This document shows, one piece after another, positions 1-35,495 of a stretch of DNA of 35,495 nt. The notes under the pieces were generated by a model. That model searched no databases. It was not told the origin of the DNA and worked only from the letters and a program-made list of their open reading frames with translations. A program made the position numbers and the translations under genes. Within the stretch, counting starts at the first letter, position 1; each line of letters starts with the position of its first letter. Source of the DNA: Planctomycetota bacterium. GTDB taxonomy: Bacteria; Planctomycetota; Phycisphaerae; WQYP01. Where the stretch lies: the NCBI GenBank assembly GCA_021790475.1, contig JAJYDU010000008.1:1-35495 (forward strand). The letters run 5' to 3'.

Positions 1-133
1 GGTGAGCTGGATATTCACCTGCAACGGTTTAGGCTGGCGAAGCACCACTTCATTGTGGGTTCGGATGCATCCCGCCATGGACAAAAGTCCCGTGGTAAGA
101 ATCGCCGCAAAAATGGCGTGACGCCGGATCATG
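1..133 (-). CDS. ynbE: YnbE-like outer-membrane lipoprotein (partial, N-terminal part only)
   Basis: The frame starts at ATG 133-131 and runs off the left edge of the window. The preceding AGGAG lies about seven bases upstream. The first residues are a lipoprotein signal peptide: two arginines, a hydrophobic stretch and the lipobox LSMAGC, with the lipidated Cys at about residue 22. The mature start (basic and polar residues, then PKPLQVNIQL) resembles the short YnbE lipoproteins, in which a proline/lysine-rich segment leads into an alternating beta strand. In enterobacteria YnbE works with the AsmA-like protein YdbH to form a bridge for phospholipid transport to the outer membrane. Here it follows a YdbH-like gene on the same strand, which supports the assignment. 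Only about 44 residues are visible, so the identification depends on motif and context. Confidence 0.62.
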
Positions 134-333
134 GTTGTTCTCCTGTTCAATCTTTCTGTTCATTGTAACGCCGTTGCGCCGGAGCGGTAGACCGGCGCGG
201 CTATAGCGGCCCATCTGGCACTGCTTGTGTTTGCGGGTTGTAACGGCACGACGACAGGCCGCTCGGAGGTCGGCACAACCCCACGTCAGCCGGGAGCGTT
301 GTCCATCCCGAAAAAATTGCCATCCGCATAGTC

Positions 334-1434
334 TCACGAGGAGAACCGCCGGATCAGGACCAGCAACTCCCGCAGGGGGAGATGCGGCAAGGGAATTGTA
401 AGATTAATGGTCTTGAGACCGCCGGCTTTGACCAGAAATCGCTTTCCGGCGAAAGTCACGTAATGGGGTTGAAGATGGCCGGGATTGCCCGTTCCCCGCA
501 GAAAGTGCAGAAAAAGAGTGGTTTGATCCTTCGCCGCCACGATGCGTATATCTTCCTGCCGGTAAGGATATTCCTTTAGTTCCTGCATCGTTACATACGC
601 CATTCCCTGCCCGTAGGCTCCGGCGAAGGCTCGCTCCAGAATTGGAATATCGCGAACCTTCAACAGACCAGGACCAGCGGAGCGTAAATCGAGCGACCCG
701 ATGATCTCCCCCCGCCGATTAAACGAAAATTTTGCCTGCAAACAGGCCCTTCCATCAATGCTCAAACGGCTCGGAGCAAGCAGGGCAAACAGAGTTTTCT
801 GATTCAACTGATTGATGTCAATCGCCAGATCGCCGTCCGCCCGCCGCAAAGAGTAGTTCCCTTTCATGGTGATCCGGGCCTTTCCCCACCAGGCCCGAAA
901 ATCAGCCATACGCAGTATCCCGTTCCGGATGCGCCATTTCGCATACCCCTTGCGCAAATACTGTGTTTGCCAAACAAGGCCGGCGAATCGGGTCGCACCA
1001 TGATTCAGGCGAATATGGCGAACCGTCGCCGGTTTATGCCAGATGTTTAATTGGCCGGTAGTTTGGAATCCTTCGAGTGTAAAGACCGCGGGTCTTCGCG
1101 CCGGCCAGCGGATTTCGTCCGCTCCCAACCGCAAAGTCCCATGGCACGACTGAATTTGTTTATCTCCGGAATATTTGATCGTACCGTTGAAAATAATCGT
1201 CCCGTTGGCTATGTGAACATAGCCGCCGCCAAGTTTCACAGGGAGTGTTTGATTGCCTGTGGACACGGATGGGGTTGAAACGGACAAATTCCGGCGTAAG
1301 GACCGGGCCAGGTGTGGTTCTGTGGCCGGCGGCAAGCCGGCGCCTAACGGTGCGAGGCTGGTAACTGATGCAAGAGCGACGACCCACCACAACCACCCGC
1401 CAGTGTGTGGTCGAGGCATTACTGTTGCGCGCAT
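334..1434 (-). CDS. YdbH-like (AsmA-type) intermembrane transport protein, short form
   Basis: I place the start at the ATG at 1434, just ahead of a hydrophobic signal-anchor (about residues 9-30, rich in W, V, A and L). A frame extending further upstream overlaps another gene and reads as noise. The product is about 366 residues. The rest is beta-rich, and the C-terminal third has the pattern of the YdbH/dicarboxylate-transport domain: a region around YPYRQEDIRI, then LFLHFLRGTGNPGH, then a strand with INLTIPLP and a leucine-rich end. Such proteins form long grooves that carry lipids between inner and outer membranes. E. coli YdbH is far longer, so this is a reduced version. It lies 8 bp after a small ORF and 200 bp before a YnbE-like lipoprotein gene, its known partner. 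No clear ribosome-binding site precedes the start, so translation may be coupled to the small ORF. Confidence 0.6.
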   Translation of the reverse strand: MRATVMPRPHTGGWLWWVVALASVTSLAPLGAGLPPATEPHLARSLRRNLSVSTPSVSTGNQTLPVKLGGGYVHIANGTIIFNGTIKYSGDKQIQSCHGTLRLGADEIRWPARRPAVFTLEGFQTTGQLNIWHKPATVRHIRLNHGATRFAGLVWQTQYLRKGYAKWRIRNGILRMADFRAWWGKARITMKGNYSLRRADGDLAIDINQLNQKTLFALLAPSRLSIDGRACLQAKFSFNRRGEIIGSLDLRSAGPGLLKVRDIPILERAFAGAYGQGMAYVTMQELKEYPYRQEDIRIVAAKDQTTLFLHFLRGTGNPGHLQPHYVTFAGKRFLVKAGGLKTINLTIPLPHLPLRELLVLIRRFSS

Positions 1435-1442
1435 GGACCGCG

Positions 1443-1628
1443 CTAGATCCACCGCAAATGAAGCGGTGGCCGAGAATGCACCACCTGTGGTAGCCAGGCT
1501 ATGGGCTGAATACCAGATATGCGCGCCAGGTATGCACGCAAATCGCTCTCTGGAAACTTTTCCAGAAATTCCAATGCGGCGGTGTGATTGAGTTTGAGAA
1601 TTGCTTCGATCAGCTCGCGCTTGCTCAT
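1443..1628 (-). CDS. Small conserved-looking hypothetical protein (61 aa)
   Basis: The frame has a strong ribosome-binding site (AAAGGAG six bases before ATG 1628), which is better than that of the longer frame overlapping it. The first 40 residues are helical and charged, with alternating Leu/Ile and a core EAILKLNHTAALEFLEKF followed by SDLRAYL. The last 20 residues look like a less constrained tail. I recall similar short N-terminal patterns in small unnamed bacterial proteins but cannot name a family or function. It is the first gene of the operon with the YdbH-like and YnbE-like genes, and its stop lies 8 bp before the next start. Confidence 0.55.
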   Translation of the reverse strand: MSKRELIEAILKLNHTAALEFLEKFPESDLRAYLARISGIQPIAWLPQVVHSRPPLHLRWI

Positions 1629-1686
1629 GAGCGACTCCTTTCACAATTCGCACAAGCCAGGCCTTTATCATTGGCCTCATGGAACC

Positions 1687-1703
1687 GTTCCAATCCATGG
1701 AAC
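1687..1703 (-). other. Hairpin in the leader of the small-ORF/ydbH-like operon
   Basis: GTTCCA and TGGAAC form a 6-bp stem with a 5-base loop, and GGAACCGTTCC nearby gives a second overlapping palindrome. They lie between the proposed promoter and the first start codon, in a leader of about 150 bases, and could be an operator or an RNA hairpin. No regulator can be named. Confidence 0.3.
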
Positions 1704-1782
1704 AGTCATGCTTTTTGGTTTTGGATGCATCGGATTACAGCATCCCGCAATATTTTGAAATCTGGAAGCCGGTTTTCTTATT

Positions 1783-1811
1783 CCTATATCAGATGATCAC
1801 GCATAACTCAA
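1783..1811 (-). promoter_or_regulatory. Candidate sigma-70 promoter for the small-ORF/ydbH/ynbE operon
   Basis: On the minus strand, TTGAGT (1811-1806) and TATAGG (1788-1783) are separated by 17 bases. Each box matches the consensus at four of six positions. Transcription would start near 1776 and leave a leader of about 150 bases before ATG 1628. It is the best promoter-like pair in this gap. Confidence 0.35.
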
Positions 1812-1852
1812 TATGGTCGGCTCACTGCCTGGAAAATCTTTAATTTTTTTGG

Positions 1853-1872
1853 AAAAAATTCCAAATTGGAAT
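1853..1872 (-). terminator. Short AT-rich intrinsic terminator after the RNase HII-like gene
   Basis: ATTCCAAATTGGAAT at 1858-1872 is a perfect 7-bp inverted repeat around one base. On the minus strand it is followed at once by a run of six T. It lies 6 bp beyond the stop of the RNase HII-like gene. The stem is AT-rich, so efficiency may be modest. Confidence 0.5.
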
Positions 1873-1878
1873 CGCTGT

Positions 1879-2862
1879 CTATCGTGCGCGAACCAGGTCC
1901 TGCGTCTGCACGCCCAACCGCTCCAAATGCCCGCGTACGTCCGCCAGCCACCGCCGCCCATCCTGATAATAGCCGGCTGTGGACTTCAGGCCCGGGACGC
2001 GATCGCTCCACCACCGGTTGAATGCGTGCATCATTGCTTCTCGAATATATTTGCAAAGCATGCTCGCCAGTGCGGTCGCCAGGCAAGTCTGCTCCGATTT
2101 TTCACGAAAAAAAACTGTCGTTTGCCGGACGCCGTCCTGCAGCCGATAGCCGCTTTCACGCCGACTTTCCTGAAGGACCTTGAGTTCCATTCCGGGCAGG
2201 GCTTCCAAGAGCAGCGGCACATAACGATCCCGCCCGCTCTGTTTATCCACCACGGCCACAAGACCCTCGCCGCCGAATTGGGAATGCAGTTGCGCCAAGT
2301 GGTTCATTGTGGCGGAGGTCAGCACCGCCGCTTTGTTGTTTGTTGCCGCCAGCAGACGGTTAAATTGACCTTCGTCAATCACCCGCGTCCGGAGCGCGGC
2401 CAGAGATATATCTTCCGCCGCCATGGTTGCGCGAAGCATATTGGCGGCAACCGCCGTACCATCGGCTTGGCAGAACAACGGCAGTGGACCGTCCGTATAT
2501 GCGTACCATGCCTGTTCCGGCAGGATTTCCGGTGGCATTCCCAGAAAATGCAGCAATTGGAAAAGAGTCGGCGCGGTCCCGGGCCAGTGGGGCAGCAGCC
2601 GACACATCGTCAGCACCGCTCTTTCCATGTGCGTAAGCCCGTCCGCCAGGCGATGAACAAGTTTGCTGTCGGCAATGATCAGCTTTCCATCGCGGACCGG
2701 TCCCTGGCGCGCCACGGCGCGGCGCAAACGCCGCCAGAGCAGTTCGCCGGCATCCGGATCGGTAACCGCCGGCGGATCGCAAACGCGAAATGCCGCCGCG
2801 GATACCACCAGCGGTCCCAGCAATGGGCCATAGCCGGCTTCGTCAATACCCGCGACGATCAT
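1879..2862 (-). CDS. Ribonuclease HII-like protein with altered GRG motif
   Basis: This 327-residue protein opens with IDEAGYGPLLGPLVV (residues 6-20), the cognate of the RNase HII start DEVGRGPLAGPVV that carries the first two acidic metal ligands (here D7 and E8). IADSKLVHR (63-71) matches the DSK motif, VVDKQSGRDRY (204-214) supplies a third acidic residue, and ASMLCKYIREAMM (266-278) matches the ASI(L)AKVTRD block with Glu in place of the usual Asp. RNase HII cuts the RNA strand of RNA/DNA hybrids and single ribonucleotides in DNA. Ordinary RnhB is about 200 residues, so this one has insertions, chiefly between residues 85 and 200. The Arg of the GRG motif, which contacts the ribonucleotide junction, is Tyr here, so its specificity may differ. 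The gene follows an aldo/keto reductase gene by 32 bp. Confidence 0.75.
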   Translation of the reverse strand: MIVAGIDEAGYGPLLGPLVVSAAAFRVCDPPAVTDPDAGELLWRRLRRAVARQGPVRDGKLIIADSKLVHRLADGLTHMERAVLTMCRLLPHWPGTAPTLFQLLHFLGMPPEILPEQAWYAYTDGPLPLFCQADGTAVAANMLRATMAAEDISLAALRTRVIDEGQFNRLLAATNNKAAVLTSATMNHLAQLHSQFGGEGLVAVVDKQSGRDRYVPLLLEALPGMELKVLQESRRESGYRLQDGVRQTTVFFREKSEQTCLATALASMLCKYIREAMMHAFNRWWSDRVPGLKSTAGYYQDGRRWLADVRGHLERLGVQTQDLVRAR

Positions 2863-2894
2863 CGGTCACACGCATCCTGGCTCCGGGAAATGTT

Positions 2895-3839
2895 TCACGG
2901 CAACTTTTGGCCGCGCGCCGCCACCAGCAGTTCATACCATTGTTCGCGTGGCAGCGGTACGGTATCGACTTGGGCCGCGTCGCGGATGTGTTCCGGATTG
3001 CACGATCCGACGATCGGAATAATTCCCGCCGGGTGCGCGCGCAGCCACGCCAGCGCCAAAACCGTTCGCGAAACGCCCAATTCACCGGCCATACGATCCA
3101 GCACGGCGAGCAAATTCCGCATGATCTCCGCCCGCGGATGCCTGGCGGGTATTTGTCCGCCGGAACCCAGCCAGCCGCCCGCCAGCGGACTCCAGGAAAG
3201 CGGCGTGAGGCTTTTCGCCAGGCATTGATCCAGCGTGCCGTCGAAAAAACATTCCAACCGGCCCAGGTGAATTTCGACCTGATTCACCACCAGAGGCGCG
3301 GAAAGGGCGGACTGCAACGCACAAACGAACGAAGGCGAAAAGTTGGAAACGCCGAAATATCGCACTTTTCCCTGCCGTCGCAGGGTATCAAACGCTCCGG
3401 CGATTTCCGCCGGGTTCATCAGCAGGTCCGGCCGGTGCAGTTGGTAAATATCGATGGCGTCCACCTGCAGACGCCCCAGCGACAGTTCGCACGAGCGGAG
3501 GATATGCTCGGCGGAAAAATCATAGCGATGCGGCGAATGGGCTTGCGGTTCGCCCGCGAAACGTATGCCGCACTTGGTGGCGATTAGAATGTCTTTTCGC
3601 AGGGACGGATTCTGGCGGATCACTTCGCCGAAAATCGTCTCGCTCATTCCGCGCCCGTAGATGTCGGCATGATCGAACAGGCGGTAGCCGGCGTCGTAGG
3701 CCGCCAGAATCGCTTTTTTTCCGTGGTCCCGTTTTTCGGAAGTTACCTCCGCCGGGTTCCATGTACCGGCCACGCGCATGCACCCATAGGCCAGAGAAGT
3801 GGAAAGCAACGGGCTTTTTCCGAGCGGTTGTCTATTCAT
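2895..3839 (-). CDS. Aldo/keto reductase (YdhF-like)
   Basis: The product is 314 residues, the usual length for a single-domain TIM-barrel NADPH-dependent oxidoreductase. The catalytic tetrad is visible: D56 and Y61 in FDHADIYG, K89 in IATKCG and H135 in YQLHRPD. SNFSP (about 164-168) and a C-terminal cofactor segment IIPIVGSCNPEHI are also typical. The form is closest to the YdhF branch (MNRQPLGKS start, DLLMNPAEIAGAFDTLRRQGK). The natural substrate is unknown; such enzymes reduce aldehydes and ketones in the cytoplasm. TTAGGAG precedes ATG 3839 by about a dozen bases. It is divergent from an ArsR-type regulator gene and is followed after 32 bp by the RNase HII-like gene. The regulator may control it, but its palindrome is nearer its own gene. 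Confidence 0.88.
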   Translation of the reverse strand: MNRQPLGKSPLLSTSLAYGCMRVAGTWNPAEVTSEKRDHGKKAILAAYDAGYRLFDHADIYGRGMSETIFGEVIRQNPSLRKDILIATKCGIRFAGEPQAHSPHRYDFSAEHILRSCELSLGRLQVDAIDIYQLHRPDLLMNPAEIAGAFDTLRRQGKVRYFGVSNFSPSFVCALQSALSAPLVVNQVEIHLGRLECFFDGTLDQCLAKSLTPLSWSPLAGGWLGSGGQIPARHPRAEIMRNLLAVLDRMAGELGVSRTVLALAWLRAHPAGIIPIVGSCNPEHIRDAAQVDTVPLPREQWYELLVAARGQKLP

Positions 3840-3962
3840 GGTTGGCTCAACTCCTAACGGGCTGGGAAAATTATCTCCAGCTTTTCGCGGGCGTTCTTAT
3901 CATATCGTCGTCGTCCCTTAAAATGCCACGCGCCCCGGCGCCGCAGGGAAACGCCGGTTCTC

Positions 3963-4000
3963 TTGACGGATCGGAGTATCATTGCATATTATCATGATAA
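3963..4000 (+). promoter_or_regulatory. Promoter with overlapping palindromic operator for the ArsR-type gene
   Basis: TTGACG (3963-3968), an 18-base spacer and TATTAT (3987-3992) form a strong promoter-like pair. A perfect 12-bp palindrome, TTATCATGATAA (3989-4000), overlaps the -10 box and start region. A regulator bound there would block polymerase, which is the usual autorepression layout for ArsR-family genes. The promoter also argues for the ATG at 4015 rather than the TTG at 3982 as the start. Confidence 0.6.
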
Positions 4001-4014
4001 GAAATCGAGAATAT

Positions 4015-4356
4015 ATGCCTATATTCGATACAAAAAATATTGAACTGATGGCCCGCGTCGCGGAACGCTTTCGCGCTCTGGCCGATGAAAATCGCATCCG
4101 CATTCTCGCCCGGCTTCAACAGGGCCCGGCCAACGTAACCACGCTTACCCGCGAGCTGGCCGTCAACCAGGCGTCCGTATCGAAACATCTGGCGGTTCTG
4201 CGGCAGGCCGGCCTGGTGAGTTTTCACCGGCAGGGCGCCCAGGCGGTCTACTCCATTTCCGACCCCTCGGTGGAAACCATGTGCAAGCTTGTCTGCGAGG
4301 GAGTGCGGGAACACTTCCGCCGGCAGCATACCGCGCTCCAGAAAACACCGCGTTGA
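4015..4356 (+). CDS. ArsR/SmtB-family transcriptional regulator
   Basis: From the ATG at 4015 the product is 113 residues. An in-frame TTG at 3982 would add 11 residues but lies inside the promoter. The winged helix-turn-helix is clear: FRALADENRIRILARLQQGP, then LTRELAVNQASVSKHLAVLRQAGLVSFHRQGAQAVYSI, where VNQASVSKHLAVLRQ is the recognition helix. The C-terminal helix ends EGVREHFRRQHT. No cysteine pair typical of arsenic or cadmium sensors (CVC in the recognition helix) is seen; the only Cys residues lie in VETMCKLVCEG near the end. The ligand therefore cannot be named. It is divergent from the aldo/keto reductase gene and probably represses its own promoter. Confidence 0.88.
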   Translation: MPIFDTKNIELMARVAERFRALADENRIRILARLQQGPANVTTLTRELAVNQASVSKHLAVLRQAGLVSFHRQGAQAVYSISDPSVETMCKLVCEGVREHFRRQHTALQKTPR

Positions 4357-4434
4357 CGGTCCGGATTCGCCCGGCGACAAAGTTCCAGCCGCGCCGGGAA
4401 TCCGACGGGCTGGAATCCGACCGGCAAGGCGCCT

Positions 4435-5667
4435 TCACATCAGCCGGCCGGGAATGGGCAACGGGCCGACCAGTGGTCCGGCGTAACGCTTGAAATCGCC
4501 GTGGATGTCGCAGCCATTGACCACGTAGGACGGATCCAATGGCTTGGTCTGCCGGGCGACATTACCAAGCGCCGTGGGAAATGTATCTATCTTGTAAGGA
4601 TCATCGCCGGTGCGCCGTATCGCCACCGATCCACTGGCCAATCCGTCCGGCGCGCCCAGCGCGTACTGCGCGGCCATTCGGCCGCAGAGCCTCGCCTCCC
4701 AGGCGTCGGTGGGACTCGCGCTGGTCGGAAAACTACGCTGCAAGTATCCGAAGGTATCCGCCCGCACCCGTAATTTGCCGTCCTTCTTTTTCTGCAGCGC
4801 CGCGCCGAGGTTCTTCTTCACCAGTTCGGCCAGATAATCGCCCAGCGCGCCGGTGCCGGAAAGCTGCTTGTTGCCGTGGGCGTCCACTTCGCCGCTCCGC
4901 ATCGCCTTGTCCGCCACCAGGCTGTTTTTATCGCCGGCCTTATAGCGAATACCCTCGCTTACCGCTACCACGCATCGGCCCAGCCTGCGGTAAACGCTTT
5001 CCACATCGCCGAGGAATTTTTTGTCGCTGAAATCCGCCTCCGGCACGTAAATGAGATGGGGACCGTCGTCTTCCTCGTGCCGGGCCAATATCGAGGCCGC
5101 GGTCAACCAACCGGCGTCGCGCCCCATAATCACGTCGATCTTCACGCCCTTGAGCGACCGGTTGTCCAGATCGTCTCCCAGCACGGCCAGGGCCACAAAA
5201 CGGGCCGCCGACCCGTAGCCGGGACAGTGATCGGTCGTCCGCAGATCATTGTCTATGGTCTTGGGCACATGGTAGACGCACAGCGGATAACCGGTCTGGA
5301 GAGCCATGTCCGAAACAATCCGCGCCGTATCCGCCGAATCGTTGCCGCCGATATAGAAAAAATACTTGACGTCATGCTTTTGAAACGATTCAAGCAACTT
5401 GCGGCAATATTCCTCGTCCGGCTTGTCGCGGGTGGATCCCAGCGCGCTCGACGGGGTTTGGGCCACGCGCTCCAGCAGGTCGGGGGAAAGATGATTCAAC
5501 GGCGCAAAGTCGCCGCTCAGGATGCCGCGCACGCCGTACTTGGCGCCCAAAATCCGCCCGATTTCGGCGTGTTGATGCAATTCCTCAATCACGCCCACCA
5601 GCGATTGATTGATTACCGCCGTGGGACCGCCCGATTGCCCGATAACCGCATTTATTTTCGCCGCCAT
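4435..5667 (-). CDS. pfp: Pyrophosphate-dependent 6-phosphofructokinase
   Basis: The 410-residue product has the phosphofructokinase fold: IGQSGGPTAVINQS (9-22) at the phosphate loop, IGGNDSADTA (106-115), VPKTIDNDL (134-142) and DVIMGRDAGWL (178-188). In ATP-dependent enzymes the second motif is GGDGS and the third PGTIDND. GGND followed by PKTIDND is characteristic of the PPi-dependent group, so the likely donor is pyrophosphate and the reaction, phosphorylation of fructose 6-phosphate, is reversible. Donor choice is inferred from these residues. AGGAAG precedes ATG 5667 by about eight bases. The gene is monocistronic on the minus strand, divergent from the map operon across a repeat-filled gap. 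Confidence 0.9.
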   Translation of the reverse strand: MAAKINAVIGQSGGPTAVINQSLVGVIEELHQHAEIGRILGAKYGVRGILSGDFAPLNHLSPDLLERVAQTPSSALGSTRDKPDEEYCRKLLESFQKHDVKYFFYIGGNDSADTARIVSDMALQTGYPLCVYHVPKTIDNDLRTTDHCPGYGSAARFVALAVLGDDLDNRSLKGVKIDVIMGRDAGWLTAASILARHEEDDGPHLIYVPEADFSDKKFLGDVESVYRRLGRCVVAVSEGIRYKAGDKNSLVADKAMRSGEVDAHGNKQLSGTGALGDYLAELVKKNLGAALQKKKDGKLRVRADTFGYLQRSFPTSASPTDAWEARLCGRMAAQYALGAPDGLASGSVAIRRTGDDPYKIDTFPTALGNVARQTKPLDPSYVVNGCDIHGDFKRYAGPLVGPLPIPGRLM

Positions 5668-5850
5668 AATTCAACTTCCTGTAAAAACGCGAAAAGATCG
5701 AATAAAGTATACGGGAAACGCCGCCCGCGGAAAATGTCCGCCGATCGGCGGGTTGGCCTGGGTGTGACAATTTTTCGGGGACGCTCGGGAGCGCGGACGT
5801 TTCGCGCAGTCAGGTTCGCGTCGTGTCCGCCGTATTACGAAGATCGTCCG

Positions 5851-6033
5851 GGCGCGAAGCCGGGCCGCGGCGGCGGTTAGCGTCCATCGGGCCGGCGACG
5901 ACGCGCGGGGGCGCGGTCCCGCGGCTTTGCGCTACCGCGGCGTGTTTGCAGCCGCCTTGCCCGCGGCATGATGGAAATGGCATAGCGCCGCGTTGCATCG
6001 CGCCAAGCCGGGCCGCGGCGGCGACCCGCGCCG
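5851..6033 (+). repeat. Dispersed intergenic repeat, copy R1
   Basis: This fills part of the 523-base gap between pfp and map, which contains no supported gene. The block aligns along its length with 13979-14157 (R3), and its second half aligns with 10469-10560 (R2). It begins and ends with a related direct repeat containing AAGCCGGGCCGC, roughly 145 bases apart, and holds the shared core GCGGCATGATG followed by GGCATAGCGCCGCG. It differs from R2 and R3 at scattered positions, as expected of an older copy. No transposase frame is present. The element is GC-rich and could fold strongly. Confidence 0.75.
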
Positions 6034-6190
6034 CCGGGTTCGCCGGCGCAGAAACCGCGATCCGTCCGAATACCGTCCCAATAGTGGAGATTGTACCCAC
6101 GCCCCAGGTAAACGGGATCGAGCTTGGCTGGATGGGACCGAAGCCCCTTGTCGTCGGCGGCTCGCCGGGGAAGAACACGGACAAGAAAAG

Positions 6191-6973
6191 ATGAGAATAT
6201 CACTAAAATCAAGACAGGAAATCGATAAGATGCGGGCGGCCGGAAGGGTCGTGCATCAGACGCTCGCCGCGTGCCGCCGGCATGTTTGTCCCGGCGTCAC
6301 CACCGCCCAGCTCGACCAGATCGCCCTGGAAACCTTTACCGCCCTTGGCGCCGTAGGACTGTTTAAAAATTATCCGACCTACGAACCGGGAAAGGGGTTT
6401 TCCGGCAATACCTGCATCAGCGTCAACGACGAAGTGGTCCACGGAATTCCCGGATCACGCCTGCTGCGGGCCGGCGATGCGGTCAGCATTGATTGCGGCA
6501 TCCGCCTGGATGGTTGGTGCGGTGATTCGGCCCTTACCATGATCGTCGGAGAGGGGACGCCGGATATCGTCCGGTTGGTCCGCATTGCTGAAGAAACCCT
6601 CGAATTGGCCATTCGTTTAATTCGCCCGGGAATTCGCTGGAGCGATGTCGCCCGTAAAATGCAGGAATATGTCGAAAGCCGGGGGCTTTCCTGTGTGCGG
6701 GAATTCGTCGGGCACGGCATAGGTCGCCGCATGCACGAAGAGCCTAAGGTTCCCAACTTCGTTTCCAGCGAATTTCTCAATCGCGATGATTTCTACCTTG
6801 AACCCGGCATGACGCTTGCTGTGGAGCCGATGGTGATCCTTGGCGGGCCTGAGGTTGTGGTTCTGGATGACGGCTGGACGGTGGTTACCAGGGACCACAC
6901 CGCCGCCGCTCACGTGGAACACACCTTAGCCGTAACGTCCGATGGCTGCGAAGTCTTGACAGACGGGCGTTAA
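6191..6973 (+). CDS. map: Methionine aminopeptidase, type I
   Basis: The ATG at 6191 gives a 260-residue product beginning MRISLKSRQEIDKMRAAGRVV, the expected start for the family; the open frame extends further upstream only through repeat sequence. It removes the initiator Met from new proteins in the cytoplasm. All five metal ligands are present: D101 (SIDCG), D112 (GDSA), H175 (VGHGIG), E212 (AVEPM) and E243 (HVEHT), with H84 in VVHGIP. There is no N-terminal zinc-binding extension. It leads the infA-rpmJ-rpsM-rpsK-rpoA-rplQ series, as in many bacteria, but secY and adk, its usual upstream partners, are not here. Confidence 0.95.
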   Translation: MRISLKSRQEIDKMRAAGRVVHQTLAACRRHVCPGVTTAQLDQIALETFTALGAVGLFKNYPTYEPGKGFSGNTCISVNDEVVHGIPGSRLLRAGDAVSIDCGIRLDGWCGDSALTMIVGEGTPDIVRLVRIAEETLELAIRLIRPGIRWSDVARKMQEYVESRGLSCVREFVGHGIGRRMHEEPKVPNFVSSEFLNRDDFYLEPGMTLAVEPMVILGGPEVVVLDDGWTVVTRDHTAAAHVEHTLAVTSDGCEVLTDGR

Positions 6974-7013
6974 GGCCCGAATATACCTAATTCGCCGGAA
7001 ATAGGCTTACCGC

Positions 7014-7027
7014 CCGATTGCTATCGG
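7014..7027. repeat. Small palindrome of the CCGAT-ATCGG family
   Basis: CCGAT, loop TGCT, ATCGG, in the map-infA gap. Related palindromes occur at 14349-14366 and 20689-20706, suggesting a REP-like short intergenic repeat. It could also act as a weak hairpin in the map-infA transcript. Confidence 0.4.
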
Positions 7028-7117
7028 ATCGGGATGGCTGGCGGAAGTGTGTGCCCCTGGTCCCGCGGTTGCCGCCGCCGGAACCGGTTTTTAACCGCCA
7101 TGGTGCGGAGGAAATGA

Positions 7118-7333
7118 ATGCCCAAGGATGAAGCCCTCCGCGTGGAGGCCGTCGTGACTGAGGCTCTTCCCAATGCCATGTTTCGGGTGAAGCTCGAAAA
7201 CGGCCATATTCTATTGGCCCATATTTCGGGAAAAATGCGGGTGAATTATATCCGTATTCTTCCCGGGGACAAAGTTACCGTGGAGATGTCGCCCTATGAT
7301 TTATCCCGCGGGCGTATCATCATGAGAAATTGA
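7118..7333 (+). CDS. infA: Translation initiation factor IF-1
   Basis: The 71-residue product is a single S1/OB-fold domain of standard IF-1 size. Diagnostic stretches are [24 protein letters not shown] (about 17-40) and [21 protein letters not shown] (about 47-67). IF-1 binds the A site of the 30S subunit during initiation. GGAGG sits a few bases before ATG 7118. It lies between map and rpmJ, the usual position. Confidence 0.97.
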
Positions 7334-7436
7334 ACAGGGAATGTCGGTGAGGCAATTTTTTCGGGATGAGCCGAAGATTCGGCCAAGTGGTTGGCACGCC
7401 GCCTTGGCGGTCGCATTTGATGTTGCCGTCTTCACG

Positions 7437-7469
7437 CCGGCCTTCCCTGCCTACCGGCAGGCAGGCCGG
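7437..7469. repeat. Imperfect palindrome in the infA-rpmJ gap
   Basis: CCGGCC (7437-7442) pairs with GGCCGG (7464-7469), and inside them GCC-TACC-GGC forms the tip. The central part CCTACCGGCAGGCAGG has the look of a short interspersed palindrome rather than a terminator, as no T-run follows. It might attenuate transcription between infA and rpmJ. Confidence 0.45.
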
Positions 7470-7533
7470 AAAATTGCCGCATCCGAATTCGAACTTGTTT
7501 CACCGGGCGCTGGCAATCGCGGATGACAGCCGG

Positions 7534-7539
7534 TATACT
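7534..7539 (+). promoter_or_regulatory. Possible internal -10 box upstream of rpmJ
   Basis: TATACT lies 70 bases before rpmJ in an unusually long 276-base gap inside the ribosomal operon. A poor -35 (TGGCAA, 7511-7516) stands 17 bases upstream. This might restart transcription after the palindrome at 7437-7469, but the evidence is weak. Confidence 0.25.
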
Positions 7540-7609
7540 TATTTAGTTTGTGCGCCGGCCTCCCTTTTTGATATGGAAACGCCCGGCCGGCATCTTGCGG
7601 AGTCGAGCC

Positions 7610-7726
7610 ATGAAAGTGCGCTCAAGCGTCAAGCGTATATGCGAACATTGTATTGTGGTGCGCCGCAACGGTGTGTTGCGGGTGGTTTGCAAGGCTGATC
7701 CGCGTCACAAGCAGCGGCAGGGTTGA
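7610..7726 (+). CDS. rpmJ: Ribosomal protein bL36
   Basis: A 38-residue protein starting [14 protein letters not shown] and ending DPRHKQRQG. It is the zinc-binding form: C11, C14, C27 and H33 correspond to the ribbon ligands. It is a component of the large subunit. The gene sits between infA and rpsM, its usual place, with GCGGAG 8-13 bases upstream of ATG 7610. Confidence 0.97.
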
Positions 7727-7790
7727 AAAAGTATTCGGTTGGCTATTCGGCCAGAGGGTGTTCCCGCTGCGCCAAACGTAAGGAGTTGTT

Positions 7791-8177
7791 ATGCCGCGTA
7801 TCGCCGGGGTCGATATACCGATGGATAAGCCTCTTCGGATCAGTCTTCGCTACGTCTACGGCCTCGGCCCGGTCAATACCATGGATATCCTCAAGGAGGC
7901 CAATATTGATCCGCAGAAGCGGGCCAAGGAACTTTCGGAAGATGAAATCGCGCGCATCGGGAATATCATCGACCGGAACTATATCGTTGAAGGCTCGCTC
8001 CGCCGGCAGATTCAACAGAATGTCGCCCGGCTCAAGGATATTCAGTCTTATCGCGGTTTTCGCCATCGACGGGGGCTTCCCGTCCGCGGTCAGCGAACCC
8101 GGTCCAATGCCCGCACCCGCAAAGGGCCGCGGAAAACCGTCGCCGGCAAGAAGGGCGTGAAAGAGCTGCATGGTTAA
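7791..8177 (+). CDS. rpsM: Ribosomal protein uS13
   Basis: The 128-residue product begins [26 protein letters not shown] and ends in the basic tail [23 protein letters not shown], the hallmark of S13 at the head of the 30S subunit, where it contacts the P-site tRNA. AAGGAG stands six bases before ATG 7791. It follows rpmJ by 64 bases and is followed, after a 206-base gap of GC-rich, repeat-like sequence, by rpsK. Confidence 0.98.
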
Positions 8178-8383
8178 TGAAATTACCAGCCGCGGGTTCG
8201 CGCCGCGGTGCGAATCCCGATCCCGCCGGCGATTAAAGCGGCCCGCGCAGGGATTGGGGATAACTGGTATAAGTTTTGGCCGCGGATTATGACCCGCGCG
8301 TGGCAACGGCCCGCATAAGGAATCCCGATGGCCGACAGACGCGGCCGCCGGCAACGATAAAACAAGTGCTTCGAGGTGTATTC

Positions 8384-8764
8384 ATGGCGAAATCCGGGAA
8401 GAAAAAAGTTCGGAAAAATGTGGGGCGGGGCATTGCCCACATCAAGGCCAGTTACAACAATACCCAGGTGATTATCACCGACGTCAACGGGGAGACGCTC
8501 GCCTGGGATTCCGCCGGTACGGTTGGCTTCAAGGGCGCCCGCAAGAGCACGCCCTTCGCCGCCACGCGCGCCGCCGAGAACTGCGCCGCCAAAGCCCGCA
8601 AGTTTGGCCTGCAGGAACTGGAGGTGCGCGTCAAAGGCCCCGGCTCCGGCCGCGAATCCGCCATTACCGCCCTGCAGAACAGTGGAATGAAAATCACCTC
8701 GATTGAGGATAACACGCCCCTCCCGCACAACGGGTGTCGGCCGCCGAAAAAACGGCGGGTTTAA
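8384..8764 (+). CDS. rpsK: Ribosomal protein uS11
   Basis: Start at ATG 8384 ([20 protein letters not shown]), preceded by GAGGT; the open frame upstream of this is not S11-like. The 126-residue product carries [45 protein letters not shown] and the end [16 protein letters not shown], all standard. S11 lines the 30S platform near the E site. rpoA follows after 43 bases; rpsD, which separates these genes in most bacteria, is absent. Confidence 0.98.
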
Positions 8765-8807
8765 ATATATCTAAAAAAGCATAACAATTTCATATTGGAG
8801 ATCACTT

Positions 8808-9842
8808 ATGCGGATGCATTGGCGCGGTCTGGAACTGCCCACCCGGATTGAGGCGGATCATTCTATTTCCACCGATACGTATGGCAGGTTCTCCGTGGAG
8901 CCTTTCGAGCGCGGTTTTGGAACGACCGTCGGTAATTCCCTTCGCCGGATCCTTCTAAGCTCCCTGGAAGGCGCCGCGGCGGTTTGGGTTCGCATCGCCG
9001 GCGTGGACCACGAGTTCTCCCAGCTTCCCGGCGTCGTGGAGGATGTCACCGACATCATTCTCAACGTCAAGAATCTGGTGGTTTCCCTGGAAGGCGACGC
9101 TCCCAAAACCCTGGGTGTCAAGAAAAAGGGACCGGGGACCGTCACCGCCGGCGATTTGCAGGGTGATCCCGCCTTGACCGTCCTTAACAAGAACCTGGTT
9201 CTGGCCACTCTGACCGGCCAGAACGTCTTTGAGATGGAACTGGAAGTCCGCAAGGGTCGCGGTTTTCTCACCGCCGCGGACAATACCCCCCCGGAGCAGA
9301 TCATCGGTGTAATTCCCATCGATTCCGCCTACTCGCCGGTTACCCGTGTTCGCTACAAAACCGAGGATACGCGCGTCGGTCAGAAGACCAACTACGACCG
9401 TCTGCAATTGGAAATATGGACCAACGGCACCATCACGCCCGACCTGGCCCTGGTGGAGGCCGCCAAGATTCTCCGTAAGCATCTTAACGCCTTTCTCCAG
9501 TACTTTGAGCCAGGCGATGAAATCAACGCGCCCGTGGAATCCGACGAACCAGCCGTACCCGCCGTACTTAATGAGGAACTGGCGGCCCGGCTTATTCAGC
9601 CCATCTCCACCTTGGATCTCTCGGTGCGGGCCAGCAACTGCTTGGAGTCATCCCGGATTCATACCATTGGCGATCTGGTGCGATTGACCGACGGGGAGCT
9701 GCTTAAAGTGCGCAGCTTCGGCAAAACCAGCCTCCGCGAAGTCAAGAGAAAACTTCAGGACATGGGGCTTTCGCTGGGTATGAATGTACCGGTTACCGAA
9801 GAAAATCCGCCCGCGCAAGAGCCGGCGGTGGAGGAGTCCTGA
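8808..9842 (+). CDS. rpoA: RNA polymerase alpha subunit
   Basis: The 344-residue product has both domains. The N-terminal domain carries FGTTVGNSLRRILLSSLEGAA (about 37-57), used for dimerisation and beta/beta' assembly. The C-terminal domain starts near residue 258 with ISTLDLSVRASNCLESSRIHTIGDLVRLTDGELLKVRSFGKTSLREVKRKL, the helix-hairpin-helix that binds UP elements and activators. An acidic tail (EENPPAQEPAVEES) ends the protein. TTGGAG precedes ATG 8808. It sits directly after rpsK and before rplQ. Confidence 0.98.
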   Translation: MRMHWRGLELPTRIEADHSISTDTYGRFSVEPFERGFGTTVGNSLRRILLSSLEGAAAVWVRIAGVDHEFSQLPGVVEDVTDIILNVKNLVVSLEGDAPKTLGVKKKGPGTVTAGDLQGDPALTVLNKNLVLATLTGQNVFEMELEVRKGRGFLTAADNTPPEQIIGVIPIDSAYSPVTRVRYKTEDTRVGQKTNYDRLQLEIWTNGTITPDLALVEAAKILRKHLNAFLQYFEPGDEINAPVESDEPAVPAVLNEELAARLIQPISTLDLSVRASNCLESSRIHTIGDLVRLTDGELLKVRSFGKTSLREVKRKLQDMGLSLGMNVPVTEENPPAQEPAVEES

Positions 9843-9991
9843 TTCAACCATCCCGGCCGTCAAAAGCAACCGGCGCAAGCCGGGCCGCTGTGTCGGAGAG
9901 CGTTGCCGGTGTATTAGCCGGCACATGGAATATACCGCGTTGGTAAAACCCTTGGCGCGCGCCGCGATGCCGGGAATGTTGAGGATTATTT

Positions 9992-10447
9992 ATGCGTCAT
10001 CTTGTTACAGGTCGAAGGCTTTCCCGCACGGCTGCCCATCGTAAGGCCATGCTGCGAAACTTGTCCCAGTCTCTTTTCGAGCACGGCCAGGTCCGTACCA
10101 CACTGCCCAAGGCCAGGGAACTGGTCCGTTTTGTCGAACCTCTGATTACCCTGGCCCGCAAAAATACACTCGCGGCCCGCCGGCTGGTTATATCCCGTCT
10201 GCGCGACCGTCTGATGGCCGATCCGAATGACTCCGACCGTCTGATGGACGACAGTGTGGTTCAGAAACTTTTCAAGGAAATCGCCCCGTATTATGCCGAC
10301 CGCAACGGCGGTTATACGCGAATCATCAAAACCGCCGAGTGGCGTATCGGGGATGCCGGCGACATTGCCATTGTTCAGCTTGTCGGCATTGCCAAGGTCC
10401 GCCAGCGCCCGACGCGTCCCGCTCCGGAATCCGCATCCGCCCAGTGA
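9992..10447 (+). CDS. rplQ: Ribosomal protein bL17
   Basis: The 151-residue product starts [45 protein letters not shown]-like and has [23 protein letters not shown], both diagnostic of L17. The C-terminal tail is about 20 residues of Pro/Ala/Arg-rich extension ([15 protein letters not shown]). GAGGA precedes ATG 9992. It closes the alpha operon, 149 bases after rpoA. No clear intrinsic terminator follows; instead repeat copy R2 begins 22 bases after the stop. Confidence 0.97.
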
Positions 10448-10468
10448 TGGCGCCTCGCCTGGATCCCT

Positions 10469-10560
10469 GCCGCGGTGTGCTTGCCGCCGCCTTACTCGCG
10501 GCATGATGAAAATGGCATGGCGCCGCGTTGTATCGCGCCAAGCCGGGCCACCGCGTCGGC
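10469..10560 (+). repeat. Dispersed intergenic repeat, copy R2 (3' part only)
   Basis: It lies in the 325-base gap between rplQ and the HIT gene; nothing else recognisable is in that gap. From CCGCGGTGTGCTTGCC to CGCGCCAAGCCGGGCC it is almost identical to the corresponding part of R3 (14066-14145), and both differ from R1 at the same sites. The left half present in R1 and R3 is missing here. All three copies have the same orientation. Confidence 0.75.
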
Positions 10561-10772
10561 CCGCGTCGCCTAACCCGCGAATCCCGATCAGAGCCGCAAG
10601 CGTAAGTGCGCGGTTGACATGAATCGTATCCCCGCCTTTGTGCTTGCTGACGCGCGCGGCTCGGTGGCGATTCCGCAAGCCGCGGCGATGGCCCGTGTCG
10701 TTAAGCCGGCCAGTCTGCTGGCCGTGTGCCGCCCACCGGAATGGCTCATTCGCTCAACAGGAGACCGCATCC

Positions 10773-11213
10773 ATGACCGTGCCGCAGAATGTTCTGAACG
10801 ATCCCGATTGCATCTTCTGCAAAATTGTCGCCGGGCAGATCCCCTGCCATAAAATCTATGAAGATGACACCCTCGTGAGTTTCCTGGACATCGGTCCGCT
10901 TGTTCCCGGCCACGCACTGGTAATCCCTAAGTCCCATTACCGGAATATCTTTGATATTCCGCCAGAACTTTTCGCCCGCATCTCCGCGCAATTGCCGGCA
11001 CTGGCGTGTGCCGTCACAACGGCGGTGGAAGCGCCGGCCTGCCATATTCTTCTGAACAATGGATCACAGGCCATGCAGTCGGTATTGCACCTGCATTACC
11101 ACATCATTCCCCGCAAAAATGGAGATCGCTTCTTTATTCCCTGGCGCCCCGGCAGCCTGGATACCGCCACCGCCCTGAAACTTGTTTCCGAGATAAAAAA
11201 TCGTCTTGGCTGA
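10773..11213 (+). CDS. HIT-family (histidine triad) nucleotide-binding protein
   Basis: ATG 10773 is preceded by CAGGAG about nine bases upstream and gives 146 residues. CIFCKIVAGQIPCHKIYEDD (13-32) and the catalytic triad region LHLHYHIIPR (105-114; H106, H108, H110) are characteristic of the Hint/HIT hydrolases, which cleave nucleoside phosphoramidates and related nucleotides in the cytoplasm. Two cysteines (C13, C16) with C25 or H59 might bind zinc, as in some HIT proteins. The physiological substrate is not evident from context; it stands alone between rplQ and a membrane glycosyltransferase. Confidence 0.92.
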   Translation: MTVPQNVLNDPDCIFCKIVAGQIPCHKIYEDDTLVSFLDIGPLVPGHALVIPKSHYRNIFDIPPELFARISAQLPALACAVTTAVEAPACHILLNNGSQAMQSVLHLHYHIIPRKNGDRFFIPWRPGSLDTATALKLVSEIKNRLG

Positions 11214-11433
11214 ACGCAAGAGCCTGGAAGTAATTGTAACGCATCGTGGCGAAATCGTCGCCGATTCGATCCCACCGGGACGGCTTGGTCTTCCCTAACC
11301 CGGTTTGCCAAAAAATATGGCTATTTCCAACGCAATTCATTTTATAGGCCGTATTGCAAACCTCATCCATCCTCCGTAAACTAACACGCACGCGTTTCGG
11401 GACCACACTGGCTCTACAAGGAGTGGCCGCCCC

Positions 11434-11487
11434 ATGAAAAATGTCTGCGAGCCACATGATTCCCCAACAGAAGGCACTGTGTTTTAA
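11434..11487 (+). CDS. Putative 17-residue leader peptide coupled to the downstream glycosyltransferase
   Basis: ATG 11434 follows AAGGAG by about eleven bases. The frame (MKNVCEPHDSPTEGTVF) ends at TAA 11485-11487, whose last A is the first base of the ATG of the next gene (TAATG). The glycosyltransferase start has no ribosome-binding site of its own. This arrangement suggests translational coupling, with ribosomes reinitiating after the short peptide. The peptide has no recognisable regulatory residues. It could be chance, but the overlap and the ribosome-binding site favour a real reading frame. Confidence 0.45.
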   Translation: MKNVCEPHDSPTEGTVF

Positions 11488-13031
11488 TGCTCTCGATTGC
11501 CGGTAGTATATTTAACGCGCTTTACCTGATCGTGCTGGGTGTCTTGACTGTTTATGGTCTGCACCGGTACTGGGAGGTCATCCTCTATTATTGGACCGGA
11601 CGCAAAGGACATCTCGCTCCTCCGGAGCCGCGGGAATTCCCGGATCTTCCTCCAGTTACCATTCAGTTGCCCATGTTTAACGAGCGATACGTAACCGTCC
11701 GGGTCATTGAGACCGCCGCCCGTATGGATTATCCCCGGCGCCTGCTCCAGATACAGGTTCTGGACGATTCCACCGACGATTCCGCCGAAATCGCCCGGTC
11801 AACTTGTCAACGGTTGCGGGAGGCGGGCCACGATATCCAGTACATACACCGGAACAATCGTTTCGGTTACAAAGCGGGCGCCCTGGAAAATGGCCTGGCT
11901 ACCGCCAAAGGCGAATTCATCGCTATTTTTGATGCCGATTTCATCCCACCGCCCGACATGCTCCGCGGCGTAATACATCATTTTACCGATCCCGCCGTCG
12001 GTTGCGTACAAACCCGCTGGGAACACATCAACCGCCGCCATTCACTGCTGACGTGCTGCCAGGCGATTTTCCTCGACGGACATTTTGTCATTGAACATGC
12101 GGCGCGCAACCGCAGCGGGCGGTTCATCAATTTCAACGGCACCGGCGGGGTATGGAGAAAAAGTGCCATTGTCAGTTCCGGCGGCTGGCAGCACGATACG
12201 CTTACCGAAGACCTGGATCTGTCCTATCGCGCCCAGCTTCTTGGCTGGAATCTGGTTTTCCTGCCCAAACTGATCTGCCCGGCTGAATTACCGCCGGAAA
12301 TCGTCGCGTTCAAGCGGCAGCAGCATCGTTGGACCAAGGGAAGCGTTCAAACGGCGGTCAAACTTCTGCCATCCCTGCTCCAAAAACCCCTGCCTTTACG
12401 GGTCAAAGTGGAAGCGTTTCTCCATCTGTGTTCCGGTGTGGTTTATCCCATGGCGGTTTTGCTTTCGCTGCTTCTATTTCCGACGTTCTTTCTGGGCGGG
12501 CCGGGCATCCTTTTTCCCGCTTCCGCGGTGCTCCAGGGAACCCTCCTGGCGATGTTCATCATCCTGACCTTTTCCGCGGGCACCTTCTACGTGGTGGCGC
12601 AGAGGGAGCTTGGAGAAAGCTGGATTCGCGCCATATTGCGAATGCCCATGCTGATGGCCGTGGCCATGGGCATCAGCCTGGCCAACGCTTTGGCCGTGTT
12701 CGAAGCTCTTTTTCGGTATCATAGCGAATTTATACGCACGCCCAAGTACGGCATTCAGTGCGATACGCCGTCCAATGCCTGGAAAAGTCGTGCGGCCGGG
12801 TTCCGCCAGAAGATCAATTGGTTGCCCTTCGCCGAGATTGGTCTGGGCTTGTATCTATTGTTGTGCGTAATTGCCGCCGTGGTTCTTCAACGCGCGGTGA
12901 TGTGCATTCCTTTTCTGTTGATCTTCATGTGCGGTTACCTGTATGTCGGTATTTTGTCCCTGTATGCGCAATGCGCGCCCCGCCGTGGTAAAGTCAACGA
13001 TTCCGCTTTCGCCCCCGCCATGGCGGGCTGA
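11487..13031 (+). CDS. Processive GT2 membrane glycosyltransferase (cellulose-synthase/CslA-like)
   Basis: The 514-residue product has an N-terminal membrane helix (about 8-28), a cytosolic GT2 domain and at least four C-terminal helices (about 300-320, 330-365, 385-405 and 455-495). The catalytic motifs of processive enzymes are complete: VLDDS (91-95), FDADF (148-152), TEDLD (240-244) and QQHRW (278-282). The form resembles the glucomannan/mannan-synthase-like branch (CslA-type) rather than BcsA, since no PilZ domain is present. It probably polymerises a beta-linked polysaccharide from nucleotide sugar while extruding it across the inner membrane. The product cannot be told from sequence. 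No export partner is adjacent; the next gene encodes a small anchored protein of unknown role 14 bases on. Confidence 0.9.
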   Translation: MLSIAGSIFNALYLIVLGVLTVYGLHRYWEVILYYWTGRKGHLAPPEPREFPDLPPVTIQLPMFNERYVTVRVIETAARMDYPRRLLQIQVLDDSTDDSAEIARSTCQRLREAGHDIQYIHRNNRFGYKAGALENGLATAKGEFIAIFDADFIPPPDMLRGVIHHFTDPAVGCVQTRWEHINRRHSLLTCCQAIFLDGHFVIEHAARNRSGRFINFNGTGGVWRKSAIVSSGGWQHDTLTEDLDLSYRAQLLGWNLVFLPKLICPAELPPEIVAFKRQQHRWTKGSVQTAVKLLPSLLQKPLPLRVKVEAFLHLCSGVVYPMAVLLSLLLFPTFFLGGPGILFPASAVLQGTLLAMFIILTFSAGTFYVVAQRELGESWIRAILRMPMLMAVAMGISLANALAVFEALFRYHSEFIRTPKYGIQCDTPSNAWKSRAAGFRQKINWLPFAEIGLGLYLLLCVIAAVVLQRAVMCIPFLLIFMCGYLYVGILSLYAQCAPRRGKVNDSAFAPAMAG

Positions 13032-13045
13032 TACGGTGTTTTACC

Positions 13046-13921
13046 ATGCCTGAATACACGCTTCGGCCGGTTCGTCTGTTGATTATTCTGGCGGCCATCG
13101 TATTAATCGCCGCCGTAGCATGGTGGTATTTCACCCGTCCCGGTCCGAATCCTCTGGGCAGGTATCCCGTCGGGGGGCGGGCGCTGGTCGGGCGTTTTTT
13201 CTCTCTTGTGTCTTCCAACCGCACGCCCAAGATTCATCAGGCTTTTCGGCTTATTACCTGGCCACAGCGGAAGGCGCAGCGGAAAAACCGCGGCCGGTAT
13301 TGGCAACGTTTTGGGGAACTTTATCAATATCTGGCCGGCCTCTTCGGTCCCACTTGGGGAGCGGATGTTCGCATCCGGCGAAATAGGTCTATAATCCCAA
13401 CCGCCGGCGGGACCCGCGCTGAAAAGTGGCAATATGTCGTTCACGTCGAAACCGAAACATTCCACGTGCGGATTCAACCGCAAAACAACTTGATCAAGCC
13501 ACCCCTGCCCGGACCCACACGCTATGGCCTGGTTGCCATCCGCGAGTTTTCTTTTTCCGGAGGTCGGCGGGCCCGTCAGGCCCGGATGGTCCATTCGCTT
13601 CTGGGAGTGGGGGGCATGGGCCGGGCGGGTGAAAACATCAGCGCTATCAGCGCCGCCTATGGCGGGAAAATACACGAAAAACCGTGGCAAATTAAAGAGC
13701 GGCTGCTGCCCATTGTGGAACATCCGCATGCCGCCGCGCTGCGGCAATGCGTATATCAACTCTGGCCGGTAAGGCATGATCCCACCGTGCGAATGATGCT
13801 CAAAAAAATTGCCGCCGATCCAAGTTACACCCAAGACATTCGCCAGGATGCCCGGCAGGTTCTTTCCGGCCGGGTTCCCAAGGCCATTCTTATCGGCAAT
13901 GGCGTTGTCAATACCCATTGA
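13046..13921 (+). CDS. Hypothetical membrane-anchored protein
   Basis: I do not recognise this 291-residue protein. A single hydrophobic segment (about 11-28, ending WWYF) anchors the N terminus. The body is very basic, with a stretch of Arg/Lys/Gln-rich residues (about 70-90), then alternating strands around EKWQYVVHVETETFHVRIQPQ. The last third is helical, with LRQCVYQLWPVRHDPTVRMMLKKIA then a similar helix, suggesting a HEAT-like repeat pair. It follows the GT2 gene by 14 bases on the same strand, so it may be co-transcribed and may support the polysaccharide system, but this is only context. Confidence 0.7.
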   Translation: MPEYTLRPVRLLIILAAIVLIAAVAWWYFTRPGPNPLGRYPVGGRALVGRFFSLVSSNRTPKIHQAFRLITWPQRKAQRKNRGRYWQRFGELYQYLAGLFGPTWGADVRIRRNRSIIPTAGGTRAEKWQYVVHVETETFHVRIQPQNNLIKPPLPGPTRYGLVAIREFSFSGGRRARQARMVHSLLGVGGMGRAGENISAISAAYGGKIHEKPWQIKERLLPIVEHPHAAALRQCVYQLWPVRHDPTVRMMLKKIAADPSYTQDIRQDARQVLSGRVPKAILIGNGVVNTH

Positions 13922-13978
13922 AACCACGTTCATTGATTCCGCGTAGAGTGGATACAGCGTCTCGCCGCGAGAAACCGT

Positions 13979-14157
13979 CCCGGCGCCAAGCCGGGCCGCA
14001 GCGACGGTAAGAGTCCATCGGGCCGGTGGCGACGTGCGGGATCGCAGCCCAGCGGCTTTGCGCTTCCGCGGTGTGCTTGCCGACGCCTTACTCGCGGCAT
14101 GATGAAAATGGCATGGCGCCGCGTTGTATCGCGCCAAGCCGGGCCGCGACGACGGCA
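13979..14157 (+). repeat. Dispersed intergenic repeat, copy R3
   Basis: This is the main content of the 481-base gap before rpoN. It parallels R1 throughout: AAGCCGGGCCGC, then GTCCATCGGGCCGG, GCGGCTTTGCGCT, the core GCGGCATGATGAAAATGGCA and a second AAGCCGGGCCGC about 145 bases after the first. A further partial unit with GGCGGGCCGCGG and GGGTTCGCGTCGCGACGA lies at 14196-14260. The rest of the gap holds the palindrome at 14349 and no gene. Confidence 0.75.
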
Positions 14158-14348
14158 ATGTGGGACCGATGCCCCATTGGCCAATGGTGAATTCGTCCGG
14201 CACCAAGGCGGGCCGCGGTAACGGTCTGCGTCGTCGGGTTCGCGTCGCGACGAATAGAGAACCGCTGATCGAAATGTATCAAAAAAGACCTTGCCGAGTA
14301 TAATCGAATATACTTTGGCACACCGATTGCTCGGCAATTCACGCCAAA

Positions 14349-14366
14349 TCCCGATAGCCATCGGGA
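14349..14366. repeat. Small palindrome TCCCGAT-AGCC-ATCGGGA
   Basis: A perfect 7-bp stem with a 4-base loop, 37 bases before rpoN. It belongs with similar palindromes at 7014 and 20689. It would fold in the rpoN leader RNA. Confidence 0.5.
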
Positions 14367-14402
14367 CAACGCTCCGGTGGTGCCGGTTGGCGGAAAGAAA
14401 CC

Positions 14403-15923
14403 ATGCGACTGAACACCTCTGCCCACCTGCGTCTCGAACAGCGGATGAAGCTCTCGCCGCGCATGATTCAGTCGATGGAAATACTTCAATTGCCCACCCT
14501 GGCCCTGGAGCAGCGCGTCAACCAGGAACTTGCCGCCAATCCCGTTCTCGAAAGACTCGATTCGCCCTACGATCAGGGGCCGGATTTGGCGCCGGTCGCC
14601 GGCATCCCCGCCGAGGCGTTGGAAAAGTCGCCGGCGGCGGGATCCGACTCCGCTTCCTCCGATCTCTCCGCTATGGCCGGGACAGATACCGCCGCGGCGT
14701 CCCCGACGCATTGGTCCGATGATCGCGATGAAACGTTTTTTTCGCCGCGGTTCGGCGCCCGCCGCTTGGCCGGCGATCGTGATCCCAAGCTCGAAGCCCT
14801 GGCCAACGCTCCCGCCCCCGGCGCATCTCTGGCGGAACAATTGCTGGCGCAATGGAATTTGTTGGATATCGATGAATCCACCCGCCGCGCCGGTCAGATG
14901 CTTATCGAGTGGATCGATCCGGACGGTTACATCCGCGAGAGCATCGATGATATCTGTCGCGACCTCCCGTCCAGAGTGCGCCGCCCGGATGTGGAACGGG
15001 CTTTGCCTCTCCTTCAGCGCCGGCTGGAGCCGGCCGGAATCGGCGCCCGCAATCTCCGGGAATGCCTGCTGCTTCAGTTGGATGCCCTGGCCCGCGATCA
15101 GAATGCGCCCGTCCACACGCCGCGCCTGCTGGTGGCGCGCCACCTGGCGGATCTGGAAATGAACCGCCTGCCGCAGATCGCCCGCAAAAGCGGCCTCTCG
15201 CTGGATCAGATCAATCAGGCCCGCGCATTCCTGGCCCGGTTCCTGCATCCGAGTCCCGCCCGGCGGCTGGTCGATTCCCCGGCTCCTTTCGTTGTGCCCG
15301 ACGCCGTCATCGAACCGGATGAGCCAACCGGTCGCTACCGCATTCGCCTCGCCGACGATCGCCTGCCGCGCCTGTGCATCAACGACGTATACAGCCGCAT
15401 GGCCCGTCCCGGCGCGCCGGGAGTGGATGAAAAAACCCACCGCTTTCTGGCGGACAACATCCGCAATGCCCGTTGGCTCATCGATGCCATCGAACAGCGC
15501 CGCCACACGCTTCTGCGCGTGTTGCGCGTCGTGGCCGAGACCCAGAAAGACTTTATTGACTCCGGCCCGAAACATCTCCGGCCGCTGCCCATGACCGCCG
15601 TCGCCGATCAGCTCGGCGTTCACGTGGCCACGGTCAGTCGTGCAGTTTCTGATAAATATGTAAATACACCGCGTGGCGTGATTTCCCTGCGCCGGTTTTT
15701 CACCGGCGGCACTGAAGACTCCTCCGGCCAGGCCGTAAGCTGGGATTCCATCCGGGTTCAGTTGGAAGAGATGGTTCAAGGCGAAGACAGGAAAAACCCG
15801 CTCGCCGATGATGAGATAGTCGCCCGGCTCCAGGAAAAGGGAATCACCCTGGCCCGCCGGACCGTCGCCAAGTATCGCAAGGTCTGCAAAATTCCGCCCG
15901 CCCGCCGCCGCCGCGAGTATTGA
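14403..15923 (+). CDS. rpoN: RNA polymerase sigma-54 factor
   Basis: The 506-residue product has all the regions of sigma-54. Region I (MRLNTSAHLRLEQRMKLSPRMIQSMEILQLPTLALEQRVNQEL, 1-43) contacts activators and holds the closed complex. Region II (about 55-125) is acidic and variable. Region III contains the core-binding part, the helix-turn-helix (TAVADQLGVHVATVSRAVSDKYV) and the RpoN box ARRTVAKYRK (484-493), which binds the -24 element. Sigma-54 needs AAA+ enhancer-binding activators; none is in the window. GGAAAG precedes ATG 14403. The stop lies 3 bp from the stop of convergent mltA, so no terminator separates them. Confidence 0.97.
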   Translation: MRLNTSAHLRLEQRMKLSPRMIQSMEILQLPTLALEQRVNQELAANPVLERLDSPYDQGPDLAPVAGIPAEALEKSPAAGSDSASSDLSAMAGTDTAAASPTHWSDDRDETFFSPRFGARRLAGDRDPKLEALANAPAPGASLAEQLLAQWNLLDIDESTRRAGQMLIEWIDPDGYIRESIDDICRDLPSRVRRPDVERALPLLQRRLEPAGIGARNLRECLLLQLDALARDQNAPVHTPRLLVARHLADLEMNRLPQIARKSGLSLDQINQARAFLARFLHPSPARRLVDSPAPFVVPDAVIEPDEPTGRYRIRLADDRLPRLCINDVYSRMARPGAPGVDEKTHRFLADNIRNARWLIDAIEQRRHTLLRVLRVVAETQKDFIDSGPKHLRPLPMTAVADQLGVHVATVSRAVSDKYVNTPRGVISLRRFFTGGTEDSSGQAVSWDSIRVQLEEMVQGEDRKNPLADDEIVARLQEKGITLARRTVAKYRKVCKIPPARRRREY

Positions 15924-15926
15924 CGC

Positions 15927-17300
15927 TTACCTGGATCCCGGGAACATCTGCTGCATGGAGACGCCGCCGCGCGGCGCGGCCGGTTCACTTGCGGGCGGCG
16001 CCGGGGTGTTGCCGTTGGTACCGGAATTCCCCGGCGGGACCGCCGCCGGTTGCGTCGTGGAACCGCCCAGCGGCGTCAAAGCGGGTTTCAAAAACAGATA
16101 ATACAATCGTCCCTTGCTGTATTCATAACCGGCCTGTGTTTGTGCCTCCGGTCCAATACCCATGTAAATGTCGGCCCGACCCGCCGCCCGAATCGCTCCG
16201 CCGGTGTCCTGGTCCAGCAAAAAACCATTGAACGGCTGGATGTTTCCGGAGGTGTCCGGCATCTGGGCGGTCACAAACGTGATCGCCGCCCGCGGGAAAA
16301 TACTCTGGTAGGGCGGCGCTTCAATGGTTTTGTCCGTGGCCAGCGTGCGGTGCGCTGTTACTTTCACGCCCAGCGATCCCAGCGGCCAGTGCGCCGGATT
16401 GTATACCTTGAGAAAAGCCATGAATTTATTGTGCAGAATGATATCTTCCACCTGCCGCGGATGAATTTGAAAATAGGCTTCGATGGCCGAAAGCGAAAGT
16501 TTGCGCGCGCTGATCTTCCCCGCTTTCATCAATGCCATCCCCAGCCCGTGGTAGGTGCGTCCATTGTCGCCGGCATAGCCGATGGTCATCACCTGGCCGT
16601 TGGTGAGAATCACCTTGGCCGACCCCTGGATTTCAGCTACGTAGGCGTCCAGCGGATTGCTGAACCATACCAATTCCCGACCGCGCAACAAATGTTGCCC
16701 GACGATTTTGGCGCGCGACGGATACGGACGAATCGTTCCATTCGGCAACTTCTGGCCCAGAGTCTGCCCGGTGATCGGATTGCTAACCAGGTCTGGCGGG
16801 CGTTTGTACACCGGATAGCGGTATTCCGGGGTTTGGCTCAGACTGCCGTAAAGAATCGGCGTGTAATAGCCGGTGAACCACACGTCGCCCCGGCTGTCAT
16901 ATCCCTTGGCCGTGTATACATCATAACGTTGCACGATGTTTTTCTGGAATTGCGCCGCCGTAGGTACGTTCCGGAGCATGTAGCGGAAATCATCAAGCGT
17001 GTTGAGCTCCTGCCGATGCGTAATCGGCCCGTCGGGAAAAAAAAGCCGGCTCGTAGACGTCCGCATGTACTGAATTGAACGGTCAATCGCCCGGATCAAC
17101 CCTTTCTTGTCCAGGAAAGCCGACTCCATGTTCGGATACTCCCCCGGAGCCAGTTTGCGCAGCCCCCAGTGGCCCGGGGGCAATTGCCGGTCCACATTTG
17201 TGCGCGGCGCCTTAATGATGGTGTTGTTATGCGTGCCGCATCCGGCCAGCAGAACCGATATGCCCAATAGACCCGTCAGCCAAACCAGTCGTCGTTTCAT
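15927..17300 (-). CDS. mltA: MltA-type membrane-bound lytic murein transglycosylase (lipoprotein)
   Basis: Start at ATG 17300, preceded by AAAGGA six bases away; the frame open upstream lacks a ribosome-binding site. The 457-residue product begins MKRRLVWLTGLLGISVLLAGC, a lipoprotein signal with C21 lipidated, so it should sit in the outer membrane facing the periplasm. The MltA domain is seen in GDVWFTGYYTPILYGS and RGRELVWFSNPLDAYVAEIQGSAKV, and the 3D domain in LLDQDTGGAIRAAGRADIYMGIG, which contains the catalytic Asp region. It cleaves peptidoglycan to 1,6-anhydro muropeptides. A Pro/Ala/Gly-rich tail (about 420-457) is an addition relative to E. coli MltA. It supports the presence of peptidoglycan and an outer membrane. 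Confidence 0.93.
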   Translation of the reverse strand: MKRRLVWLTGLLGISVLLAGCGTHNNTIIKAPRTNVDRQLPPGHWGLRKLAPGEYPNMESAFLDKKGLIRAIDRSIQYMRTSTSRLFFPDGPITHRQELNTLDDFRYMLRNVPTAAQFQKNIVQRYDVYTAKGYDSRGDVWFTGYYTPILYGSLSQTPEYRYPVYKRPPDLVSNPITGQTLGQKLPNGTIRPYPSRAKIVGQHLLRGRELVWFSNPLDAYVAEIQGSAKVILTNGQVMTIGYAGDNGRTYHGLGMALMKAGKISARKLSLSAIEAYFQIHPRQVEDIILHNKFMAFLKVYNPAHWPLGSLGVKVTAHRTLATDKTIEAPPYQSIFPRAAITFVTAQMPDTSGNIQPFNGFLLDQDTGGAIRAAGRADIYMGIGPEAQTQAGYEYSKGRLYYLFLKPALTPLGGSTTQPAAVPPGNSGTNGNTPAPPASEPAAPRGGVSMQQMFPGSR

Positions 17301-17403
17301 AGAGTTTCCTTTACCGCCTTGCCCGGACCGATAAAATCTTACAGAACCAGTATAGCGGAAAATATCCGCAATCAACAAAAGAATTACCAGGTGTTCCCGC
17401 CAC

Positions 17404-17534
17404 GGGTGTGGCCGTATTTTTTGGCAAAGCTGGTCCCAGCCGCCTCGTTAGCCGAAAAAAGGAATTCTCTTCATAGAGGTGAACACCGTGTTAAACCGGT
17501 TTTTGCATTGTTGCCAAAAAAAACGGCCACCCCC
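17404..17534 (-). mobile_element. MITE-like element, copy A (131 bp)
   Basis: It has inverted ends, GGGTGTGGCC (17404-17413) and GGCCACCCCC (17525-17534), each followed inward by a T- or A-run and TTGGCAA/TTGCCAA. It is flanked by an exact 8-bp direct repeat, CCCGCCAC, at 17396-17403 and 17535-17542. It matches copy B (35180-35309) in the opposite orientation along its whole length. No coding frame is supported, so it must be mobilised by a transposase elsewhere. It occupies much of the 374-base gap between mltA and the phosphodiesterase gene, where I see nothing else. Confidence 0.85.
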
Positions 17535-17674
17535 CCCGCCACGCCGCCACGTGAGGCGGGAGGAAAGGTTGATCCGGGAGGTTGAAGGGTTATCCGAATC
17601 AGTGTAATTATCATTTTTAGAACGGCGGAAAATGGCGATGAACCGCCGGTACAATAAAGGGAACGGACGGGACT

Positions 17675-19198
17675 ATGGCACAACAACGTTTGGCGAAAAA
17701 ACTGCTGTTGATAGGCTGGGACGCCGCCGACTGGCAAATCATCCAGCCCCTGCTTGAACAGGGCCTCATGCCCAATATGCAGCGCGTCATCAACAACGGC
17801 GTCAGGGGCGATATCGCCACCATAAAGCCTGTTCTCTCGCCGATGCTATGGAACTCCATCGCCACCGGCAAACGACCGGACAAACATGGCATCCTGAGTT
17901 TCATGGAACCAGATCCCGACCACCAGTACGTCCGCCCTTCCACCAGCACCTCGCGGAAGGTCAAGGCGATATGGAACATTCTTTCGCAGAACGATCTGAC
18001 CAGCCAGGTGATCGCGTGGTTCGCCGGACACCCCGCCGAACCGATCCGCGGCTGTTGCGTAAGCGAATATTTTCAGAAGACTGTTGACGATTTCGACAAG
18101 CCCTTGCCGATCAAGCCCGGCACATTCCACCCACCGGAGCTGGAGACCGAGTTGGCTCCGTTCCGGATTCACCCGGCGAAACTCGACGGTGGCACGATTG
18201 AGACTTTTGTTCCCAACGCCGCCAAGATAAACCAGGAAAAAGACGATAGACTCGGCGCTCTGGCTCACATATTGGCGGAAACCGCCAGCGTGCACGCCGC
18301 CGCCACCTATCTTCTGAAAAATAAGCCTTGGGATTTTGCCGCTGTCTATTGTCTAGCGATTGATCATTTCTCCCACGGCTTTATGCCCTACCATCCGCCG
18401 AGGCGGGACATAATTTCCAATGAGGATTTTGATCTCTACAAGGACGTGGTCAACGGCGCTTACCGTTGGCACGACATGATGCTGGGACAGTTGTTAGACC
18501 TGGCGGGACCGGAGACCGTCGTTGTGATCGTTTCCGATCATGGCTTTTATTCCGACCACCGGCGGCCCGAATACATTTCCAAGGAACCCGCGGGAGCAGC
18601 CGTCTGTCACCGCCCTTTCGGCATCATCTGCATGAGCGGGCCGGGCATTCGTAAGGGCGGGCGCATTGACGGCGCAAGCATCTTGGATGTCACGCCCACC
18701 CTGCTGACTCTTTTCGGACTGCCGGTTGGCCAGGACATGGACGGCAAAGTTCTTCTCCAGGCGTTTGAAAAACCGCCGGCCCTGGAATGGATTAACTCCT
18801 GGGAAGATATTCCCGGCAATGCCGGCATGCATCCGCCGGAAAAGCGGCAAGATCCCCTGGAAGCCCAGGAAGCGATCAACCAGCTTGTGGCGTTGGGTTA
18901 TATAGCGCCGTTGGAAGAGGACAAGGAAAAGGCGGTCCGGCACACCATTCTGGAACGCCAGGCGAATCTAGCGATGGTTTATGCAGATGGCGGGAAATTT
19001 GCCGAAGCAATTTCATTGCTGGAAACACTTGTTCTGGAATTGCCCAACCGCATCCGCCTGAACTTGTTGCTGGCCCAATGCTACCGCCATGTCGGCCGCC
19101 GGCGGGAGGCCCAGTGGATTGTTGAGGGAGTATTGGTTCCCTATCCGCTAACGCCATTTGCGTTGCTTCAATTGGCGGGGGGACCGCAGGATTGTTGA
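17675..19198 (+). CDS. Alkaline-phosphatase-superfamily phosphodiesterase with C-terminal TPR
   Basis: The 507-residue product is a type I phosphodiesterase/nucleotide pyrophosphatase. Metal-binding motifs are IGWDAADW (13-20), SPMLWNSIATGKRPDKHG (about 55-72, containing the nucleophile region), LAIDHFSHGF and VIVSDHGF. No signal peptide is seen, suggesting a cytoplasmic enzyme. After VTPTLLTLFGLPVGQDMDGK the chain continues into a TPR-like pair of helices (ANLAMVYADGGKFAEAISLLETLVLELP and LNLLLAQCYRHVGRRREAQWIVEGVL). It ends abruptly at LLQLAGGPQDC. Members of this planctomycete-type group often carry more TPRs, so the C terminus may be truncated. The substrate is unknown. Neighbours are a sulfotransferase and a methyltransferase on the other strand. 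Confidence 0.85.
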   Translation: MAQQRLAKKLLLIGWDAADWQIIQPLLEQGLMPNMQRVINNGVRGDIATIKPVLSPMLWNSIATGKRPDKHGILSFMEPDPDHQYVRPSTSTSRKVKAIWNILSQNDLTSQVIAWFAGHPAEPIRGCCVSEYFQKTVDDFDKPLPIKPGTFHPPELETELAPFRIHPAKLDGGTIETFVPNAAKINQEKDDRLGALAHILAETASVHAAATYLLKNKPWDFAAVYCLAIDHFSHGFMPYHPPRRDIISNEDFDLYKDVVNGAYRWHDMMLGQLLDLAGPETVVVIVSDHGFYSDHRRPEYISKEPAGAAVCHRPFGIICMSGPGIRKGGRIDGASILDVTPTLLTLFGLPVGQDMDGKVLLQAFEKPPALEWINSWEDIPGNAGMHPPEKRQDPLEAQEAINQLVALGYIAPLEEDKEKAVRHTILERQANLAMVYADGGKFAEAISLLETLVLELPNRIRLNLLLAQCYRHVGRRREAQWIVEGVLVPYPLTPFALLQLAGGPQDC

Positions 19199-19224
19199 GG
19201 GGTGCAAGTTTTGATCGGCGACGT

Positions 19225-19812
19225 CTACGCCCGCTGGCGGTAAAGCGCCGGATCAATGGCCGCGTGCATAGCCTGAAGATTCATCGGTCGCGAGAGAAAC
19301 GCGGCGATTGCCTGAATCCACTCGTGGGGATTTTGCACCAGCTGGCGGTACTCGATGTTGCACACGGCAAAATTCGGCTGCCGGGCGAGCCACTGATCGA
19401 TGGCGGCAATTTCGCGGGCAAAAATATCTCCAAGTTGCCTGTCGCTTAGCCCTGTGGCGGTGCCGGAACGTCCCTTGAGCATGGCCCGCTGTGAGGCAAG
19501 CACCTCGTTGCGATCGCGCCGCATAAAAATGACGCGATAAGAATAGTCCGCCGGCAGATCGTAAAGCAACCGATAGATGATCTTCACCGCTTTGCCGGGG
19601 GCGCCGGCGAGCCATTGAGGATTAGTCCTGGTGAATTTGACGGCTTCAAATTCGTAATAACCGCGCGGATTGTTTTCATCCGGCGCGCGCTGGGAATCGG
19701 TAAGAATCGATATACCGCCCGCGGCGAGCATCTGCATCATCAGCGACGTGCCCGACCGCGGCAAACCGGAAACAATAATCACCGGTTGCGTATCCAACCG
19801 CGCGCCGGTCAT
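19225..19812 (-). CDS. Sulfotransferase-family protein
   Basis: I prefer the ATG at 19812 because GGAGG stands seven bases before it; an ATG at 19842 would add ten residues and has a GGAG only three bases upstream. The 195-residue product begins with the PAPS-binding loop VIIVSGLPRSGTSLMMQML (11-29), with Lys/Arg and Ser/Thr as in the 5' phosphosulfate loop. YRVIFMRRDRNEVLASQRAML (about 96-116) fits the 3' phosphate-binding motif. It is shorter than many sulfotransferases. The acceptor is unknown; it may be a glycan or lipid. It is directly downstream of a methyltransferase gene, 50 bases after that gene's stop, so both may modify the same molecule. Confidence 0.85.
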   Translation of the reverse strand: MTGARLDTQPVIIVSGLPRSGTSLMMQMLAAGGISILTDSQRAPDENNPRGYYEFEAVKFTRTNPQWLAGAPGKAVKIIYRLLYDLPADYSYRVIFMRRDRNEVLASQRAMLKGRSGTATGLSDRQLGDIFAREIAAIDQWLARQPNFAVCNIEYRQLVQNPHEWIQAIAAFLSRPMNLQAMHAAIDPALYRQRA

Positions 19813-19862
19813 ATCCAAACCTCCAGAGAAGTTCAAATTCATTATCTCCGTTTCTGTATGCG

Positions 19863-20585
19863 TCACCCATGAGCTTTCCGCAGCCGCGCCACCAGCAGGA
19901 CGTTGGCGAAGGGCGTACCGCGGCTCATGGGTAAGGCGTCCACCGTGAAACCCAGCGACTCCAATGCGCCCGTCCAGTTCGCCACAGACCGGCAATACAA
20001 CCGGCGAAGGCGATGGCCGCGCGCCATGATAACCAATAGATCAACCCAGTAGCTCAAGACAAATCGCAGTCCGCCCGCAGTGTTGCCCACCCGCAGCAGC
20101 AGCACCCCGTGCGGGCAGAGCGAATCGCGTACCCGCCGCAGCACCCGGTCTTGTACGGAAAAGTTGAAGTAGTGCAATACATCGAAAATTACCACCACAT
20201 CCGCCGGACCAAAATCGCCGGTACGAATATCGCCCTGTACAAACTCGGCGCTCTCGCCCAGCGCCCGCCTGGCCCGCCACACATCGCGGGGCATCATTTC
20301 CATGCCATGGATCCACGTCGGTTGCGGCGCTGGCGGCCAATTCCGGGGCCAGTCGCCGGCGACATACCGGCTTTGCGCCGCCCGCAGCCATGCGGCCAGA
20401 AGTCCCTGGCCACAACCCAAGTCGTGAATACGGGCCTGCGGCGGAATCAGGCCTCTCTCCAGCAAAGCGGTAAAGATCGGGTCGCCACGAAGCTTACCGC
20501 GGGCGAAATGCCATGCGAAACAACCGACTGCCCGATACGGTGCGGCAGCGGTGGCGACCAGTTCGGATATCCAGGGCGAATTCAT
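19863..20585 (-). CDS. SAM-dependent class I methyltransferase
   Basis: I start at ATG 20585 (MNSPWISELVATAAAPYRAVGCFAWHFARGKLRGDPIF); the frame upstream reads as repeat-like noise. The 240-residue product has motif I IHDLGCGQGLLAAWL (53-67), then GDIRTGDFGPADVVVIFDVLHYF, which are the SAM-pocket motifs. The pattern of the middle and end (VRDSLCPHGVLLLRVGNTAGGLRF, ARGHRLRRLYCRSVANWTGALESLGF and PMSRGTPFANVLLVARL) resembles methyltransferases found beside aryl-polyene and related lipid-pigment clusters, but no other such gene is in the window. The acceptor is unknown. It precedes the sulfotransferase gene. Confidence 0.8.
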   Translation of the reverse strand: MNSPWISELVATAAAPYRAVGCFAWHFARGKLRGDPIFTALLERGLIPPQARIHDLGCGQGLLAAWLRAAQSRYVAGDWPRNWPPAPQPTWIHGMEMMPRDVWRARRALGESAEFVQGDIRTGDFGPADVVVIFDVLHYFNFSVQDRVLRRVRDSLCPHGVLLLRVGNTAGGLRFVLSYWVDLLVIMARGHRLRRLYCRSVANWTGALESLGFTVDALPMSRGTPFANVLLVARLRKAHG

Positions 20586-20959
20586 TTCCCGTGGTTCATC
20601 ACCGCCCGCGTTTTCTTTGATGAAGCCTGGTAAATCGCCTGGCCCGGCCGGTAGCGCGGTCCCGCACCGTTCCGACCCTGTCCGACTGCCATCGGGATTC
20701 CGATGGCTACCGGGATCAGAACGATATTTTCGCCCGTTTGACAGAGAGCGTCTCATTGGCCGGTGGAATCTCCGTATGACGATGCAACTCCAGTTGGCTC
20801 CTCCGGAACACATTTTAACAAAGAATAAGCATTTGCGTCTTCTCTCGTACATTGCCGATTTCCCCCCCCCGCGGCAATGACGGGCGGATAACGACGTTGT
20901 ATAATTAGTATGGCCAATCAGGACGATTGTTCGTGTTCCCGGCTGGAGGTTTTTTCTTT
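20586..20959. other. Noncoding gap between the methyltransferase and pterin dehydratase genes
   Basis: This gap of 374 bases between divergent genes holds a perfect hairpin, CCATCGG-GATT-CCGATGG (20689-20706), followed by CTACCGGGAT, which is related to the palindromes at 7014 and 14349. A run of ten C is at 20865-20874. The plus-strand part just before the pterin dehydratase gene (around 20900-20908, TATAATTAG) may contain its promoter. I see no gene in the gap. Confidence 0.45.
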
Positions 20960-21307
20960 ATGGCGCACGTTCCAGATGGCTCCCGCTTTTCGTCCCGCCG
21001 CTGCAAACCGTGCGAGGGTGGGGTCAAGCCGATGGAAAACGAAGAGATTCAAGAGCGGCTCCAGGATGTCCCCGGCTGGGAATACCGCGATGGAGAACTT
21101 ATACGGGCATTTGTTTTTATGAACTACCACCAGACGATGGCGTTTGTAAACGCCGTCGCCTGGCTGGCGCAGATGGAGAACCATCATCCCGATATGGAAG
21201 TTGGTTACAGTCGATGTCTGATTCGCTACCGCACCCATGCGATCGGAGGGCTATCGGAGAACGATTTTATCTGTGCCGCAAAAATCAACGCCATGTTGAT
21301 TCTCTAG
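20960..21307 (+). CDS. Pterin-4a-carbinolamine dehydratase (PCD/DCoH family)
   Basis: Start at ATG 20960, with GGAGG ten bases upstream; the 115-residue product fits the family. RRCKPCEGGVKPM (about 12-24) is the typical N terminus of bacterial members, followed by LQDVPGWEY and the catalytic pattern ENHHPDMEVGY (about 76-86) with two His and an Asp, then LIRYRTHAIGGLSENDFICAAKIN. The family dehydrates 4a-hydroxytetrahydrobiopterin, normally to recycle the cofactor of aromatic amino-acid hydroxylases. No such hydroxylase is in the window, and in many bacteria the protein is thought to have another role. Gene symbol phhB would apply to the pseudomonad homologue but is not supported by context. 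Confidence 0.9.
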   Translation: MAHVPDGSRFSSRRCKPCEGGVKPMENEEIQERLQDVPGWEYRDGELIRAFVFMNYHQTMAFVNAVAWLAQMENHHPDMEVGYSRCLIRYRTHAIGGLSENDFICAAKINAMLIL

Positions 21308-21372
21308 CGGCCCATTCAAGCGTTCAGTAGTTGGTACAATGGCAAGGCGCGCCGTGGGGGTTGGAATCTTTC

Positions 21373-22593
21373 ATGATCAGCGAAACGCAGGGACGCAGAA
21401 AAGTTCTCATTCTTTCGGCCTCCGCCGGGGCGGGCCACGTCCGCGCCGCCGAGGCCCTGTTGAAGGTGTGTCAGGCGCATCCCCAGGTCGGCCAGGTGCA
21501 GCATTGGGACATGCTCAAGTACACTTCCCGGCTGTTCCGGCACATCTATTCGCAGGTATACCTGGACCTGATCAACCGTGCGCCCAAAATGCTCGGCTGG
21601 ATTTACGATACCACCGATACCCCCTGGCGCCGGGAGAAAATGCGGCTGGCTTTCGACAAATTCAACGCGGGACCGTTCCTCAAGGCGGCCGCCGCTTTTA
21701 CGCCGAATCTGATCATCTGCACCCACTTCACGCCGGCCGTCCTGACGGCCTGGCTTTACGAGAACGGCCGATTGCCGGTGCGACCGTCGATCGCCGTGAC
21801 GGATTTCGATTGCCACGCGATGTGGCTGACACATAGCTATCAACATTATTTTGTCATGCTGGAAGAAACCCGCGCGCACATGGAACGGCTGGGCATCGAT
21901 CCGACGTGCATCAGCGTATCCGGAATACCGGTGGATCCGGTTTTCATGGAGGAAAAAACACCGGAACAGGCCCGCCGCCGTCTCGGTCTGGACTTGCACC
22001 TCTTTACCATTCTGGTCGTTGCCGGCGGTTATGGCGTCGGTCCCGTCGAAACCATGATCGACGAACTCTTTCGCATTCGCCGACGGGCGCAGATTGTCGT
22101 TATCGCGGGCCAGGGCGAGGATCTCAAGCAGAAGCTGGACCAAATTGCCGCGCGGCGCAACGGCGCGGAACCGGTGCAAATGGTGGCGATCGGTTACACC
22201 ACCCTGATGGACGAATACATGGCTGCCGCCGACCTGCTGTTGGGAAAAGCCGGCGGCCTCACGACCAGCGAAGCCCTGGCCCGCCGGCTGCCCATCTGCA
22301 TTGTCAATCCAATCCCCGGCCAGGAACAGCGCAACGCCGATCATCTGCTGGAGGCGGGCGCGGCCATTCGCTGCAATAATATCGCCGCGCTGGCATGGAA
22401 AATCGAACGGTTGATGGACGATCCCAACCGCCTGACCGCCATGCGCCGCCACGCCGCCGAACTCTCCCGTCCCGCCGCCGCGACGACCATTGTCAATACC
22501 CTCCTGGAAATGCCCGCACATAACGGTGTGAGCCGCCGTCTGCGCGGCCGCGCGCCAAAACGAGCCCGACAGTCATCGGGCCGGGAGGCCTGA
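21373..22593 (+). CDS. MGDG-synthase-like glycosyltransferase (GT28)
   Basis: Start at ATG 21373 gives 406 residues. The N-terminal half begins RKVLILSASAGAGHVRAAEALL (9-30), the hallmark of the MGDG synthase and processive diacylglycerol glucosyltransferase group. The C-terminal Rossmann domain has LVVAGGYGVGPVETMID (about 214-230), VVIAGQGE and the nucleotide-sugar site LGKAGGLTTSEALARRLP (290-307), followed by NPIPGQEQRNADHL. It probably transfers a sugar from UDP-sugar to diacylglycerol, forming a membrane glycolipid at the cytoplasmic face of the inner membrane. Sugar and acceptor are not defined by sequence. It follows the pterin dehydratase gene by 65 bases on the same strand. A basic tail (RRLRGRAPKRARQ) could bind membrane phosphates. 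Confidence 0.87.
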   Translation: MISETQGRRKVLILSASAGAGHVRAAEALLKVCQAHPQVGQVQHWDMLKYTSRLFRHIYSQVYLDLINRAPKMLGWIYDTTDTPWRREKMRLAFDKFNAGPFLKAAAAFTPNLIICTHFTPAVLTAWLYENGRLPVRPSIAVTDFDCHAMWLTHSYQHYFVMLEETRAHMERLGIDPTCISVSGIPVDPVFMEEKTPEQARRRLGLDLHLFTILVVAGGYGVGPVETMIDELFRIRRRAQIVVIAGQGEDLKQKLDQIAARRNGAEPVQMVAIGYTTLMDEYMAAADLLLGKAGGLTTSEALARRLPICIVNPIPGQEQRNADHLLEAGAAIRCNNIAALAWKIERLMDDPNRLTAMRRHAAELSRPAAATTIVNTLLEMPAHNGVSRRLRGRAPKRARQSSGREA

Positions 22594-22759
22594 TGAATTC
22601 CGCCGTCCGGGCGATAGCGCCAATTCCGCCGCGCCGTCTAAACATTTATGTTACCTATTCTATACGGGCATTACCGGCCTACCGGCTGGCAGACCGAAAA
22701 AATCGCTACGCTTGCTGGAAGTCGCCGCGTCCCGGCGTCTTTGTATATCCTCATGGGAC

Positions 22760-23845
22760 ATGAGAACCGACGAACTGGATTATTCCCTGCCCGCGTCGCT
22801 GATCGCCCGCCATCCGGTATATCCGCGCGACCGGAGCCGCCTCCTGGTCTATCGCCGGGCCGCGGATGCGGTCGAACACCTTCGGTTTCATGAATTGCCG
22901 GCTCTGCTTGCCGCCGGCGATCTGCTGGTAGCCAACGACGCGCGCGTGCTACCGGCAAAATTACGATTGCGAAAACCATCCGGCGGTCTTCTGTCAGGGT
23001 TGTTCCTGGAGGAAACGGCGCCGGGATGCTGGCGGGTAATGCTCAAAACCCGCGGGCGTGTCGCCCCGGGAATGGCGCTGCCGGTCGTTGATTCGCATGA
23101 CCAACCCAGCGGTGTGGAACTGATCTTGTGCCGGCGGCTGGAGGAAAAAGGCCAGTGGATCGCCGATCTGAACACCGCGCAAGCGGCGCTTACTATTCTG
23201 GAGAAAGTCGGCGGCGTTCCCCTGCCGCCGTACATCGAAAAGGCCCGCTCGGTTGATCGCGCCGCCCCGTTCCAGGAGAAAGATGCGGTGGATTATCAAA
23301 CGGTGTACGCCCGTTCCACCGGATCCCTGGCCTGCCCGACCGCCGGTCTGCATTTCACCCCGGGACTTCTGGCGGAACTGGCGCGGCACGGTGTGAAACA
23401 GGCGTTTGTGACGCTGCACGTGGGACTGGGAACATTTCTGCCGGTACGGACGCCGCGGTTGGAGAATCACACTGTTTCGCGGGAGTTTTTCAGCATCGGC
23501 CGGTCAACCGTGGAGAGTATCCGCCGGCAGCGGGCGGCGGGACGCCGCATGGTAGTAGTCGGAACCACCACCGTTCGCACCCTGGAAACCGCTGCGGGTG
23601 AAATTCTGGACGTATCCGCTCCGCCACACGACCTGGCCGCCTGGACCGATCTGCTGATTCAGCCCGGATTCACATTTCGGCTTTGTGATGCCCTGATTAC
23701 CAACTTTCATCTGCCGCGCAGCACTCTGCTGGCGCTGGTCGCGGCGCTGGTCGGCTTGGAACGCCTGAAAGACTTGTACCGCCAGGCGATACGCCTGAAC
23801 TATCGCTTTTACAGTTATGGCGACGCGATGTTGATATTGCCGTGA
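22760..23845 (+). CDS. queA: S-adenosylmethionine:tRNA ribosyltransferase-isomerase (queuosine synthesis)
   Basis: Start at ATG 22760 gives 361 residues. The start is the expected MRTDELDYSLPASLIARHPVYPRDRSRLLV. Later diagnostic stretches are FHELPALLAAGDLLVANDARVLPAKL, YARSTGSLACPTAGLHFT (with the usual GSxAxPTAGLHF), THVGLGTF-like TLHVGLGTFLPVR and ITNFHLPRSTLLALVAAL, followed by YRFYSYGDAMLIL. QueA transfers the ribosyl part of SAM to preQ1-modified tRNA to make epoxyqueuosine, in the cytoplasm. tgt, the usual neighbour, is not here. Ribosome-binding site is weak. The next feature on the strand is the promoter of tRNA-fMet, 13 bases after the stop. Confidence 0.96.
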   Translation: MRTDELDYSLPASLIARHPVYPRDRSRLLVYRRAADAVEHLRFHELPALLAAGDLLVANDARVLPAKLRLRKPSGGLLSGLFLEETAPGCWRVMLKTRGRVAPGMALPVVDSHDQPSGVELILCRRLEEKGQWIADLNTAQAALTILEKVGGVPLPPYIEKARSVDRAAPFQEKDAVDYQTVYARSTGSLACPTAGLHFTPGLLAELARHGVKQAFVTLHVGLGTFLPVRTPRLENHTVSREFFSIGRSTVESIRRQRAAGRRMVVVGTTTVRTLETAAGEILDVSAPPHDLAAWTDLLIQPGFTFRLCDALITNFHLPRSTLLALVAALVGLERLKDLYRQAIRLNYRFYSYGDAMLILP

Positions 23846-23858
23846 GAGGCAGGGGCGT

Positions 23859-23888
23859 TTGACATGGAACCGGCGGATATGGGATACT
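23859..23888 (+). promoter_or_regulatory. Strong sigma-70 promoter for the leader and tRNA-fMet
   Basis: TTGACA (23859-23864), 18 bases, then GATACT (23883-23888). The -35 is a perfect consensus and the -10 matches at four of six. It starts 13 bases after queA and about 100 bases before the tRNA, in the right direction. Transcription would begin near 23895. Confidence 0.6.
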
Positions 23889-23900
23889 GGACGGATAGAT

Positions 23901-23991
23901 GAGGGGAGCCCCGAGACTTCGGGAGTAGCTCGTCGCAGGGCCGAGAATGGAATGAAGCCTGACGAGCCGACATAGTAAACGCGATATTGAT
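23901..23991 (+). ncRNA. Possible structured leader or small RNA before tRNA-fMet
   Basis: About 90 bases lie between the promoter and the tRNA and carry clear folding potential. A short hairpin, CCCGA-GACT-TCGGG, is at 23910-23923. A longer stem pairs GCTCGTC (23928-23934) with GACGAGC (23961-23967) and continues inward with AGG/CCT across a small bulge, closing a loop rich in A and G. GCGAT...TCGC lies just before and into the tRNA start. I do not recognise a known RNA family. It may only be a 5' leader removed by RNase P, or a separate RNA. Confidence 0.4.
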
Positions 23992-24065
<74 letters not shown>

Positions 24066-24067
24066 AT

Positions 24068-24099
24068 AAAACAGGCCGGCCAGCTGGCCGGCCTGTTTT
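24068..24099. terminator. Perfect 32-bp palindromic bidirectional terminator
   Basis: AAAACAGGCCGGCCAG is followed at once by its exact reverse complement, so each strand has a GC stem flanked by A4 and T4. It ends the tRNA-fMet transcript on the plus strand and thiG, whose stop codon is 10 bases away, on the minus strand. Confidence 0.9.
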
Positions 24100-24109
24100 G
24101 TTTGCGATA

Positions 24110-24925
24110 TCAAGCGTTGATCCGGCCTTCCCACGGACTGCTGGCCGTGGCGTAGAGTTTGCGCGGAATGCGACCGGCCGCGAACGCCAGACGGCCGGCT
24201 TCGGTCGCCAGGCCCATGGCGCGGGCCATTTTCAGAGGCGTCTTCGCCCCGGCGATGGCGGTGTTCAACAGTACACCATCGACGCCCAGTTCCATGGCGG
24301 CGGCTACATCGCTGGCGGCGCCAACGCCGGCATCCACGATGATGGGATAATCCGGATCATTTTCCTTAAGTTGTTCAAGAATGATGCGAATCGCATTGGG
24401 ATTGAGCACGCCCTGCCCGGAACCGATGGGCGAACCGGCGGGCATGACCGCGGCGGCGCCGGCTTCCTTTATGCGCCGGCATAGCATGACATCATCGGAA
24501 CAGTAAACCAGTACGTGGAAACCGTCGGCAACCAGAATTTTCAAGGCTGCGAGCGTGCCGACGGGTTCGGGCAGAAGCGTTTTGACATCGCCGAGGCACT
24601 CCAGCTTTACCCAGTCGGCCCCCTGGTATCCGGAATCGCGCAGCATTTCGCGTCCCAGGCGGGCGACGCGCACCGCATCGTCGGCGGTGAAACAACCGGC
24701 GGTATTGGGCAACAGGATGAATTTCTTCGGATCAATAAAGTCGAGAATATTGCGGCCCGAGTTTTTATCGATCAGCCGCTCCCGCCGCACGGCGACGGTA
24801 ACGCAATGCGATCCGCTGGCCTTGTGACATTGCCGCATGAGTTCCAGCGAAGAGTATTTTCCCGTACCAACAATCAAGCGGGAAGGAAGCGTGTACGGTC
24901 CTATTTTCAGGGGATGTTCCGGCAT
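24110..24925 (-). CDS. thiG: Thiazole synthase
   Basis: ATG 24925 with AGGA eight bases upstream gives 271 residues, the family length. ThiG joins deoxyxylulose 5-phosphate, dehydroglycine (or glycine imine) and ThiS-thiocarboxylate to form the thiazole of thiamine, in the cytoplasm. Seen motifs are [11 protein letters not shown] (16-26), [40 protein letters not shown] (104-113) with K107 as the expected Schiff-base lysine, [30 protein letters not shown] and [29 protein letters not shown], including the phosphate site. It follows thiS by 28 bases; the other thiazole genes (thiF, thiH or thiO) are not in the window. Confidence 0.97.
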
Positions 24926-24953
24926 GGCAATATCCTGTTCAGTTCCGGGAATT

Positions 24954-25154
24954 TCAACCACCGCCGACAAACGTGACAATTTCGACCCGATCGCCGGCGT
25001 GCAGCGTGGCGGCGGCAAAATCCTTCCGGGTAACGATGGCACGGTTCAACTCTACCGCAACGCGCACCGGCGGAAGCTTGAACCGCGCGAGCAACTGCAT
25101 AACTGTCGTCCCCGCGGGCAGATCTACTTCTTCACCATTGACGGCGATTTTCAT
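24954..25154 (-). CDS. thiS: Sulfur carrier protein ThiS
   Basis: The 66-residue product is a ubiquitin-like protein starting [25 protein letters not shown] and ending VTFVGGG. The C-terminal Gly-Gly is adenylated and thiocarboxylated and then gives sulfur to ThiG. It heads the thiS-thiG unit, with 28 bases to thiG. No thiamine pyrophosphate riboswitch is visible before it. The leader is very short if the proposed -10 is right. Confidence 0.95.
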
Positions 25155-25168
25155 CGTCGTCTGATTTT

Positions 25169-25198
25169 ATCATAAATCCAGTGTTCCGGCGTCCGGAA
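25169..25198 (-). promoter_or_regulatory. Possible thiS promoter with palindrome at the -35 region
   Basis: On the minus strand TATGAT (25174-25169) makes a fair -10. Upstream, where the -35 should be, lies a perfect inverted repeat, TTCCGG-CGT-CCGGAA (25184-25198). The transcript would begin only a few bases before thiS. The palindrome might be an operator of an unknown regulator. No -35 consensus is visible, so this is tentative. Confidence 0.3.
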
Positions 25199-25388
25199 TC
25201 GTCGCGCCGGGGTTTGACACCGCAAAGCAACCACCGCTACCATCCGGGCGGATAGTCCGCCCGGAGTCGCAAATCCGACCATGGCCGCAACAGGATGGAT
25301 CGTCGGTGCTTTCATTATGAAGGATAGGCCGGCGCGGAAGAATAACCGGTTTCCGGCGGCTTATATTATAAACTATTTACATGATCGG

Positions 25389-27374
25389 ATGAAACCACAC
25401 ATGCTTACCATCACCCTGCCGGACGGCGCAAAAAAACTTTTTGACGCCACTGTCGTCACCCCCCGGGAGGTGGCCGGGACGATCGGCCCCCGGCTGGCGC
25501 GCGACGCCATCGGCGCTTTGATTAACGGCCAATTGAGCGACCTGAACGCCCCGATTCGCAGCGATGCGGCGGTGGCCATTATCACCGCGACGGCCGGGGA
25601 TTCCCACGCAACGTATCTGCTGCGCCACTCCTGTGCCCACGTGCTGGCCGAGGCCATAAGCACTCTTTTTCCCGCGGTCAAGCTGGCCTACGGCCCGCCG
25701 GTGGAGGAAGGTTTTTATTACGACATGGAACTCGCCGATCCGATCCGACAGGAAGATTTCGCCCGCATTGAGGCGGAAATGGCGCGAATTATCGCGGAGA
25801 ACCGGCCGTTTACGCGCTATGAAATGCCGCCTGCCGAGGCGTTGAATAAACTGCAACGGGAAGGCAATCCCTACAAGGTGGATAATGCCCGGCGCGCGCT
25901 GGAACAGGACGCCAATACAACCATAAGTTTTTACGCCACCGGCGACCCGGGCAAAAACTGGGAAGATTTGTGCCGCGGGCCACACCTGCCGGCGACGGGT
26001 CGCATCGGAGCGTTCAAGGTTACCGGCGTGGCAGGCGCCTACTGGCACGGCGACGCCTCGCAGCAGCAGCTGCAGCGGGTATATGGAACGGCTTTTTTTT
26101 CCAAGGCCCAACTGGACGCCTGGCTGCTCCAACTGGAGGAGGCAAAAAAGCGGGACCACCGGGTGCTCGGAAAACAATTAGGACTTTTCACCATTTCTCC
26201 ACTGGTCGGCGGTGGATTGATATTGTGGATGCCCAAGGGCGGTGTGGTGCGGCAGGAATTGGAAAACTTCATGCGGCAGGAACTTTCCCGCCGCGGTTAC
26301 AGCGGGGTATACACGCCGCACATCGGCAATGTGAATCTCTACAAAACCAGCGGGCATTATCCTTATTACAAAGAATCGCAATTCCCGACCATAAAAATGA
26401 AGGAGCGTGACGACGGCGATACGAGCGAATACCTGCTCAAGCCGATGAATTGCCCGCATCACATTCAGATTTACGCCGCGGAACCACACAGTTATCGCGA
26501 TCTGCCGATTCGCCTGGCCGAATTCGGAACCGTGTACCGCTTCGAACAATCGGGCGAGCTTTCGGGAATGACGCGCGTTCGGGGCTTTACCCAGGACGAC
26601 GCACACCTGTTCTGCACGCCCGAACAGGTGGAAGCGGAGCTGCGCAGCACGGTGGAGATGGTGTTGCTGGTGTTCCGAACACTGGGGTTCAACGAGTACC
26701 GGTGCCGGGTGAGTTTACGCGCCGCGCACTCCGACAAATACGCCGGCGATCCCGCGTTATGGGATCAGGCGGAGGCGACGTTGCGAAAAGTTGTTCGCGA
26801 AGTGGGCGTACCGCACGAGGAGGCGATCGGCGAAGCCGCCTTTTACGGCCCGAAGCTGGATTTTCTGGTGAAAGACGTGATTGGCCGGCAATGGCAGCTC
26901 GGAACCGTGCAACTTGATTATGTGCTGCCGGAGCGATTCCAATTGGAATACATCGGCGCTGATAACGCCCCCCACCGGCCGGTGATGATTCACCGCGCGC
27001 CGTTCGGATCCATGGAGCGGTTCACGGGAATTCTGATTGAACATTTCGCCGGCGCTTTCCCGGCCTGGCTGGCGCCGGTGCAGGCGATCGCGCTTTCCAT
27101 CAGCGAAAAATTCGTCGCCTATGGCCGGCAGGCAACGGAGAAAATTTCCGCGGCGGGTGTGCGCGTGGAGATGGATGCCGGCGACGAAAAGATCGGCGCA
27201 AAAATCCGCCGGGCGCGGGAGCGGAAGATTCCTTATTTACTCATTATCGGATCCCGGGAGCAGGAAACCGGCGCCGTGGCGGTGCGCACACGCCAGGATC
27301 AGGATCTGGGCGCCATGCCGCTGGAAGCCTTTATCGCCAGGTTATTGACGGAAATCAGCCAGCGGAAATATTAG
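25389..27374 (+). CDS. thrS: Threonyl-tRNA synthetase
   Basis: From ATG 25389 the product has 661 residues; ATG 25401 is also possible, and the frame open upstream lacks family sequence. Domains: TGS (about 5-67), editing domain with H80, H84, C195 and H199 (HSCAH and LCRGPH), and class II catalytic core. The core has LKPMNCPHHIQ (C355, a zinc ligand), motif 2 FEQSGELSGMTRVRGFTQDDAHLF with H406, and motif 3 VMIHRAPFGSMERF with the third zinc ligand, followed by the anticodon-binding domain (AWLAPVQAIALSIS). It charges tRNA-Thr and clears mischarged Ser. The editing residues are intact. infC, rpmI and rplT, which often follow thrS, do not. Confidence 0.97.
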   Translation: MKPHMLTITLPDGAKKLFDATVVTPREVAGTIGPRLARDAIGALINGQLSDLNAPIRSDAAVAIITATAGDSHATYLLRHSCAHVLAEAISTLFPAVKLAYGPPVEEGFYYDMELADPIRQEDFARIEAEMARIIAENRPFTRYEMPPAEALNKLQREGNPYKVDNARRALEQDANTTISFYATGDPGKNWEDLCRGPHLPATGRIGAFKVTGVAGAYWHGDASQQQLQRVYGTAFFSKAQLDAWLLQLEEAKKRDHRVLGKQLGLFTISPLVGGGLILWMPKGGVVRQELENFMRQELSRRGYSGVYTPHIGNVNLYKTSGHYPYYKESQFPTIKMKERDDGDTSEYLLKPMNCPHHIQIYAAEPHSYRDLPIRLAEFGTVYRFEQSGELSGMTRVRGFTQDDAHLFCTPEQVEAELRSTVEMVLLVFRTLGFNEYRCRVSLRAAHSDKYAGDPALWDQAEATLRKVVREVGVPHEEAIGEAAFYGPKLDFLVKDVIGRQWQLGTVQLDYVLPERFQLEYIGADNAPHRPVMIHRAPFGSMERFTGILIEHFAGAFPAWLAPVQAIALSISEKFVAYGRQATEKISAAGVRVEMDAGDEKIGAKIRRARERKIPYLLIIGSREQETGAVAVRTRQDQDLGAMPLEAFIARLLTEISQRKY

Positions 27375-27489
27375 GCATGGCTATTGTCGATTTTGCGGAG
27401 TTATAACGTGTGAAACGCCAGCTTTATTGATAATTATTGATTTATCGTGGAGTTTTACAATATCCTGGAATTGACTTGACACGCCCTGA

Positions 27490-29130
27490 TTACCGCGCCT
27501 CGGTCTGATTTTCGAAATGCAGAACCTGGGCATAAATGAGCGGACTAACGCCCCCCAAATAGATGCTCTGGCGATGATATGCCACGAGATTCATAGCAAC
27601 TTTTCGGGCCGCCAGTTGACGCTGAATATTTCCTGAAAAATGTTTCCTGGTCCGATGGGAGAAATCGATGACCCACAGGCTGGCTCCCGGCTCAGCAAGC
27701 GACCGTTTGGCGGCCGGTAATGCCGCCAGCCAGGAATGGCGCTGCCGCCGAAGGTACCATAATACATTAACCGGCATCGCCCCAGACTTGGCCATGAACA
27801 CGATTTGCGTCTGCTGATCGGCGCCGGAAAAAACTTCCCGCACGATCTGCCGCGTCTGCTCCCATCCGCGGCTGATCCAGGGATGATAAACATTTATCAT
27901 CGCGGCAATGATGGCGAAGATCGCCATAGCCGTACACGCACCCGCCACGGCGGTTTGTATCGCCCGGCGATGATTGGCCACGGCACGCAACAAATATACC
28001 ACGCCGCTGAAAAGTCCCAGTGACGCCAAAAGCATGATCGCTGGAACCAGGTGCTGTTCCACCCGGGCGTCGCGCCCGTAGGGATAGGCGCGCAAGAATG
28101 ACGCAGCCAGTGTGGCCAAGAATGGTGCAACAAGCAGGACCAGCTCCGCTCCGCGGCCACGACGCCAGAGCCGCCATGCTCCCAGCCAGCACAGCGGAGA
28201 AATCAGCAGTGAAACGCCCCATTCTCCACCCATCGGATAGCTCATCATGTTGCCAAATTGAGATCGGATCAGCCACCAGCCCAGCTGCCAATCCAAGGGC
28301 GGAAAGGCGGTACCCCAGGCACGCACGATACCCTGTTGACGGGTCGCATGCAGTTGCCCGCCGGCGACCTTAAAAAATAGCACACCAAAACATCCCAGCA
28401 GAATTACGTTATACAACACCCACAATGTTGTGCGTGCGGTGGAGCGAATTTTCCACCAGCGCGCCGCCAGAGCCAGGCTCACCGCTCCGGCGACAAACAC
28501 CGCTGGATAGGAGAAAACCAGGGCCAGCGGTGTGAATAGAATCAGCAGCAACGGCGGAATCCAGTCGCGCGGCCGCCGCAGCGCCCGGAGTCCCAGGCCC
28601 GTGTAACCAAGGGCAACCAGGAGATCGATGGAGTACGGCTTAAAGTCATTGCTGAAGCGGGCCGGCGAAAGCGAACATGCCAGCAAACCCGTCGCGAGCA
28701 GCGCGACCCAAGGCCCGGCAAACTTGCGGGCGATCGGATACATGAGCAGTATGCTGGCCAAAGCGGCCACGAGAGGCACAAATCGCACCACGAAGGAGGA
28801 TGTACCAAAATGAACTATCATCCATTTACTCAGCCAGAGAAAACCGACCGGGCAGGCCTGGTCGTAGCTCAGCGGTCGCAGCAGGCCCACATACGAACGG
28901 TCCAGGATGTTCAGCCCCACCGCCGCCTCGTCGCCCCAGATCGGAAAATTGAGAAAATAACGCCCCAATCGCCAGGCCAGGCCAATGGACACAAGCAGAA
29001 TCAGCCAGAATCTTCGCGATCGCAGCAATCTTGTAAAAAATCGCCCCGCGTAATTCACGGTGAAAATCCGCCGCGGTCTCTTCACCGTGGCTGCCTGTGA
29101 TTTGGTCAAGGCTGGTATCCCCGCAGTCAA
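27490..29130 (-). CDS. Multi-pass GT-C glycosyltransferase-like membrane protein
   Basis: The 546-residue product has a basic N terminus, then a membrane helix (about 40-58) and roughly ten further helices up to about residue 400, ending in a soluble C-terminal domain of about 150 residues. The first periplasmic loop has NFPIWGDEAAVGLNI, with the acidic pair D-E as expected for the lipid-linked donor site of PMT/ArnT-type GT-C enzymes. SPARFSNDFKPYSIDLL is also typical. It probably transfers a sugar from a polyprenyl-phosphate donor on the periplasmic side, but donor and acceptor are unknown. It is the last gene of a four-gene minus-strand set with FkbM, GT10 and GT2 genes, after a 136-base gap. 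Confidence 0.8.
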   Translation of the reverse strand: MTAGIPALTKSQAATVKRPRRIFTVNYAGRFFTRLLRSRRFWLILLVSIGLAWRLGRYFLNFPIWGDEAAVGLNILDRSYVGLLRPLSYDQACPVGFLWLSKWMIVHFGTSSFVVRFVPLVAALASILLMYPIARKFAGPWVALLATGLLACSLSPARFSNDFKPYSIDLLVALGYTGLGLRALRRPRDWIPPLLLILFTPLALVFSYPAVFVAGAVSLALAARWWKIRSTARTTLWVLYNVILLGCFGVLFFKVAGGQLHATRQQGIVRAWGTAFPPLDWQLGWWLIRSQFGNMMSYPMGGEWGVSLLISPLCWLGAWRLWRRGRGAELVLLVAPFLATLAASFLRAYPYGRDARVEQHLVPAIMLLASLGLFSGVVYLLRAVANHRRAIQTAVAGACTAMAIFAIIAAMINVYHPWISRGWEQTRQIVREVFSGADQQTQIVFMAKSGAMPVNVLWYLRRQRHSWLAALPAAKRSLAEPGASLWVIDFSHRTRKHFSGNIQRQLAARKVAMNLVAYHRQSIYLGGVSPLIYAQVLHFENQTEAR

Positions 29131-29266
29131 TATTTCAAGAGCGTTTCCACAACCGGTTGTCTGAGGGTGTGGGCTAGCTGGCTGAATTCCGTTTTTATTT
29201 TTCGCATTTTATCCCTTGGCATTGATTCTTTAATCAAGGGACATTTTTGGTTTGAAACGGCTTTCA

Positions 29267-30031
29267 TCAACCCACAATGGATTTCAAGCTGGAGTATACC
29301 AGATGTCTTCCTGGCCTGACGTCGAACCAGGGATTCTCCAGCATGACACCCGCCGTGCGGAGGTTCTCTTGAAAACGAACTAAATTGTATGGTGGATGAA
29401 GTTCCACTACAATATAAACGATATGATGAATCCAATTCCGGCAGTGGGAGAATAGTTGTGTCTCGGCCCCCTCAATGTCGCATTTGAACAAATCCACTCG
29501 CTGGGCTGGTTTGAAATCTAAATTCAACAAATCGGATATTGTTGTCCTGGTAACGCGGAGTGAGCCTGGTAGTTCCACCTCACTCATTCGAAACATGCAT
29601 GACTCCGTCGATCGATCCAGAAATGCTTCGCCGGCCCGATCTCCAGCAAAAGACTGAATGGAAGTTACCCTATGAGCATAGCCGCCGGCATCAATATTCT
29701 TCTGGAGTTGTCTATAATTATTTGGATCCGGTTCAAGAACAATAATTAGGGATTCCGGAAGATATTTCTGCCAGTACCGAACTGAATAGCCGACGTTCCC
29801 GCCAAGAGCCACAATCGTTTTGACGGGTTTTGGGCACCTTTCGACGGCGGGGAGGTATTCTTGCGACCAGAATAACTCTCGCAAGACGGCGATATCTGAT
29901 GTATAAGGCCGGACAAAAAGCGGTTTATCCCAACCGCGGAGTTGGAACTGAAAATCCGAACGTCGTCCTGGGAACGGCAGCTTGCGATAACGCTGGAGAA
30001 TTCGAAGGTATTCGAATTTAAGCCAGGACAT
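29267..30031 (-). CDS. FkbM-family methyltransferase
   Basis: The 254-residue product has the SAM region KTIVALGGNVGYSVRYW (71-87), VLEPDPNNYRQLQKNI and LFKCDIEGAETQLF (about 182-195), which together define the FkbM family; these enzymes O-methylate sugars or other metabolites. In motif I the usual Asp of VDVGANVG is replaced by Ala-Leu (VALGGNVG), a small departure. CAGGA precedes ATG 30031. The gene is more AT-rich by eye than its neighbours, which suggests separate acquisition. It stands between the GT10 and GT-C genes and may methylate their glycan. Confidence 0.87.
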   Translation of the reverse strand: MSWLKFEYLRILQRYRKLPFPGRRSDFQFQLRGWDKPLFVRPYTSDIAVLRELFWSQEYLPAVERCPKPVKTIVALGGNVGYSVRYWQKYLPESLIIVLEPDPNNYRQLQKNIDAGGYAHRVTSIQSFAGDRAGEAFLDRSTESCMFRMSEVELPGSLRVTRTTISDLLNLDFKPAQRVDLFKCDIEGAETQLFSHCRNWIHHIVYIVVELHPPYNLVRFQENLRTAGVMLENPWFDVRPGRHLVYSSLKSIVG

Positions 30032-30112
30032 GAAATCCTGGAAATGCCGGCGATTTCGCTATTTCCGTGAAAAAGTGCCGTACCATGAGTCAGCCATAAC
30101 AATTTTGCCTTG

Positions 30113-31003
30113 TTAGATGGGCGTATGAATCGTGATCGGCCGGCGCCGGCTCAGCAGATCCGGTTTTTCCGCGATGGCCGTGAAGTAGCGGAAAATATTC
30201 AAACGTTTCCGGAGAATTTCGCGCTGCGCCAGCACCGCCGGCCGGCGCCGGGCATATTCCTTTGGCCAGTGGTTCCAATCGATTTTGTCGGCATCGGCCA
30301 GCGGCACGAAACATTCCGGCAGAAAATAGTCCCGCCAGTTGAGCACACCCTGGTAAACGGGTACGGCTTCATTCAAGATCACATCGGCGAATTTTTCGGT
30401 GAAATAATCGAGAATCTGATTATTCTCAATGCCGATGCTGAACGCATAGTCGCGAAGACCCAGGTATTTCTGATTATCGGTGTCGTCGCGGCCGTGGGCG
30501 CCGAAAAGTTTGCGACGAAAGAATTTTCCGTAACCGTCCAGCCCCCCCACCATTTTGTTCATTCGTTTCAGGAGTTGGTTGCGCCAGGAGTATTTTCCAC
30601 TTTCGATGGCGGAACATTTGCGGCTTTTGGGGTTGCTGGTCGGCGGCGACCAGAATAGCAGCGGCGGCGCCCACCAGGTATTCGGCAATTCGGGCGCGTT
30701 GTTAGTAAAGCGCGCGACCGACGGAGATTCGCGGCACAATTCGGCCGGTTCCGTGTGCAGACAAAATTTTACTCCCCCCAGATTTTCCAGATAGTCGATA
30801 TCCCCTGGCGACGCGCCACCCACGCAAATGGTGTAATCGGCCGCAAGGCTCACCTGTTGCGTATACGGCTTGTCGGCCATGGCCCAGGGCAGTATCCACG
30901 TGGTTTGCATTTCCCGGTCGTGGGCATACGGGAAAAGGTAGCGAATTCGCGCCGATCCTACGCACAGAACTAGATTATGTTCCGGCTTTTCCCAGTAATC
31001 CAT
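30113..31003 (-). CDS. GT10-type (alpha-1,3-fucosyltransferase-like) glycosyltransferase
   Basis: The 296-residue product contains GGLDGYGKFF (153-162), comparable to the VDVYG motif, and YAFSIGIENNQILDYFTEKFADVILNEAVPVYQG (186-219), the donor-binding block of GT10 enzymes (FENS...DYVTEK...GTVPVYxG), then DYFLPECFVPL. These enzymes use GDP-fucose, and the conserved Glu and Lys of YFTEKF bind it. No signal peptide or membrane segment is seen, so it is probably cytoplasmic. The first 100 residues are divergent. It lies between GT2 and FkbM genes in the glycan locus. Fucose specificity is inferred from the family. Confidence 0.85.
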   Translation of the reverse strand: MDYWEKPEHNLVLCVGSARIRYLFPYAHDREMQTTWILPWAMADKPYTQQVSLAADYTICVGGASPGDIDYLENLGGVKFCLHTEPAELCRESPSVARFTNNAPELPNTWWAPPLLFWSPPTSNPKSRKCSAIESGKYSWRNQLLKRMNKMVGGLDGYGKFFRRKLFGAHGRDDTDNQKYLGLRDYAFSIGIENNQILDYFTEKFADVILNEAVPVYQGVLNWRDYFLPECFVPLADADKIDWNHWPKEYARRRPAVLAQREILRKRLNIFRYFTAIAEKPDLLSRRRPITIHTPI

Positions 31004-31063
31004 GTGAATCGATATTCCTCTTGCGGGTGCTGAGAAGCGCCGGCGCCGGCTTTCCGCGCGAAT

Positions 31064-32038
31064 CTAATCACGCCGTGGCGGTGCGTCAACAGGCATCCGG
31101 CGCTTCGCCGTCCGGTGCGTACGCAGAGCTTCCAGAGTACCGTGGCAGGTCATTCGCCGGATATGCTGGTTAATTTGCCCCTTCTGATAGCCGGCAACCA
31201 CCGATAGTTTTTCCATCGCGGCATAAAAACCGATTTTTACTCCGTTTTCTATCAAGATTTTTCCATAATGATACGGGGATAGATCGTGCATTGTGAGAAC
31301 TTTTCCCAAACCAAGACCGCGGGCCGCTCGGCCGAGATAATCCATGGTAATGCGTTCCGGGGCCACCCAATGGCGAATGGAAGCGCGCGGCGCGTAGAAC
31401 ATCCGGTGGCCCGCGGCCAAGGCACGGGCGATAAAATCGGTATCTCCGCCGCCCACCACCTGCCGGCCAACCCGATCCACATCGGTGCGGAATTGTGACA
31501 CATCCTTCAGCACACACCGGCGGATCGCCAGATTGGCGGAGATAGCTTCGCCGGCGGTAAGCAGCTCGCGAACCCGTGAACCGTAATCCACACAGCTTAA
31601 TAAATGTGCGGAACGATGCGTCAGCCATCGCGGCCTGGCCACCGCGTCCCACCAGAGTTCCACACGACCGGCAACAAGACCGGCGGGGTACTGTGCGAAC
31701 ACCTCCAGAAGCCCTTCCAGCCAGCGGTGTTCCACGAATACGTCATCATCCAGGAAAGCCAGAATATCGCCGCGGGCCTCGGCCAGGAGACGATTGCGGG
31801 CATGGGAGGCGCCGACGTTTGATTCCACGACCCAGCGCAGCGGCAAAGGAAACGATGCCGCCAGCGCGGCGCATACGTCGGTGGTGGCATCGGTGCAGGC
31901 GTTGGCGACAACCACAATTTCCGCCATGATCCCGTGCGGCGCCTTCACCTCTCGCAGACTCTCCAGCGTGCGGCGCAGCAGCTGGGCACGGTTATGGGTG
32001 GGAATGAGAACGGAGATGGCGAGAGTATCCGAAGCCAT
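31064..32038 (-). CDS. GT2-family glycosyltransferase
   Basis: The 324-residue product has the GT-A nucleotide-sugar fold: ISVLIPTHNRAQLLRRTLESL (8-28), VVVANACTDATTDV, VESNVGASHARNRLLAEARGDILAFLDDDVFVE (with the LDDDV metal motif) and GGGDTDFIARALAAGHRMFYAP. It probably adds a single sugar to a lipid-linked or surface glycan in the cytoplasm. No membrane segment is clear. It is the first gene of the minus-strand glycan set, divergent from the DUF268-like gene across 234 bases in which I see no gene. Confidence 0.9.
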   Translation of the reverse strand: MASDTLAISVLIPTHNRAQLLRRTLESLREVKAPHGIMAEIVVVANACTDATTDVCAALAASFPLPLRWVVESNVGASHARNRLLAEARGDILAFLDDDVFVEHRWLEGLLEVFAQYPAGLVAGRVELWWDAVARPRWLTHRSAHLLSCVDYGSRVRELLTAGEAISANLAIRRCVLKDVSQFRTDVDRVGRQVVGGGDTDFIARALAAGHRMFYAPRASIRHWVAPERITMDYLGRAARGLGLGKVLTMHDLSPYHYGKILIENGVKIGFYAAMEKLSVVAGYQKGQINQHIRRMTCHGTLEALRTHRTAKRRMPVDAPPRRD

Positions 32039-32272
32039 AATGACCTTTGCATAATACCCGGGAGGCGTTCGTCTTACTTGGCGAGCCGCGATACCACTTG
32101 CCTACGGGTTCGCCACCCACCGTCGGTGTCTTAGCGGCCTGCAACCTCCCCATTGTCGAACCAGACGGTATAATTCGCAATCGCCGCGGCTTACCCGGCG
32201 GCGGCATCCATAGTATCCGCCGCGAATACGGGGCGATGGTGCGAACAACGGGTCCATTTTGGCGGGCGTGAA

Positions 32273-33064
32273 ATGATCCATCTGCGCAAACCCATTACGT
32301 GGCGGCGATTGAAAAAGAACCTGTATCGCCCCTGGGGAAAATATGCCGGGAAAGTCGATCTTTTCATTGCTTACCGGCGCTTTCGCCGGTTGGCCGCGGC
32401 GGATCATCGGTTTGAGATTCGCTGGCGGGATCGCGATCCCGGGGGAGAAAACAATGTCCAAGGAGCCGGCGGGGGAACAGATTATGCGCGCCACGCCGCC
32501 TGGGCGGCGCGCCAGCTGGAAAGAATAAATCCAACTTATCATATAGACATTACAAACGATATGTTTCTTTATGATTTGGCCCTGTCCGCGGCGCCGCCCT
32601 CCGGAAATGGCTATCGCCCGGCCCGGCTGCGCCTGGGCGCGGGGGCCTGCGGCCGCGGCGATCTGTGGCGACTGCCTTTTCCCGACAAGAGCGTGGAATC
32701 CATTGCCTGCCTGCACGTGGTGGAGCACGCGGGGCTGGGCCGCTACGGCGATCCCTTGAATCCGCAGGGAGATCTCCAGGCGATCCGCGAGTTGCGGCGC
32801 GTGGTTCGCCAAGGCGGACATTTACTGCTGATCGTGCCGGTAGGCCGGGCGCGCATCCGCTTTAACGCCAACCGGGTTTATTCTCCCGCCCAGATACTTT
32901 CCTACTTTCATGACATGACGCTTCTTGAATCCGCCCTGCTCGCCGCTGACGATCAGCGCCCGGAAGATCTGATTTTTGGCACGCCAGAAGAAATATTTCA
33001 TCAGCAATTGGAAGGCACGGGGTGTTTCCTGTTTCAACGTCCGCGACAGGCGCCATCTCCCTGA
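32273..33064 (+). CDS. DUF268-like / methyltransferase-related protein
   Basis: The 263-residue product has the pattern of the DUF268 proteins. The core RGDLWRLPFPDKSVESIACLHVVEHAGLGRYGDPLNPQGDLQAIREL (about 128-175) and VVRQGGHLLLIVPVG match a SAM-methyltransferase-like C-terminal half, but the usual glycine-rich motif I is weak (RLRLGAGACGRGDL). It may be a methyltransferase or a non-catalytic relative. In other genomes such genes occur in O-antigen and exopolysaccharide loci, which fits its place here, next to GT2 and a sugar-locus unknown. No good ribosome-binding site precedes ATG 32273. Confidence 0.75.
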   Translation: MIHLRKPITWRRLKKNLYRPWGKYAGKVDLFIAYRRFRRLAAADHRFEIRWRDRDPGGENNVQGAGGGTDYARHAAWAARQLERINPTYHIDITNDMFLYDLALSAAPPSGNGYRPARLRLGAGACGRGDLWRLPFPDKSVESIACLHVVEHAGLGRYGDPLNPQGDLQAIRELRRVVRQGGHLLLIVPVGRARIRFNANRVYSPAQILSYFHDMTLLESALLAADDQRPEDLIFGTPEEIFHQQLEGTGCFLFQRPRQAPSP

Positions 33065-33313
33065 ATTCCTCTCCCGCCCCATCCCACCTGTTCCCCTGGC
33101 GCCAGCGAGCCTCTTACCGGCCGGCAGCTTTTAAGCAGAGCCAACCGCCCCGCTCGCCGGCCCGTGGACAACCGGCTACTTGTTCCCGGCGATTGCAGAT
33201 AAAATGGATTAATGTTACATGACGCACGCCCAAGGCGGGCGGTTAGGAAGGATGCCTTTAGTTGAACCGCGCCGACGGATGAATATCCGCCGACGGCCGG
33301 AAAGGAGCGCCAA

Positions 33314-34375
33314 TTGTCTCGTCGTCCATTTAGATTCCTGCGCCGGTTGACCCGCAATGAGATGGACGCGAATGAATTTCTCGCCTGCCCGCCCCCGATG
33401 ATTCCCCGGATGGACATGCGGGACGTTGAACATATTGTTTTTTATAATCATTTTCATAATGGCGATGTTTACCTGGCGCGGGGGATTGTGGCGGGGTTGA
33501 TGCGCGCCTATCCAAATAAACGGTACACTTACACGCATGGTTGTCCTGGCGATCTCCTGCGGGATATTGATGCGATCCGGCATGAGGGCGAGCTGTGGCG
33601 CCGTCTGCCGAAGGACCGTCCCTACCTGATCCACAAGCCGGCGGGAACGGTATTTATCAATACCTGGATAGGGTGTCTGGGACCATCCATTGTGCGGGAG
33701 CGCGGCGGCGTTAACATTGTTCTGCTGCATCAGATTCTCGCGGCCACGGTGAAAAGAACGCTCGGCGCGGACATTTTGCCGCTGGCCCAATGCGTACCCG
33801 ATCCGGACTATTCAAAATTTCACATCCAGGCGATCCGTGGATTTGTCGAGAGCGACACCCGGCGGAAAATTCTTATTTCCAACGGCAATCCTCTCTCCGG
33901 CCAAAGCGCCCCATTTGATTTCACGCCTTTTATCACAAGCCTGGCCCGCCATTTTCCGGACGTTCTGTTTATTCGGACCAATCCCGGCACGCCGGGACCG
34001 CGTCTTTCCAACGTGATTCATTCCGCGGACATTATTCAAAAAAAAGGCCCGGATTTAAACGAAAATGGCTATCTGAGCACCTTCTGCGACGCCATCATAG
34101 GCCGCAGTTCGGGGGCGTATACTTATTCCATCAATCAGGCCAATCTGCGGACGCGTAAGATTTTTCTGAGCTTCGTCAACTTTCCGATCGAAGCAAGTCT
34201 GGGGTTCGACGAACCGGTATTTTCCGGCCGCTGTTTGTTCATCGCCTCGAACGATTATCGCGAACACTTCATGCTTCGACGCATGATTCAGGGGGTGCAA
34301 GCCGCGGTTGCGACCGGCCCGTTTCCAAGCGGCCCGCCGGGCGTCCGAGACGAGACGGCGCTCGAGTATCGATAG
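33314..34375 (+). CDS. Unrecognised protein of the glycan locus (GT-B-like?)
   Basis: I do not recognise this 353-residue protein. The start is TTG 33314, chosen because AAAGGAG stands six bases before it. The N-terminal part has VEHIVFYNHFHNGDVYLARGIVAGLMRAYPNKRYTYTHGCP (about 38-78), recalling the GD-loop and helix of heptosyltransferase-like GT-B enzymes. Near the end SADIIQKKGPDLNENGYLSTFCDAIIGRSSGAYTYSI looks like a GT-B donor site, where a Gly-Arg-Ser-Ser loop would hold the phosphate. No signal peptide or membrane helix is seen. It follows the DUF268-like gene, with a 249-base gap with no other gene. Confidence 0.65.
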   Translation: MSRRPFRFLRRLTRNEMDANEFLACPPPMIPRMDMRDVEHIVFYNHFHNGDVYLARGIVAGLMRAYPNKRYTYTHGCPGDLLRDIDAIRHEGELWRRLPKDRPYLIHKPAGTVFINTWIGCLGPSIVRERGGVNIVLLHQILAATVKRTLGADILPLAQCVPDPDYSKFHIQAIRGFVESDTRRKILISNGNPLSGQSAPFDFTPFITSLARHFPDVLFIRTNPGTPGPRLSNVIHSADIIQKKGPDLNENGYLSTFCDAIIGRSSGAYTYSINQANLRTRKIFLSFVNFPIEASLGFDEPVFSGRCLFIASNDYREHFMLRRMIQGVQAAVATGPFPSGPPGVRDETALEYR

Positions 34376-34455
34376 CCAAAGGTAAGCAGAGACATACATC
34401 GTTTTGCGACGGCTGGCGAACCTGTTACCATAATTTAGCATAACCCGGCGAAAGC

Positions 34456-34528
34456 GGGGACGTAGCTCAATTGGGAGAGCACTGCCTTTGCAAGGCAGGG
34501 GTTGCCGGTTCGAGCCCGGTCGTCTCCA
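34456..34528 (+). tRNA. tRNA-Ala(UGC)
   Basis: A 73-base cloverleaf: acceptor GGGGACG/CGTCTCC with G3-U70, the main identity pair of alanine tRNA, D arm GCTCAATTGGGAGAGC, anticodon loop CTTTGCAAG (UGC), T loop GGTTCGAGCC and discriminator A. CCA is not encoded. Confidence 0.96.
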
Positions 34529-34620
34529 ATACTCCTGAAACCGAGCCGCCCTCGGGAGCAGGGCACAACCCAACAATGCGGGGCAAGGCGGGAGAATGAT
34601 GTTCGGACGGCAAAGAGTTA

Positions 34621-34652
34621 GAGCCTGTCTCAATAGAGATAGACTCTTTATT
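34621..34652 (+). terminator. Intrinsic terminator after tRNA-Ala
   Basis: GAGCCTGTCTC, loop AATA and GAGATAGACTC form an 11-bp stem with two G-U pairs, followed by TTTATT. It is about 90 bases after the tRNA and overlaps the stop of the convergent nuclease-family gene by a few bases. Confidence 0.6.
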
Positions 34653-35055
34653 CCGGGTTTTCACCGCCGATTTCCTCAAGAACGTGCTCGGCGACATAAA
34701 CAGGCACATTGCCGGCCACGCCCAGGGCGATCGCATCGCTTGGGCGGCTGTCCACTTCAATGCAATGGCCGTTGTGACGGATGACCAGGCGGGCGAAAAA
34801 CGTGTGTTTTTGTAAATCGTTGATCACAATGCGCTCCAGTTTTCCGCCAAGCTGCTCAATTACATTGGCCAGTAGTTGGTGGGTCATGGGGCGGGGAAAC
34901 GGCGTTCCCTTGAGGCGGTGGTCAATCGCCAGAGCCTCCGCCGAGCCGATTACGATAGGTACCACGCGTTCGCCATCAACTTCCTGAAGGAAGATGAATT
35001 GCTGGTCAGACGTTTCCGTGATGATGATACGTTTGAGTTTAACCTGCACAGCCAT
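34648..35055 (-). CDS. Bifunctional-nuclease-family protein (DUF151)
   Basis: ATG 35055, with GGGAG eight bases upstream, gives 135 residues; the longer frame upstream runs through the MITE. The domain pattern is complete: MAVQVKLKRIIITETSDQQFIFLQEVDGERVVPIVIGSAEALAI (1-44), then HQLLANVIEQLGGKLERIVINDLQKHTFFARL and VDSRPSDAIALGVAGNVPVYVAEHVLEE (about 99-126), the SRPSDAIAL motif being diagnostic. Proteins of this family show nuclease activity in some organisms. It lies between tRNA-Ala and the MITE copy B. Confidence 0.93.
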   Translation of the reverse strand: MAVQVKLKRIIITETSDQQFIFLQEVDGERVVPIVIGSAEALAIDHRLKGTPFPRPMTHQLLANVIEQLGGKLERIVINDLQKHTFFARLVIRHNGHCIEVDSRPSDAIALGVAGNVPVYVAEHVLEEIGGENPE

Positions 35056-35179
35056 CAGACGAACTCCCGAACTTGAAATAACCGGATGGGTCGCCGGCCA
35101 TCCGAACGGATTGTTCACCGGTATAGTATACGCGACGGTACGGCCGGAGGATATTTTCTGGGGAAAGTCAAAGTGAAGA

Positions 35180-35309
35180 GGGTGTGGCCGTTTTTTTGGC
35201 AACAGGACAATAACTGGCTTAACACGGTGTTCACCTCTATGAAGAAAATTCCTTTTTTCGGCTAACGTGGCGGCTGGGACCAGCTTTGCCAAAAAATATG
35301 GCCACACCC
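35180..35309 (+). mobile_element. MITE-like element, copy B (130 bp)
   Basis: Ends GGGTGTGGCC (35180-35189) and GGCCACACCC (35300-35309) are perfect inverted repeats. The flanks are AGTGAAGA (35172-35179) and AGGGAAGA (35310-35317), an 8-bp duplication with one mismatch. It matches the reverse complement of copy A along its length. It separates the nuclease-family gene from the IS end and has no coding frame of its own. The gap 35056-35412 holds little else. Confidence 0.85.
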
Positions 35310-35369
35310 AGGGAAGAAGCGCGCCTTATTTTCTGAAAGGACTCGCTATAGGGTGGAGGTACGGTCTGA

Positions 35370-35495
35370 GAGCCTGTGTGAAAAGTCTTTAAAAGCTGAT
35401 ATTCTATAGGACATGACACGGACGTCTTATCCAACGGACCTCACGGATGAACAATGAGGGCTGATTCAGCCCCTGATACCACCGGCCTTGCCGGG
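35370..35495 (+). mobile_element. Left end of an IS5-type insertion sequence (partial)
   Basis: GAGCCTGTGTGAAAAGTC at 35370-35387 has the form of an IS5-group terminal repeat. It precedes, by 26 bases, the start of a transposase frame. The right end lies outside the window, so the size and boundaries are unknown. Confidence 0.6.
35413..35495 (+). pseudogene. IS5-type transposase N terminus interrupted by TGA (partial)
   Basis: ATG 35413 opens MTRTSYPTDLTDEQ, then TGA at 35455-35457, then in the same frame GLIQPLIPPALPG to the edge of the window. The family (DUF4096-type N terminus) reads YPTDLTDEQWxLIxPLIPP, so the TGA occupies the place of the invariant Trp codon TGG. Other genes of this window use TGA as a stop, so this is probably a one-base nonsense change in a decayed copy, or a sequencing error. 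The body of the gene is not visible. Confidence 0.65.

Follow-up and report, generated by a model that had tools for sequence, protein, structure and literature searches.

Copies A and B in the window, by which we mean the whole 35,495-bp stretch analysed, are copies of a hitchhiking MITE of about 130 bp that carries no gene. Our main reading, to which we assign a probability of roughly 0.88, is that the transposase of an ISKra4-type IS (p-MULT 4, prokaryotic Mutator-like) moves this MITE in trans to sites just upstream of sigma-70-type promoters. The window is one complete contig (C50) of a planctomycete MAG of 2.68 Mb and 214 contigs, which is about 91% complete.

The MITE family and its insertion sites

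Copy A (131 bp, 17404..17534, plus strand) contains no transposase ORF and stands at 97% to the family consensus. Its left terminal inverted repeat, GGGTGTGGCCGTATTTTTTGGCAA (17404..17427, plus strand), has no mismatch to the end motif and its right one, GGGGGTGGCCGTTTTTTTTGGCAA (17511..17534, minus strand), has one, while comparison of the flanks gives an 8-bp target duplication, CCCGCCAC, at 17396..17403 that is repeated exactly at 17535..17542. Copy B (130 bp, 35180..35309, minus strand) aligns in the inverted orientation relative to A; its left-type inverted repeat (35286..35309, minus strand) has no mismatch to the end motif, and its target duplication reads AGTGAAGA on the low-coordinate side (35172..35179) and AGGGAAGA on the high-coordinate side (35310..35317), with one mismatch between the two. 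The two copies align at 92% and their end organisation is identical. The positions and flanks given for both copies in the original prediction are thus borne out, and so is its view that they represent two separate insertions, since the flanks differ between the copies and each has target duplications of its own. We also agree that the IS end near copy B appears to be a coincidence, because the reading frame there looks, by eye, like an unrelated IS5-type transposase. This frame starts with MTRTSYPTDLTDEQ... about 100 bp from copy B, occupies positions 35350-35495 up to the contig end and appears by eye to have an in-frame TGA where a tryptophan is usual.

Searching the own genome of this MAG (G000) with copy A, we gathered 17 near-complete copies of 127-136 bp, mostly intergenic and upstream of genes, in addition to several partial or variant copies. 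The mean pairwise identity of the 17 copies is 0.93, and their identity to the consensus ranges from 0.89 to 0.99. The inverted end common to the family, GGGTGTGGCCRTWTTTTTTGGCAA, measures 24 bp in an end-motif scan; the original prediction had recognised inverted ends correctly but put their length at 10 bp. When up to three mismatches are allowed, this motif occurs 41 times in the own genome, versus 0 times for a reversed-pattern control. With copies and inverted ends seen genome-wide, the proposal of a multicopy MITE without internal transposase holds: the element is short, has inverted ends, lacks a transposase and is flanked by target duplications, and empty sites exist for it.

Among the 16 copies that have both ends, the flanks of length 8 are identical in 5 and differ by at most one mismatch in 9, whereas mispaired flanks of the same length were identical in 0/240 comparisons and within one mismatch in 1/240. 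Exact duplications of 9 bp were found at three further copies, so the 8-bp length expected at the outset is correct for a part of the family and is joined by a 9-bp class. Where a terminal base of a copy has been lost or altered, the repeats appear to be 7 or 10 bp long; copy C167 has no target duplication, and copy C207b only a shifted, imperfect one.

For nine copies, we then fused the two flanks, retaining a single duplication, and looked for the resulting sequences in G001, the only other genome of the genus. The joined flanks match across the junction for four of the nine copies (C170 at 93%, C207a at 91%, C64 at 87% and C159 at 85%), showing that the element is absent at four orthologous sites, one of which is resolved to the base: C170 gives a clean read-through, indels of 1 bp lie close to the junction at C207a and C64, and at C159 a 7-bp gap adjoins a repeated TCCACAA motif. 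Because the sequence of G001 is uninterrupted at these four positions, the copies are real insertions. The flanks of copy A lie 25 kb apart in G001, a synteny break at the site, and those of copy C20 are recognisable there around a diverged junction.

The same observations bear on whether the repeat has been domesticated as a structural RNA or a regulatory module and is retained for its function upstream of genes, a possibility that had been raised in the form of a conserved noncoding RNA always beside the same genes. Folded as a single strand, the 131 nt of the repeat give a z-score of -4.3, the interior is conserved and the position is promoter-proximal, all of which such a module could explain. 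The fold, however, consists mostly of the inverted ends, as in any MITE; an Rfam scan of the window returned two tRNAs only and nothing at the MITE copies; the flanks and the neighbours differ at each copy; and the repeat is absent from the four G001 sites, with no full-length MITE detected in 60 relatives. A conserved RNA is highly improbable on this evidence, and we retain the reading as a MITE.

ISKra4-type ISs with the same ends

Several IS families, ISL3, ISAs1 and IS66 among them, are credited with 8-bp duplications, and on these grounds the three had been named as candidate parents that might move the MITE in trans. The duplication length speaks for them, but at least four genomes (G000, G009, G015 and G017) have the end sequence of the MITE a few bases after the stop of ISKra4-type genes, and duplications of 8-9 bp surround those same ISKra4-type ISs. 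We thus regard the involvement of ISL3, ISAs1 or IS66 as extremely improbable and consider that the MITE is very probably moved by an ISKra4-family transposase found in relatives.

In G002 and G017, the left ends of the IS read GGGTGTGGCCATATTTTTTGGCAC and are followed within about 50 bp by the ORF start ATGGACAAGGAC; the right ends read ...GCCGCTTGATGCCAAAAAATATGGCCACACCC, with the TGA stop of the transposase directly adjoining the inverted repeat. The assemblies break about 100 bp inside these IS copies, as they do with multicopy ISs. Exact duplications of 8 or 9 bp were found at seven left/right flank pairs, four in G002, one in G017 and two in G015; together with the 24-bp inverted repeat, they agree with the inverted repeats of 18-39 bp and duplications of 8-9 bp described for p-MULT elements (PMC3942029). 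The best profile for the transposase is NCBIfam NF033572 (ISKra4), with ISLre2 a distant second. Matches to NF033572 come from G000 and relatives, with fragments in G015, C97 and G009, and reach E-values down to 1e-48 in the relatives, although all of their scores are below the curated cut-off of 205 bits, the best being 165.

The own genome holds pieces of such elements. Contig C97 carries a 3' fragment of the transposase that is 92-97% identical to the C-terminus of the G009 protein and runs into the MITE end sequence GGGCGTGGCCATATTTTTTCGCAT, and C93 carries a fuller ISKra4-type IS with 4 mismatches in its ends and an in-frame TGA. A full IS with the same ends is therefore present in sister genera, while an intact transposase with matching ends was not found in the own genome, where the C97 copy is a fragment and the C93 copy is interrupted; a search of viral contigs for the transposase found none. 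An exact end-pattern scan of GTDB contigs returned six stretches, all of them from planctomycete MAGs. Since the ISs of sister genera and the C97 fragment carry the ends of the MITE, mobilisation in trans by an ISKra4-type IS, as the original prediction had supposed for a parent of another family, would be the natural reading. MITE and parent have their ends in common and no convincing interior likeness: similarity stops soon past the inverted repeat (after about 30 bp with G015), which gives no support to an origin of the MITE by simple deletion within one of these parents.

Two ORFs, which overlap at a conserved TTTTTCCCCC run, share the coding sequence of the ISKra4-type transposase. In four elements, namely G018 (L121), G024 (L120), G000 C93 (L064:3947-5535) and G015 C270 (L086), ORF2 is in the +1 (or -2) frame, and the arrangement may represent a programmed frameshift, unlike the -1 frameshift reported for ISMich2.

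Other elements share these ends. The Phycisphaerales MAG Emb289P4bin17 (G010; for example L173, L174, L176 and L177) contains a distinct family of MITEs, 161-163 bp long, with GGGTGTGGCCATTTTTTATGGCAA ends and a different interior that is strongly palindromic. Its ends are matched 82 times in that genome, and the copies that were read are flanked by duplications of about 8-9 bp. Elements of 93-147 bp that share the end motif but have other interiors were seen in G009 and G016 (for example L178, L179, L185 and L187), suggesting that MITEs arose repeatedly from the same end type. Within the own genome, an element of 121 bp (L069:995-1115, C25) combines these ends with an unrelated interior; its flank duplication is imperfect (6/8), and it hints at a second small MITE family. 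Longer elements of about 220-340 bp, at L076:1528-1863 (C17), L024/L023 (C32) and L025/L022 (C27), carry the right half of the MITE behind a different left part and are possible progenitors or chimeras, and a 5'-truncated MITE copy (L064:5512-5682, C93) lies about 20 bp outside a degenerate ISKra4-type IS, beyond its right end.

Insertion at a fixed distance from promoter-like sequences

To assess the position of insertions, we scored matches to TTGACA-(16-18)-TATAAT out of 12, scanning outward from each element end; the promoters reported here are such consensus matches, that is, predictions and not measured starts. A coarse first test at the published distance of 13-17 bp gave no signal, and the peak lies at 25-29 bp. 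At this distance, scores of at least 8/12 are present in 11/34 flanks of the own MITE family, compared with 0-3 in its other 5-bp bins, in 11/51 flanks of the G010 MITE family and in 9/27 flanks of the parental ISs; the other distance bins across the three sets hold 0-5 flanks. As the peak was first noticed in the own family, only the G010 and parental-IS sets count as independent tests.

The single boxes follow the same pattern, with significant enrichment in each of the three sets. Hexamers resembling the -35 box at 25-29 bp occur at 8.5, 9.0 and 11.6 times background in the own family, the G010 family and the parental ISs, respectively, and those resembling the -10 box at 47-53 bp at 4.6, 8.8 and 19.2 times background. 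Pooled over the sets, the enrichment relative to other distances is 9.5-fold for the -35-like (p = 1.2e-13) and 8.7-fold for the -10-like hexamers (p = 1.2e-14). Per copy, 14/17 members of the own family score at least 8/12 at 20-32 bp from one or both of their ends and 3/17 fall short. A fixed promoter side was ruled out, as promoter-like sites face both ends of the element. Thus, the element tends to land at a fixed distance before sigma-70-like promoters that read away from it, in line with the insertion upstream of sigma-A promoters described for p-MULT 3 elements and part of the ISKra4 group (PMC3942029).

Most copies are intergenic and upstream of genes, where promoters are common, so the signal might reflect the mere survival of intergenic insertions placed at random with respect to promoters. 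Such survival predicts a broad excess, and not a peak at 25-29 bp in three sets with the neighbouring bins near background; selection could sharpen the near-side edge of the peak but not its far side. We regard random placement as unlikely and favour directed insertion upstream of promoters. The uninserted sites of G001 are informative here: the promoter-like sequence is intact at two of them (C170 and C64), almost intact at that of C207a and altered in part at that of C159, and because it is present at these sites, it predates the insertion.

Both copies in the window lie outside a gene and upstream of a promoter-like site. A predicted sigma-70-like promoter faces away from copy A (17349..17378, minus strand, 8/12 to consensus), with a -35 box TTGTTG at 17378-17373, an 18-bp spacer and a -10 box TATACT at 17354-17349, leaving 25 bp between the element end and the -35 box. 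Downstream of it lies a gene for an MltA-type lytic transglycosylase with MltA and 3D domains (15927..17300, minus strand; Pfam PF03562, 1e-43), with a likely ATG at 17300 and an AAAGGA ribosome site; copy A therefore plausibly sits just upstream of the predicted mltA promoter. The site facing away from copy B (35125..35153, minus strand) scores 7/12 and is weaker than that of most copies, combining a clear -10 box, TATACT at 35130-35125, with a weak -35 box, TATCCT at 35153-35148; a gene with a bifunctional-nuclease domain (34648..35055, minus strand; PF02577, 1.1e-37) follows it, with an in-frame ATG at 35055.

We propose the following route for the MITE. A transposase from a parental IS, now present as fragments or unassembled in the MAG, would act in trans and bind the paired, near-symmetric 24-bp ends. 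The element would then be inserted by a staggered cut of 8-9 bp near the upstream edge of a promoter-bound RNA polymerase, in either orientation, leaving about 25-29 bp between its end and the -35 box. A -35 box that starts 25-29 bp from the end would place the junction about 60-65 bp upstream of the transcription start. The transposase may thus contact promoter-bound RNA polymerase, as has been proposed for TnGBS (PMC3942029). By landing before promoters, the element would spread without breaking genes, a probable benefit.

Relation to known elements and implications

The ISKra4-group ISs of p-MULT 4 (Guerillot et al. 2014, PMC3942029) resemble the parent in transposase profile, in inverted repeats of about 24 bp, in duplications of 8-9 bp and in having promoters on either side, as is reported when the two inverted repeats are nearly perfect. 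They differ in that this MITE has no transposase, in that the relatives score below the curated cut-off of the profile, and in the split of the relatives' transposase into two frames, a trait assigned in that work to the ISMich2 group. The ISMich2-group ISs, also p-MULT 4, share a two-ORF transposase that needs a frameshift and duplications of 8-9 bp, but ORF2 is here in the +1/-2 frame and not the -1 frame; insertion upstream of promoters is not reported for them (PMC3942029).

TnGBS/ISLre2 elements (p-MULT 3) also insert at a fixed distance upstream of the -35 box with an 8-bp duplication, although their insertion is oriented through unequal ends. Their distance is 15-17 bp, versus 25-29 bp here from the element end or about 17-20 bp without the duplication, and the wording of one paper suggests that the published distance may exclude the duplication (PMC4701971); as the definitions may differ in this respect, we do not claim a new spacing. 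Other bacterial MITEs are likewise short and gene-less with inverted ends and target duplications, and a review of them does not mention ISKra4 (PMC10969869). In the open-access literature searched, we came across no account of MITEs derived from ISKra4 elements or of bacterial MITEs positioned by promoters. MITEs as a type of element, the family of the parent and the preference for promoters are each known separately, and our results extend the last of these to non-autonomous elements.

Descriptions of bacterial MITEs often give neither a known source nor a target rule, and here the source family is identified. The MITE copies form a natural record of transposase insertion sites. With short gene-less elements placed upstream of promoters, the proposed link between Mutator-like transposases and RNA polymerase, for which larger ISs and ICEs have so far supplied the evidence, could be tested on a simple substrate. 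More tentatively, and as a possibility we would rate below even odds, one end type may have spread several unrelated MITE interiors across this planctomycete family through ISKra4-type transposases guided by promoter-bound RNA polymerase. Gene-less inserts would thereby mark promoters at a constant distance upstream, and they may insulate these promoters or take the place of their upstream control regions.

Follow-up and report, generated by a model that had tools for sequence, protein, structure and literature searches.

The six genes that lie between thrS and a tRNA-Ala gene in the window (the whole stretch of 35,495 nucleotides analysed here) are one unit, kept and moved together. Read as a whole, this module could be a lineage-variable glycan-assembly unit that makes an O-methylated 6-deoxyhexose glycan, with its DUF268 protein methylating fucose, an interpretation to which we give an even chance. 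All six ORFs are present between positions 27490 and 34375, and the names and strands assigned to them in an earlier note on this DNA agree with the ORF check and with Pfam and NCBIfam (Table 1). Within the minus-strand run, the intergenic gaps measure 136, 81 and 60 bp.

Table 1. Features of the six-gene block and its neighbours, in window coordinates
Feature	Position	Strand	Evidence or remark
thrS	25281..27374	+	Pfam; left neighbour, outside module
GT-C glycosyltransferase	27490..29130	-	Pfam PMT_2
FkbM methyltransferase	29267..30031	-	Pfam and TIGR01444
GT10 glycosyltransferase	30113..31003	-	Pfam GT10
GT2 glycosyltransferase	31064..32038	-	Pfam Glycos_transf_2
DUF268 / Methyltransf_11 protein	32273..33064	+	Pfam
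Orphan, probable GT-B glycosyltransferase	33314..34375	+	No Pfam match
tRNA-Ala(tgc)	34456..34528	+	Right neighbour, outside module
Block with homology to a single stretch of G001:C61	27512..34377		blastn and breakpoint sequences

Comparison with G001, a genome of the same genus, revealed a highly similar block located elsewhere in the genome, with thrS on a different contig. Identity by blastn reaches 88% for GT-C, 92% for GT10, 91% for GT2, 82% for DUF268 and 91% for the orphan; five of the six genes are retained, FkbM being partly deleted. The right breakpoint falls immediately past the orphan stop codon, at CGATAGCC. In G001, the block is joined to genes for a DUF4254 protein, a sugar 3-C-methyltransferase and a GDP-mannose-dehydratase-like protein. 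The window genome (G000) carries this second module on a separate contig, C108, and the G001 block runs on into its counterpart. Since the block was kept and moved as a unit, an assortment of loose single genes was rejected. Subsets of the six genes also occur together in other genera, according to the same-family comparison, and the cluster genes are linked to each other rather than to the unrelated pathways that the earlier note had considered as a possible refutation. The placement beside thrS and tRNA-Ala would be false if the join in the window were a chimera of metagenome-bin assembly. In favour of this, the genome is a bin of 214 contigs, and in G001 the block is sited elsewhere. The breakpoint and the C108 junction, however, share only about 8 bp (CGATAGCC), presumably too short for a usual assembly join, and even a false join would leave the set of genes within the block as it is; such a chimera seems very improbable.

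The GT10 protein matches its Pfam family at 1.8e-8 (34.7 bits against a cut-off of 23.9), and a profile of nine homologues matches FucTA (9s6a, 3.6e-11), FUT9 (8d0o, 4e-9) and H. pylori FucT (2nzw, 1.5e-7). A Y-x-TEK motif and the arginine of a WR pair, which we take to be donor-site residues, are invariant in all nine homologues. By its sequence, the protein is a predicted member of the alpha-1,3/4-fucosyltransferase family, with fucose as a candidate donor sugar. This donor is not proven, because only the C-terminal domain shows the resemblance: the window protein shares with H. pylori FucT, FUT9 and FucTA the donor-binding region with Y-x-TEK but is short (296 residues), with an unrecognised N-terminal acceptor part and with partner methyltransferases beside its gene. 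The GDP-fucose genes, on which the earlier note had made a fucosylated product depend, are present in the genome. On contig C58, gmd (2e-162, above the NCBIfam cut-off) directly adjoins an fcl homologue whose best PDB matches are GDP-L-fucose synthases (1e-69). Both enzymes of the known GDP-L-fucose pathway are thus side by side, though outside the locus, and the Fcl protein stays below the NCBIfam equivalog cut-off (GDPFucSynFcl, 4e-88, 296 bits against 500). A second gmd/fcl pair lies on C140, its gmd truncated by the contig end.

Genomic context brings the DUF268 protein together with GT10. The protein matches DUF268 at 1.2e-16 (61.5 bits, cut-off 25) and Methyltransf_11 at 6e-6 (27.2 bits, cut-off 21.2); where most phage copies keep HxDIGS as the candidate glycine-rich SAM motif, the window copy departs from it and reads HIDITND. 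The family search covered 28 genomes, 15 of them with GT10, and wherever DUF268 occurs in the family (G000, G001, G007, G015 and G008) a GT10 gene is found less than 4 kb away; GT10-DUF268-GT2 sets also occur in G007 and G015. In G032, whose DUF268 is more distant, no GT10 lies near that gene, and the genome is without any GT10 match. Plasmids gave no match to the window copies of DUF268 and the orphan, and four weak matches with a relative as query; named phages gave no match to the window DUF268. From genomic context only, these data suggest DUF268 as a candidate O-methyltransferase of the 6-deoxyhexose, possibly fucose, that GT10 would add.

Virus contigs were examined through 80 DUF268 loci, 78 of them with a called DUF268 ORF; L126, where an opposite ORF masked DUF268, was added by hand, and the remaining uncalled locus belongs to no cluster. 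GT10 or GT11 lies less than 6 kb from DUF268 in 11 of the 25 virus-contig clusters. GT10 itself accounts for four of these, verified with Pfam, and GT11 for seven further, Pfam-checked ones. DUF268, gmd and GT10 are fused in L112, L114 and L116, and DUF268 and GT10 in L113; two of these four fusions also contain FkbM. Of 136 neighbour proteins, 75 were used; those of the five solitary clusters were omitted, as were a number of small genes and phage structural genes. The FkbM control loci were collected with a DNA pattern of the FkbM motif, because alignments were too divergent or yielded three loci only. GT10 or GT11 was found at 7 of these 77 control loci (Fisher P 0.0003 against the 11 of 25 clusters), a contrast tilted in favour of the DUF268 link, since the control set was not dereplicated and less flank was examined (mean 7.6 kb, compared with a mean DUF268-representative locus length of 10.9 kb). 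The DegT control loci showed no GT10 or GT11 in 11, a small and closely related set from which four L132-type loci had been removed. Among 80 gmd loci, GT10 or GT11 occurs in 28 and DUF268 in none, so fucose pathways are not in general accompanied by DUF268. The methylated, fucosylated glycan proposed in the earlier note remains the best reading, given the gmd and fcl genes and the mutual linkage of the cluster genes, with the amendment that its stronger link to methylation is DUF268 with GT10/GT11, not FkbM.

On the other hand, this could be an ordinary fast-evolving surface-polysaccharide locus of loosely assorted genes, where DUF268 methylates any sugar and its association with fucosyltransferases is a by-product of fucose-rich loci. 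FkbM is a variable position: bases 29445-30026 are missing from the G001 copy as a blastn gap, and G001 has another, different FkbM between GT2 and DUF268. Locus content likewise differs across the genomes of the family. Many viral DUF268 genes are without GT10/GT11. Five clusters, which make up 54 of the 78 clustered loci and are mostly small-gene phage regions, show neither, and gmd in only 2 of the 54. Counted by locus, the contrast with FkbM is not significant (P 0.16), with 14 of 80 DUF268 loci and 7 of 77 FkbM loci having GT10 or GT11. We regard this explanation as a real possibility, somewhat short of probable. It is opposed, however, by the pairing of DUF268 with GT10 in five of five genomes of the family that have DUF268, by GT10 in four viral clusters and at none of the 77 FkbM loci, and by the direct adjacency or the DUF268-gmd-GT10 order of these genes.

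The deoxysugar might instead be a virenose-like 3-C-methyl 6-deoxyhexose, formed by the C-methyltransferase and the GDP-mannose-dehydratase-like enzyme and transferred by GT10. The block adjoins these genes in G001, the orphan lies beside them in G003 and G006 as well, and the C-methyltransferase matches D-mycarose 3-C-methyltransferase (4rv9, 2.8e-57) and TcaB9. The ancestral locus would thereby resemble the virenose-type pathway proposed for Coxiella, whereas the corresponding genes here are outside the window, on C108. Against this reading, no C-methyltransferase was seen with the GT10-DUF268-GT2 sets of G007 and G015, a plain gmd/fcl pair is present in the genome too, and the dehydratase-like protein scores 116 bits, far short of the 415 that the gmd cut-off demands. 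This sugar appears unlikely.

GT-C reaches PMT_2 at 4.2e-6 (27.5 bits, Pfam cut-off 26.1), the Asp-Glu pair of its first-loop WGDEA motif is invariant in seven of seven homologues, and a crude hydropathy scan gives six strong hydrophobic segments. It is likely a multi-pass membrane protein, and its family membership points to transfer from a polyprenyl-phosphate sugar on the periplasmic side. Fifteen genomes of the family have GT10, and six of them carry GT-C less than 2 kb from it. FkbM is recognised by Pfam (6e-9) and TIGR01444 (7e-14). GT2 matches Glycos_transf_2 at 8.6e-24, has no membrane segment in the crude hydropathy scan, and its homologues directly adjoin GT10 in G001, G007, G015 and G021.

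The orphan is found in 4 of 397 genomes of the class, and none of the four members has a Pfam match at E<=10; the window protein has no match in plasmids. Its TTG start is uncertain, with an ATG at codon 17. A low-confidence fold model (pLDDT 57.6) gave a weak Foldseek match to GT-B enzymes (E 6e-3), the matches being TibC, WaaC and WaaF. On that model, the structure alignment has Z 6.5 and rmsd 11.0 over 174 residues, while the N-domain alone gives Z 6.3 and rmsd 3.4 over 100; a second prediction with trimmed ends did not improve it (pLDDT 55.0). These GT9 heptosyltransferases are its best, though weak, fold matches, but the orphan differs from them in having no sequence-family match and in its restriction to so few genomes. 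Membership of GT9 was rejected, with no Pfam Glyco_transf_9 match and an insignificant profile-profile comparison to local GT9 proteins (14 of the 22 listed GT9 ORFs; probability 0.4%, E 0.16), in which the invariant NGD of the orphan aligns with the GT9 GD region. A GT-B transferase restricted to this lineage, carrying an NGD motif like that of GT9, is the probable though weakly supported identity of the orphan.

If the module makes an O-methylated 6-deoxyhexose glycan, GT2 and the orphan would build the acceptor in the cytoplasm, and GT10 would add L-fucose, from GDP-fucose made by Gmd/Fcl, or another GDP-linked 6-deoxyhexose. DUF268 would then O-methylate this residue with SAM as methyl donor, and FkbM may methylate a further position. 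The lipid-linked product would cross the membrane, and at the periplasmic face GT-C could then add a sugar, with a polyprenyl-phosphate sugar as donor. In its ancestral form, the locus would also have held the DUF4254, 3-C-methyltransferase and GDP-mannose-dehydratase-like genes, which could supply a branched-chain sugar. In agreement with the earlier note, a Pfam scan of 27 window ORFs found no flippase (Wzx), polymerase (Wzy), ABC or other exporter and no nucleotide-sugar gene; one flippase-type gene lies elsewhere in the genome, on C74. Nucleotide-sugar genes are present outside the window, and in G001 some adjoin the block. A Bac_transf initiating enzyme has no match in this genome, which is about 91% complete. 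The suggestion of that note that S-layer or outer-membrane proteins are decorated was discarded, nothing in the locus or its relatives pointing there.

DUF268 proteins were first named from worms, and those of Caenorhabditis belong to the same Pfam family as the window protein. The bacterial protein differs in having no membrane segment and in lying next to GT10. Passages of PMC7614267 place worm DUF268 genes within glycosylation gene clusters, and passages of PMC3534327 report signal peptides in 9 of 11; in the passages of these two papers that contain DUF268 as a whole word, no function is given for the family. Methylated sugars of worm glycans, including fucose, are described as targets of fungal defence lectins in passages of PMC6422873 and PMC7614267, the 2019 review and the 2023 paper, where the worm sugar methyltransferases are given as not known. 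Literature listings on planctomycete fucose or O-antigen, mine-drainage bins and nematode fucose methyltransferases name this locus nowhere. It is conceivable, though rather doubtful, that the DUF268 proteins of bacteria, tailed phages and nematodes form a conserved family of O-methyltransferases acting on fucose or on glycans that bear it, that the worm genes are the missing C. elegans fucose methyltransferases, and that phage cassettes beside head genes would glycosylate the virion or host surface with methyl-fucose. The small soluble bacterial and phage DUF268 proteins, with adjacent GT10 and gmd, offer an easy system for assaying this candidate activity.

The positions and strands that the earlier note gave for the six reading frames of the locus were borne out by an ORF check of the window, and its five named families (GT-C, FkbM, GT10, GT2 and DUF268) were upheld by Pfam and NCBIfam, in which the sixth protein, here called the orphan, has no match. 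The locus in itself is of an ordinary kind, a variable glycan cluster, yet real and coherent. Further possible sugar-coat genes of the window (11487-13031, 19225-19995, 19863-20852) encode a GT2-type glycosyltransferase, a sulfotransferase and a methyltransferase.

Neighbours of the locus and repeats in the window
Feature	Position	Remarks
thrS		left neighbour of the locus
tRNA-Ala and bifunctional-nuclease-domain gene		right neighbours of the locus
Dispersed element of ~131 bp, MITE-like	35180-35310 and 17404-17534	imperfect inverted ends GGGTGTGGCC...TTTTTTGGCAA
End of repeated element	35365-35495	further copies (97-99%) lie at or close to the ends of other contigs (C36, C184, C1, others)
Third short repeat family	14236-14302	~81% to a stretch of contig C58

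The search covered 61 genomes; the family accounts for 28, with the window's own genome counted. GT10 is present in 16 genomes, 15 of them from the family, and DUF268 in 6, of which 5 are family members; GT-C occurs in 28 and the orphan in 4. In all five same-family genomes with DUF268, namely the window's own (G000), G001 (of the same genus), G007, G015 and G008, a GT10 gene lies within 4 kb of it. G007 and G015 share the order DUF268-GT10-GT2 with genes practically touching; in G008 the contig ends inside the nearby GT10. Given GT10 in 15/28 genomes, its presence in 5/5 has P = 0.03, a rough figure since the genomes are related, and one for presence alone, to which closeness adds. Outside the family there is a single DUF268 relative, in G032 (33%), a genome without GT10. 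In G007, a sulfotransferase gene also adjoins the GT2-GT10-DUF268 set. GT-C and GT10 are no more than 2 kb apart in G000, G001, G018, G021, G024 and G027. In G021 (L070, 10480-13682), two consecutive GT-C genes, 71% and 40% identical to that of the window, adjoin GT10-GT2, which suggests a duplication.

When virus contigs were searched with the DUF268 alignment, 8 loci were recovered. In L112, L114 and L116, a GT2-like gene is followed by DUF268, gmd (52-56% identical to the gmd on C58 of the window's genome) and a single large protein, which in L113 comes directly after DUF268. Pfam resolves this protein into GT10-FkbM-GT2 in L112 and L114; in L113 and L116 it finds GT10-GT2. The domains are those of the window's own gene set, fused. 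Since head genes adjoin the cassette (major head protein in L112, head closure in L113), the contigs were assigned to tailed phages, and the cassettes could possibly serve a phage-made methyl-fucose glycan. All four contigs are uncultivated, and three of them carry gmd.

A wider scan yielded 80 DUF268 loci, dereplicated to 25 clusters, one added by hand. GT10 or GT11, another fucosyltransferase family, was found within 6 kb of DUF268 in 11/25 clusters, all 11 verified by Pfam, compared with 7/77 FkbM control loci (all GT11) and 0/11 DegT loci; gmd loci gave 28/80. The difference between DUF268 and FkbM has P = 0.0003 when counted by cluster (11/25 vs 7/77) and P = 0.16 when counted by locus (14/80 vs 7/77). 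An exclusive fucose role of DUF268 is disfavoured because solitary genes make up 5 clusters and 54 of the 78 clustered loci; their representatives L161, L138, L142, L118 and L149 showed no GT10, GT11 or gmd matches. These solitary genes occur in many small phage contigs, among short genes.

The worthwhile outcome of the analysis is a hypothesis linking DUF268 to methylation of fucose or its glycans: on genomic context, DUF268 is a candidate methyltransferase of either. The family title names it from Caenorhabditis. In a 2023 glycome paper, DUF268 appears with other proteins of worm glycosylation gene clusters, and the fucose-modifying methyltransferase is described as still to be identified (PMC7614267); a 2019 review gives the methyltransferases as not known (PMC6422873). 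A 2012 survey reports 11 DUF268 genes, with signal peptides in 9 (PMC3534327).

The fucosylated glycan proposed in the earlier note is matched by genes of GDP-L-fucose synthesis: C58 carries gmd, above its cut-off, with an adjoining fcl-like gene whose protein is closest to GDP-L-fucose synthases of known structure. A second gmd on C140, partial at the contig end, likewise exceeds the cut-off and has an fcl-like neighbour. The genome (2.68 Mb, 214 contigs, the window being complete contig C50), ~91% complete, has no Bac_transf initiating enzyme; it holds several GT9 genes and, well away from the locus, a single flippase-type gene.

The counterpart of window 27512-34377 in G001 lies on contig C61, with identities of 88% (GT-C), 92% (GT10), 91% (GT2), 82% (DUF268) and 91% (orphan). 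There the block is followed after 18 bp by genes for DUF4254, a sugar C-methyltransferase, a GDP-mannose-dehydratase-like protein and a further FkbM. Those of the window's genome sit on C108, 5' of them a gene that we take from its translation to resemble kdpA; the C-methyltransferase is nearest to D-mycarose 3-C-methyltransferase and TcaB9. The break falls at a shared CGATAGCC. Since in relatives G003 and G006, too, the C-methyltransferase and dehydratase-like genes come after the orphan (in G006 with DUF4254 between), the arrangement in G001 is likely the ancestral one, and the block of the window was relocated. FkbM is the labile part: window bases 29445-30026 are missing from G001, where a different FkbM (31% identical), with a copy of the GT2 start on either side, sits between GT2 and DUF268.

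The orphan occurs in 4/397 genomes of the class, its relatives being Planctomycetota bins FK4.bin106, LSA5.bin36 and ZJ4.bin39 (G001, G003 and G006), names of a kind presumably from mine drainage. Its predicted structure is poor (mean pLDDT 57.6), and the tools themselves rate the best matches, to GT9 heptosyltransferases (Foldseek E 6e-3, Z 5.2-6.5), as weak. In a profile comparison with local GT9 proteins, which was not significant, its invariant NGD falls at the GT9 GD site. The orphan is probably a GT-B enzyme of no assigned family.

The MITE-like element has more than 15 other copies (~84-95%) across contigs of the window's genome, and none was reported in G001. The element at the window's end, whose reading frame we take to resemble the start of an IS5-type transposase, likely halted assembly there.
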